Under the pieces are notes generated by a model. The model was not told the origin of the DNA. It worked only from the letters and a program-made list of their open reading frames with translations, and did no database searches. Positions 1-39,999 of a stretch of DNA of 39,999 nucleotides are shown piece after piece. The position numbers and the translations under genes are program-made. Source of the stretch: Candidatus Hydrogenedentota bacterium (lineage in GTDB: Bacteria; Hydrogenedentota; Hydrogenedentia; Hydrogenedentales; CAITNO01); assembly GCA_012730105.1 (NCBI GenBank), contig JAAYBJ010000167.1, positions 1 to 39,999 on the forward strand, read 5' to 3'. Every line of letters begins with the position of its first letter. Within the stretch, counting starts at the first letter, position 1.

Positions 1-264
1 ACCAACATCGGATTGATAGACCGTTCATGCCTTAAAAAACGCACCCCTAAATCGGTACTCCCAGCCAGGGGAAGTACCTTAAACTTTTCGGGAAAAGTCC
101 TATTCCCGCTGAGCTAAGACAATATGACGATAATTTATTTTAGAAAACCAAGCATATACTTTCCGATAAGGTAAAATATTTATACTTCTTGTTTAAACCC
201 GTAATTTAGATGAACAGGGAAGGCAAAGTGTTTCTCTGCTAAAATAAAAAAACACAGGTAAAAA
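1..264. other. AT-rich upstream region with hairpins, no gene seen
   Basis: This stretch leads into the surface-protein gene that starts at 265. It contains a hairpin with 6-bp arms GGTACT/AGTACC (54-59 with 73-78) and a second short hairpin, CTTTTC/GAAAAG-like, around 85-98. They could be a terminator or leader structure for something left of the window. I compared it by eye with common riboswitches and stable RNAs and did not recognise it. An AGG at about 257-259 sits roughly 6 bases before the ATG at 265 and may serve as its ribosome binding site. No promoter is convincing because AT-rich hexamers are too common here. Confidence 0.35.
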
Positions 265-2532
265 ATGAAAAACTTTATTTTTGCCCAACTTTGTTTTGTT
301 ACGGTAATTATTTTAAGATCTGCTTACGCACAAGATCCAATACTAATCAGTAACATCGAGCAACTGCAAAGAATCGGTCTTGAGGCAGGGTATCCTTTAA
401 ATGGTCATTATGTGTTGATGGGGAATGTTGATGCATCAGTAACAGCAGAATGGAACAATGGGGCCGGCTTTGCGCCTCTTGGAACAACAGAGCCACCTAG
501 CACTTTTACAGGGACTCTTGACGGGGGAGGTTATATCATCTCAGGACTAGTAATTAACCGCGAAGATGATATTGATGTGGGCTTGTTCAGAATGGTGGAC
601 GAAGGAGGTGTTGTCAAAAACGTTAAGTTTAGTAACGTACAAGTTGCAGGTAACAATAATGCCGCCGTCATTGGAATATATAATAAAGGCACGATCGAAA
701 ATATCATTCTTGATGACGCTTCTAATATTAGTGGGTTAAGATATGTAGGCAGTATTGTATCAGACAATCAAACACAAGGAACTATCAGAAATTGTATGAG
801 TTCTGCGTTTATTAAGTATAATGGACGATGGGGCAGAGTCGGCGGTATCGTTTCAGTAAACAGTGGAAGCATTCATAATTGTAATATGCTCGGTGAAATT
901 GATGGAAAAGACAGTTATAAAAGTTATATAGGTGGTATCATAGGGCATAATATGGGTATTGCGGTCAATTGCTATGCCAAGTGTAAGGTAACAGGTGATG
1001 ATGTTATAGGTGGTTTTGTAGGTAGAAATAATAACCTAATTCAACAATGTTTTGCTACAGGCGATGTAATTGGAGATGGTTGTGTCGGTGGATTTTGCGG
1101 AATACTCACTGGCATTTCTGGAACAATAACTCAATGTTTTGCCATAGGTAATGTTAGCGGGCGATTTAGCGTTGGTGGCTTAGTGGGGTGTGGAGACATA
1201 CAGATCGGTCTAGATGGAAGTTCTAGATATTTAGGTACTATTATTGAGTGCTATTCTGTCGGCAAGGTTGCTGGAACCACTACCGTTGGTGGTCTTATAG
1301 GTGAAAGAGCAGAAACCGTAACCAGAAGTTACTGGGATATAGACACAAGTAAAACACTTAACTCTGCTGGCGGAATAGGGTTGCATACGTTTCAGATGCA
1401 ACAACGATCTAATTATGAAAACTGGGATTTCAATTCTGTGTGGGGTATTGTTGATGGAAATTCATATCCTTATCTGTTGTGGTATGCTAACAGTCTTGAG
1501 GGTGAGGGTGAGGACATCGAAGGAGAGGGGGAAACAATAGAGGGTGAGGGTGAAATACTCGCCGAGGGCGAGATACCTTTAGAGGGGGAAGGAGAAGGCG
1601 GGCTCGAGGGTGAAGGTGAGGTGCTTATTGAAGGTGAAGGCGAAATACCTATTGAAGGCGAAGGTGAGGTTGTCGAAGGCGAATCTATTGAAGGGGAGGG
1701 AGAAGTGCTACTTGAAGGTGAGGGCGAAATAGTAACAGAAGGTGAAGGAGAACCTGCTGAGGGTGAAGGGGAAATTGAACAACCCGTAGAGGGTGAAGGT
1801 GAACAACAGTCTAGTGGGATTACGGTTACCTCGTGCGTGATGACGCCAAACCCTGTGAATCCCAAGAAATATGTTGCGCTAGGTGGTTTGGGTGGCCAGT
1901 ATCATGGCGCTCCCGGTTTGAACAAGATAAAGGTAACAGTAGGTTTCCGTAATGTCGCGGGTGCCTGGGTGGGCGGCGACCCTGTAGTAGTGTGGACCGG
2001 TTTCCCAGGAACGAGTTGGAATTATTGGTCGGGCAGTGCCGTGATCACTGCACCTTCGAATACGGGGACATACAACATCTGGGTGCGCAATACCGGGACA
2101 GAAAGAGATGAAGATGCAATCAAGGACTTTAAGGATGCAGTGCCAACGAATGTCGATGAGAAACAAAATGATAAGTGGGATGCTCCATTACTGGTGAAAG
2201 TAGAGATTATCGAAGGCGAATCCATTGAAGGCGAACCTCCTGAAGGTGAGCGTATAGAGGGCGAACAGGCTGAGGGTGAAGTACTAGTCGAGGGCGAGTC
2301 TGAAGGTGAAATCCAAATCGAAGGTGAAGTAATCATCGAAGACGAAGGCGAGTTCTCCGAGGGCGAAGGAGAACCAAAATGCGGTAGCGCGGTATCAGCT
2401 GGCGGCGGTGTATTTGGTTGTAACAAGAGTATGTTAGCGCCCGAAGGCGTCAATCGAACCTTGGGAGACTGGCTGGTTATTGGAATGACGCTTATGGCAC
2501 TGACCGCCTTAACATATTTCGTCAAGAAATAG
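265..2532 (+). CDS. Secreted GLUG-repeat surface protein with Glu-Gly-Glu repeats and C-terminal anchor
   Basis: Predicted exported 755-aa surface protein. Residues 1-22 form a signal peptide ending in AYA. Residues about 70-390 contain repeated GG[FIL][VIC]G units followed by NCY/QCF segments, as in GLUG-motif adhesins and peptidase-associated proteins that form beta-helices. Residues about 413-514 are a low-complexity EGEGE tract, about 517-648 look like an Ig/fibronectin-type beta domain, and about 650-705 are a second EGE tract. The end has two Cys (706, 719), a hydrophobic helix at about 733-752 and a final KK, resembling a CTERM-type sorting tail, although I cannot assign it to a named class. 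Codon use is much more AT-rich than in genes to its right, which may mean transfer or relaxed selection. The Glu-rich spacers would give a strongly acidic stalk. A role in adhesion or the cell surface is inference; the substrate is unknown. Confidence 0.85.
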
Positions 2533-2545
2533 TGCGTGAAAAATT

Positions 2546-2574
2546 AACCCTCTTGCCTGTGTCGCAGGAGGGTT
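2546..2574 (+). terminator. Intrinsic terminator after the GLUG/EGEGE gene
   Basis: An 11-bp stem, AACCCTCTTGC pairing with GCAGGAGGGTT with one T-G wobble, has a 7-base loop and begins 14 bases after the stop codon. A short T-containing run (ATTTCGT) follows. It ends the upstream gene and separates it from the minus-strand hydrolase. Confidence 0.75.
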
Positions 2575-2853
2575 ATTTCGTATCATAAATAAGGCTGTCA
2601 GGGCTATCACCCTGGATATGGGGAGATACAAGCAACGCTGCCGTAAATTAGGATTGCCTGAGCGGGTTGACATTCCATGCCAAAGGCTTTTTTTCCCCAG
2701 TGTGTCTATGTTACGAACATTCTTAAAATCTTTCTTAGCATTAAAAAAACACGCTCTGTCAACAGCATGCTGGCGGATACCGAACTGTGTCTTCGTATGG
2801 AAGAAACTTATGTCTTGACTGTGCCCGGTTATCCCCGACCATCGGTTCTTGAC
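2575..2853. other. Intergenic region, nothing recognised
   Basis: Between the terminator and the stop codon of the convergent hydrolase. A 66-codon plus-strand frame (2618-2818) exists, but it has no Shine-Dalgarno site, unusual composition and no recognisable similarity. I read no gene here. It may contain decayed sequence. Confidence 0.4.
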
Positions 2854-3729
2854 TTACAATGCTGTCTCTGCCGCAGGCAGGCTTTCCAGATAACCCAACG
2901 AGGACAGGAAGCAATCCATCTTTTTTACCGTATCGGTATAGTTTTCCTTGTTCTTGAAATTAAAGAAGCCATGTTTCTGGCCTTCGTAGATTTCCAGGTC
3001 ACAACGAATGCCCTTCTCCGCCATTTTTGTTTTGAACGCTTCCGCGGATTCCAGGGGAACGACCTCATCCTTCGTACCCAGGAAAATAATGGTTGCGGGT
3101 GTGTTTCCGCTGATGTTGTGCATGGGCGAAATATCCTGCCAGTATTCCTTGACCCGTTTATGGGCCTGTGTACCCGGCCCCGTATCCAAGACCGGGTTAA
3201 ACAATACCAACGCGTTTGGCAGGCTGCTTACGGTCAAGTCTTCCTTTTCTTCATCGAAGGCTGTAACCGTACCGGTGGCCACCGCGACATGCCCCCCTGC
3301 GGAACCGCCTGCGGCGGCGATTCTGTCCGGGTCTATGCCCAGTTCACCCGCATGCTGCCGGATCCACCGGATGGCGGACTTCCCGTCCTTCACGCATTCA
3401 CGCGGGGAGGTCTTGTGACGTGAAAAGACGCGGTAATCCGCCGATAGGGCCACCATGCCCCGGGAAGCCAGGTATTCGCAGTGGGGGTAAAACTGGGTCG
3501 GGGAACCGCTGTTCCAGCCGCCACCGAAAAAGAATACAATAGCGGCGCGCTTGTCGGTCGGACTATGCTCCGGGGGCGTAAACAGGTACAGTTTAAGTTG
3601 TACATCCCCCACGGTTTTGTACACCACCTCCCTGTCCGGGGTAAAACCTTCCACCTCAAGCGCGTTTATGGAAAATGCGATCAGGAACAACGGCAAAAAG
3701 CAGCAGCAACTCTTTTTGGCACGGGGCAT
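2854..3729 (-). CDS. Secreted alpha/beta-hydrolase (esterase/acetylxylan-esterase-like)
   Basis: 291-aa serine hydrolase with an N-terminal export signal (KK, then a Cys/Leu/Phe-rich core, residues 1-23). The alpha/beta-hydrolase fold is shown by an oxyanion segment FFFGGGW (67-72, Phe where the family often has His), the nucleophile elbow GGSAGG with Ser143, a probable acid Asp221 in GTKDE, and His253 in QKHGF. This arrangement matches the BD-FAE/hormone-sensitive-lipase-like esterases that remove acyl groups from polysaccharides or small esters. An AAAGG lies about 10 bases before the ATG. It is a single gene, convergent with the surface protein and separated from its upstream neighbour by more than 500 bases. 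The substrate cannot be told from the sequence; the many glycan enzymes in the window make a carbohydrate ester plausible. Confidence 0.85.
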   Translation of the reverse strand: MPRAKKSCCCFLPLFLIAFSINALEVEGFTPDREVVYKTVGDVQLKLYLFTPPEHSPTDKRAAIVFFFGGGWNSGSPTQFYPHCEYLASRGMVALSADYRVFSRHKTSPRECVKDGKSAIRWIRQHAGELGIDPDRIAAAGGSAGGHVAVATGTVTAFDEEKEDLTVSSLPNALVLFNPVLDTGPGTQAHKRVKEYWQDISPMHNISGNTPATIIFLGTKDEVVPLESAEAFKTKMAEKGIRCDLEIYEGQKHGFFNFKNKENYTDTVKKMDCFLSSLGYLESLPAAETAL

Positions 3730-4261
3730 GTTGTTTTGCCTTTCTTAACAGGGTTACGAGAGGTAGAAAGCGTTCCCCCCTTTATTTTTCACCATTTAGA
3801 CAATGGGCTGCAAATTTCCCCGGAATCCTGCGATACCATCAAAATCAACAAACTCCGTCATTCCGGTTTTTTCGCGCCAATAGACTCGTATCAAGGGAAT
3901 TACTGTTTATGCGCGAAAAAGACCGGAATCCAGGTTCAAAAAACGTTGGCAGGCAATAAAAGAAAATGTTTTTGTGTTTGTAAAATTCGTTAAGGCGCCG
4001 CAATCTAGATGTCAGTCTTTTTCGCGGTATACCGGCATGACGTTTACAGGAAGGGATTTGTGAACAAAGTAAACAGGGAATGATTTCTTGATAAGAGAAG
4101 GAAAACGCCGGAACGGCAGAGTCGGTGGATTATCCATGATTTAAACATCTCCGCCTTACAGACGTTATTCAGGTAGTGGCCGCACGGCCACATCTGTTGT
4201 GTTTTAGGGTTAAATATGTCACACTGTATCCAAAGATTAAACCTGAACAAGGAGACCCGCG
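3730..4261. other. 532-bp divergent intergenic region with palindromes
   Basis: This region separates the divergent hydrolase and DUF4139 genes and must hold both promoters, though none stands out. It contains the interspersed palindrome at 3860-3929, a related TCTTTTTCGCG segment near 4015-4026, and a perfect hairpin GTGGCC-GCAC-GGCCAC at 4176-4191 about 70 bases before the DUF4139 start. That hairpin could be a leader structure or protein-binding site. No ORF here has a ribosome binding site or a recognisable product. Confidence 0.5.
3860..3929. repeat. REP-like imperfect palindrome
   Basis: Arms ATTCCGGTTTTTTCGCGC (3860-3877) and GCGCGAAAAAGACCGGAAT (3911-3929) are reverse complements apart from one extra or changed base, enclosing a 33-base centre. 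The outer context, CGTCATTCCGG...CCGGAATCCAG, is like the GTCATTCCGG/CCGGAATCC extragenic palindromes found in many bacterial genomes. A single clear copy is present in this window. Confidence 0.65.
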
Positions 4262-5716
4262 ATGAAAGCGAACTACCTGTTGATCGTAGTGGCCATGCTG
4301 CTGTCCCTCGCCCCGGCTTACGTACAAGCACCGGAGCTGAAGAAACTGGAAGATAAAGTGACCGGCCAGCTGCAGACCGGCCAGACCACGCTGGAGGACC
4401 AGACGGACGTGGCCGTGACGGTGTACAACAATAACCGGGCGCTGGTGCGCGATCGCCGGAACATTAAAATGTTGCCCGGCGAATATGCCCTGCGTTTCAT
4501 GAATGTAGCGGCGTCCATCCTCCCGGAGACCGTGAGCCTCCGTTCTCTCAACGATCCTGGCGCACTGCAAATCCTGGAGCAGAACTATGAGTTCGACCTG
4601 ATGAGCCCGGAAAAACTGATGGAAAAATATGTGGGGCGCGAGGTGATGCTGGTGAACAAGAGCAGCGACTATACGTTCTACGAACAGCCGGCAACCCTGC
4701 TCAGCGTGAATAACGGGCCGGTATATAAGGTGGAAGACAAGATTTACCTGGGCCACCCCGGCCAGGTGGTGCTGCCGGAGATCCCGGAGGAACTGATCGC
4801 CAAACCCACGCTGGTATGGCTGTTAAGCAACGAGGGCACCGACCATGAGGTGGAAGCCACCTACCTGACCGAGGGCATGAACTGGCGCGCCGATTACGTG
4901 CTGACCCTGAACCGCGAGGAGACCGCTCTGGACATCGAGGGCTGGGTGACCCTGACCAACCAGTCCGGCACCGCCTACAACAACGCCCAGTTGAAACTCA
5001 TCGCGGGCGATGTGAACGTTGTGCAGCCGGAGCGGCGGCGCGAAGTCAAAATGGCCATGATGGACATGGCCGCGGGCGCGCCGCCCATGATGGAGGAAGA
5101 GGCCTTCGCCGAGTATCACCTCTACACCCTGGAACGCCGCACCACCATCCGTGAGAACCAGACCAAACAGGTCAGCCTGCTTCACGGTTCCAATGTGGCC
5201 CTGGAAAAGCATTATGAGTTCCGGGGGGACATGAATTTCTACAGCAGACCCATCAGTGCCCTGCGCGACACGAATGCCGACGTCTTCCTCACCTTCAAGA
5301 ATCGCGAAGAGAATGGCCTGGGCATGCCGCTGCCCGGCGGCGTCATGCGCGTATACCAGGCGGACAAGTCCGGCATGCTCCAGTTCTCCGGCGAGGACCG
5401 CATCCATCATACGCCGAAGAACGAAGAAGTGCGCCTGACCCTGGGCAAGGCCTTCGACGTGGTCGGCGACCGCGTCCAAGACGACTACAAGGCGCTGGGG
5501 CCGAACATGCATGAGGCCGCATTCACCATCTCCGTGCGCAACCGCAAGGACACGGCCATCAAGGTGGACGTGGTTGAACCCCTGCCTGGCGACTGGACCA
5601 TCACCGAGCAGTCGGTTCAACATGTTAAGAAGGACGCCCACACGGCCATTTTTACGCTGGACGTACCCGCCGACAGCGAAGTGAAACTGAGTTACCGGGT
5701 CCGGGTGAGATACTGA
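4262..5716 (+). CDS. DUF4139 domain protein, exported
   Basis: 484-aa protein with a signal peptide (residues 1-23). It has an N-terminal segment TVYNNNRALVRDRR, typical of the start of the DUF4139/mucoidy-inhibitor-A-like family, and a beta-rich C-terminal DUF4139 region (about 190-484) containing LTNQSGTAYNNAQLKLIAGD and a final LSYRVRVRY strand. An AAGGAG seven bases before the ATG fixes the start. The biochemical role of this family is not established; related proteins are periplasmic or surface. The next gene, nnrE, begins one base after its stop (TGATATG), so translation is probably coupled, although a functional link to NAD(P)HX repair is not obvious. The coiled-coil domain of MuiA-type relatives is missing. 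Confidence 0.85.
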   Translation: MKANYLLIVVAMLLSLAPAYVQAPELKKLEDKVTGQLQTGQTTLEDQTDVAVTVYNNNRALVRDRRNIKMLPGEYALRFMNVAASILPETVSLRSLNDPGALQILEQNYEFDLMSPEKLMEKYVGREVMLVNKSSDYTFYEQPATLLSVNNGPVYKVEDKIYLGHPGQVVLPEIPEELIAKPTLVWLLSNEGTDHEVEATYLTEGMNWRADYVLTLNREETALDIEGWVTLTNQSGTAYNNAQLKLIAGDVNVVQPERRREVKMAMMDMAAGAPPMMEEEAFAEYHLYTLERRTTIRENQTKQVSLLHGSNVALEKHYEFRGDMNFYSRPISALRDTNADVFLTFKNREENGLGMPLPGGVMRVYQADKSGMLQFSGEDRIHHTPKNEEVRLTLGKAFDVVGDRVQDDYKALGPNMHEAAFTISVRNRKDTAIKVDVVEPLPGDWTITEQSVQHVKKDAHTAIFTLDVPADSEVKLSYRVRVRY

Positions 5717-5717
5717 T

Positions 5718-6410
5718 ATGAAAACATTGACTGCCGCACAAATGCGCGAGGCGGATCGCCGCTGCATACAGGAGATAGGCATCCCCGGCGTGGTCCTGAT
5801 GAACAACGCCGGGACTGCCATATTCAATCAAATCAACCGGGGCCCCGTAGGGATAGTGTGCGGCAAGGGCAACAACGGCGGCGACGGGTTCGTTGTCGCC
5901 CGCCTGGCGCTGCTCGCGGGACTGGAAACCCGTGTGGTACTCGTGGCACGGCCTGAGGAAATCGGCGGCGACGCAGGCGTGTTCATGAACGTCTACAGGA
6001 ATCTCGCCGGCACCCTGGAAAGCGTTACGGAAGAAGTGGAAACGGCCGCCGCCGTGGGACGGTTGTCAGACTGCGCCGTGCTGGTGGACGCCCTGCTGGG
6101 CACGGGCATAAAAGGCGAGGTGCGCGGCCCGATCCGAGCGGCCATCGATGCCTGGCCGGAAGTCTATACGATAGCGGTGGATTTGCCTTCGGGAATGAAC
6201 GCGGACACGGGAGAAGTCTGCGGCGCCTGCGTCCGGGCAGATGTCACTGTGACTTTCGCTTTCTCCAAGCAGGGCTTTCTCGCCCCCGGCGCGCGGGACC
6301 TGCTCGGTGACCTCATTGTCGCCGACATCGGCATTCCCGACTGGTGCGCCGATGACGCAGCCTGGGCCGCGAAAAAACCTGCCGTGGACGCGTACCAGGT
6401 TATTGACTGA
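5718..6410 (+). CDS. nnrE: NAD(P)H-hydrate epimerase (YjeF N-terminal domain)
   Basis: 230-aa single-domain protein that epimerises the R and S forms of damaged NAD(P)H hydrate so that the dehydratase can repair it. It shows the family start LTAAQMREADRR, the glycine loop GKGNNGGDG (49-57), DALLGTGIKGEVRGP near 119-133 and DLPSGMNADTGE. It ends where the epimerase domain ends: the NAD(P)HX dehydratase (NnrD, YjeF C-terminal) that is fused in many bacteria is absent here and should be encoded elsewhere. The ATG lies one base after the DUF4139 stop. Its last 11 bases overlap the end of the convergent lipoprotein gene. Confidence 0.93.
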   Translation: MKTLTAAQMREADRRCIQEIGIPGVVLMNNAGTAIFNQINRGPVGIVCGKGNNGGDGFVVARLALLAGLETRVVLVARPEEIGGDAGVFMNVYRNLAGTLESVTEEVETAAAVGRLSDCAVLVDALLGTGIKGEVRGPIRAAIDAWPEVYTIAVDLPSGMNADTGEVCGACVRADVTVTFAFSKQGFLAPGARDLLGDLIVADIGIPDWCADDAAWAAKKPAVDAYQVID

Positions 6411-8073
6411 CCACGAAGCTCTGCCCGTCATTGTAAAGGGAATTATCAGCTTCAAACGCGGTAAAGGGTGTATCCACCGCCTGATCAAAGTCAAAACGCA
6501 ACATGGCGCCGAAGGAGGCGAAGGGAATGGGCGCGCCACCGGTAAGCGTAATCCATTTGGCGCCGTCCACATCGTCTTCGATGGTCATGTTCCACCCGGC
6601 CAGCAGGCCGTCATCCCCGGGGCCCACCACGGAGGTTTCGAAGGTGTAGTCGCTCATCACCCGCAAGCGGAATACGTTGATATCGTAAGGCACATACCCG
6701 GCCCGGAGAAACACGGTCGTGTTGCCCGGCGTGTCGGACTGCATCAGCACCAGGTTTCCCCGGAGCGGATCCCCGACATAACTTTGCGCCCGGAAGACCT
6801 TGTCCGCCCGGCAGGTCGCGCTGGAGGCTCCAAACACGAGTTTTATGGACGGCACCACGGCCATACCATCCCGCCGCAGGCTTGCCCATCGGACCACATA
6901 CTGGCCGTTCAGGTCTTCGATAATCCGCTCAAAGGAGGACTGCAGGTCATCCAGGGATGATGCCGAAATAAAGCGCCCGTTGGCGGCGATCGCCAGCGTG
7001 ATCAGGTCGGCGGCGTCTATGCTGTCCCCGAATCCCACGGCAATGATGCGCACCCCCAGGTTCTTGGCGGCGTTGATGATCACGGGGGCGCTGATAACGC
7101 TGGAGGTGTCGCGGCCGTTGCATAAGAGCACAATATACTTTTCATCCAGAGGATTTAGACCAAGCGCGTCGAAGCGCGCGAGCGAGGAGGCCAGGGCGTC
7201 ATAAATCCGCGCACCGGACGCCCATCCCGAAAAATGTTCCTCCTCGGCCGCGAGGATGCGGTCGGTGACATATTGCCGGTCCACCGTATAGGGGACAACA
7301 AGTTGTGAATCCAGGTTGTCCCGGTAAAATCCGCTGACCGACACGAGCGCGTCTTCGTTGAGGCTGGGCAGGAGTATTTCCGTCGCCGCGCGCTCCATTT
7401 CAGGAATGGCGTTTTCAATCTCATCCATCAGCACGCTGTAGTCGAGGATGATTTCAATCCACAGCTGCCGCGCCGCGCCGCGACGCAGCAGCAATCCCTG
7501 CGGCCGCCCGACGGGCACGTCGTCTTCCCATCCCGAAACCTGAAACTGTGCCGGCTCGCCCGTGACGGAACGGTCACTCCCGTCGCGCAGGGAGAAGGAG
7601 AACTCGACCAGGTAAGGCGAACTGTAGGTGACCACCGGGTTAAGAATATTCAAGGGCGCCAGCGTGGGCGTCAGCTCGTCCTGAACGACCTTGACCTTGA
7701 TGGTAACCGGCTTCACCCCCGATGCCGACAGGGTGATGGTTCCTTCATTTTCTCCTTGCTGGTTTATCCTGCTGCGGTCGATGCGCACCTCGATCTTGTT
7801 TTTGACCAGGCCGCTCATTTCCGGCGGCTTGCATGGCACCATCTCTGGAGCCACCTGGATCCAGGATCTGTCCGTCGTGACGCTTACATCGATGGTGTCC
7901 AGGTTCGCATTGTCGTTGGCGATATCAAAGTACATGGGGCTGGTGTCCCGCTCGAAATTCAATTCGCTGCGGCTGACCCAAATGGCGCTCACATCGCAGC
8001 CGGTCAGGAACAGCGCAGGCAACAGGGGCAGGACACATAACGCGATTCGTCGTGCTCGTGGCATGGATGGCAT
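6400..8073 (-). CDS. Lipoprotein with BACON-like and von Willebrand A domains
   Basis: 557-aa predicted lipoprotein. Residues 1-26 form a type II signal with lipobox LTGC, Cys26 being lipidated. Residues about 29-132 resemble a BACON domain (LNFERD..., a core with SWIQV, and an EGTITLSASG strand). Residues about 205-400 are a von Willebrand A fold starting IEIILDYSVLM, with later IVLLCNGRDTSS and IIAVGFGD. The MIDAS motif is DYSVL rather than DxSxS, so divalent-metal binding may be weakened. The C-terminal 150 residues are beta-rich. AAGGAG five bases before the first ATG supports this start. It is monocistronic and shares a 270-bp divergent region with the ABC-F gene. A role in binding extracellular glycans or proteins is inference. 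Confidence 0.82.
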   Translation of the reverse strand: MPSMPRARRIALCVLPLLPALFLTGCDVSAIWVSRSELNFERDTSPMYFDIANDNANLDTIDVSVTTDRSWIQVAPEMVPCKPPEMSGLVKNKIEVRIDRSRINQQGENEGTITLSASGVKPVTIKVKVVQDELTPTLAPLNILNPVVTYSSPYLVEFSFSLRDGSDRSVTGEPAQFQVSGWEDDVPVGRPQGLLLRRGAARQLWIEIILDYSVLMDEIENAIPEMERAATEILLPSLNEDALVSVSGFYRDNLDSQLVVPYTVDRQYVTDRILAAEEEHFSGWASGARIYDALASSLARFDALGLNPLDEKYIVLLCNGRDTSSVISAPVIINAAKNLGVRIIAVGFGDSIDAADLITLAIAANGRFISASSLDDLQSSFERIIEDLNGQYVVRWASLRRDGMAVVPSIKLVFGASSATCRADKVFRAQSYVGDPLRGNLVLMQSDTPGNTTVFLRAGYVPYDINVFRLRVMSDYTFETSVVGPGDDGLLAGWNMTIEDDVDGAKWITLTGGAPIPFASFGAMLRFDFDQAVDTPFTAFEADNSLYNDGQSFVVSQ

Positions 8074-8232
8074 CTCCTTATGTCCGGATTCATCGCCGCC
8101 GGATTCCTGCCGGCAGGCGACAACCGACTTGTCGCGGCGTAAACGCGTTCCATAAGTCCCGGCACGCGTTTCGGCGCGGATTCAGCCTTTTAACAGCCCG
8201 GAATGGATTTGATTCCTGACGCACTTATAACT

Positions 8233-8241
8233 ATTATACCA
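8233..8241 (-). promoter_or_regulatory. Possible extended -10 promoter for the VWA lipoprotein
   Basis: On the minus strand the sequence reads TGGTATAAT, a perfect -10 with the TGn extension. No good -35 is visible, which is common for extended -10 promoters. It would give a leader of about 150 bases for the lipoprotein gene. Confidence 0.4.
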
Positions 8242-8344
8242 AACATCCCCTTTCACGTTACAGGAATTGCGGGCACCGGTCCGCGGCAACATGCCTGTTT
8301 CCATACTATTTTCGACAACGAACCATTAAAAGCATCTATTTGCC

Positions 8345-10240
8345 ATGAGTTTAGTGCGACTGGAAAATATCAGCAAAGGTTTCTCCGGAGAATCTTTGCT
8401 GGACAAGGTGAGCTTTCGGATCGAAGAGGGCGAGCGCATCGCGCTTATCGGCCGCAACGGCACGGGAAAAACCACCCTGTTCCGGCTGATCACGGGCGAA
8501 ACAGAGCCCGAAAGCGGGGTGGTGGAGCGCATGCGCCGCGCCCGGATCGTGTATCTGTCACAAATACCCGACGCGCCCCCGGACAGCACGGTGCACGATA
8601 TCGCCCTGGGATCTTTCACCGACCTGCTGGAACTGGAACAGACCCTGCTGGACCTGGAACACCGGCTGGCCGGGGAACACACGGAAGCGCTGCTTGCCGA
8701 ATACGGCGAGTTGCAGCATACTTTCGCCCTGCGGGGCGGCTACGAATTTCGCACACGGGTCCGGCAGATCCTCTGCGGCCTGGGCTTTCATCCCGATGAA
8801 TTCAACCTGCCTTTTAAAGCGTTGAGCGGCGGCTGGCGCGCGCGGCTGATGCTGTCCCTGGCGCTGCTGCACGATGCAGACCTGCTGCTGCTGGACGAAC
8901 CGGAAAACCATCTGGACATGGAAGCCCGGGAATGGCTGGAAGACCACCTGCGCGCCAGGTCGGAAGCCATCGTCCTCATTTCCCATGACCGCCGCATGGT
9001 GAACGTGCTTGCCCAGCGCATCATCGAAGTGGAACGGGGAGAAGTGTTCAGTTTTACCGGGAACTATGACGGCTGGCTCAAGGAAAAGACCCTGCGGCGC
9101 GAACAGCAGCAGCGCGCGTTTGCGCGCCAGGATGCCTTCATCCAGAAGGAAAAAGCCTGGATTGACCGGTTCCGCTACAAGAACACCAAGGCGCGCCAGG
9201 CGCAAAACCGGCTGAAACGCCTGGAACGGATGGAGATTGTGGAGGCACCGCCCCCGGAAATGGACACGGCTTCCTTTCAGTTGGGCGATGTCGGGCGCAG
9301 CGGCGATATCGTGCTCAACGCCCAGAACCTGGCCATGGGCTATGACGGGAACCCCCTGTACCGGGGACTTTCCTTTTCCCTGCACCGCGGGGAACGCCTG
9401 GGCATCATCGGGCCCAACGGTTCGGGAAAAACCACCCTGCTGCGCCAGCTGGCCGGGAAACACGCCGGCCAGGGGGGCACGGTCTGGATGGGCGCCAACG
9501 TGTCCATGGCCTTCTATGACCAGCACCAGGAACAGCTGAACCCCAACACGGATCTGCTCGGCGAGATGCAGGCCTTCCGGCCGGAGTGGTCCACGCAGCT
9601 CGTCCGCAGCTATCTCGCCCGCTTCTTGTTCTCCGGGGATGACGTGTTCAAGCCCACCACCGTCCTGAGCGGAGGGGAGCGCAGCCGACTCGCTCTTGCC
9701 AAACTCATCGCCTCCAATGCCAACCTGCTGGTGCTGGATGAGCCCACCAACCATCTCGACATGGCATCGCGCGAAGCCCTTGAGGCCAGCCTGGCCGATT
9801 ACGAGGGCACCCTGATCGTCGTCAGTCATGACCGCACCTTCATCGACAAAGTCGCTGAGCGCCTGATTATCGTGCAGGACGGCAATGCCCGGTTGTTTTA
9901 CGGTAACTTCTCCGACTGGCGGCGCAAACAGGCGGAAGAACTGTCCGGCAAGGCCCAGTCCGCCGATAAGGAAACCTCGGAAAAGCGCCAGAAAACCGTG
10001 GAATCCCGGGAACAGAAGAAGGCACAGGAGCGCGAAACAAGGCGGGAACAGCGGCGTATCGAGGAACTGGAAAACCAAATCGCATCCTGTGAAGCGGAAA
10101 TTGAAACGCTCAACAGCCGTTTTGCCACGCTGGATCCCGCCGACTTCCAAACAGCCCAGGATTTAAAGAATGCCTATGACTCGGCCCGGGAACGCCTGAA
10201 CCGGCTATACGAGGACTGGACGGCACTTGCGGGAGATTAA
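8345..10240 (+). CDS. ABC-F family ATPase (ribosome-associated/Uup-like)
   Basis: 631-aa soluble protein with two ABC ATPase cassettes and no membrane segments, the ABC-F layout. The first cassette has Walker A GRNGTGKT (36-43), signature LSGGWRARL and Walker B LLLLDEPENHLD. The second has GPNGSGKTT near 356, LSGGERSRLALAKL and LVLDEPTNHLD. The linker between them is Arg/Lys-rich, as in the P-site tRNA interaction motif. About 100 C-terminal residues (525-630) are a charged coiled coil, as in Uup and some EttA-like proteins. Such proteins act on stalled or translating ribosomes. The first Walker B has PENH where PTNH is usual. Which ABC-F subfamily it belongs to (Uup, YbiT, YheS, resistance-type) cannot be decided by eye. 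The Shine-Dalgarno site is weak. Confidence 0.93.
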   Translation: MSLVRLENISKGFSGESLLDKVSFRIEEGERIALIGRNGTGKTTLFRLITGETEPESGVVERMRRARIVYLSQIPDAPPDSTVHDIALGSFTDLLELEQTLLDLEHRLAGEHTEALLAEYGELQHTFALRGGYEFRTRVRQILCGLGFHPDEFNLPFKALSGGWRARLMLSLALLHDADLLLLDEPENHLDMEAREWLEDHLRARSEAIVLISHDRRMVNVLAQRIIEVERGEVFSFTGNYDGWLKEKTLRREQQQRAFARQDAFIQKEKAWIDRFRYKNTKARQAQNRLKRLERMEIVEAPPPEMDTASFQLGDVGRSGDIVLNAQNLAMGYDGNPLYRGLSFSLHRGERLGIIGPNGSGKTTLLRQLAGKHAGQGGTVWMGANVSMAFYDQHQEQLNPNTDLLGEMQAFRPEWSTQLVRSYLARFLFSGDDVFKPTTVLSGGERSRLALAKLIASNANLLVLDEPTNHLDMASREALEASLADYEGTLIVVSHDRTFIDKVAERLIIVQDGNARLFYGNFSDWRRKQAEELSGKAQSADKETSEKRQKTVESREQKKAQERETRREQRRIEELENQIASCEAEIETLNSRFATLDPADFQTAQDLKNAYDSARERLNRLYEDWTALAGD

Positions 10241-10709
10241 ATCCCCTGTGCAACGCCTTAAGCAAACACGCCGACCGTACAAGCGCACAAGGCAGATAAA
10301 TTAATCCCGGTCCACACCGCGTATGTTGTTTGGAAGTGTTTTGTTTGGAAGCAATGTTTCATTACCGTAAGGCGGGATTCCACGTGCCCTGCAGTTTTTT
10401 AGATCTGCATAAATACCATAAGCTTATCGCCAGTTTTCTTTAAGCTTGACCGCAGCCTGTCAGACCGATCTTCTTGCCACATGGGAACCTCTTTATCGTA
10501 GCGTTGCACAAGCGTTAATTTTGTTAGCATTGGTGTATTGACTTTAATGTCGTCTTTGGTTACAATTATTTCAAAATAGTTTTCTGGAGATGCGTACAGA
10601 AACCAATGCGGGGGCCTACGCTTCTCGTAGGTTTCAGGTAGTGGAGAATAGTGGTATACCCGGCGGTACAACTTCCGGAAGAACTGGAATTCAGGAGAGA
10701 ACTCGGGCG
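10241..10709. other. 469-bp intergenic/leader region
   Basis: The region between the ABC-F gene and the PA14 protein gene. It contains a small direct repeat TTGTTTGGAAG at about 10328 and 10343, a strong promoter at 10538-10566, and an untranslated leader of about 137 bases. A 106-codon frame on the minus strand (10399-10719) crosses this promoter and runs into the next gene. I do not accept it as a gene, but its composition is more protein-like than a typical shadow. Confidence 0.5.
10538..10566 (+). promoter_or_regulatory. Sigma70-type promoter of the PA14/C-type lectin gene
   Basis: TTGACT (10538-10543), a 17-base spacer and TACAAT (10561-10566) each match five of six consensus bases. Transcription would start near 10573, giving a leader of about 137 bases before the ATG at 10710. 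Confidence 0.7.
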
Positions 10710-11999
10710 ATGAAAACACTCACAGGCGTAATCGTTATTGCGGTCAGTTGTTTAGGTGGGCTGGTGGCGACATCCGCAAGCGGGCAAACGGAAGGCTTGC
10801 TGGGCGAATACTACCGTACGGTCAATATGTCCAACCTTGCTTTTACACGGATAGATCCCCAGGTATTTTTTGATTGGGAAACCAATGCGCCTGATCCCAG
10901 GTTGGGTGTGGATGGGTTCTCCGTTAGTTGGACGGGATTTGTCATGCCCGCCGAAGGTGGGGAATACACGTTTTATGTGACCTCGGACGACGGAGTGCGC
11001 CTCTGGCTGGATGATGCGATGGTGGTTAATCAATGGCAGGGTCAGGCCCCTACCGAGTATAGCGCAACGGCAACCCTCATTGCCGGCACTCCCATTCCTA
11101 TTCAGATCGACTATTATGAGAACTCGGGTGGAGCCGTTTTGAAACTCGAGTGGGAAGGCCCGGGCATTACCCGCGAAGCCATTCCCGCCGCCAATCTGCT
11201 GCCGGGCGCTGAAATCGGCGACCGTATGCGCTTTTGGCACCAGAATCCGGAAAACGGGCATTATTATAAAATGATCGGACCCTGCACCTGGGCTGAGGGC
11301 AAGGCGCAGGCGGAAAGCATGGGTGGGTACCTGGCGGTTCTCGATAACGAGGCGGAAAGCGACTGGCTTGTGAGAATGTTTCGACCCGTTTCCGATGTGG
11401 GCTTTATAGGGGCCAATGATATCGCCACGGAAGGCGTCTGGGTATGGGACCAGACAGGCCAGAATTTCTGGAACGGCGCCGCGGACGGCTCGCCGGCGGG
11501 AGGATTGTATGCCGACTGGAATTCGGGTGAACCCAATAACTCCGGGGACGATGGCGAGGATGTGGCCACAGTAGGTCTGAGTTCAGGGGGGTGGAACGAC
11601 CTTAACGTGGCGCGGGAACGTTACTGCATCGTGGAATCCGATGCGGGACAGATCAATTATGACGGTCCGTTCCCCGCTGAGGACAAGGTTGAACTTGAAA
11701 CATCCTACAGAGTTTTTGTGACCGTTCGAAATCCGTTGGGCACGGTCCAGTACCAATGGTACAAAAACAACACCCTGATTCCCGGCGCCACCGCCTCCTC
11801 GCTGTTAATCCAACACGCCACCTATGATGACGCAGGCCTGTACACCTGCCTCATTACAGGTGAAACCCTGGCCCCGACCACAACCACCGCGGCAAAACTT
11901 ACCGTGGTGGAAGAACTGCCGGCCCTTACGGTCCCCGGTTTGGCTGCCCTGGCGGCGCTGTTGTCCCTGGCCGCCGCGCTTCGGGGCAGGAAAAAATAG
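10710..11999 (+). CDS. Exported PA14 + C-type lectin + Ig-like surface protein with C-terminal sorting tail
   Basis: 429-aa protein. Signal peptide residues 1-25; PA14 domain about 27-168 with the hallmark YTFYVTSDDGVRLWLDD and ending IPAANL; C-type lectin-like domain about 175-310 with WAEGKAQAESMGGYLAVLDN, a Ca/sugar-site EPNN and WNDL; an Ig-like domain about 315-405 with QYQWYKNN and DAGLYTC. The tail VPGLAALAALLSLAAALRGRKK is a short hydrophobic helix followed by basic residues, like IPTL/PEP-CTERM-type sorting signals. AGGAGA about 11 bases upstream and the signal peptide choose this ATG; an in-frame ATG 120 bases earlier would bury the signal. PA14 and lectin domains suggest carbohydrate binding at the cell surface. 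No catalytic domain is present, and the ligand is unknown. Confidence 0.88.
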   Translation: MKTLTGVIVIAVSCLGGLVATSASGQTEGLLGEYYRTVNMSNLAFTRIDPQVFFDWETNAPDPRLGVDGFSVSWTGFVMPAEGGEYTFYVTSDDGVRLWLDDAMVVNQWQGQAPTEYSATATLIAGTPIPIQIDYYENSGGAVLKLEWEGPGITREAIPAANLLPGAEIGDRMRFWHQNPENGHYYKMIGPCTWAEGKAQAESMGGYLAVLDNEAESDWLVRMFRPVSDVGFIGANDIATEGVWVWDQTGQNFWNGAADGSPAGGLYADWNSGEPNNSGDDGEDVATVGLSSGGWNDLNVARERYCIVESDAGQINYDGPFPAEDKVELETSYRVFVTVRNPLGTVQYQWYKNNTLIPGATASSLLIQHATYDDAGLYTCLITGETLAPTTTTAAKLTVVEELPALTVPGLAALAALLSLAAALRGRKK

Positions 12000-12148
12000 T
12001 TTTATTGACGCCTTAAAACCTGAAGCTGAACCTGAATCAGAGTGTTGAAAAACGGGCCCAAAGGGCTTCACCATTGCGCCTTTCAGGATAACCCGTTCGA
12101 CGACACACAGGAAATGTTGCTTTAACGGGATGCTTCGGACAGCCGCAT

Positions 12149-13081
12149 TCAGATGCGCACGGCGCCTACCAGATCATTGATGTCCGTGATGCCCTGCCGT
12201 ATACAATATTCTTCCAATCCCTCTATAATTTTTAAGGCCGCATCGGGCTGTCGGAAGGACATGCATCCCACGGCCACCGCCCGCGCGCCCGCCAGCAGAA
12301 ATTGAAGGGCATCCCCGGTCGAGGCAATGCCACCCATGCCCAGCACGGGAATGTCCAGGGCGCGGCAGGCGTCCCAGACCATTTTGACGGCCACCGGGCG
12401 AATGGCGGGCCCGCTCAGCCCGCCGACAATATTGCCCAGGCGGGGCCGGCGCGTTTCGGGATCGATGTCCATGCCGAGCAGGGTGTTGATCAGGGAAACG
12501 GCGTCGGCGCCGCCCTCCTGCGCCGCGAGGGCGGGCGCGGCAATATCCGCGACGTTCGGGGAGAGTTTAATAAATACGGGCAGTTTAGTCGCGGACTTGA
12601 TGGCGCGGGTGTATTCAAGCACCTTTTCCGGGGACTGGGAAACCAGCGTCCCGCCCCGCGCATGCCGGGCGTCATGCACATTGGGACAGGACAGGTTCGC
12701 CTCAATGGCGTCGGCGCCGCCTTCGGCTTCCAGGCGGCGGGCCAGTTCGGCGTATTCATCGGGACCATACCCGTAGATATTGGCGATAATGGTGCAGTTC
12801 TTTTCGCGTAGAAAGGGCAGTTTATCGGCCAAGTAGGCGTCCAGCCCGACATTCTGCAGACCGATGGCGTTCAGCATGCCCGCGGGCGTTTCAAAAATAC
12901 GCGGGGGCTTGTTGCCCGCCCGGGGTTTCAGGGTCAGGCTTTTCACGGTCACGGCGCCGAGCCGGGACACGTCAAAGTACTGGTCGTATTCCGCGCCGTA
13001 ACCGAAGGTGCCCGAGGCGACGGTAACCGGATTTTTCATGACCAGGCCGCCGAGGTTGACTTGCAGATTCACCGCATTCAT
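12149..13081 (-). CDS. pyrD: Dihydroorotate dehydrogenase B, catalytic subunit
   Basis: 310-aa FMN enzyme that oxidises dihydroorotate to orotate in pyrimidine synthesis. The class 1B form is indicated by the catalytic Cys132 in NLSCPNV and by the partner pyrK immediately upstream. Other marks are ASGTFGYG (22-29), KSLTLKPR, NAIGLQN, KLSPNV and the FMN-phosphate loops GGLSG and GMGGI. The start at 13081 overlaps the pyrK stop by ATGA and gives the normal family length. A longer in-frame version from 13306 would be antisense-like junk overlapping pyrK. It is the last gene of the radA-disA-pyrK-pyrD operon. Confidence 0.95.
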   Translation of the reverse strand: MNAVNLQVNLGGLVMKNPVTVASGTFGYGAEYDQYFDVSRLGAVTVKSLTLKPRAGNKPPRIFETPAGMLNAIGLQNVGLDAYLADKLPFLREKNCTIIANIYGYGPDEYAELARRLEAEGGADAIEANLSCPNVHDARHARGGTLVSQSPEKVLEYTRAIKSATKLPVFIKLSPNVADIAAPALAAQEGGADAVSLINTLLGMDIDPETRRPRLGNIVGGLSGPAIRPVAVKMVWDACRALDIPVLGMGGIASTGDALQFLLAGARAVAVGCMSFRQPDAALKIIEGLEEYCIRQGITDINDLVGAVRI

Positions 13082-13878
13082 GGCCGCACTCCCGCTTTCC
13101 AGTTGATGTCGCGCGTGTCGAATATGGGCCCTTCCCGGCATACGCGCGCCATGCGCCGCGCCTCGTCCTCGGCGGTGGTTTCCACCACGCAGCCCATGCA
13201 TACGCCGTCGCCACAGGCCATTTCCGCCTCCAGCGAGGCGTAACAGGTGACGTTCCGTTCCGCGCACACCTCGTGAACGGCGGCCATCATCACGGTCGGC
13301 CCGCAACAGTAAACCAGGGTTCTTTCATCCGGTTCCAGCGCGCGGAGCGCATCCGAGGCGTAGCCTTTCATGCCCGCGGACCCGTCATCCGTGACGATAT
13401 GGACCGGGCAGCCCATGCGCGCAAATTCCTTAACCAGCAGCAATTGGCCGTCGCTCCGGGCCGCCGCGACCAGTTCCGGCGTCCGCCCAAGGCGCTGCAT
13501 GATCGCCTCGGCCAGCGCGGGGAACGGCGCGATGCCGATGCCGCCACCCACCATCAAATAGCGGTCGTAGCCTTCAGGCAGCGGGAAGCTGTTTCCCAGC
13601 GGCCCCTGCACATTGATAACGGCGCCCGTGGGCATGTGTGCGAGCAGGCGCGTGCCCAGCCCCAGCACCTTGTACAGGATGGAAATGCCGTCCTTGTAAA
13701 TGTGTTCAATGGACATGGGCCGGCGCAGAAAAGGATACAGGCCCTCATGGGCTTCCAGCATGCAGAATTGTCCCGGCGCCGCGGCGGCGGCGATGGGGGC
13801 CGCGCGCAGTACGATCCGCTTGTGCCCGGGCGCAATCTCCTGATGGGCCGTGATTTCACAGTCAAGAATGACCGTCAT
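13078..13878 (-). CDS. pyrK: Dihydroorotate dehydrogenase B, electron-transfer subunit
   Basis: 266-aa iron-sulfur flavoprotein that passes electrons from PyrD to NAD+. The FAD-binding motif RRPMS (52-56), a GGGIGIAP nucleotide loop (111-118), CCGP near 191-194 and the 2Fe-2S cysteines 222, 227, 230 and 247 (ACGDGVCMGC plus a distal Cys) are all intact. It overlaps disA upstream (ATGA at 13875-13878) and pyrD downstream (ATGA at 13078-13081), so the three genes are translationally linked. NAD+-linked DHOD-B suits an anaerobe or facultative anaerobe, because it does not need a quinone. Confidence 0.95.
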   Translation of the reverse strand: MTVILDCEITAHQEIAPGHKRIVLRAAPIAAAAAPGQFCMLEAHEGLYPFLRRPMSIEHIYKDGISILYKVLGLGTRLLAHMPTGAVINVQGPLGNSFPLPEGYDRYLMVGGGIGIAPFPALAEAIMQRLGRTPELVAAARSDGQLLLVKEFARMGCPVHIVTDDGSAGMKGYASDALRALEPDERTLVYCCGPTVMMAAVHEVCAERNVTCYASLEAEMACGDGVCMGCVVETTAEDEARRMARVCREGPIFDTRDINWKAGVRP

Positions 13879-14960
13879 GTGAATTCTCCACTTTTACCGA
13901 TCTGGTTCGTAAGCAGTGTAATGCCGCTGCGAATGCGTTCCGCCATGACCTCGCCCACACCCTCCACCTCGACCAGTTTATCCTTGTCGGCCGCCAGGAT
14001 TTCCGGCAGGGTCTCAAACTGGTGCACCATATTGTCGATAATCTGGGAAGGCAGACGGTTGATGGCGTGCAGGATGTGATACCCCCTCGGCGTCATGTAG
14101 GAATCCACACCCCTGGGATTGGGCCCGTACCCAAGCGCCTGGCTGAGGCATCCCAGGTTCATCAGTTCTTCCTGGGTGAGGGCGCTGATGCGTTCTGACA
14201 CCGTTTCTTCGGTAACCCCGGAGCGTTCCCGGTAATAATCGCGTATGACCAGCGCGGCCTCCTTAAGGGGTTGCACCGTTTCCTGGAGCTGCAGCTGCAA
14301 CAGCCGTCCCTCCGTACCCAGTTCCAGAATAATCGGCAGCACTTCCTTCTGGATGCGGTTTACCATTTCAGCGCGCTGTAATACGCGGCATACGTCAAAA
14401 ATAGTGACGGCCTCGTTCAGTTCGCGCGCGGTCAGTTCCCGCATGGTTTTACGAAGCGTATCCACGTACTTTTCCAGGGTCTGCAGGGTCTGCACCCCCT
14501 TGTTTATCAGGGTCGGCACCGAATCCAGGTTATACTTGCGGGAATGGCAATACAGGGTGACGCTGGCGCGGCGCTGGGAAAGGGCGAGCACAATGCACTT
14601 CGCCTGGCTGGCGAAACGCTGTGCCGCCCGGTGCCGCGTTCCTGTTTCTATGCTGGGGAAACGGTCGGACGGTTTCAGAAAACGGTTCGCATACACGATG
14701 CGCGTCCCTTTTTCATTCAGGATGATGGCGCCGTCCATCTTGGACAACTCATACAACAGCTGGGGCGTCATTTCGGCGTCGAGTTTCACCCCGCCTTCGG
14801 AGAGCCGGCTCAATCGCGTAGGATTGCCGATACAGATCAACGCGCCCATGTGGGATTGCAGGATGGCCGAAATGGCCTCGCGGATCTGGGTTCCCGGGGC
14901 GATCATTTTCAGCGCGGCCTGGAAAACCTCGGCTTCATTCATGGTTTTTCGTTGTGTCAC
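13875..14960 (-). CDS. disA: DNA integrity scanning diadenylate cyclase DisA
   Basis: 361-aa enzyme that makes cyclic di-AMP from two ATP and senses branched DNA. The DAC domain (about 10-145) has the catalytic DGA (76-78) and GTRHR (107-111) motifs. A helical linker follows, and a C-terminal helix-hairpin-helix segment VEGVGEVMAERIRSGI binds DNA. The start is taken as GTG at 14960, which has GGAGAG five bases upstream (inside the radA end). An ATG six codons later has no such site. It lies one base after radA, and the radA-disA linkage is also known in Bacillus and other bacteria, where RadA and DisA interact. Its presence predicts c-di-AMP signalling in this organism. Confidence 0.96.
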   Translation of the reverse strand: MTQRKTMNEAEVFQAALKMIAPGTQIREAISAILQSHMGALICIGNPTRLSRLSEGGVKLDAEMTPQLLYELSKMDGAIILNEKGTRIVYANRFLKPSDRFPSIETGTRHRAAQRFASQAKCIVLALSQRRASVTLYCHSRKYNLDSVPTLINKGVQTLQTLEKYVDTLRKTMRELTARELNEAVTIFDVCRVLQRAEMVNRIQKEVLPIILELGTEGRLLQLQLQETVQPLKEAALVIRDYYRERSGVTEETVSERISALTQEELMNLGCLSQALGYGPNPRGVDSYMTPRGYHILHAINRLPSQIIDNMVHQFETLPEILAADKDKLVEVEGVGEVMAERIRSGITLLTNQIGKSGEFT

Positions 14961-14961
14961 G

Positions 14962-16323
14962 TCATCTCTCCAATGCTATGCGGAGGGCGTCTCCCAGTTT
15001 CGCGGCGGGCTCCGGTGTGGCGTCCGTGCCGACAGCGTCCCGGGTACAGTTTCCCGGCAGGATACAGCGGGCAAATCCAAATTTGGCCGCTTCCCGAAGC
15101 CGTTGGCGCGACGCGCCTACCGCACGGATCTCGCCGGACAAGCCCACCTCACCGAACACCGCCACGTCCTGCGCGACGGGCCTGCCCAGCAGGCTCGAAG
15201 CAAGCGCGACGGCTGCGGCAAGGTCCGCGGCCGGTTCATCGAGACGGATGCCGCCGGCAACATTTACAAATACATCCCTGTCACAAAAACGTAACCCGGC
15301 ATGCCTTTCGAGGACAGCCAGCAGCAGCGCGACACGGTTCGGATTGATGCCTGTGACGGTGCGGCGGGGAGAACCCGCGTGGGTGTCGCTTACAAGGGCC
15401 TGCACCTCCACCAGGAGCGGCCGCGCGCCTTCTATGGCGGGGAAAACCACGGAACCGCTGACGCCGATAGGGCGTTCATTCAGGAAAAGGGCGCTGGGGT
15501 TGCGCACCTCGGAAAGCCCCGCGTCGTGCATTTCAAACACGCCGATCTCGTTGGTGGAGCCGAAACGGTTCTTTACCGCCCGCAACACCCGCAGCGACTG
15601 CCGTCCCTCGCCTTCAAAATAAAGTACGGTATCCACCAGGTGCTCCAGAAGGCGCGGCCCCGCAATGACCCCCTCTTTGGTCACATGTCCCACGAGGGCA
15701 ATCGGGATTTTCGTGGTCTTGGCAAGACGCATGAACTCGTTGGCGCACTCCCGCACCTGGCCCACGGAACCGGGCGCCGCCGCAAGGCGCGACGTATACA
15801 CCGATTGAATGGAGTCCACCACGGCAAAGCGGTACTTGCCGCTGCTGATATGGGGCGCAATGGCGGAGACATGGGTCTCAGTCAGCAGGAACAGCCGGTC
15901 ATGCAGGGTTTTCAGGCGTGCGGCGCGCAGATGGGCCTGGTCAAAGGATTCCTCGCCGGATATGTAAAGCACGGGGCCGTCCTTGGCCGCCACATGATGG
16001 GAGACCTGCAGCATCAGGGTGGACTTGCCGATGCCGGGATCGCCGCCAACCAGGGTGAGCGAACCCGGGACAATGCCGCCGCCCATAACCCTGTCGAACT
16101 CTTCCAGGCCGCCGGAAATCCGGGCCGGCGCTTCATGATCGGAGCGTGTGACGGGCACTGGCTCGGTCAGCACCGCCATGGACGCGCGCAGGTGGGGGCC
16201 TTCCTCGGGGAGTTCCTCTTCGACCAGGCTGTTCCACGATTCACATTCAGCGCATTTCCCGGACCATTTCGGGTGCACCGCGCCGCACTCTTCGCAAATG
16301 AACCGTGATTTTACCCGCGTCAT
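14962..16323 (-). CDS. radA: DNA repair protein RadA
   Basis: 453-aa RecA-like branch-migration ATPase. It has the N-terminal zinc finger Cys10, Cys13, Cys24, Cys27 (CEEC...CAEC), Walker A GGDPGIGKST (93-102), the RadA-specific KNRFG motif (about residue 251) and a C-terminal Lon-protease-like domain with no protease function expected. GGAG about four bases before the ATG fits the start. It heads the minus-strand operon with disA, pyrK and pyrD, and is divergent from the URO-D-like gene. Confidence 0.97.
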   Translation of the reverse strand: MTRVKSRFICEECGAVHPKWSGKCAECESWNSLVEEELPEEGPHLRASMAVLTEPVPVTRSDHEAPARISGGLEEFDRVMGGGIVPGSLTLVGGDPGIGKSTLMLQVSHHVAAKDGPVLYISGEESFDQAHLRAARLKTLHDRLFLLTETHVSAIAPHISSGKYRFAVVDSIQSVYTSRLAAAPGSVGQVRECANEFMRLAKTTKIPIALVGHVTKEGVIAGPRLLEHLVDTVLYFEGEGRQSLRVLRAVKNRFGSTNEIGVFEMHDAGLSEVRNPSALFLNERPIGVSGSVVFPAIEGARPLLVEVQALVSDTHAGSPRRTVTGINPNRVALLLAVLERHAGLRFCDRDVFVNVAGGIRLDEPAADLAAAVALASSLLGRPVAQDVAVFGEVGLSGEIRAVGASRQRLREAAKFGFARCILPGNCTRDAVGTDATPEPAAKLGDALRIALER

Positions 16324-16590
16324 CAGCTCCGCTTTTCCTTTACCTGCATTTCGCAGCTCTTATGGGATGTTCAATGTCCTGTACCCTGCCCGCAGGCTCT
16401 TTGCATGGTGCAGGGCGTCCCGGAAAACCGCCCCGTTGGTGAAGCCGTCCTCTTGCGCGGGACACCCGCTTCGGGTACCATAATGTCCCTGTCCGCGGCG
16501 CGCATCGCCGAGGCTTGGTACAATCAAAGTGTAACGCAACGAATGCCGTTACAGCAACATGCGAAGTAACGGGTATAAAAAGGCTTCCCT

Positions 16591-17619
16591 GTGAGTTACG
16601 CCATCGGAAAGGACCTGCTGCATCTGCGGCCGGTGGAACGTCCCGGGCATGTCCTCTATTGCACCCATGAAGCCCTGCGCGCGCGCGTACTGCGGGATAC
16701 GGGGTTATCGCTGGAAGACGCGTGGGAGTGCGACCTGATCTGCGATACCGATGACGGGCCGCGTCCGTGGTCCGAACTGGGCCGGGTGACCGACATGGGG
16801 CACGCGGAATTTCTCGCGGGCGGCAAGGACCTGCGGACGCCCGGCGCGTGCCCGTTTCCCACCGTGGCGGAGGCGCGGGCGTTTAACGCGGTGCAGGAAT
16901 ACGGGTTGACGGATCTGAACACCCTGACGGCCTATTACGAAAAGATGCACCGGCAAGCCCGCCAGGCCCATCCCAACCAGGTGGTTACCGGGGGGTATTA
17001 CAAAACCCTGTTCTCCGGCGCCCTGGAAATATTCGGCTGGGACATGCTGCTGCGGCTGGCTGCAGACCAGGATGCCTTTGAGGCTGTACTGGAATCCATA
17101 TTCGAAGTCAGCCTCCGCCACTGCGCCGCCTGGGCAAACACGGACATCGAAGCCTTTCTCTTGCACGACGACATGGTGTGGGCCCAAGGGCCTTTCATGG
17201 ACCCCGCGTTTCATCGGCGTGTTGCTTTTCCCCGATACGCAAAGATCGTGCGGATGATGCACGAAGCTGGCAAAACGGTGCTTTTCTGTTCCGATGGAAA
17301 CTGGACCTGTTTCATTGACGATGTCGCGGCCACCGGGGCGGACGGCTTTGTATTCGAGTCCGCGGTCCCCCTTGACACCATGGCCACCCGTTTCGGCCGC
17401 AGCCATGTGCTGGTAGGAAGCGCCGTGGATTGCCGGACCCTGACTTTCGGCACCCGCGGCGCCATCCGCGCGGAAATCGACGCCACCCTTGAGGCGGCCC
17501 GCGCTTGTTCCGGTTTCTTCATTGCCGTGGGCAACCATATCCCGTCCAATGTGCCCGTGGAGAATGCCCTCTTTTATGCGAACTATCTGCGCGCACAATG
17601 GGTGCGAAATACCACTTAA
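16591..17619 (+). CDS. Uroporphyrinogen-decarboxylase-fold protein (methyltransferase-like)
   Basis: 342-aa protein of the URO-D superfamily. Recognisable parts are the C-terminal half with HDDMVWAQGPFMDP, the FPRYAKIVRMMHEAGK helix, and VGNHIPSNVPVENALFYANY. Real HemE has different N-terminal substrate motifs, so this is more likely one of the MtaA/CmuA/corrinoid-methyl-transfer-like paralogs common in environmental anaerobes. The usual His before the SDG loop is Phe here (LFCSDGN), and the Cys ligands used for zinc in MtaA are not obvious, so the reaction is uncertain. The start is GTG with AAGG eight bases upstream. No methyltransferase partner or corrinoid protein is adjacent. Confidence 0.8.
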   Translation: MSYAIGKDLLHLRPVERPGHVLYCTHEALRARVLRDTGLSLEDAWECDLICDTDDGPRPWSELGRVTDMGHAEFLAGGKDLRTPGACPFPTVAEARAFNAVQEYGLTDLNTLTAYYEKMHRQARQAHPNQVVTGGYYKTLFSGALEIFGWDMLLRLAADQDAFEAVLESIFEVSLRHCAAWANTDIEAFLLHDDMVWAQGPFMDPAFHRRVAFPRYAKIVRMMHEAGKTVLFCSDGNWTCFIDDVAATGADGFVFESAVPLDTMATRFGRSHVLVGSAVDCRTLTFGTRGAIRAEIDATLEAARACSGFFIAVGNHIPSNVPVENALFYANYLRAQWVRNTT

Positions 17620-17761
17620 AGCGAGTGATGTTAATGGGGGGGTCTGAACGCTCTGTTATGCCGTTTATTGTTGTATATGCCCAAAAAAACTGCGCGGCTT
17701 CCTGATATTCCATCTGGAACGTCTCCACCGTGACAAATTTGTTCAGGATATTCACCTTCTT

Positions 17762-17789
17762 TTGGGTGTTTCAGCGCCTGTGTTATAAT
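17762..17789 (+). promoter_or_regulatory. Promoter of hicBA
   Basis: TGTTATAAT (17781-17789) is a perfect -10 with TGn extension, preceded at 16-base spacing by the weak -35 TTGGGT (17762-17767). AGGAG at 17818-17822 then precedes the hicB ATG by eight bases. HicB usually represses its own promoter, so an operator probably overlaps here, but no clear dyad is visible. Confidence 0.6.
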
Positions 17790-17830
17790 CATCCTGGAAA
17801 CTATGATGAATAGGCACAGGAGCGTTAGCG

Positions 17831-18037
17831 ATGAAATTTAGTATCACGCTTGACCGGGACGAGGATGGCGTATGGGTTGTCGAGTGCCCGTCCATACCCG
17901 GGTGCATCAGCCAGGGGAAAACGCGCGAAGAGGCTATTGAAAATATCCGGGAGGCAATCGGGGCTTGTCTTGAGGTGCGTGCCGAACAAGGGCTGCCACT
18001 GACTGTGGAAACACGACAAATAGAAGTCGCTGTCTGA
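17831..18037 (+). CDS. hicB: HicB-family antitoxin
   Basis: 68-aa antitoxin with the compact HicB fold: ITLDRDEDGVWVVECPSIPGC followed by SQGKTREEAIENIREAI. It binds and blocks the HicA mRNA interferase. No separate C-terminal DNA-binding domain is present, as in short HicB forms. It is encoded before the toxin, the less common order, and its stop overlaps the hicA start by one base (TGATG). Confidence 0.9.
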   Translation: MKFSITLDRDEDGVWVVECPSIPGCISQGKTREEAIENIREAIGACLEVRAEQGLPLTVETRQIEVAV

Positions 18038-18267
18038 TGCCCCCATTACCAGTGCTGACATATAAAGATGTGGTCAGGACCTTTGAACGCATGGGATGGC
18101 ACGTCGCCCGTCAACAGGGCAGTCATATTGTCATGATAAAGGAAGGGCATGTCGCGACGTTGTCGATTCCAGCGCATAAGGAAGTCGCCAGAGGCACCTT
18201 ACGGGGACTTATCCGCGCGGCGGATGCAAGTGTATCAGAATTCTGTGAGGCCAACGAAAATCTGTAG
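18037..18267 (+). CDS. hicA: HicA-family toxin (mRNA interferase)
   Basis: 76-aa double-stranded-RNA-binding-like toxin that cleaves mRNA when free of HicB. It has the family pattern KDVVRTFERMGW, then RQQGSHIVM with the catalytic His30, then IPAHKEVARGTLRGLIR. All expected parts are intact, so the pair is probably functional. It starts inside the hicB stop codon. An AbrB-type reading frame begins two bases after its stop, so all three may share one transcript. Confidence 0.92.
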   Translation: MPPLPVLTYKDVVRTFERMGWHVARQQGSHIVMIKEGHVATLSIPAHKEVARGTLRGLIRAADASVSEFCEANENL

Positions 18268-18268
18268 T

Positions 18269-18514
18269 ATGTTTCAGCGGGTCATGCCGAGCCTCCAACG
18301 CTTACCGCGAGGCATCCCCACCGTTATCGCCGACGGTCAAATATCCGTTCCAAAAGAGATGCTTCACGCATTAAACATCCAGACGGGTGACACCGTGGAT
18401 GTAGAAAGCCTGCCGGACGGCTCCATCCGTATCTTTCCCAATACACTAAACGCTTCGGAAGTGGCCGCTATGCTGAAGACGAAAAGTCCATTCCACAATC
18501 GAAGAGATGGATGA
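18269..18514 (+). CDS. AbrB/SpoVT-type antitoxin-like protein, C-terminus frameshifted, toxin partner missing
   Basis: 81-aa frame containing a swapped-hairpin AbrB DNA-binding domain: VIADGQISVPKEMLHALNIQ, then GDTVDVESLPDGSIRIFP. The last residues (NRRDG) look wrong. In the +1 frame the DNA continues TIEEMDEAVAVASRKSS to a stop at 18546-18548, which is the normal end of such antitoxins (MDEA-type tail). Restoring one CA to the CACA at 18494-18497 joins the two halves, so a two-base contraction of a CACACA run is the simplest cause (a mutation or an assembly error). A PIN or other toxin would be expected right after it, but the next gene is a methyltransferase on the opposite strand. The start two bases after hicA has no strong ribosome binding site; an ATG at 18284 is possible. 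Confidence 0.7.
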   Translation: MFQRVMPSLQRLPRGIPTVIADGQISVPKEMLHALNIQTGDTVDVESLPDGSIRIFPNTLNASEVAAMLKTKSPFHNRRDG

Positions 18515-18573
18515 AGCGGTTGCGGTAGCTTCTAGAAAGTCTTCTTGATGAATGCCCTTTGAATTCCAGGGGA

Positions 18574-19362
18574 TTACCTGGATTTATCCGGAATCCTGTA
18601 GCTGTCCTCTTCAAGCCGTTTCAGCGCAAAGGCGTGGTACTCCGGCACGATTTCATACCCGATATACTGGCGGCCCATTTCGCGGCAGACAACAGCCACC
18701 TGCCCGGAGCCCAGGAAAGGGTCCAGCACGATGTCCCCGGGCTCGCTGGCATAGGCCAGAATTTTCCTGACCAGTTCCGCCGGCAGCTTGGTGGGGGTTT
18801 TCATATCGCCGTGCCAGTATTCACGGGGAATCTCCCAGACATCCTCCATGTCGCGATAGCGCAGGCTTCTGCCCGCGTCCGTACGCGCGTCGGGGCCGAA
18901 GCGGCTGTTGTAGAAAAATTTCCGCTTCTGCTCGTTCTTGCACAAGTACAGGCAATGATAGTGGGAGCTTACAAAGCGGCGCTTGCAGAACACCCCGAAC
19001 TGGTATTTCCAGATCAGGTGGTTCACCGTGATGAATCCCAGGGAATCCGCGGCGACCAGCAGATCCTTGAGGTTGTTCCACCCGGAGAAGACAAACATCG
19101 CCCCCGATTCCTTGAGCACGCGGTGGGCCTGGGTCATCCAGCGTTTTGTAAACACCGGATACTTGGACACGGTGATTTCACTGTAGCCCTCCAGCACGCG
19201 CGCAGCCTTGCGGTGATAATTGTGGCGCGTTGACGTAAAATCGATGGCAAAGGGCGGATCCGTGATGATCAGGTCTATGCTTTCCCCGGGCAGGAAGCGC
19301 ATGCCCGGAATACAATCCTTGTTATGGATATGGTTCAACGTATCCTCAATCCGCACAATCAT
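18574..19362 (-). CDS. DNA methyltransferase, beta class (orphan)
   Basis: 262-aa SAM-dependent DNA methylase with catalytic motif DPPF (35-38) before the SAM-binding DPFLGSG (214-220), the order of beta-class N6-adenine/N4-cytosine enzymes. Residues between about 120 and 200 would carry target recognition, and the specificity cannot be read by eye. No restriction endonuclease, specificity subunit or Vsr-type gene is adjacent, so it is an orphan or a remnant. GGAGG touches the ATG at 19362 directly; the in-frame GTG at 19356 has better spacing (6 bases) and may be the true start. It is the last gene on the left of an accessory patch that also holds hicBA and a RiPP-like precursor. Confidence 0.9.
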   Translation of the reverse strand: MIVRIEDTLNHIHNKDCIPGMRFLPGESIDLIITDPPFAIDFTSTRHNYHRKAARVLEGYSEITVSKYPVFTKRWMTQAHRVLKESGAMFVFSGWNNLKDLLVAADSLGFITVNHLIWKYQFGVFCKRRFVSSHYHCLYLCKNEQKRKFFYNSRFGPDARTDAGRSLRYRDMEDVWEIPREYWHGDMKTPTKLPAELVRKILAYASEPGDIVLDPFLGSGQVAVVCREMGRQYIGYEIVPEYHAFALKRLEEDSYRIPDKSR

Positions 19363-19450
19363 CCTCCAACATCAACGAGAAATAACACCATCCCCCTGCT
19401 CACAACACGCAGGAATATCCAACATCGCAACGACAAAGCTCTTTTCGTCT

Positions 19451-19476
19451 GGTTCCCAAATTCTCATTTGGGAACC
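19451..19476. repeat. REP-like perfect palindrome
   Basis: GGTTCCCAAAT, a four-base loop and ATTTGGGAACC form an 11-bp perfect stem. The core GTTCCCA/TGGGAAC with a nearby GGGAACGAG is like the GTTCCCAnnn extragenic palindromes spread through many bacterial genomes. A degenerate second copy lies at about 19571-19605. Confidence 0.7.
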
Positions 19477-19606
19477 CCTTCTCTCTTGAAATTCCATTTC
19501 TTTCTTATCCGTTGCGTAATACTTGTACCGCAAGCCCTGGCCACTGGTTGGAAGTACAACATCGCACACTCTCGCATTACAAAATGGAATTTGGGAACGA
19601 GAAATC

Positions 19607-19633
19607 CTTCTGTGATTTATGTGCCTTTTGTGG
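19607..19633. repeat. 9-bp-period repeat, TGTG family
   Basis: Three units CTTCTGTGA, TTTATGTGC and CTTTTGTGG keep the pattern NNTNTGTGN with exact 9-base spacing. It is the shortest of three 9-bp-period repeat families in the window. Confidence 0.5.
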
Positions 19634-19764
19634 CAAAAAACGTAATCGTAAACAGCGAAAGAAATCAAGAAGATAACCCTGAAGAATATGAAACACCCCC
19701 CTTCGCGCGGAGGTATCCGCCGATCTTCCGCAATAGAGATGCCACAGGCAACCTGCAGCCGCCG

Positions 19765-19920
19765 TTACTTTGCTTCTTCACCCAGGGCAAGCGTGGTGAT
19801 ATGCCCGTCGCCACAGCAGGCCTCTTCTCCTATGGCCAGCGTGGTGATCCCGAAGGCGTACTCCGGCCTTTCGAGTTCCTCGATGAAAAGCTGCTTTGTC
19901 GCTGTCTTGGCGCGCTTCAT
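19765..19920 (-). CDS. Putative plesiocin-type graspetide (RiPP) precursor, orphan
   Basis: 51-aa peptide gene. Residues 1-23 look like a charged leader (containing QLFIEELERPEY). The rest is two copies of ITTLA[I/L]GEEA at residues 25-34 and 41-50, joined by CCGDGH, and then a final Lys. TTLAIGEE and TTLALGEE both fit TTxxxxEE, the core motif of plesiocin-type graspetides, in which an ATP-grasp ligase forms ester links between Thr hydroxyls and Glu side chains. The two repeats differ at five of ten codons, but only Ile/Leu changes the protein, as expected for selection on the peptide. ATG at 19920 has GGAG about nine bases upstream, and a promoter lies just before it (19969-19997), so it is its own transcription unit. 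No ATP-grasp enzyme, protease or exporter is in this window; the ligase would have to be elsewhere. The pair of adjacent Cys in the linker is unusual. The function of a mature product is unknown. Confidence 0.72.
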   Translation of the reverse strand: MKRAKTATKQLFIEELERPEYAFGITTLAIGEEACCGDGHITTLALGEEAK

Positions 19921-19968
19921 TCCGGATTCTCCGGTAATGTCCTGAACCCGTCGCTTTCCTGTCCATCC

Positions 19969-19997
19969 AGCATACCACAATCCGGGTGTTTTGTCCA
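19969..19997 (-). promoter_or_regulatory. Promoter of the graspetide-like precursor gene
   Basis: On the minus strand TGGACA (19997-19992), a 17-base spacer and TATGCT (19974-19969) match the consensus in five and four of six bases, and the -10 has a TGG extension. Transcription should start near 19962, giving a leader of about 40 bases with GGAG before the ATG at 19920. This excludes the longer in-frame start at 19980, which lies upstream of the -10. Confidence 0.6.
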
Positions 19998-20058
19998 GCG
20001 ATATTGGCTGTGAGTATGACCCAAGAAACAGCGGTTGGATTAGGGAATGTTTTTTAAC

Positions 20059-20085
20059 TCAATGGACTTAATGGACACAATGAAC
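20059..20085. repeat. 9-bp-period repeat, ATGGAC family
   Basis: Units TCAATGGAC, TTAATGGAC and ACAATGAAC with exact 9-base spacing, in the intergenic DNA between the precursor gene and the WbsX-like gene. They are related to the GTGGAC units around 32.6-33.4 kb. Confidence 0.55.
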
Positions 20086-20174
20086 TGTAAATGCACTCTT
20101 GAGTGGTGCTTTCGTTAAGTCCCTTAAAGCGTTAATGGCTTTTATCCGGGGCGGGAACGCGGAAAGAACATCCG

Positions 20175-21302
20175 TCAGCGGCCAAATATCGCTTTTACGG
20201 CTTCCAGGTAGGCCATGCCGTGTTCAGTGTCGGGTTCCAGGTAGCTGCCTTCGGTCCACTCGTTCCAGCAGTTGATGGTCAGGGTATTGAGGCATTGGGG
20301 ATGGGCTTCAAGAAAAGTCCGGACCCGTTCCAGCGCCTCTCGAAAGGCCTCCGGGGTGTTTTCGCTGAGGGTGGCCATAAAGGGATAGCCGCGGTTCTCA
20401 AAAAAGTCGTCCTGGTGGCAGCGCGGCGAGGCGTCCCAGCCCATGGTCACGTTCGGGAAGTAAGGCACACCGTAGCGGTCCGCGTTGCGCAGCCACACGC
20501 CCCCCGCTTTGTCCATCACATCCCGGTACCGCGTCTGGGGAAAGAATGGCAGGGGAACGTCGTGTATCCAGACATAAGACGTGACGCTGTCAAAGCCCAT
20601 TGTATCAATGAGCGCCTCGGGTTCTTTTACAGCGGTTTCTCCGGGCAGCAGCTGCACGCCCCAGGCCACCGCGTTCAGGTGAAGCCCCGGCAGTCCGGCG
20701 GCGCGCGCCTTCTCCCGGAACCGGTCAAAGGCCCGGGCGGTGGCCTCCACGCCGCCGAAACTTTTTGTGAGCGTGTGCAGTTCGTAAATGCTGAAATAAG
20801 GGCAGCCATCAATCCGCCAGTAAGACGGATGAGAGAAATATTTTTCGATCAACAGGTCCGTGATGATGTCGAAGGTATCGGGCGTGACCGTTCCCGGGTA
20901 AAGCACTTCTGGCTTCTGGTCCAAGCGCGCGGGGTGGATGTCGATCCAGTCATGGTTCGCCCACATGAGGCCGAATTTCATACGGCCGGCGTTGGGGGCC
21001 TTCATGAATCCCTGTTCAACACCCCGCTCGATAAAAGGACCATCGTCATAATAGTACCAGTCAAAGATGAAGGCGTCCACGGCGTGATCGGCGGCGGCGT
21101 CAATCTTTTGGGCCATCTGGGCGGGGTCCGATTCATCGGTGTACCCCCAAAGGGGTGTTTTGGGCTGGGGGTGGTTGTAAAAGCGGGGCCGGCTCTGCTT
21201 CACCAGTTCCCATTCGGTCCACCCGGGGCCGAATTTCGCCTCATTGCGGCGGTCGGGATGGTAATTGGGAAAGTAATAGGACGCAACGGTGAATGGAGCC
21301 AT
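20175..21302 (-). CDS. WbsX/GH99-like protein
   Basis: 375-aa protein of the family named after WbsX, a putative polysaccharide-synthesis glycosyltransferase whose fold resembles GH99 and other (beta/alpha)8 enzymes. Family features seen are YYFPNYHPD at the start, GWTEWELVK, FDWYYYDDG, WANHDW and the closing CWNEWTEGSYLEPD with acidic residues 348 and 351. No signal peptide is present. AAGGAA seven bases before the ATG supports the start. It lies 42 bases after the helicase gene on the same strand and may be cotranscribed. Whether it builds or cuts glycans cannot be decided from sequence alone. Confidence 0.87.
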   Translation of the reverse strand: MAPFTVASYYFPNYHPDRRNEAKFGPGWTEWELVKQSRPRFYNHPQPKTPLWGYTDESDPAQMAQKIDAAADHAVDAFIFDWYYYDDGPFIERGVEQGFMKAPNAGRMKFGLMWANHDWIDIHPARLDQKPEVLYPGTVTPDTFDIITDLLIEKYFSHPSYWRIDGCPYFSIYELHTLTKSFGGVEATARAFDRFREKARAAGLPGLHLNAVAWGVQLLPGETAVKEPEALIDTMGFDSVTSYVWIHDVPLPFFPQTRYRDVMDKAGGVWLRNADRYGVPYFPNVTMGWDASPRCHQDDFFENRGYPFMATLSENTPEAFREALERVRTFLEAHPQCLNTLTINCWNEWTEGSYLEPDTEHGMAYLEAVKAIFGR

Positions 21303-21344
21303 GATAGAATTCCTTATGCCCCGGCATTCACACCCGGCGCGCGG

Positions 21345-22574
21345 TTATCGCCGCCGGAGCAGGCTTCTTCCACGCCTGCGCTTGGGCATTACGGCTTGCG
21401 TGGTCAGTTCCGGCGATTTGAACAAGGACAGGATTTTCGGCGCGCCTTCGTAGATGCGCCTTTCTATGTTGTATCCGAGGGCTTTCTCTATGGCCCCCAA
21501 GGCCGCATGATCGGAGGGCGTCACGAACGTGATGGCATCCCCCTCGCGCTCAGCCCGGGCCGTGCGCCCGATGCGATGCACATAATCGTCCGCATTTTCA
21601 GGAATATCATAATTGATGACATGGGAAATGTCGTTGATGTCCAGCCCCCGCGCCGCCACGTCCGTGGCCACCAGGATCTGGTACTTGCCGCTGCGGAATC
21701 CTTCCAGGGCGCGCTGCCGCTGCTGCTGGGGAAGATCGCCGTGAATGACGGCCGTCTTGTGGCGGCTACCCTTGAGGGCCCGCCCTACCCGTTCCGTCCG
21801 CCGGATGGTGCGCAGGAAAATCAGGGCGGAATCAATGTTCTCCTCCTCCAGCAACCGCAGGAGCACCCGGGGTTTTTCATCCTCGCGGACCGGCACCACC
21901 AGTTGGCGCACCGTGTCCACGGGCTTTGAAGTGAACCCGACGTCGATGCGCTCCGGGTTCTGCATCATGTCGCGGGCAAGCCTGTCCAGCGTCGGGGCGA
22001 ACGTGGCCGAAAACATCAGGGTCTGCCGTTTCTGGGGCAGTTTTTTGACAATCTTCCGAATGTCCGGCAGGAATCCCATATCCAGCATGCGGTCAGCCTC
22101 GTCAAACACCAGTATTTCAAGGTTATTGAATTTGACCGTGCCCCGGGACAGGTGGTCCAGCAGGCGGCCGGGCGTGGCCACCACGATATCGCAGCCGCGT
22201 TTAAGCTTTTCCAGCTGGCCGTTCATGCCCACGCCGCCGTATATGGCCACGCTGTGCAGTTTAAGGGGCCGGCAGAATGCCTGGATGACCGATTCAACCT
22301 GGACGCAGAGTTCGCGCGTAGGCGCCAGCACCAGCATGCGGTTGGGTCCGGACGGACCGTGCGCCAGGCGTGTCAGGCTGGGCAGGGAAAAGGCGATGGT
22401 CTTACCCGTACCGGTCTGTGCCGTGGTGACCAGATCTCTTCCGGTCAACGCAACCGGGATGGCCTGGGCCTGGACCGGTGAAGGCGTGGATATCTTCATG
22501 GACTGCAACACTTGCAGGCAGCGCGGATCCAGTTCGTATCCGCTAAATGAGAGGGTTGGAGGTGTGTTTGTCAT
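21345..22574 (-). CDS. DEAD-box RNA helicase
   Basis: 409-aa ATP-dependent RNA helicase of the RhlE/DeaD type. It has the Q-motif region PSPVQAQAIP, motif I AQTGTGKT (52-59), Ia PTRELC, II DEAD, III SAT, and VI HRIGRTAR, followed by a short basic C-terminus (KRRRGRSLLRRR). The basic tail probably helps RNA binding. The start at 22574 fits the family; a longer in-frame start at 22631 would lie upstream of a very good -10. It is divergent from the MFS gene. Confidence 0.95.
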   Translation of the reverse strand: MTNTPPTLSFSGYELDPRCLQVLQSMKISTPSPVQAQAIPVALTGRDLVTTAQTGTGKTIAFSLPSLTRLAHGPSGPNRMLVLAPTRELCVQVESVIQAFCRPLKLHSVAIYGGVGMNGQLEKLKRGCDIVVATPGRLLDHLSRGTVKFNNLEILVFDEADRMLDMGFLPDIRKIVKKLPQKRQTLMFSATFAPTLDRLARDMMQNPERIDVGFTSKPVDTVRQLVVPVREDEKPRVLLRLLEEENIDSALIFLRTIRRTERVGRALKGSRHKTAVIHGDLPQQQRQRALEGFRSGKYQILVATDVAARGLDINDISHVINYDIPENADDYVHRIGRTARAEREGDAITFVTPSDHAALGAIEKALGYNIERRIYEGAPKILSLFKSPELTTQAVMPKRRRGRSLLRRR

Positions 22575-22583
22575 AGATAATGT

Positions 22584-22592
22584 ATTATAGCA
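22584..22592 (-). promoter_or_regulatory. Extended -10 promoter giving a near-leaderless helicase mRNA
   Basis: The minus strand reads TGCTATAAT, a perfect extended -10, with its last base only 9 bases before the ATG at 22574. Transcription would start 2-4 bases before the ATG, so the message would be nearly leaderless. No Shine-Dalgarno site is visible, which agrees with this. A -35 is not clear. Confidence 0.6.
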
Positions 22593-22688
22593 TACTCGGG
22601 GCTTGTAATCGCAGCCGGCGGATGGTTTCATCTGCGGCGCGCGTGGTATGCTTGCTCCGGGGAACAGGTTTGCCGTTTATTTCTTCGC

Positions 22689-23900
22689 ATGGGAATACCG
22701 TCCTTGAGTCGATCACTTAAAATACGCTTGTCCATAATGATGTTCCTGCAGTACGTGGTGCCCGGCGCCACGGTGCCCATATTGAGCCTGTACCTGAAAG
22801 ACAACCTTGGGTTTCCTTCCTACCAGGCCGGCATCATCATGGCAATGCCTGCGGCTGCGGCCATCCTGGCGCCCCTGCTGGCGTCCCGGGTGGCCGACCA
22901 TTGGATCAGCGCAAGCCGCATGCTCATGCTGTGCCACGCCCTGGCGGGCCTGGCCATGCTGGCGCTATACCATGTGCGCTCCTTTCCCGTTTTTGTTTCC
23001 CTTTATTTCGTGTATGGCATCTGTTTCGCCCCCACCTTCGGCCTGACCAATGCCGTGGCGCTGCAGCACACGGTGGACGCGAAACGGGACTTTGGGGGGA
23101 TACGCCTGTGGGGCACAGTGGGCTGGGTCGCGGTGGCCTGGGTATTCGGCTATTTCTGGTTGCGCGGCGCCGCGCCGGGCATCCGGCTGCCCCACGCGCT
23201 GCCGGTTTCCGGCCTGGCTTCTCTCGCCCTGGCCGCGTTTACCGTTACCCTGAGGGAATCACCGGGCGGAGAGGCCCCGGTCACCCGTTACAGCGAGGTG
23301 CTCCGCCTGTTTATGCGGCCGGAAATGCTGCTGCTCTGCGTGCTGAATTTCCTGAACGGGGCCTGCCACCAGTTCTACTATTTCGGCATGAGCCCCTTTC
23401 TGGCCCAGACGCAGTTTCCCGGGCGCTTCATTATGCCGGGGATGAGCATCGGCCAGATCTCCGAGGTGATCGTATTGGGCATTTTAGGGTGGAGCCTCGG
23501 CCGCCTGAGCATGAAAACGGCCATGCTGCTCGGGGTGCTTGCCCAGGGCGTGCGCATGGTGCTTTTCGCCTTCTTTGAAAACCATGCCGCGGTCCTGGCG
23601 GGCGTCGCGCTGCACGGCTTTTGTTACGCCTTCTTCTTCACCACCGCGTATCTCTATGTGGAGATTCACAGTACCCAGGAAACACGCGCCGGCGCGCAGC
23701 AGGTGCTTACCGTCATGATTTCCGGGGCGGGGCCGCTGGCGGGTTTCCTGCTTGCGGGGTGGACGGCACAGTTCCTCACCGATCCGGCGACCGGCCTGGT
23801 GGATTACCGCGGGTTCTGGCTGGTTCCGGCGGGATTGTGCGCCGCCATAGCCCTGTGGCTCGCGTTGGGATTTCGGGAACGCACGACGCGAACTGCCTGA
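22689..23900 (+). CDS. MFS transporter (nucleoside/sugar:H+ symporter-like)
   Basis: 403-aa integral membrane protein with about 12 hydrophobic helices. The opening LSIMMFLQYVVPGATVPILSLYL, the FGGIRLWGTVGWV segment after helix 4 and the final layout resemble the nucleoside:H+ symporter (NupG/XapB) and LacY-like group of the major facilitator superfamily. The substrate is not certain; nucleosides or oligosaccharides are the likeliest. The first ATG at 22689 has no clear ribosome binding site, and the start could be a little downstream. It stands alone between the divergent helicase and a convergent membrane protein. Confidence 0.88.
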   Translation: MGIPSLSRSLKIRLSIMMFLQYVVPGATVPILSLYLKDNLGFPSYQAGIIMAMPAAAAILAPLLASRVADHWISASRMLMLCHALAGLAMLALYHVRSFPVFVSLYFVYGICFAPTFGLTNAVALQHTVDAKRDFGGIRLWGTVGWVAVAWVFGYFWLRGAAPGIRLPHALPVSGLASLALAAFTVTLRESPGGEAPVTRYSEVLRLFMRPEMLLLCVLNFLNGACHQFYYFGMSPFLAQTQFPGRFIMPGMSIGQISEVIVLGILGWSLGRLSMKTAMLLGVLAQGVRMVLFAFFENHAAVLAGVALHGFCYAFFFTTAYLYVEIHSTQETRAGAQQVLTVMISGAGPLAGFLLAGWTAQFLTDPATGLVDYRGFWLVPAGLCAAIALWLALGFRERTTRTA

Positions 23901-23933
23901 GCGTTGCCCCGGGCGTCATTCGCGGAGAAAACC

Positions 23934-24497
23934 TTATTCCATTCCCGCAGGAGGCTCTCCGGATTCATCCGTCGCCGCAAGCGGGCGTGTTTCCTGCGTT
24001 GCCTTTTCTTTTTGCATCAGCGCGCTTGGAAAAAAGAGCAGCATGTTTTTGAACACGTCCGTCCCGGAAAACAGGTGATAGCGCATGATTAACTGGACCA
24101 GGTAAAACCAGCAGAGCCCCTTGATTGCGATGACCGACAGGATCAAAAAGCGGATGCCGGGGAGGGGGATGTGCAGATACGCGGGAAGCAGTTCGATTTG
24201 CAGCGGGAGAAAAGCGGCAAGGGCAAGCACGGTAACCAGCACGCCTTTGCCGAAAGCGATGTCGTCCGGGACATCCGATTCACGGCTCCGTTGACAGGCG
24301 AACCAGCCCAGAAATCCGGAGCAGGCAAAGGTGATGAACCAGTGGGAATTGATAAAGGCCTGATGCAGGGTAACATCGCCCAGCTGGCGCAGCAGGAAGA
24401 AAACGCTTTCCGGAAAAAGCCCGGCCAGAAAGATGAACGACCACAGGAACACAGCCAGGCCGTCCCACACGTCTGGGATATGTTTTTTAGTTGTCAC
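23934..24497 (-). CDS. Integral membrane protein of unknown function
   Basis: 187-aa protein with four probable membrane helices (about 12-32, 50-65, 84-106 and 115-140) and a polar C-terminal tail. The family is not recognised. It starts with GTG at 24497 with only a weak purine stretch upstream. It is convergent with the MFS gene, and 177 bases separate it from the metallophosphoesterase gene upstream on the same strand. Confidence 0.7.
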   Translation of the reverse strand: MTTKKHIPDVWDGLAVFLWSFIFLAGLFPESVFFLLRQLGDVTLHQAFINSHWFITFACSGFLGWFACQRSRESDVPDDIAFGKGVLVTVLALAAFLPLQIELLPAYLHIPLPGIRFLILSVIAIKGLCWFYLVQLIMRYHLFSGTDVFKNMLLFFPSALMQKEKATQETRPLAATDESGEPPAGME

Positions 24498-24674
24498 AAA
24501 AGATTCCCGGGAAACCGCACCGGCGCTGACACCGGGCCTTGGTTGAAAATCACAGGAGAAGCCGCGCGCGGCAACGTGCTCCCAACCCTTTGTCTATAAG
24601 GATGTGCGCATTCTACCCGCATGCGGCGGTTGGATGCGAATTTTGGGTCACTTACGGTGAAATAACCCGAGGCA

Positions 24675-25694
24675 TCAGCCACGACGCAGCGTGATCAGGG
24701 CGGCTTCCGGCGGACAGTTGTAACGCACGGGCAGGTCAGTGGTGCCCAGGCCGCTCGTCGTGTATCCCTGCATTTTTCCGTGCCGCCACAAGCCCAGGGC
24801 TTGTTCACGTGTGCAGGAGGCGTTTTTGCTCAGCGCGCCCAGCACGGGCAGGCGTATCTGTCCGCCGTGGGTATGTCCTGTCAGATACAACGACACGCCG
24901 GCTTTTTCCGCCTTGGATATCCGCTCGGGGGTATGGGACAGGAGCACGATAAAGGCGCCTTCGGGCGCGTCGCGCACCGCGAGATCCAGCCGGTCGCAGC
25001 CGTAATTGTGCGGATCGTCAATGCCGCACACCCACAACACGGCGTCCTTCTGGACAATAGCCGCCCCTTCGTTATAGAGCACGGGAATCCGGGCGGCCTC
25101 CAGCACCTCGCCGACCTTCAGGATGTCGTGATTGCCCAGGCAGGCCACCGTGCCCCAGCGGCTGGTTATTCCGGCCAGTATCCGTCCGAGTTGCACGGGG
25201 ACATGGTCCAGGGAACCGTAATAGCCCCAGCGGTAATCCCCCGTCAACACGCACAAATCCACCTCGACACCGGCCAGCATCGCGGCCGCTTTCTCCGCGA
25301 AGCGGGGAAAGCGCGCGGGCAGGTGGATATCGGACACTTGAAGGATGCGGAATCCGTCCAGGCGCTCGGGAAGCGTGTCCACTACAATTTCTTTTTCCAC
25401 GAGGCGCAGGTCCAGAGCGTTGTGTTTTCCCCGCTCATACAATCCGGCGAGGGTCAGGCCCCAGCGCAACAGGTCCATGGCCAGGCCGCGCCACCAGATT
25501 ACGGGCGATGTTTCCTGCTTGTTTTTCAAGTGGGGCCTGAACCGGGCTTCGGCCTTGATGCGCCGCGGAGCCAGGTCGCCCACGCGTTCCATAAAGGGCG
25601 GGCGCGCCAGCAGGCCTTCCGTAAGCAGTCCCCCGCCGGGCGGCACCCCGACTGGATTGGTTTCGGCCGGTATGGGTTTTACAGGTATGGTCAT
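24675..25694 (-). CDS. Calcineurin-like metallophosphoesterase (YkuE-like)
   Basis: 339-aa phosphoesterase with the full set of two-metal motifs: SDIHLPARF, LTGDYRWG, CLGNHDI, LSHTPERI and LTGHTHGGQIRLP. This set matches the YkuE/membrane-anchored calcineurin-like group. The N-terminal 100 residues lack metal ligands; residues about 68-82 (AMDLLRWGLTLAGLY) may be amphipathic and attach the protein to the membrane. The natural substrate is unknown; UDP-diacylglucosamine-type or other phosphodiesters are known for relatives. The N-terminal start is uncertain because no Shine-Dalgarno site is visible. Confidence 0.88.
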   Translation of the reverse strand: MTIPVKPIPAETNPVGVPPGGGLLTEGLLARPPFMERVGDLAPRRIKAEARFRPHLKNKQETSPVIWWRGLAMDLLRWGLTLAGLYERGKHNALDLRLVEKEIVVDTLPERLDGFRILQVSDIHLPARFPRFAEKAAAMLAGVEVDLCVLTGDYRWGYYGSLDHVPVQLGRILAGITSRWGTVACLGNHDILKVGEVLEAARIPVLYNEGAAIVQKDAVLWVCGIDDPHNYGCDRLDLAVRDAPEGAFIVLLSHTPERISKAEKAGVSLYLTGHTHGGQIRLPVLGALSKNASCTREQALGLWRHGKMQGYTTSGLGTTDLPVRYNCPPEAALITLRRG

Positions 25695-25952
25695 ATAAAC
25701 AATCTCACTATTCCCCGGCGGTCACGGTTCCCGTTCACCTCCCCCTGCCTGTGCAGGCCGGGGCATTGTATCCTGTCATCACCTCCGAACTCCAGCATCC
25801 TTAATTTGCCACATCCGCCTGACCCGGGATGATAATCGCTTTTGCATGTGTTTTTAAGGATGATTTATACTTGCGTCTCTTGCGCAATGCCACACCGCTC
25901 CTGTTCCGTAACCATCACCCGCCAGCGCTGCGGACCGCTGAAGGACAAACCC

Positions 25953-27326
25953 ATGTCAAACAAGAAGCTGATTCTTGACGCCCTGCAATGCACGGAAACG
26001 CCCCGAGCGCCCTGGCTGCCTTATGTCGGCGTGCACGGCGCAAAACTTCTAGACGTGACCGCCACGGAATACCTCCATGATGCCGCGCTGATTGCCCGTG
26101 GTCAAGAGGCGGCCGCGGCACGCTATCAAGCGGACGGTATTCCGGTCGTCTTTGATTTGCAGCTGGAGGCGGAGGCGCTGGGCTGCGCCCTGTCGTGGGC
26201 GGACGACGGGCCGCCTTCGGTGGCATCCCACCCGGCGGCCTCCTGTGTGGAAGTGCTCAACCTGCCGCCCATGGACGTGTCCAAGGGGCGCTTTCCGGTA
26301 GCGGGCGAGGCGACGCGGCGGCTGGCCCGCGCCGTTGGAGACCGCCTCGCGGTGTACGGGCTGGTTTGCGGCCCTTTCACGCTGCTTTCGCACCTGCGGG
26401 GCAGCGGCCTTTTCCTGGACATGCTCATGGACCCCGAGGGGACGCTTGCGGCCATGCACTGGTGCGCGGACTGTGCGATCAAAGCCGCCCATTTCTATCT
26501 TGAACACGGCGCGGACGTGATCGCCATTGTCGATCCCATGGTGAGCCAGATCTCCGTGCAGCATTTTGAAGAATTCGTGAGCGAACCCGTGAGCATGGTG
26601 GCCGATGCCGTCCATGACGGCGGGGCGCTGGCCTCCCTGTTCGTTTGCGGTGACGCGACGCGCAACTTGGAGGCCATGTTTCAAACCCGCTGCGACAACC
26701 TGTCCGTGGATGAAAATGTGGACCTGGAGTTGCTGCGCGCGCTGGGACGCAAGCACAAGAAATCATACGGCGGCAATATCCGTCTGACCATGGCGCTGTT
26801 ACTCGGCAAGGAGGACGACGCCAAACTGGACACCATCCGGTGCCTGGATAGTGGGACCGGGCCGGGATTCATCCTTGCGCCCGGATGTGACCTGCCTTTT
26901 GCCACACCCCCGGAAAATCTGTGCGCCGTGGCGCAGATGAATCTCGATCCCTATCAACGCGAGGTGGCGCGGCAAACCGCCCAGGCGGGCTCCTTTGACT
27001 GGCTCCATGAAATTGAACTGCCGGATTATGACGGGGAAGAGGCGGTGATCCTGGACTGCGTCACCCTGGACAGCGCGGCATGCGCGCCCTGCCAGTACAT
27101 GATGGACGCGGCCCGGGCCGCGGCGGAAAAAGCCGGGGTGCCCGTGCTGGCCAACGAGCACAAAATCAAGCGGCGCGAAGGCATCGGCGTCATGTGCCGG
27201 CTTGACGTGAAAAACGTGCCCACCATCTGTATCGACGGCATACCGGAATTCGTGTCTCTCATCCCCGACCTCAACACGCTCGTGGCCGCCATTGAACAAC
27301 GGTACCGTGAAAAGCACGGGGCATAA
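25953..27326 (+). CDS. URO-D/MtaA-like protein fused to a thioredoxin-like domain
   Basis: 457-aa two-domain protein. Residues about 1-345 are a URO-D-fold methyltransferase-like domain with GPFTLLSHLRGS, DPMVSQIS and FILAPGCDLPFATPPENL, closest to MtaA/CmuA (methylcobamide:CoM methyltransferases). The zinc pattern H-x-C-x(n)-C is only partly kept: Cys232 and Cys312 are present, but the His position is Phe230. Residues about 365-457 form a thioredoxin-like domain with C377-A-P-C380 and the cis-Pro-like segment NVPTICIDG. AAGGA seven bases before the ATG at 25953 fixes the start; earlier in-frame ATGs have no such site. The fusion suggests a redox-controlled methyl transfer or a partner reductase, which is inference. 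Confidence 0.87.
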   Translation: MSNKKLILDALQCTETPRAPWLPYVGVHGAKLLDVTATEYLHDAALIARGQEAAAARYQADGIPVVFDLQLEAEALGCALSWADDGPPSVASHPAASCVEVLNLPPMDVSKGRFPVAGEATRRLARAVGDRLAVYGLVCGPFTLLSHLRGSGLFLDMLMDPEGTLAAMHWCADCAIKAAHFYLEHGADVIAIVDPMVSQISVQHFEEFVSEPVSMVADAVHDGGALASLFVCGDATRNLEAMFQTRCDNLSVDENVDLELLRALGRKHKKSYGGNIRLTMALLLGKEDDAKLDTIRCLDSGTGPGFILAPGCDLPFATPPENLCAVAQMNLDPYQREVARQTAQAGSFDWLHEIELPDYDGEEAVILDCVTLDSAACAPCQYMMDAARAAAEKAGVPVLANEHKIKRREGIGVMCRLDVKNVPTICIDGIPEFVSLIPDLNTLVAAIEQRYREKHGA

Positions 27327-27369
27327 GCGCCCGGATAGTATCTGTTCCCGGTGAAACAGTGGGATAGTC

Positions 27370-28095
27370 ATGCGTTTGCTCGATATCAGTTATCCTGAAC
27401 CCGCTCGCAACCTGGCCCTCGAAGAGGCCTTGCTCGAGGGCGTGGCCGCCGGCAGGGCGCCCGACACCCTGCGGCTCTGGGAAAGCCCTGTGCCCTTCGT
27501 AGTCATCGGCTCAAGCCAGCAACTGCGTTTCGTAGCAAACGAATTCAACTGCGCCCGGGACGGGGTGCCCATCCTGCGCCGCTGTTCCGCGGGCGGGGCG
27601 GTGTTGCAGGGACCGGGTTCGCTCAATTTCGCGCTGGCCCTCTCCTACGACCGTTTCCCGGAAGTGGCCGCCCTGCACGCCTCGTACGCCTTTCTCCTGG
27701 ACAAGGTGGCCGCCGCGCTGGCTGGGCTCGGACTGGCTGTGGAACGGCAAGGCATATCGGATCTCGCCATCGAGGGCATGAAATGCTCCGGCAATGCCCA
27801 GCGGCGCAAGCGGAACGCCTGTCTCCACCACGGCACGCTGCTCTACCGGGTGGAGCCCGGCGTCATGGGGCGGTATCTTCCCGAACCAGAGGAGCGGCCG
27901 GAATACCGCGGCGGACGCGCCCATGAAAAGTTCGTCCGCGCCGCCGCCGCGACACCCGAAGCGTTGCGCGGGGCGGTCAGGCAGGCCTTCTGCCCGGATG
28001 CCCTTCCCGGCGTGTTATTGCCCGAAGAGGAAGAAATGGTCGCCCTGCTGACCCGCGAGAAATACGGCACCCGCGCCTGGAATTATCGCCGGTGA
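27370..28095 (+). CDS. Lipoate-protein ligase / octanoyltransferase family protein
   Basis: 241-aa protein of the BPL/LPL catalytic fold, which attaches lipoate or octanoate to E2 and GcvH proteins. It shows NLALEEALLEG near the start, RRCSAGGAVLQGPGSLNF (70-87) and the catalytic MKCSGNAQRR (137-146) with Lys138. The small C-terminal accessory domain of full LplA is short or absent. Cys139 next to the Lys and Cys72 in the RRCS loop leave open a LipM-like octanoyltransferase. It starts 44 bases after the URO-D/thioredoxin gene and could be in one operon with it. Confidence 0.88.
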   Translation: MRLLDISYPEPARNLALEEALLEGVAAGRAPDTLRLWESPVPFVVIGSSQQLRFVANEFNCARDGVPILRRCSAGGAVLQGPGSLNFALALSYDRFPEVAALHASYAFLLDKVAAALAGLGLAVERQGISDLAIEGMKCSGNAQRRKRNACLHHGTLLYRVEPGVMGRYLPEPEERPEYRGGRAHEKFVRAAAATPEALRGAVRQAFCPDALPGVLLPEEEEMVALLTREKYGTRAWNYRR

Positions 28096-28325
28096 CACTA
28101 GGCAGCCGCCCGGGAGAGTGTCCCCGACACTTGTGAAGTAGGCCGGGTAAAGCGGAACATGGGGAAATAGCCGTGAGCCTTCCTTAACCTCAATAAATGG
28201 AAGGCACGGAGTGCATGAAATGGCTGAGCGCAACCCGCCTTTTTGTTCTAGCAAAACTCCACCTCCCCTTTTCCAGTCCAAAGGTTGTACTTTGTTGCCG
28301 CACCCGAAGCCTGGAGCATGGATCT

Positions 28326-31211
28326 ATGCTGAAACGTTGCCGCCCTCCGAAGAATCTCCCTGCCGGCCTGGTACTTCTCCTCTTTCTGTGTATGGTCAAC
28401 GCACGTTCCGTGGAAAACGTGCTCTCCCTGGAAAGGATGGGCGCCGGAGTGCCGGGCGGATGGAAGTTGGAACAGGAACACTGTGTCTGGACGCCGGAAC
28501 CCGAACCGGGTCCTCTGGGCGCAGGTGCGGCGCATATCCGCTTTGACGGCGAAAGTAGCATGCGGTTGATCAGTCCCGCGAAGGCGCTGCCCGCCGGGAA
28601 ACGCTTTACCGCCGCCTTGTGGGTCCGATCGGAACCTGCCGGGGCAACCCTATCCTTCGCGGTGCGGGATAATGAAAACGAAAAACCGCTTGCCTTGCGG
28701 AAGAATGCAACGACCTCGGCGGAATGGCAATGCCTCCTGACGGGGGAGACTCTGCCGCCTTCCGTAACGGGGCACTACTATTATGAACTGGAGGCGCACG
28801 GCACGGACTGTACACTCTTCCTCGACGGATTGTGGCTGGGTGCGGTGGAGGAACCGCCAGACGCAGCATGGCGCCCCCCGATACACCCGGCAGGCGTGGT
28901 GCTGGAACCTGTCGCGCCCTGGGGCGTGGTGACGGGGAACGCCCCCCACCTGATCCGCGCCCGTGTATGCGGGGTAACGCCGCCCGGGGCGCGGCTGTCG
29001 CTGCATGCCACAAACATTTTGGGCGAAACAGCAGATTTGCCAGCCATTACACTTGATATCAGTGGTTTGTGGGAGCAGGAGATCCCGGTTACGCATCCCG
29101 TGGCGGAGCCTTTTGGCATGCTGCGCGTGGAAGCATGTGTTACCGACCATGCCGGGCTGCCGTTGTCGAATACCCGCGAAACGCTGCTTGCCCGCGCGCC
29201 GGAGCCCCTGCCCGGACCCATGCCGGAATCCTATTTCGGCATGCACGTGCGCTTATGCGAACCGGACCTGGAGGCGGTTTCCCGGCTGGGCTATAAATGG
29301 TGCCGGATCCATGACGCCTCAAGCATTACCAAGTGGGGCTACGTGGAACCCGAACCCGGTCAATGGATCTGGCACGACGAAGAAGTGGACCTGGCGCGGC
29401 AACACGGATTGTGCATCCTCGGCATGTTCGACACGGCTCCCGCCTGGGAAACGGGCGCGGAGGAGGGCGGTTATTTCCAGGTATGCCATGCGCCGAAGGA
29501 CATCGGCAAGTGGCGCGAATATGTGCGGCAGATGACGGACCATTATGCCGGCCGGATCGACGAGTGGGAGGTTTGGAACGAACCCTGGGACATGACGCGC
29601 TTTTTTCAGGGCGGCACGCCCTTTATCTACGTCGACCTGCTGAAGGCAGCCTATGAGGAGGCAAAAGCCGTCAATCCCCGCGCACGGATCGTCGGCATCA
29701 ACACCTATCCGTCCTTCTGGGAAGATATCGTATTGGCGTCGGGCGCCTACCCGTATTATGACAAACTGTCGTGGCACCGCTACGATCCGGCCATGCTCGG
29801 CGGGCCCGGAGACGGCATCAGCCGTGTCGCACAACGGCTGGATGCGATTCAGCGCGCCGTGGGCGGCGCGCCCAAGCCGATCTTGTGCAGCGAAGGCGGC
29901 CCGGATATCGGGTGTTATCACGGCTCCTTTTTTTCCTTTGCCGAGCCGGATTTGTACGGACCCTGGGAGGAGGGCGCCGACCGCTATGCCCGGTTTATGC
30001 TAAGCGCCATTGCCGCCGGAAATGAACGCTATATCGCTTACTCGGTCCACAACGCACCCAGGCACGGGCGCCTTACCCACATGATGATGGAACCCCAATT
30101 CCTGTTGAAGCCCATGCATCTCACGGCGGCGGCGCTGGCGCATTTCGCGGACGGTGCGCCCTATGCCGGACGTCTTACCCCTGCGCCAGGCATCAGCGCC
30201 CACCTGTTTAACCACCACGATCCGCGGGCCTTTTCTTCGGGCCCGTGCACGGTTGCGGCGCTCCATTCGGACGGCATCGAGTCCGTACCCCTGCCCCGGG
30301 CGATTCCGGAAGGAATGCGGTGTTATGACCGCTGGGCGAATCCGCTTCCCGAAGCGCCCCGGGAGGCGACACGCGGCATCGTTTACCTGGTGGCGGAGGG
30401 CGACGACGCTTCGGAGTCCTTGCGAAACGCCTTGTCGGGCACACCCATAGAAAAGGATCTCTCGCCTGCGCCGGAGGAAGTATTCGATACCGTGCTGCAG
30501 ACGCTTACCACCGGAACGCCACCCTTATGGACCCTGTTCAGTGTACAAGGCTCTGCCGCCTATACCGTGGGCGCTAACGGTCCAGTTGCAGCCACACGGT
30601 CCTCCCTGCAAAAATCGGGGGACGAGCGCAGCGCCTTTGAACTGCCGGAGAATACGGTCGTCCTATCAAAATCCATCCGCAACGCCCAGGCCTTCATTGT
30701 CGGCCTGGCCTCGCTGGAAGCCGACAACAAGCCCTGGAGCCTCTCCTTCAACGCCGTGCAGGACGCACCCGGCGCGGCCTGGAAACTCCTATCGCTGACC
30801 CTGCTCCCCCCGACCCTTGAAACGGGGATGGCTGCCGATGCCGAAGCCCTGAAGCCGTTGCGGGTATGGGACGCCGCACTGCGCGACGGGAAGACCACCC
30901 CTTTGTATTCCACCCTCTATGACGGGCCTTGCAGCATGGCCGCCGCGACCCGCAACGGCGAATACATGGTCTTTACCCGGGCGGACTACCTGGTCGCCAT
31001 GCTGAAGACAGTGGTCATGTGGGGTTCGGTCGGCAATGCGCCGGTCCTGCTGGACACGACCGCGCTGGGGGACACCCTCGCGCTGGCGGCGGGAACCTGG
31101 GACCTCTCTTCGCTGGCCTTGGGGATGGGACGCTACACGGTCGCGGCAACCCTGATCCAAACGCCCTCCGGCTGGAAACTGGCTTCCCTGTGCATCGGGC
31201 CGGAGGAATAG
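28326..31211 (+). CDS. Large secreted clan GH-A glycoside hydrolase (GH39-like)
   Basis: 961-aa exported enzyme. A signal peptide (KRCRPPKN, then a Leu-rich core ending VNA) starts at the ATG at 28326, which has GGAG about ten bases upstream; an in-frame ATG at 28197 would place the signal internally. Residues about 30-180 look like a carbohydrate-binding beta-sandwich, 190-300 an Ig-like module, and 310-600 a (beta/alpha)8 barrel of clan GH-A. The acid/base is Glu419 in VWNEPW and the probable nucleophile Glu523 in LCSEGG, as in GH39 and related families. The last 300 residues are beta-rich. The exact family and substrate are uncertain. Confidence 0.85.
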   Translation: MLKRCRPPKNLPAGLVLLLFLCMVNARSVENVLSLERMGAGVPGGWKLEQEHCVWTPEPEPGPLGAGAAHIRFDGESSMRLISPAKALPAGKRFTAALWVRSEPAGATLSFAVRDNENEKPLALRKNATTSAEWQCLLTGETLPPSVTGHYYYELEAHGTDCTLFLDGLWLGAVEEPPDAAWRPPIHPAGVVLEPVAPWGVVTGNAPHLIRARVCGVTPPGARLSLHATNILGETADLPAITLDISGLWEQEIPVTHPVAEPFGMLRVEACVTDHAGLPLSNTRETLLARAPEPLPGPMPESYFGMHVRLCEPDLEAVSRLGYKWCRIHDASSITKWGYVEPEPGQWIWHDEEVDLARQHGLCILGMFDTAPAWETGAEEGGYFQVCHAPKDIGKWREYVRQMTDHYAGRIDEWEVWNEPWDMTRFFQGGTPFIYVDLLKAAYEEAKAVNPRARIVGINTYPSFWEDIVLASGAYPYYDKLSWHRYDPAMLGGPGDGISRVAQRLDAIQRAVGGAPKPILCSEGGPDIGCYHGSFFSFAEPDLYGPWEEGADRYARFMLSAIAAGNERYIAYSVHNAPRHGRLTHMMMEPQFLLKPMHLTAAALAHFADGAPYAGRLTPAPGISAHLFNHHDPRAFSSGPCTVAALHSDGIESVPLPRAIPEGMRCYDRWANPLPEAPREATRGIVYLVAEGDDASESLRNALSGTPIEKDLSPAPEEVFDTVLQTLTTGTPPLWTLFSVQGSAAYTVGANGPVAATRSSLQKSGDERSAFELPENTVVLSKSIRNAQAFIVGLASLEADNKPWSLSFNAVQDAPGAAWKLLSLTLLPPTLETGMAADAEALKPLRVWDAALRDGKTTPLYSTLYDGPCSMAAATRNGEYMVFTRADYLVAMLKTVVMWGSVGNAPVLLDTTALGDTLALAAGTWDLSSLALGMGRYTVAATLIQTPSGWKLASLCIGPEE

Positions 31212-31356
31212 CCATTATCGTACTCTCTCGCTGCCAAAGGGAAAAGTTCTTTTAACAGGCTATTCCAAACAATTATGAAACTCTGGAATGAGCGGCATTA
31301 ATCCTGTGGTATACTGGACGTTGCTACTATCAACTGTTTGATAGAGGAAAGCAAAT

Positions 31357-31671
31357 ATGAGTCCTCTACTTATCAGAATACTCGTCGGATTGATCTTCGG
31401 CCTGATGGCCATGCTCCTGGGGATATATTCCGGTCTTAAACACGTGCAAGGGGTACGGGAAAGAAAAATAGTGATCCGGACGACTATTGCGTGGGGATGC
31501 GCCACGGCCATCTTTTCGATCCTGCTGTATTCCCTGCCAAATCCATACCGCTTTCTTGTTTGGATTCCGTATTTAAGCACAATGGTCTTGATTTTTGGAG
31601 CTGCAAAACTAGCCCTGAAAAGGATCAGGCTTGAAGAGGCTCAGAGTCAGAAGAAACCGCCACACGGATAA
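31357..31671 (+). CDS. Small membrane protein of unknown function
   Basis: 104-aa protein with three hydrophobic segments (about 5-27, 40-58 and 64-84) and a charged C-terminal tail. The family is not recognised. AGAGGAAA about eight bases before the ATG supports translation, and TGGTATACT (about 31306-31314) could be an extended -10 roughly 45 bases upstream. Confidence 0.65.
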   Translation: MSPLLIRILVGLIFGLMAMLLGIYSGLKHVQGVRERKIVIRTTIAWGCATAIFSILLYSLPNPYRFLVWIPYLSTMVLIFGAAKLALKRIRLEEAQSQKKPPHG

Positions 31672-31847
31672 AGCCAGCATTTTAGTATCTTTTTTTCGAG
31701 GTGTCCCGTAATTTCTTGGTCTATGGATTTATCGAGCCACCGCGTCTGAAAAGCATTTAAATCGTTGCGAAAAGTAAAATCGGACTGTTCTGTAACGCCC
31801 TTAATAAATGACCTATGAACACTGCATGAACCAAGAAAGGGCTTGTC

Positions 31848-32630
31848 ATGAAAACGCTCTCCCTGTTCCTGGCGCTCACCCTGCTGTACGCGGTTCCCAT
31901 GTTCGCGCAACAGCCCCCGTTGTACGACGATCGCCCGAAAATCTCCGTGAACGGCGAAGCCGTGGTTAAGGTGCAGCCGGATAAGATCATCGCAACCTTC
32001 GGCATCGAAACGTGGGACAAGGATATCCTGCTCGCGAAGCAGAACAACAACGACATCCTGAAAGCCGCATTTGCCGCCGTTGCGGACATGGGCATCCCGG
32101 ACAAGGAAGTCCAGACCGACCATCTTTCCATAGAGCCCCGCTATGACACGGACTACAGCAAGCGGAATTTTATCGGCTATTTTGTGCGCAACACCTTTAT
32201 TGTCACGCTGTCCGAGGCGGCGCAGGTGGAGGAACTGGTCACGAAGATGCTGGAAGCGGGCGTAAATTATATTCACGGGATTGATTTCCAGTCCACGGAG
32301 TTCAAGAAATACCGTGAAGAGGCCCGGGACCTGGCGCTTCGGGCCGCGAAGGAAAAGGCGGACAAGATGGCGGCCGCGCTGGGACAGTCCATCGGCGCGC
32401 CCCTGCAGATCAGCGAGAACTATTCCGGATCCGACTGGTGGTACCCGTCCAGCTGGCACGGCTGGGGTTATGGCCGTGCGTCAGGCATGGCACAGAATGT
32501 CATCCAGAATGTGCCGTCGGAATCGGGGGGAACCGCGGAAACCATCGCGCTGGGTAAAATTTCCATCAAGGCGGGAGTTTCGGTGACCTTCGAGTTGCGG
32601 GGAAAGACCTCATTGGGTGGGAGCGAATAA
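31848..32630 (+). CDS. SIMPL domain (DUF541) protein, exported
   Basis: 260-aa protein with a signal peptide (residues 1-21, ending MFA) and one SIMPL/DUF541 domain: ISVNGEAVVKVQPDKI, the NNDILKAAFAAVADMGIPDK helix, and KYREEARDLALRAAKEKAD. The family includes E. coli YggE-type periplasmic proteins tied to oxidative stress and channel-like bacterial BP26; its biochemical action is not settled. The segment DWWYPSSWHGWGYG is an unusual aromatic loop between the last strands. It is a single gene, convergent with the four-helix-bundle gene. Confidence 0.9.
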   Translation: MKTLSLFLALTLLYAVPMFAQQPPLYDDRPKISVNGEAVVKVQPDKIIATFGIETWDKDILLAKQNNNDILKAAFAAVADMGIPDKEVQTDHLSIEPRYDTDYSKRNFIGYFVRNTFIVTLSEAAQVEELVTKMLEAGVNYIHGIDFQSTEFKKYREEARDLALRAAKEKADKMAAALGQSIGAPLQISENYSGSDWWYPSSWHGWGYGRASGMAQNVIQNVPSESGGTAETIALGKISIKAGVSVTFELRGKTSLGGSE

Positions 32631-32650
32631 GGACGGTAAGCCTTCCCCCG

Positions 32651-32686
32651 GGTGGACCTCGTGGACATAAGTGGACGCTGTGGACA
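32651..32686. repeat. 9-bp-period GTGGAC repeat, 3' side of the four-helix-bundle gene
   Basis: Four exact-period units NNGTGGACN (GGTGGACCT, CGTGGACAT, AAGTGGACG, CTGTGGACA). It lies between the convergent SIMPL and four-helix-bundle genes. Confidence 0.75.
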
Positions 32687-32735
32687 AGACTTCAGGTATA
32701 CGGACAACTTTCATGATTGGGGTGGCTTGGCGGGT

Positions 32736-33380
32736 TCAGGGTCCAGGGGTGTCTTTCGAATTGCGCCGGGCCTGTTGGCGAATACGGTAAAGGCGTTCGC
32801 GAAATCCGCCTTCTTTTTCGAACGTTTCGGCCTGGGCAATAAGTTGTCGGTCGAGCAGGCTGATGGCGACGGTGATGAGAAGCAGAGCGGCGTTGGCGGC
32901 GATTTCAGGATAGGTGGCGGATTTGGCGTTGGGTTGTTGTTGTCCACCAGGTCCACCGGGTCCACAAAGTCCACTTCTTTCTCCCTCGTGAAGTCTGGCG
33001 GCCCATTGGGCGACTTCGTCCGCGGTGCTGCAGCGTTGTTGAAAAAGGTCTTCGCGGCGGGGATCGTCTTTTTCCCATTGGGGGAGTCCGCGCTGGCGCA
33101 GAAAATCCTCATAGTCGCGCAAGAGTTCACCGAGGCTTGCCTTGGCAACGTTGGTCAGTTTCATCTCGGTTGCTTTTGAGGTCGCGGAAGCCAGGCTGCC
33201 TTCGGCGATATTCTGCACGCCGCTGCGCGCGGCTTGGACCATCTGGTCATGGGTGCGGCTGCGCCGGTCAATGTAGCTGTCGCAAAAGCGCACGGTCAGG
33301 TCATAAACCAGTTGGGCGACCTGAAAACTTTTCAAGTTGCGGTAACCGCCATGGGGCGGGATCACAGGTTCCGGGTTCAT
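32736..33380 (-). CDS. Four-helix-bundle protein with C-terminal suffix domain
   Basis: 214-aa protein. Residues about 10-120 are the 23S-rRNA-IVP-like four-helix bundle (LKSFQVAQLVYDLTVRFCD, RTHDQMVQAARSGVQNIAEG, MKLTNVAKASLGELLRDYED). Residues about 150-205 match the four-helix-bundle suffix domain (YPEIAANAALLLITVAISLL, then EKEGGFRERLYRIR). The linker (about 135-147, SGLCGPGGPGG) is encoded by GTGGAC 9-mers. Because each unit is three codons, units can be gained or lost without breaking the frame. Relatives occur in several copies per genome in some PVC-like bacteria; their function is not known. The same 9-mers also lie on both sides of the gene, suggesting it is part of a dispersed unit. 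The start has only an AAAGG 11 bases upstream. Confidence 0.85.
   Translation of the reverse strand: MNPEPVIPPHGGYRNLKSFQVAQLVYDLTVRFCDSYIDRRSRTHDQMVQAARSGVQNIAEGSLASATSKATEMKLTNVAKASLGELLRDYEDFLRQRGLPQWEKDDPRREDLFQQRCSTADEVAQWAARLHEGERSGLCGPGGPGGQQQPNAKSATYPEIAANAALLLITVAISLLDRQLIAQAETFEKEGGFRERLYRIRQQARRNSKDTPGP
32941..32976. repeat. 9-bp-period GTGGAC repeat inside the four-helix-bundle gene
   Basis: Four units NGTCCACNN on the plus strand (GTGGAC on the coding strand) with exact 9-base spacing. In the gene's frame they encode a Gly/Pro-rich linker; in another frame they would read Val-Asp-x repeats. Confidence 0.75.
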
Positions 33381-33712
33381 AGGCGCACGGCCTTTGCGGG
33401 GATGGTGGACAGGGTGGACCTTGTGGACAGAGTGGACAGGGTATGCAACAGTTTCATGGGATTAAAGTCTCCTTCATACGGTTTGGAGTTCTTTGCGAGT
33501 TGGGACATATACCTTCCAGCATTATCCAAAACAAGAAACCTTCCTTGTATCTTAAATGCTTCAGAAGATAATTGCAATTGCGTGAAAAGGAAACATGGCC
33601 TTCAGAAGAAATTTGGCAGTAATGCCCGAAAATCTTTACACACGGGGTATAATAGAGCCTGCTGCTTCCCGCTGTTTAAGCGGATACAACCTGGAGACCA
33701 AAGAAAAACATC
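33381..33712. other. Intergenic region with GTGGAC repeat
   Basis: 332 bases between the divergent four-helix-bundle and DUF6868-like genes. It carries the GTGGAC tract at 33403-33438. The rest is AT-richer, and a GGGTATAAT around 33646-33654 (TATAAT preceded by GGG) could be the -10 for the downstream DUF6868-like gene. No gene is seen. Confidence 0.5.
33403..33438. repeat. 9-bp-period GTGGAC repeat, 5' side of the four-helix-bundle gene
   Basis: Four exact-period units TGGTGGACA, GGGTGGACC, TTGTGGACA and GAGTGGACA, beginning 23 bases before the start codon of the minus-strand gene. Confidence 0.75.
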
Positions 33713-33955
33713 ATGAACATTCAAACGCTGACATTGTTCTTCCTGTGGTGCACCATTCTGAACGGCATCCTGCTGGCGCTGTGGAGCGGGGCGTTCATTT
33801 TCGTTCCGGACCTGGTGTACCGAACTCAGAGCAGATGGTTTTCGATTACCCGGGACAGTTTCGACCTGATTTTCTACGGGTTCCTGGGATTTTTCAAAAT
33901 CGTGTTTCTGGTCTTTAACGTGGTGCCCCTGCTGGCCCTGCTGATCATCGGATAG
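33713..33955 (+). CDS. Small membrane protein (DUF6868-like)
   Basis: 80-aa protein with two membrane helices (about 5-29 and 53-78) and a short basic loop containing YRTQSRWFSITRDSFD. The opening MNIQTLTLFFLWCTILNGI resembles DUF6868 proteins, a small uncharacterised family; I give this from memory of the pattern. It ends 13 bases before the likely start of the PhoD-like gene and is probably cotranscribed with it. Confidence 0.75.
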   Translation: MNIQTLTLFFLWCTILNGILLALWSGAFIFVPDLVYRTQSRWFSITRDSFDLIFYGFLGFFKIVFLVFNVVPLLALLIIG

Positions 33956-33968
33956 AAAGAGGATGTAT

Positions 33969-35819
33969 ATGAAACAACTGCTTTGCGTGGCGCTCCCCCT
34001 GTGCCTGTTCGCGGGCCTGGCCTGTGCCGCCCCGAAAGATGTGGCCATTCCGGAAGTGGCCGAAAGCGAACGCATCGGCTTCGCTTTGTACACGGTCAAA
34101 AATAACATTCTTAAAATGACCGTACAGTTTTACCCCCTGAAGGATGGAGAAAGCCGTACTGCTTTCCTTCAGCTCGAGGAGGAAGGGCAATGGAAAGACA
34201 TCGCTGAGACGGTTATTACAGAAGACGGCTACGGCAATGCGGACGGGGACAAAACCTGGACCGCCCATTTCCACATGGAGGGGTGGGACATGACCCGGGA
34301 CCACACCTACCGGGTGAGCGCGCTGGACGGCAAGGCCCTGTATGAAGGACGCGTCCGACGCGACCCCGTCGAGAAAGACACCATCGTGGTGGGCGTGTTC
34401 AGCTGCAATTCCATCTACGAGCAGCACGGCGGCTACGCGCCGCGCACGGACATCATCGAAAACATCAAGAAGGCCGACCCGGACCTGCTGTTCTTCGCAG
34501 GAGACCAGGTCTATGACCACAAACATCACCTGGGGTACTGGCTCAAGTTCGGCCGGCAGTTCGGCGAGATCATCCGCGACCGGCCCACCATCACCATTCC
34601 GGACGACCATGACGTGGGCCACGGCAACCTCTGGGGCGCGGGCGGCAAGAAGTCCATGACCATGGCGGGTCACGACGGCGGCTATTTCATGCCGGTGAGT
34701 TATGTGAAGGCCGTGGAGCGGGCGCAGACCTGGCATCTGCCCGACCCCTTTGACCCGACGCCGGTTTTACAGGGTATTGGCGTGTATTACACCGCCATGA
34801 CGCTGGGCCGCATCAGTTTCGCCATCATCGAGGACCGCAAGTTCAAATCCGGTCCGTTGGGGCTGGTGCCGCAGCAGGGGCCGCGTCCGGATCATATCCT
34901 GAACCCGGACTATGACCCGAAAAGTATCGACGTGCCCGGTGCGGAACTGCTGGGTGAGCGGCAACTGCATTTCCTGGACGTGTGGGGACAGGACTGGCGC
35001 GGCGCGGACATGAAGGCGGTGCTGTCCCAGACCATATTCTGCGGTGGCGCCCATCTCCACGGCGAGAAGCGGGAACGGCTCCACGCCGACCTGGATTCCA
35101 ACGGCTGGCCCCAGACCGGGCGCAACAAGGCGCTGGACAAGATACGCCGCTGCTTCGCGGTCCACCTTGCCGGAGACCAGCACGTGGCTACTATTTTCCA
35201 CCACGGCATTGATGACTGGGAGGACGCCTGCTACTCCTTCTGCATGCCCGCCGTCGCCAACCTGTACCCGCGCTGGTGGGCGCCGGAAAGGCCCGGCGAA
35301 AACCGGCAGCCCGGCATGCCGGAATATACAGGCCGCCACCTGGACGGCTTCGCCAACAAGGTCACCTGCTGGGCCGTCGCAAACCCGCCCGAAGACATCA
35401 GCCAGGGCGACAAACTGGCTGTGCGCGCAGCCGGTTTCGGCATTGTGCGCTTTAACAAGCCGACCCGGGAGATCACGCTGGAATGCTGGCCGCGCAATGT
35501 GGATATCGACAACCCGGAAGCGCAATATCCCGGCTGGCCCAAAACCATCGCCCAGGAAGATAACTACGGGCGCGCCGCGGTGGCCTGGCTGCCAACGCTG
35601 AACATCAGCGGGCAGGAAAATCCCGTGGTGCAGGTGATCGATGAGTCGAACGGGGAAGTCCTGTATACCCTGAGGATAAAAGGGACCACGTACCGTCCCA
35701 AGGTTTTCAGGGAAGGGGTGTACACGGTCAACGTGGGCGAGGGAGCTGACATGAAAACACTCACCGGCATCCAATCGCTTAAAGCCGGGGAAAAGGACAG
35801 AATCGAAGTACAGTTTTAG
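33969..35819 (+). CDS. PhoD-like secreted metallophosphatase
   Basis: 616-aa exported phosphatase-like protein. The signal peptide (residues 1-20, CLFAGLACA) begins at the ATG at 33969, which has AGAGG six bases upstream; an ATG two codons earlier touches that site and is less likely. PhoD/metallophosphatase motifs are GVFSCN, LLFFAGDQVYDH, TIPDDHDVGHGN and HLAGDQHVAT, which together provide metal ligands of the alkaline phosphatase D type. The final 100 residues form an extra beta domain (QVIDESNGEVLYTLRIKG). It may release phosphate from extracellular esters. A DUF6868-like gene is just upstream. Confidence 0.88.
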   Translation: MKQLLCVALPLCLFAGLACAAPKDVAIPEVAESERIGFALYTVKNNILKMTVQFYPLKDGESRTAFLQLEEEGQWKDIAETVITEDGYGNADGDKTWTAHFHMEGWDMTRDHTYRVSALDGKALYEGRVRRDPVEKDTIVVGVFSCNSIYEQHGGYAPRTDIIENIKKADPDLLFFAGDQVYDHKHHLGYWLKFGRQFGEIIRDRPTITIPDDHDVGHGNLWGAGGKKSMTMAGHDGGYFMPVSYVKAVERAQTWHLPDPFDPTPVLQGIGVYYTAMTLGRISFAIIEDRKFKSGPLGLVPQQGPRPDHILNPDYDPKSIDVPGAELLGERQLHFLDVWGQDWRGADMKAVLSQTIFCGGAHLHGEKRERLHADLDSNGWPQTGRNKALDKIRRCFAVHLAGDQHVATIFHHGIDDWEDACYSFCMPAVANLYPRWWAPERPGENRQPGMPEYTGRHLDGFANKVTCWAVANPPEDISQGDKLAVRAAGFGIVRFNKPTREITLECWPRNVDIDNPEAQYPGWPKTIAQEDNYGRAAVAWLPTLNISGQENPVVQVIDESNGEVLYTLRIKGTTYRPKVFREGVYTVNVGEGADMKTLTGIQSLKAGEKDRIEVQF

Positions 35820-35825
35820 AGCGTG

Positions 35826-36026
35826 TAACCACGGTATTCACGGAAATAAAGAAAACAAGGCAGAAGAGAGGGCAACCACGGAATTCACGGAACACACGGA
35901 AAGAAGAAAAATAATAAGACGAGGATAATATAACTTTTAAGATTCTTTCCCCCTGTTATTTAGTGTGTTTCGTTGTGGGTATCTCTTTCTTTTGCCTTTC
36001 TTCTTTCCGTGTGTTCCGTGGTTAAC
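35826..36026. repeat. Inverted-repeat element A built of CACGGA 9-mers
   Basis: Left side: 9-bp-period units CAACCACGG, AATTCACGG, AACACACGG (35873-35899), with two more units at 35826-35843. Right side: the reverse complement at 35997-36026. A 21-base perfect inverted match (35889-35909 with 35997-36017) forms the core; the right arm lacks one 9-base unit that the left arm has. The element ends about 37 bases before the small membrane protein gene and looks like a MITE or fold-back repeat. Confidence 0.7.
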
Positions 36027-36062
36027 AAAAATGGAAAGTTCTCCTGCGTAAAGGATGTTCCC

Positions 36063-36365
36063 ATGGCGAAATGGAAACACGTCTTTGTCCTCTTATTGAT
36101 ATTCCTTCTTGGGTGTCTCATTGGCGTCATAGTTTTGCCTTGGACAGGCTGGTCGGATACCCGCAGTCACTGGGGTGAGCCTTTTTTCATTTTCCTGCTA
36201 TCCTCCGTATTGGCTGTGGCGACACACTGGCTTTACCGCCGTTCCGGCCTAATATTCAAAATACAAGCAATCATATTATGGATAGCGTTTGGCGCAACCG
36301 CTGCCATTGCCGCATATCAAGTCGTGATATCCTGGTTGTTCATTTGCGGGTACCTCAACTACTGA
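36063..36365 (+). CDS. Small membrane protein between two inverted-repeat elements
   Basis: 100-aa protein with three hydrophobic helices (about 7-26, 39-56 and 63-95) and the loop LPWTGWSDTRSHWGEP. The family is not recognised. AAAGGA about eight bases before the ATG at 36063 supports the start; an upstream in-frame extension would be translated from repeat DNA. It lies exactly between elements A and B, an arrangement that could mean it was carried by them, or simply that both inserted at its edges. Confidence 0.7.
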   Translation: MAKWKHVFVLLLIFLLGCLIGVIVLPWTGWSDTRSHWGEPFFIFLLSSVLAVATHWLYRRSGLIFKIQAIILWIAFGATAAIAAYQVVISWLFICGYLNY

Positions 36366-36393
36366 AATCGGCGCGAAAAAAGGAGGGGAAGAA

Positions 36394-36538
36394 AGATCAA
36401 CCACGGAATTCACGGAAAGGAAAAACAACAAAAGCATTATCAACCAGAAAATTACACGGAAACAATCTTAATGGATGTTTCATCCTCGTCCTATTTTCTT
36501 CTTCTTTCCGTGTGTTCCGTGAATTCCGTGGTTGATCT
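36394..36538. repeat. Inverted-repeat element B with 24-bp perfect terminal repeats
   Basis: Positions 36394-36417 and 36515-36538 are exact reverse complements (24 bases), each beginning AGATCAACCACGG from the outside. The interior (about 97 bases) has no gene. The arms are built of the same CACGGA 9-mers as element A. The right arm ends 94 bases before the alpha-galactosidase start. Confidence 0.8.
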
Positions 36539-36632
36539 CTCTCTCTTTTTGTTTCCATGCATTCCGCAGTTTACCCCGTTGTTACTACTGTCCGCTGCTT
36601 TGAAGTATAATGCCTCCCGGAGGATCACCACT

Positions 36633-39161
36633 ATGAGTACACATGTTTTGTCCGCGATGATTACCGTTCTTGTGCTGTGCGCCGCCGCATTCGCAGCGAC
36701 GGACTCCTACATTCCAACCGCGCCGCCGGAGGATGCCGTGATGGCCGCGCCGGAGGAAATTCAAGCGGTCATGGACTGGGCGCAACGCGCCTTTCTGGGC
36801 GAAAGCCCGGAGGACACCAAAGCGGTTCGTATTGACGTGCTCCGGCAGGACCATAACGTGTTGAACTTCGGCCGGTCCTGCATGGAAACGCCGATCACCA
36901 TCGGGGAACAGGTGTTCGCGCACGGCCTGGGCACCCACGCCAACAGTGAACTTTTGGTACAGGTACCTGAAGGCGCGGCCCACTTTAAGGCCTTGGTCGG
37001 GGTGGACCTCAACGACGACACCCGGAACGGCAGCGGCAGCGTTCGGTTTTTTGTCCAGGCGGGAGACAAAACGCTTTACGAATCCCCCGTTAAAAAAGGG
37101 GGCGAGGCGGCCTCTGAAGTGGACGTGGAAATTCCGGCCGGCACGGCGACACTGCTGCTGCGCGCGGACATGACGGATGATGGCGTCAGTTGCGATCAGT
37201 GCGACTGGGCGAACGGGCACTTTGTCATGGCCGACGGCAATCTTCGTTATCTCGATGAATATCAGAACCCCCTGCTGCTGGAGGGGTCTCAGCAGCCGTT
37301 CTCGTTTCGCTACGGCGATCAGGAATCAACGGTAGTGTTGCCGGACTGGAAGCGCGAAGTCAATTCGGAAGAAACGGACAGCGCCCGCGTAATGCATATT
37401 ACCTGGACGGACCCCGCGACCAGCCTGGCTGTTACAGCAGAAGTAAAAGTATTCAAACGCTACCCGGTCGTGGACTGGGTGCTGTATTTTGAAAACCGCG
37501 GCAATGCGCCCACACCCGTAATTTCAGAGATCCAGGCATTGGATGCGCAGTTGCGCACGGGGCACCCGCGCAAGTCCGCCATGCTTCACGAGCTGGAAGG
37601 GGACGCCTGCGGCGTGACCAGCTTCCTGCCGAAACAGGAAGCGCTCGCGGTGGGCAACGAACTCCGGCGCGCGCCGACCGGCGGCAGACCCTCCTCCATC
37701 AGCGCATTTCCGTGGTTCCATTTTGAATATGAGGGCCAAGGCTTCATCGGCGCCATCGGTTGGACCGGACAGTGGGCTTCCCGCTTCTCCCGCGCCCAGA
37801 ACGGCCCCACCCGCGTCCAGGCGGGTATGGAGAAGACGGCCATGTACCTGGAACCCGGCGAGAAGATCCGCTCGCCGCGCATCGTGGTCATGCCCTATTC
37901 CGGCGACCGCACGCGCGCGCATAACCAATGGCGGCGGCTGGTCCTGTTCGAGTACGCGCCCCGCATCGACGGGCGGCCGGTCCAGCTGCCGACCGCGCTG
38001 CAGACTTTCGACCGCTATCATCGCGGCCCTGACTGGGCCACGGAAGCGGGCCAGCTCGATGCCGTTGAAAACGCCGCCAAACTCGGCTGCGACACCTACT
38101 GGTTCGATGCGGCCTGGTTCCCCGGAGGCTTCCCGAACGGCGTGGGCAACTGGTCGGCCAAGCCCGAGGCGTTCCCCAACGGCCTGAAACCCATCGGAAA
38201 CGCCTGCGCGGAGCGGGGAATGCGTTTCGTGCTCTGGTTCGAACCGGAACGGGTGGCGGAAGCTTCGGAGATTGCCCGGGAACATCCGGAATTCGTGCAC
38301 GGCGGTGAAAAGGGCGGCCTGTTCAAACTGGACGACCCCAACGCGCGACGCTGGCTGACCGAATTGCTGTCAACCCGCATCGCGGAATACGGCGTGACCG
38401 TCTACCGCAACGATTTCAATATCGACCCGCTGGAGTTCTGGAGGCGGAACGACCCGCCCAACCGGGAAGGCATCACGGAAATCCGCTATGTAGAGGGGCT
38501 CTATGAAATGTGGGACGAGCTGCGCGCCCGGCATCCCGGCCTGTGGATCGACAACTGCTCCAGCGGCGGGCGGCGCATCGACATCGAGATGTGCGGCCGG
38601 TCAGTGCCCCTGTGGCGCAGCGACACCAACTGCTGGGACAGCAACGCCGACTGGAACCAGGCGCAGACGGCTGCGTTGAGCCCCTATGTGCCGCTGCACA
38701 CCGCCTGCGCGTGGCGGCCGGAAAGCTACCTGACCCGAAGCGCGGCCACGGGCGGGCTGCTCTGCCAGTTCGACTACCGGAATGTGGCTTTTCCCATGGA
38801 CACCGCAAGCGCCCTCATCGAAGAGGCCCAAGCGAACCGTTTCGCCTGGTACGGCGATTTTTACCCGCTGACGCCGGCCCGGACCGCGCCCGATGAATTC
38901 GTCGCCTACCAGTTCCACCGCGCCGACCTGGACGCGGGCGTCGTGCTGGCCTTCCGTCGCGCCGAATGCCGGTACAAGGGGTTAATACTGGGCATTCACG
39001 GCATAAACCAAAACGCCACATATGAAGTCGAATACCTGGACGGCAACGGCGGCGTCGTCAAAAAGACTTTGCCGGGCGCCGAACTGGGCGACAGCCTGGA
39101 ACTCAGGATTGATGCGCCCGGCTCGACGCGGATTGTCCGGTATAAAAAGTCGAAGCCCTAG
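36633..39161 (+). CDS. Secreted alpha-galactosidase (GH36-like) with NPCBM domain
   Basis: 842-aa exported enzyme. ATG at 36633 has GGAGG nine bases upstream and opens a signal peptide (about 1-25, AAAFAA); earlier in-frame codons run through repeat DNA. Residues about 65-210 are an NPCBM domain (FAHGLGTHANSELLVQVP, VDLNDDTRNGSGSVRF), which binds galactose-like sugars. The barrel (about 430-740) shows WFDAAWFP, FVLWFEPERV, the nucleophile Asp594 in YRNDFN, NCSSGGRRID and the acid/base Asp664 in WRSDTN, all typical of GH36 melibiases. A short beta-sandwich ends the protein. It should cut terminal alpha-galactosyl residues outside the cell or in the periplasm. A TATAAT at 36606-36611 may be its -10. 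Confidence 0.93.
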   Translation: MSTHVLSAMITVLVLCAAAFAATDSYIPTAPPEDAVMAAPEEIQAVMDWAQRAFLGESPEDTKAVRIDVLRQDHNVLNFGRSCMETPITIGEQVFAHGLGTHANSELLVQVPEGAAHFKALVGVDLNDDTRNGSGSVRFFVQAGDKTLYESPVKKGGEAASEVDVEIPAGTATLLLRADMTDDGVSCDQCDWANGHFVMADGNLRYLDEYQNPLLLEGSQQPFSFRYGDQESTVVLPDWKREVNSEETDSARVMHITWTDPATSLAVTAEVKVFKRYPVVDWVLYFENRGNAPTPVISEIQALDAQLRTGHPRKSAMLHELEGDACGVTSFLPKQEALAVGNELRRAPTGGRPSSISAFPWFHFEYEGQGFIGAIGWTGQWASRFSRAQNGPTRVQAGMEKTAMYLEPGEKIRSPRIVVMPYSGDRTRAHNQWRRLVLFEYAPRIDGRPVQLPTALQTFDRYHRGPDWATEAGQLDAVENAAKLGCDTYWFDAAWFPGGFPNGVGNWSAKPEAFPNGLKPIGNACAERGMRFVLWFEPERVAEASEIAREHPEFVHGGEKGGLFKLDDPNARRWLTELLSTRIAEYGVTVYRNDFNIDPLEFWRRNDPPNREGITEIRYVEGLYEMWDELRARHPGLWIDNCSSGGRRIDIEMCGRSVPLWRSDTNCWDSNADWNQAQTAALSPYVPLHTACAWRPESYLTRSAATGGLLCQFDYRNVAFPMDTASALIEEAQANRFAWYGDFYPLTPARTAPDEFVAYQFHRADLDAGVVLAFRRAECRYKGLILGIHGINQNATYEVEYLDGNGGVVKKTLPGAELGDSLELRIDAPGSTRIVRYKKSKP

Positions 39162-39193
39162 CGCGCCGCTCAATTTTCAGAAACAAGAGTTAT

Positions 39194-39999
39194 ATGAATG
39201 CACCGACGAGACGTTATGACATCGATTGGATGCGCATCCTGGTGGTGGCTTCACTCATTCCCTTCCACACCGCACGGATATTCGACTTCTGGGAGCCCAA
39301 CTACGTAAAGAATGCCGAGTTAAACGGCCCCCTGAGTTACATGATCTCCTTTTTCGCCGTGTGGAACATGCCGCTGCTGTTTCTGCTCGCCGGATCAGCC
39401 AGCGGCTACGCGCTGGAATTCCGCAACGGCGCGGCGTATCTCAAAGAACGCTTTAAAAGGCTGTTTGTTCCCCTGCTCTTCGGCGTGCTGGTCATTGTGC
39501 CGCCTCAGGCCTATCTCGCCCGTTTCCAGAACCCCGATTACGGTGACTCCTATTGGCGGTTCCTGACCGATTATTTCCAGGTGCGCGGCGATTTGACCGG
39601 CTACACGGGCCTATTCACACCGGCACACCTGTGGTTCATTCTTTATCTCCTGGTGTTTTCCGCCGTCGCACTGCCCCTGTTTCTCCGGCTTCGCAGGGAT
39701 CGGCGGCTGATTGACTGGCTGGCCAGGGAGTGTGAACGTCCCAGCGCCCTGTTCTTCCTCGCCGTGCCGCTGGGCGTCGCGGGCACCCTGCCCGATATCG
39801 GTGGCAAAAATCCCTTTTATTACTTTCTCCTCTTCGTTTACGGGTACCTGTTCATGGGTGACGCGCGCTTTACTGAAATCCTGGAAAAGAACCGCAAGCG
39901 GGCGCTGCGGCTGGGTGTGGTAGCCATGGCCTTTACCCTGACCCTGTGGTCGCTGCCAGTGCGGATGCCGGAATATTCCTTGGGCGACATCCTCTTCTA
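39194..39999 (+). CDS. Acyltransferase-3 family membrane protein (partial, runs off the end)
   Basis: At least 268 residues, open to the last base with no stop. The start RRYDIDWMRILVVASLIPFHTARIF carries the conserved Arg/Asp-x-x-R and His of the acyltransferase 3 family (OatA, MdoC/OpgC-like), followed by several membrane helices and an LARF...WFILYLLVF pattern. Such proteins O-acylate sugars or glucans in the membrane. Only a weak AAGAG lies before the ATG. It begins 32 bases after the alpha-galactosidase stop. The C-terminal part is outside the window. Confidence 0.85.
   Translation, partial: MNAPTRRYDIDWMRILVVASLIPFHTARIFDFWEPNYVKNAELNGPLSYMISFFAVWNMPLLFLLAGSASGYALEFRNGAAYLKERFKRLFVPLLFGVLVIVPPQAYLARFQNPDYGDSYWRFLTDYFQVRGDLTGYTGLFTPAHLWFILYLLVFSAVALPLFLRLRRDRRLIDWLARECERPSALFFLAVPLGVAGTLPDIGGKNPFYYFLLFVYGYLFMGDARFTEILEKNRKRALRLGVVAMAFTLTLWSLPVRMPEYSLGDILF

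Follow-up and report, generated by a model that had tools for sequence, protein, structure and literature searches.

A putative plesiocin-type graspetide system with unlinked precursor and ligase genes in an uncultured Hydrogenedentota bacterium

Introduction

Plesiocin, from the PsnA2/PsnB system of Plesiocystis pacifica, carries two esters in each repeat that close nested hairpin rings (PMC12291112, PMC13097080), and it inhibits serine proteases potently, the more strongly the more of its units are cyclised (PMC13097080). The clusters of its class, the group 2 graspetides, often include an NHLM-type transporter (PMC13097080). Assignment to the class is based here on a repeated TTxxxxEE core, a PsnA2-like leader motif and a PsnB-like ATP-grasp ligase in the same genome; a ligase adjoining the precursor is usual and an NHLM-type transporter nearby is frequent, neither of them being essential. 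The locus described here lies in a 39,999-nt stretch of a Hydrogenedentota draft genome (hereafter the window) and encodes a precursor with two core copies and the leader sequence LFIEEL. The PsnB-like ligase is encoded on another contig of that genome (C67), and neither an adjoining ligase nor a nearby NHLM-type transporter is found at the precursor.

Results

The precursor gene and its surroundings

The frame at 19765-19920 of the minus strand, with an ATG start and a TAA stop, translates to MKRAKTATKQLFIEELERPEYAFGITTLAIGEEACCGDGHITTLALGEEAK* (51 aa), and this translation bears out the description in the initial annotation of a minus-strand gene with repeats at residues 25-34 and 41-50 and a CCGDGH spacer. 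The start codon is supported by the relatives described below, most of which start M-K-[KR] at the same position. The leader (residues 1-24; 19849-19920, minus strand) contains the presumed recognition motif L-F-I-E-E-L-E-R-P, and its residues L11, I13, L16, E17, P19 and A22 are invariant in the 15 relatives, with LFIEDL in the same place in PsnA2. It had been called acidic, which is incorrect: the net charge is +1, and a basic N-terminus is followed by EELE. On the same strand, core unit 1 (ITTLAIGEEA, residues 25-34; 19819-19848) has TTxxxxEE at this position in 14 of 15 family members, and in core unit 2 (ITTLALGEEA, residues 41-50; 19771-19800) T42, T43, E48 and E49 are invariant in all 15. 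The two copies differ in five of ten codons, four silently and one by Ile to Leu, as had been counted. Between them lies the linker CCGDGH (residues 35-40; 19801-19818, minus strand), which varies in length and sequence across the family.

Upstream of the ATG, again on the minus strand, there is a putative ribosome-binding stretch with GGAG (19926-19935) and, about 49 nt away, a promoter-like site (TGGACA-17-TATGCT, with TG ahead of the second hexamer; 19969-19997). The latter is suggestive at most, since one such site was found where 1.0 is expected by chance. The precursor matched no Pfam or NCBIfam family, and Rfam returned no RNA near the gene.

Just one frame in the window holds two TTxxxxEE motifs, and none arose in 100 third-order Markov simulations of 40 kb. 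A search of the whole genome for further peptides of this kind had been suggested: the 5.6-Mb genome contains no other TTxAxGEE site, nor any site for the reversed control pattern.

The neighbouring genes that were tested are unrelated to the system. The stretch 18149-18514 (plus strand) encodes a MazE/AbrB-type antitoxin-like protein, and 18574-19362 holds an N6/N4 DNA methylase gene whose position is conserved in a same-genus genome. A 160-bp palindromic interspersed element (19444-19604), with inverted ends around TTCCCAAATT / AATTTGGGAA, lies downstream of the precursor at a distance of about 160 nt; it is REP/BIME-like and recurs, whole or in part, dozens of times in the genome, the best copies being 92-93% identical.

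A precursor family in Hydrogenedentota

A search for the same precursor in related MAGs had been suggested, and among all 68 Hydrogenedentota genomes searched it was found in 15. Every one of these precursors has the leader motif L[FY]I..LE..P and two core units, and the aligned leaders give the consensus MKRTKxxSKxxLFIEELERPAxA. The TTxxxxEE spacing, loss of which among homologues had been named as evidence against the assignment, is kept among the 15. Only one of the 30 core units is degenerate, the first unit of genome G033 (VTEALGEF; L047 9664-9855, an unlinked locus), where the second core is intact. The initial annotation had considered two cores and a Cys-Cys linker an unusual layout; two cores are instead the family norm in Hydrogenedentota (15/15). 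Conservation does not extend to the Cys-Cys linker, and the linker cysteines of the window precursor should not be over-read. A homologue with 60% identity was also recovered in a public genome search, on Candidatus Hydrogenedentota contig DUZM01000248.1 (L007), where a 307-aa ATP-grasp gene directly follows the precursor; its linker region has a CAKC stretch.

Selection acts on the peptide sequence, as two pairs of closely related genomes show by a clear majority of silent codon differences (28 silent against 5 amino-acid-changing in G020/G042; 6 silent and none amino-acid-changing in G054/G056). A chance repeat within a spurious small frame might have been suspected of a short, unannotated frame without a Pfam or NCBIfam match. 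Its retention in 15 genomes, the protein-level selection and the co-occurring ligase leave that reading with a practically negligible probability, and on this sequence conservation we regard it as refuted.

In a PDB-wide search with a profile of the 15 precursors, the best match was the plesiocin precursor fragment PsnA2 14-38, LFIEDLGKVTGGKGGPYTTLAIGEE (E 0.026, next 0.62), aligned in register across leader and core (LFIEDL...TTLAIGEE). The E-value is modest because the PsnA2 chain has 25 residues, yet the molecule that was hit is the one to be expected for this class. The match depended on the 15-member profile, as phmmer with the single window precursor found no match in the PDB. Together with the PsnB-like ligase in the genome, the profile match upholds the original proposal of a plesiocin-type (group 2) graspetide precursor.

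The candidate ligase

Neither a ligase nor a ligase remnant is present in the 39,999-nt window. The initial annotation had placed the ligase elsewhere or taken the precursor for a relic, and named the absence of an ATP-grasp ligase from complete relatives as evidence against a graspetide; a genome search located an ATP-grasp protein of 311-323 aa on contig C67 (24,320-25,288, minus strand). Its best PDB sequence match is the plesiocin ligase PsnB (E 5e-58; next 3e-17), and its AlphaFold model (pLDDT 91) has PsnB as the best fold match (TM 0.88, 38% identity). It shares 58.6% identity with the DUZM01000248.1 ligase, whose gene comes right after the homologous precursor. The ATP-grasp signature residues are invariant across the 15 ligases of the phylum, and the C67 ligase is intact with all family-invariant residues present. 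The nearest NCBIfam model, TIGR04187 (ATP-grasp ribosomal peptide maturase), scores 106.5 bits, well under its 350-bit cut-off.

It could be argued that C67 encodes a RimK-like ligase with another substrate and that a different ATP-grasp enzyme modifies the precursor, given that RimK-family models also match the C67 protein and a second RimK-domain protein is encoded on C309. PsnB is nevertheless ahead of RimK by some 130 bits in the PDB sequence search and also by fold, and in 12 genomes the homologous precursor is immediately followed by a homologue of the C67 protein, which makes the involvement of another enzyme extremely unlikely.

Co-occurrence and gene order

With ligase presence defined as E below 1e-40, the precursor and ligase sets are identical, at 15 of the 68 genomes of the phylum; the chance of such identity is ~2e-15 if phylogeny is ignored. 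In 12 of these genomes the ligase gene comes immediately after the precursor, and the two lie on different contigs in the remaining three, the window genome included. Both genes are inside their contigs in G065, one of the other two; in G033 the ligase is 232 nt from a contig end, a stretch without a precursor. A mirror-tree comparison of precursor and ligase gave r 0.53, falling to 0.18 (p 0.21) with near-duplicate genomes removed, and it is not counted as evidence because its significance depended on those genomes. The ligase tree itself is poorly resolved.

Precursor and ligase frames overlap or abut in several linked relatives, as with GTGA at the junction in G047 and an ATG within the end of the precursor in G035. 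Four linked loci (L051 407-1497, L055 2063-3162, L045 5221-6326 and L042 9571-10688) have no ATG, GTG or TTG from the precursor stop to the conserved ligase domain, and in three of them a CTG overlaps the precursor stop (CTGA). This overlap suggests, from the reading frames, a CTG start or a frameshift fusion of the ligase in such loci. Apart from the ligase, no neighbour family is common to the loci, and no peptidase or exporter is shared; with no other gene in common, the system seems to consist of two genes and to lack an exporter or peptidase of its own.

Separation of the two genes

The pair is adjacent in 12 relatives and the genome is a MAG of 343 contigs with 3.2% contamination, both of which would be compatible with genes that adjoin in the real chromosome and were separated by assembly or binning. 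Both genes are well within their contigs, though (precursor at 19.8 of 40.0 kb, ligase at 24.3 of 33.5 kb), and both contigs are native to the same genus: RadA on the window contig has its nearest matches in same-genus genomes (85%), as does MetH on C67 (80-82%). In the same-genus genome G002, colinear genes flank the precursor site (the DNA methylase on one side; WbsX, a helicase and a transporter on the other), and an unrelated spacer stands where the window has the precursor. The MetH side of C67 is colinear with G001 and G002, and G001 keeps the gene next to the ligase and lacks the ligase. Such synteny within the genus speaks against a chimeric assembly, and G065 and G033 are separated likewise. 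The artefact reading is thus largely refuted, its remaining probability being very small, and the unlinked layout is real, within the limits of what a draft genome can show.

A second reading of the separation is that the precursor is a relic, left after the pair broke up and no longer expressed or modified. The unlinked genes, the lack of a strong promoter at the precursor, the absence of both genes from three same-genus genomes and the abundant palindromic repeat ~160 nt downstream, as a sign of local rearrangement, would all be in keeping with such a history. No precursor remnant was found at the matching G002 site, whose spacer is of unrelated sequence and has many repeats of its own. What speaks against a relic is that neither gene has decayed: the precursor has an unbroken frame and all invariant leader and core residues, and the ligase has all family-invariant residues; the genes are, moreover, retained or lost together across the phylum. 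We therefore consider a relic improbable.

Discussion

A working plesiocin-type graspetide system with its two genes unlinked is, with high probability, the best explanation of these observations. Counted against it are the missing linkage in the window genome, the lack of a shared peptidase or exporter, a mirror-tree correlation that loses significance without the near-duplicates, and the TIGR04187 score below the cut-off; the genome is also a MAG, although both contigs fall in one genus. The family, its conserved motifs, the identity of the ligase, the co-occurrence and the unlinked layout are read from sequence, and the plesiocin model indicates how the parts may function together. The leader motif LFIEELERP would dock in trans on the C67 ligase, which would use ATP to activate the glutamates of each TTxxxxEE core and join them to the threonines. 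Following the plesiocin pattern, nested omega-esters would form between Thr27 and Glu32 and between Thr26 and Glu33 in core 1, and between Thr43 and Glu48 and between Thr42 and Glu49 in core 2. Two esters per core, four in total, would correspond to the loss of four waters, and the leader would then be removed by some protease to leave two cross-linked hairpins with CCGDGH between them.

By analogy to plesiocin, serine-type proteases would probably be inhibited, with one loop (LAIG or LALG) presented by each head. A two-headed protease-inhibiting peptide is thus the probable product and the best guess for function, because plesiocin inhibits, and does so more strongly with more cyclised units. 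More tentatively, single-precursor/single-ligase pairs may be stably unlinked in several Hydrogenedentota lineages, the ligase acting in trans on a remote and separately controlled precursor, and in the window species the Cys-Cys linker could in addition hold the two hairpins in place or serve to attach them; we regard this as possible and rather doubtful. Should stable unlinking be true, such precursors would escape mining tools that search beside the ligase only. Since a graspetide precursor can sit far from its ligase, surveys confined to ligase neighbourhoods will arrive at too few precursors and record such ligases as orphans. The results extend plesiocin-type peptides to a candidate phylum with no RiPP report in the literature searched, and they provide a precursor-ligase pair that is ready for expression.

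Repeated cores are normal for group 2, and what is uncommon about this locus is its unlinked layout; the literature searched gave no report of a graspetide with its precursor apart from its ligase, which is not proof of absence. The system shares with plesiocin the tandem TTxxxxEE cores, the LFIE[DE]L leader motif and a single PsnB-like ATP-grasp ligase. It differs in having two cores rather than four, in the lack of an adjoining ligase and of a transporter, and in its uncultured Hydrogenedentota host. The linked Hydrogenedentota pairs, such as that on DUZM01000248.1, are of the same family, with two cores and, in that example, a ligase 59% identical; unlike the window locus, they have the ligase directly after the precursor, with overlapping or abutting frames in several.

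Beyond the phylum, a three-core precursor of the myxobacterium Hyalangium versicolor (L008 9340-9765) resembles the window gene in its TTxxxxEE cores and in having no PsnB-like ligase within ~10 kb, but that organism has several ATP-grasp ligases; a PsnB-like one elsewhere in its genome (L092) adjoins a two-core precursor of its own. A Synechococcales MAG (L009 9800-11022) encodes a three-core TTLAxxEE precursor, and directly after it comes an ATP-grasp ligase that shares 35% identity with that of C67. A TTLALGE match in an Oscillospiraceae sequence (L010) was set aside as a chance occurrence inside a larger unrelated frame with no second core. Thuringinin, a trivalent graspetide, likewise has tandem hairpin cores with two esters each and a single ligase (PMC12291112), whereas its leader and core motif, as described in the literature, set it apart. 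In gene arrangement there is a likeness to the prochlorosins, for which precursor genes are scattered from a modifying enzyme that works in trans (ProcA/ProcM; PMC10783134). Their chemistry, however, is that of lanthipeptides, and one enzyme serves dozens of precursors, compared with the one precursor and one ligase per genome observed here.
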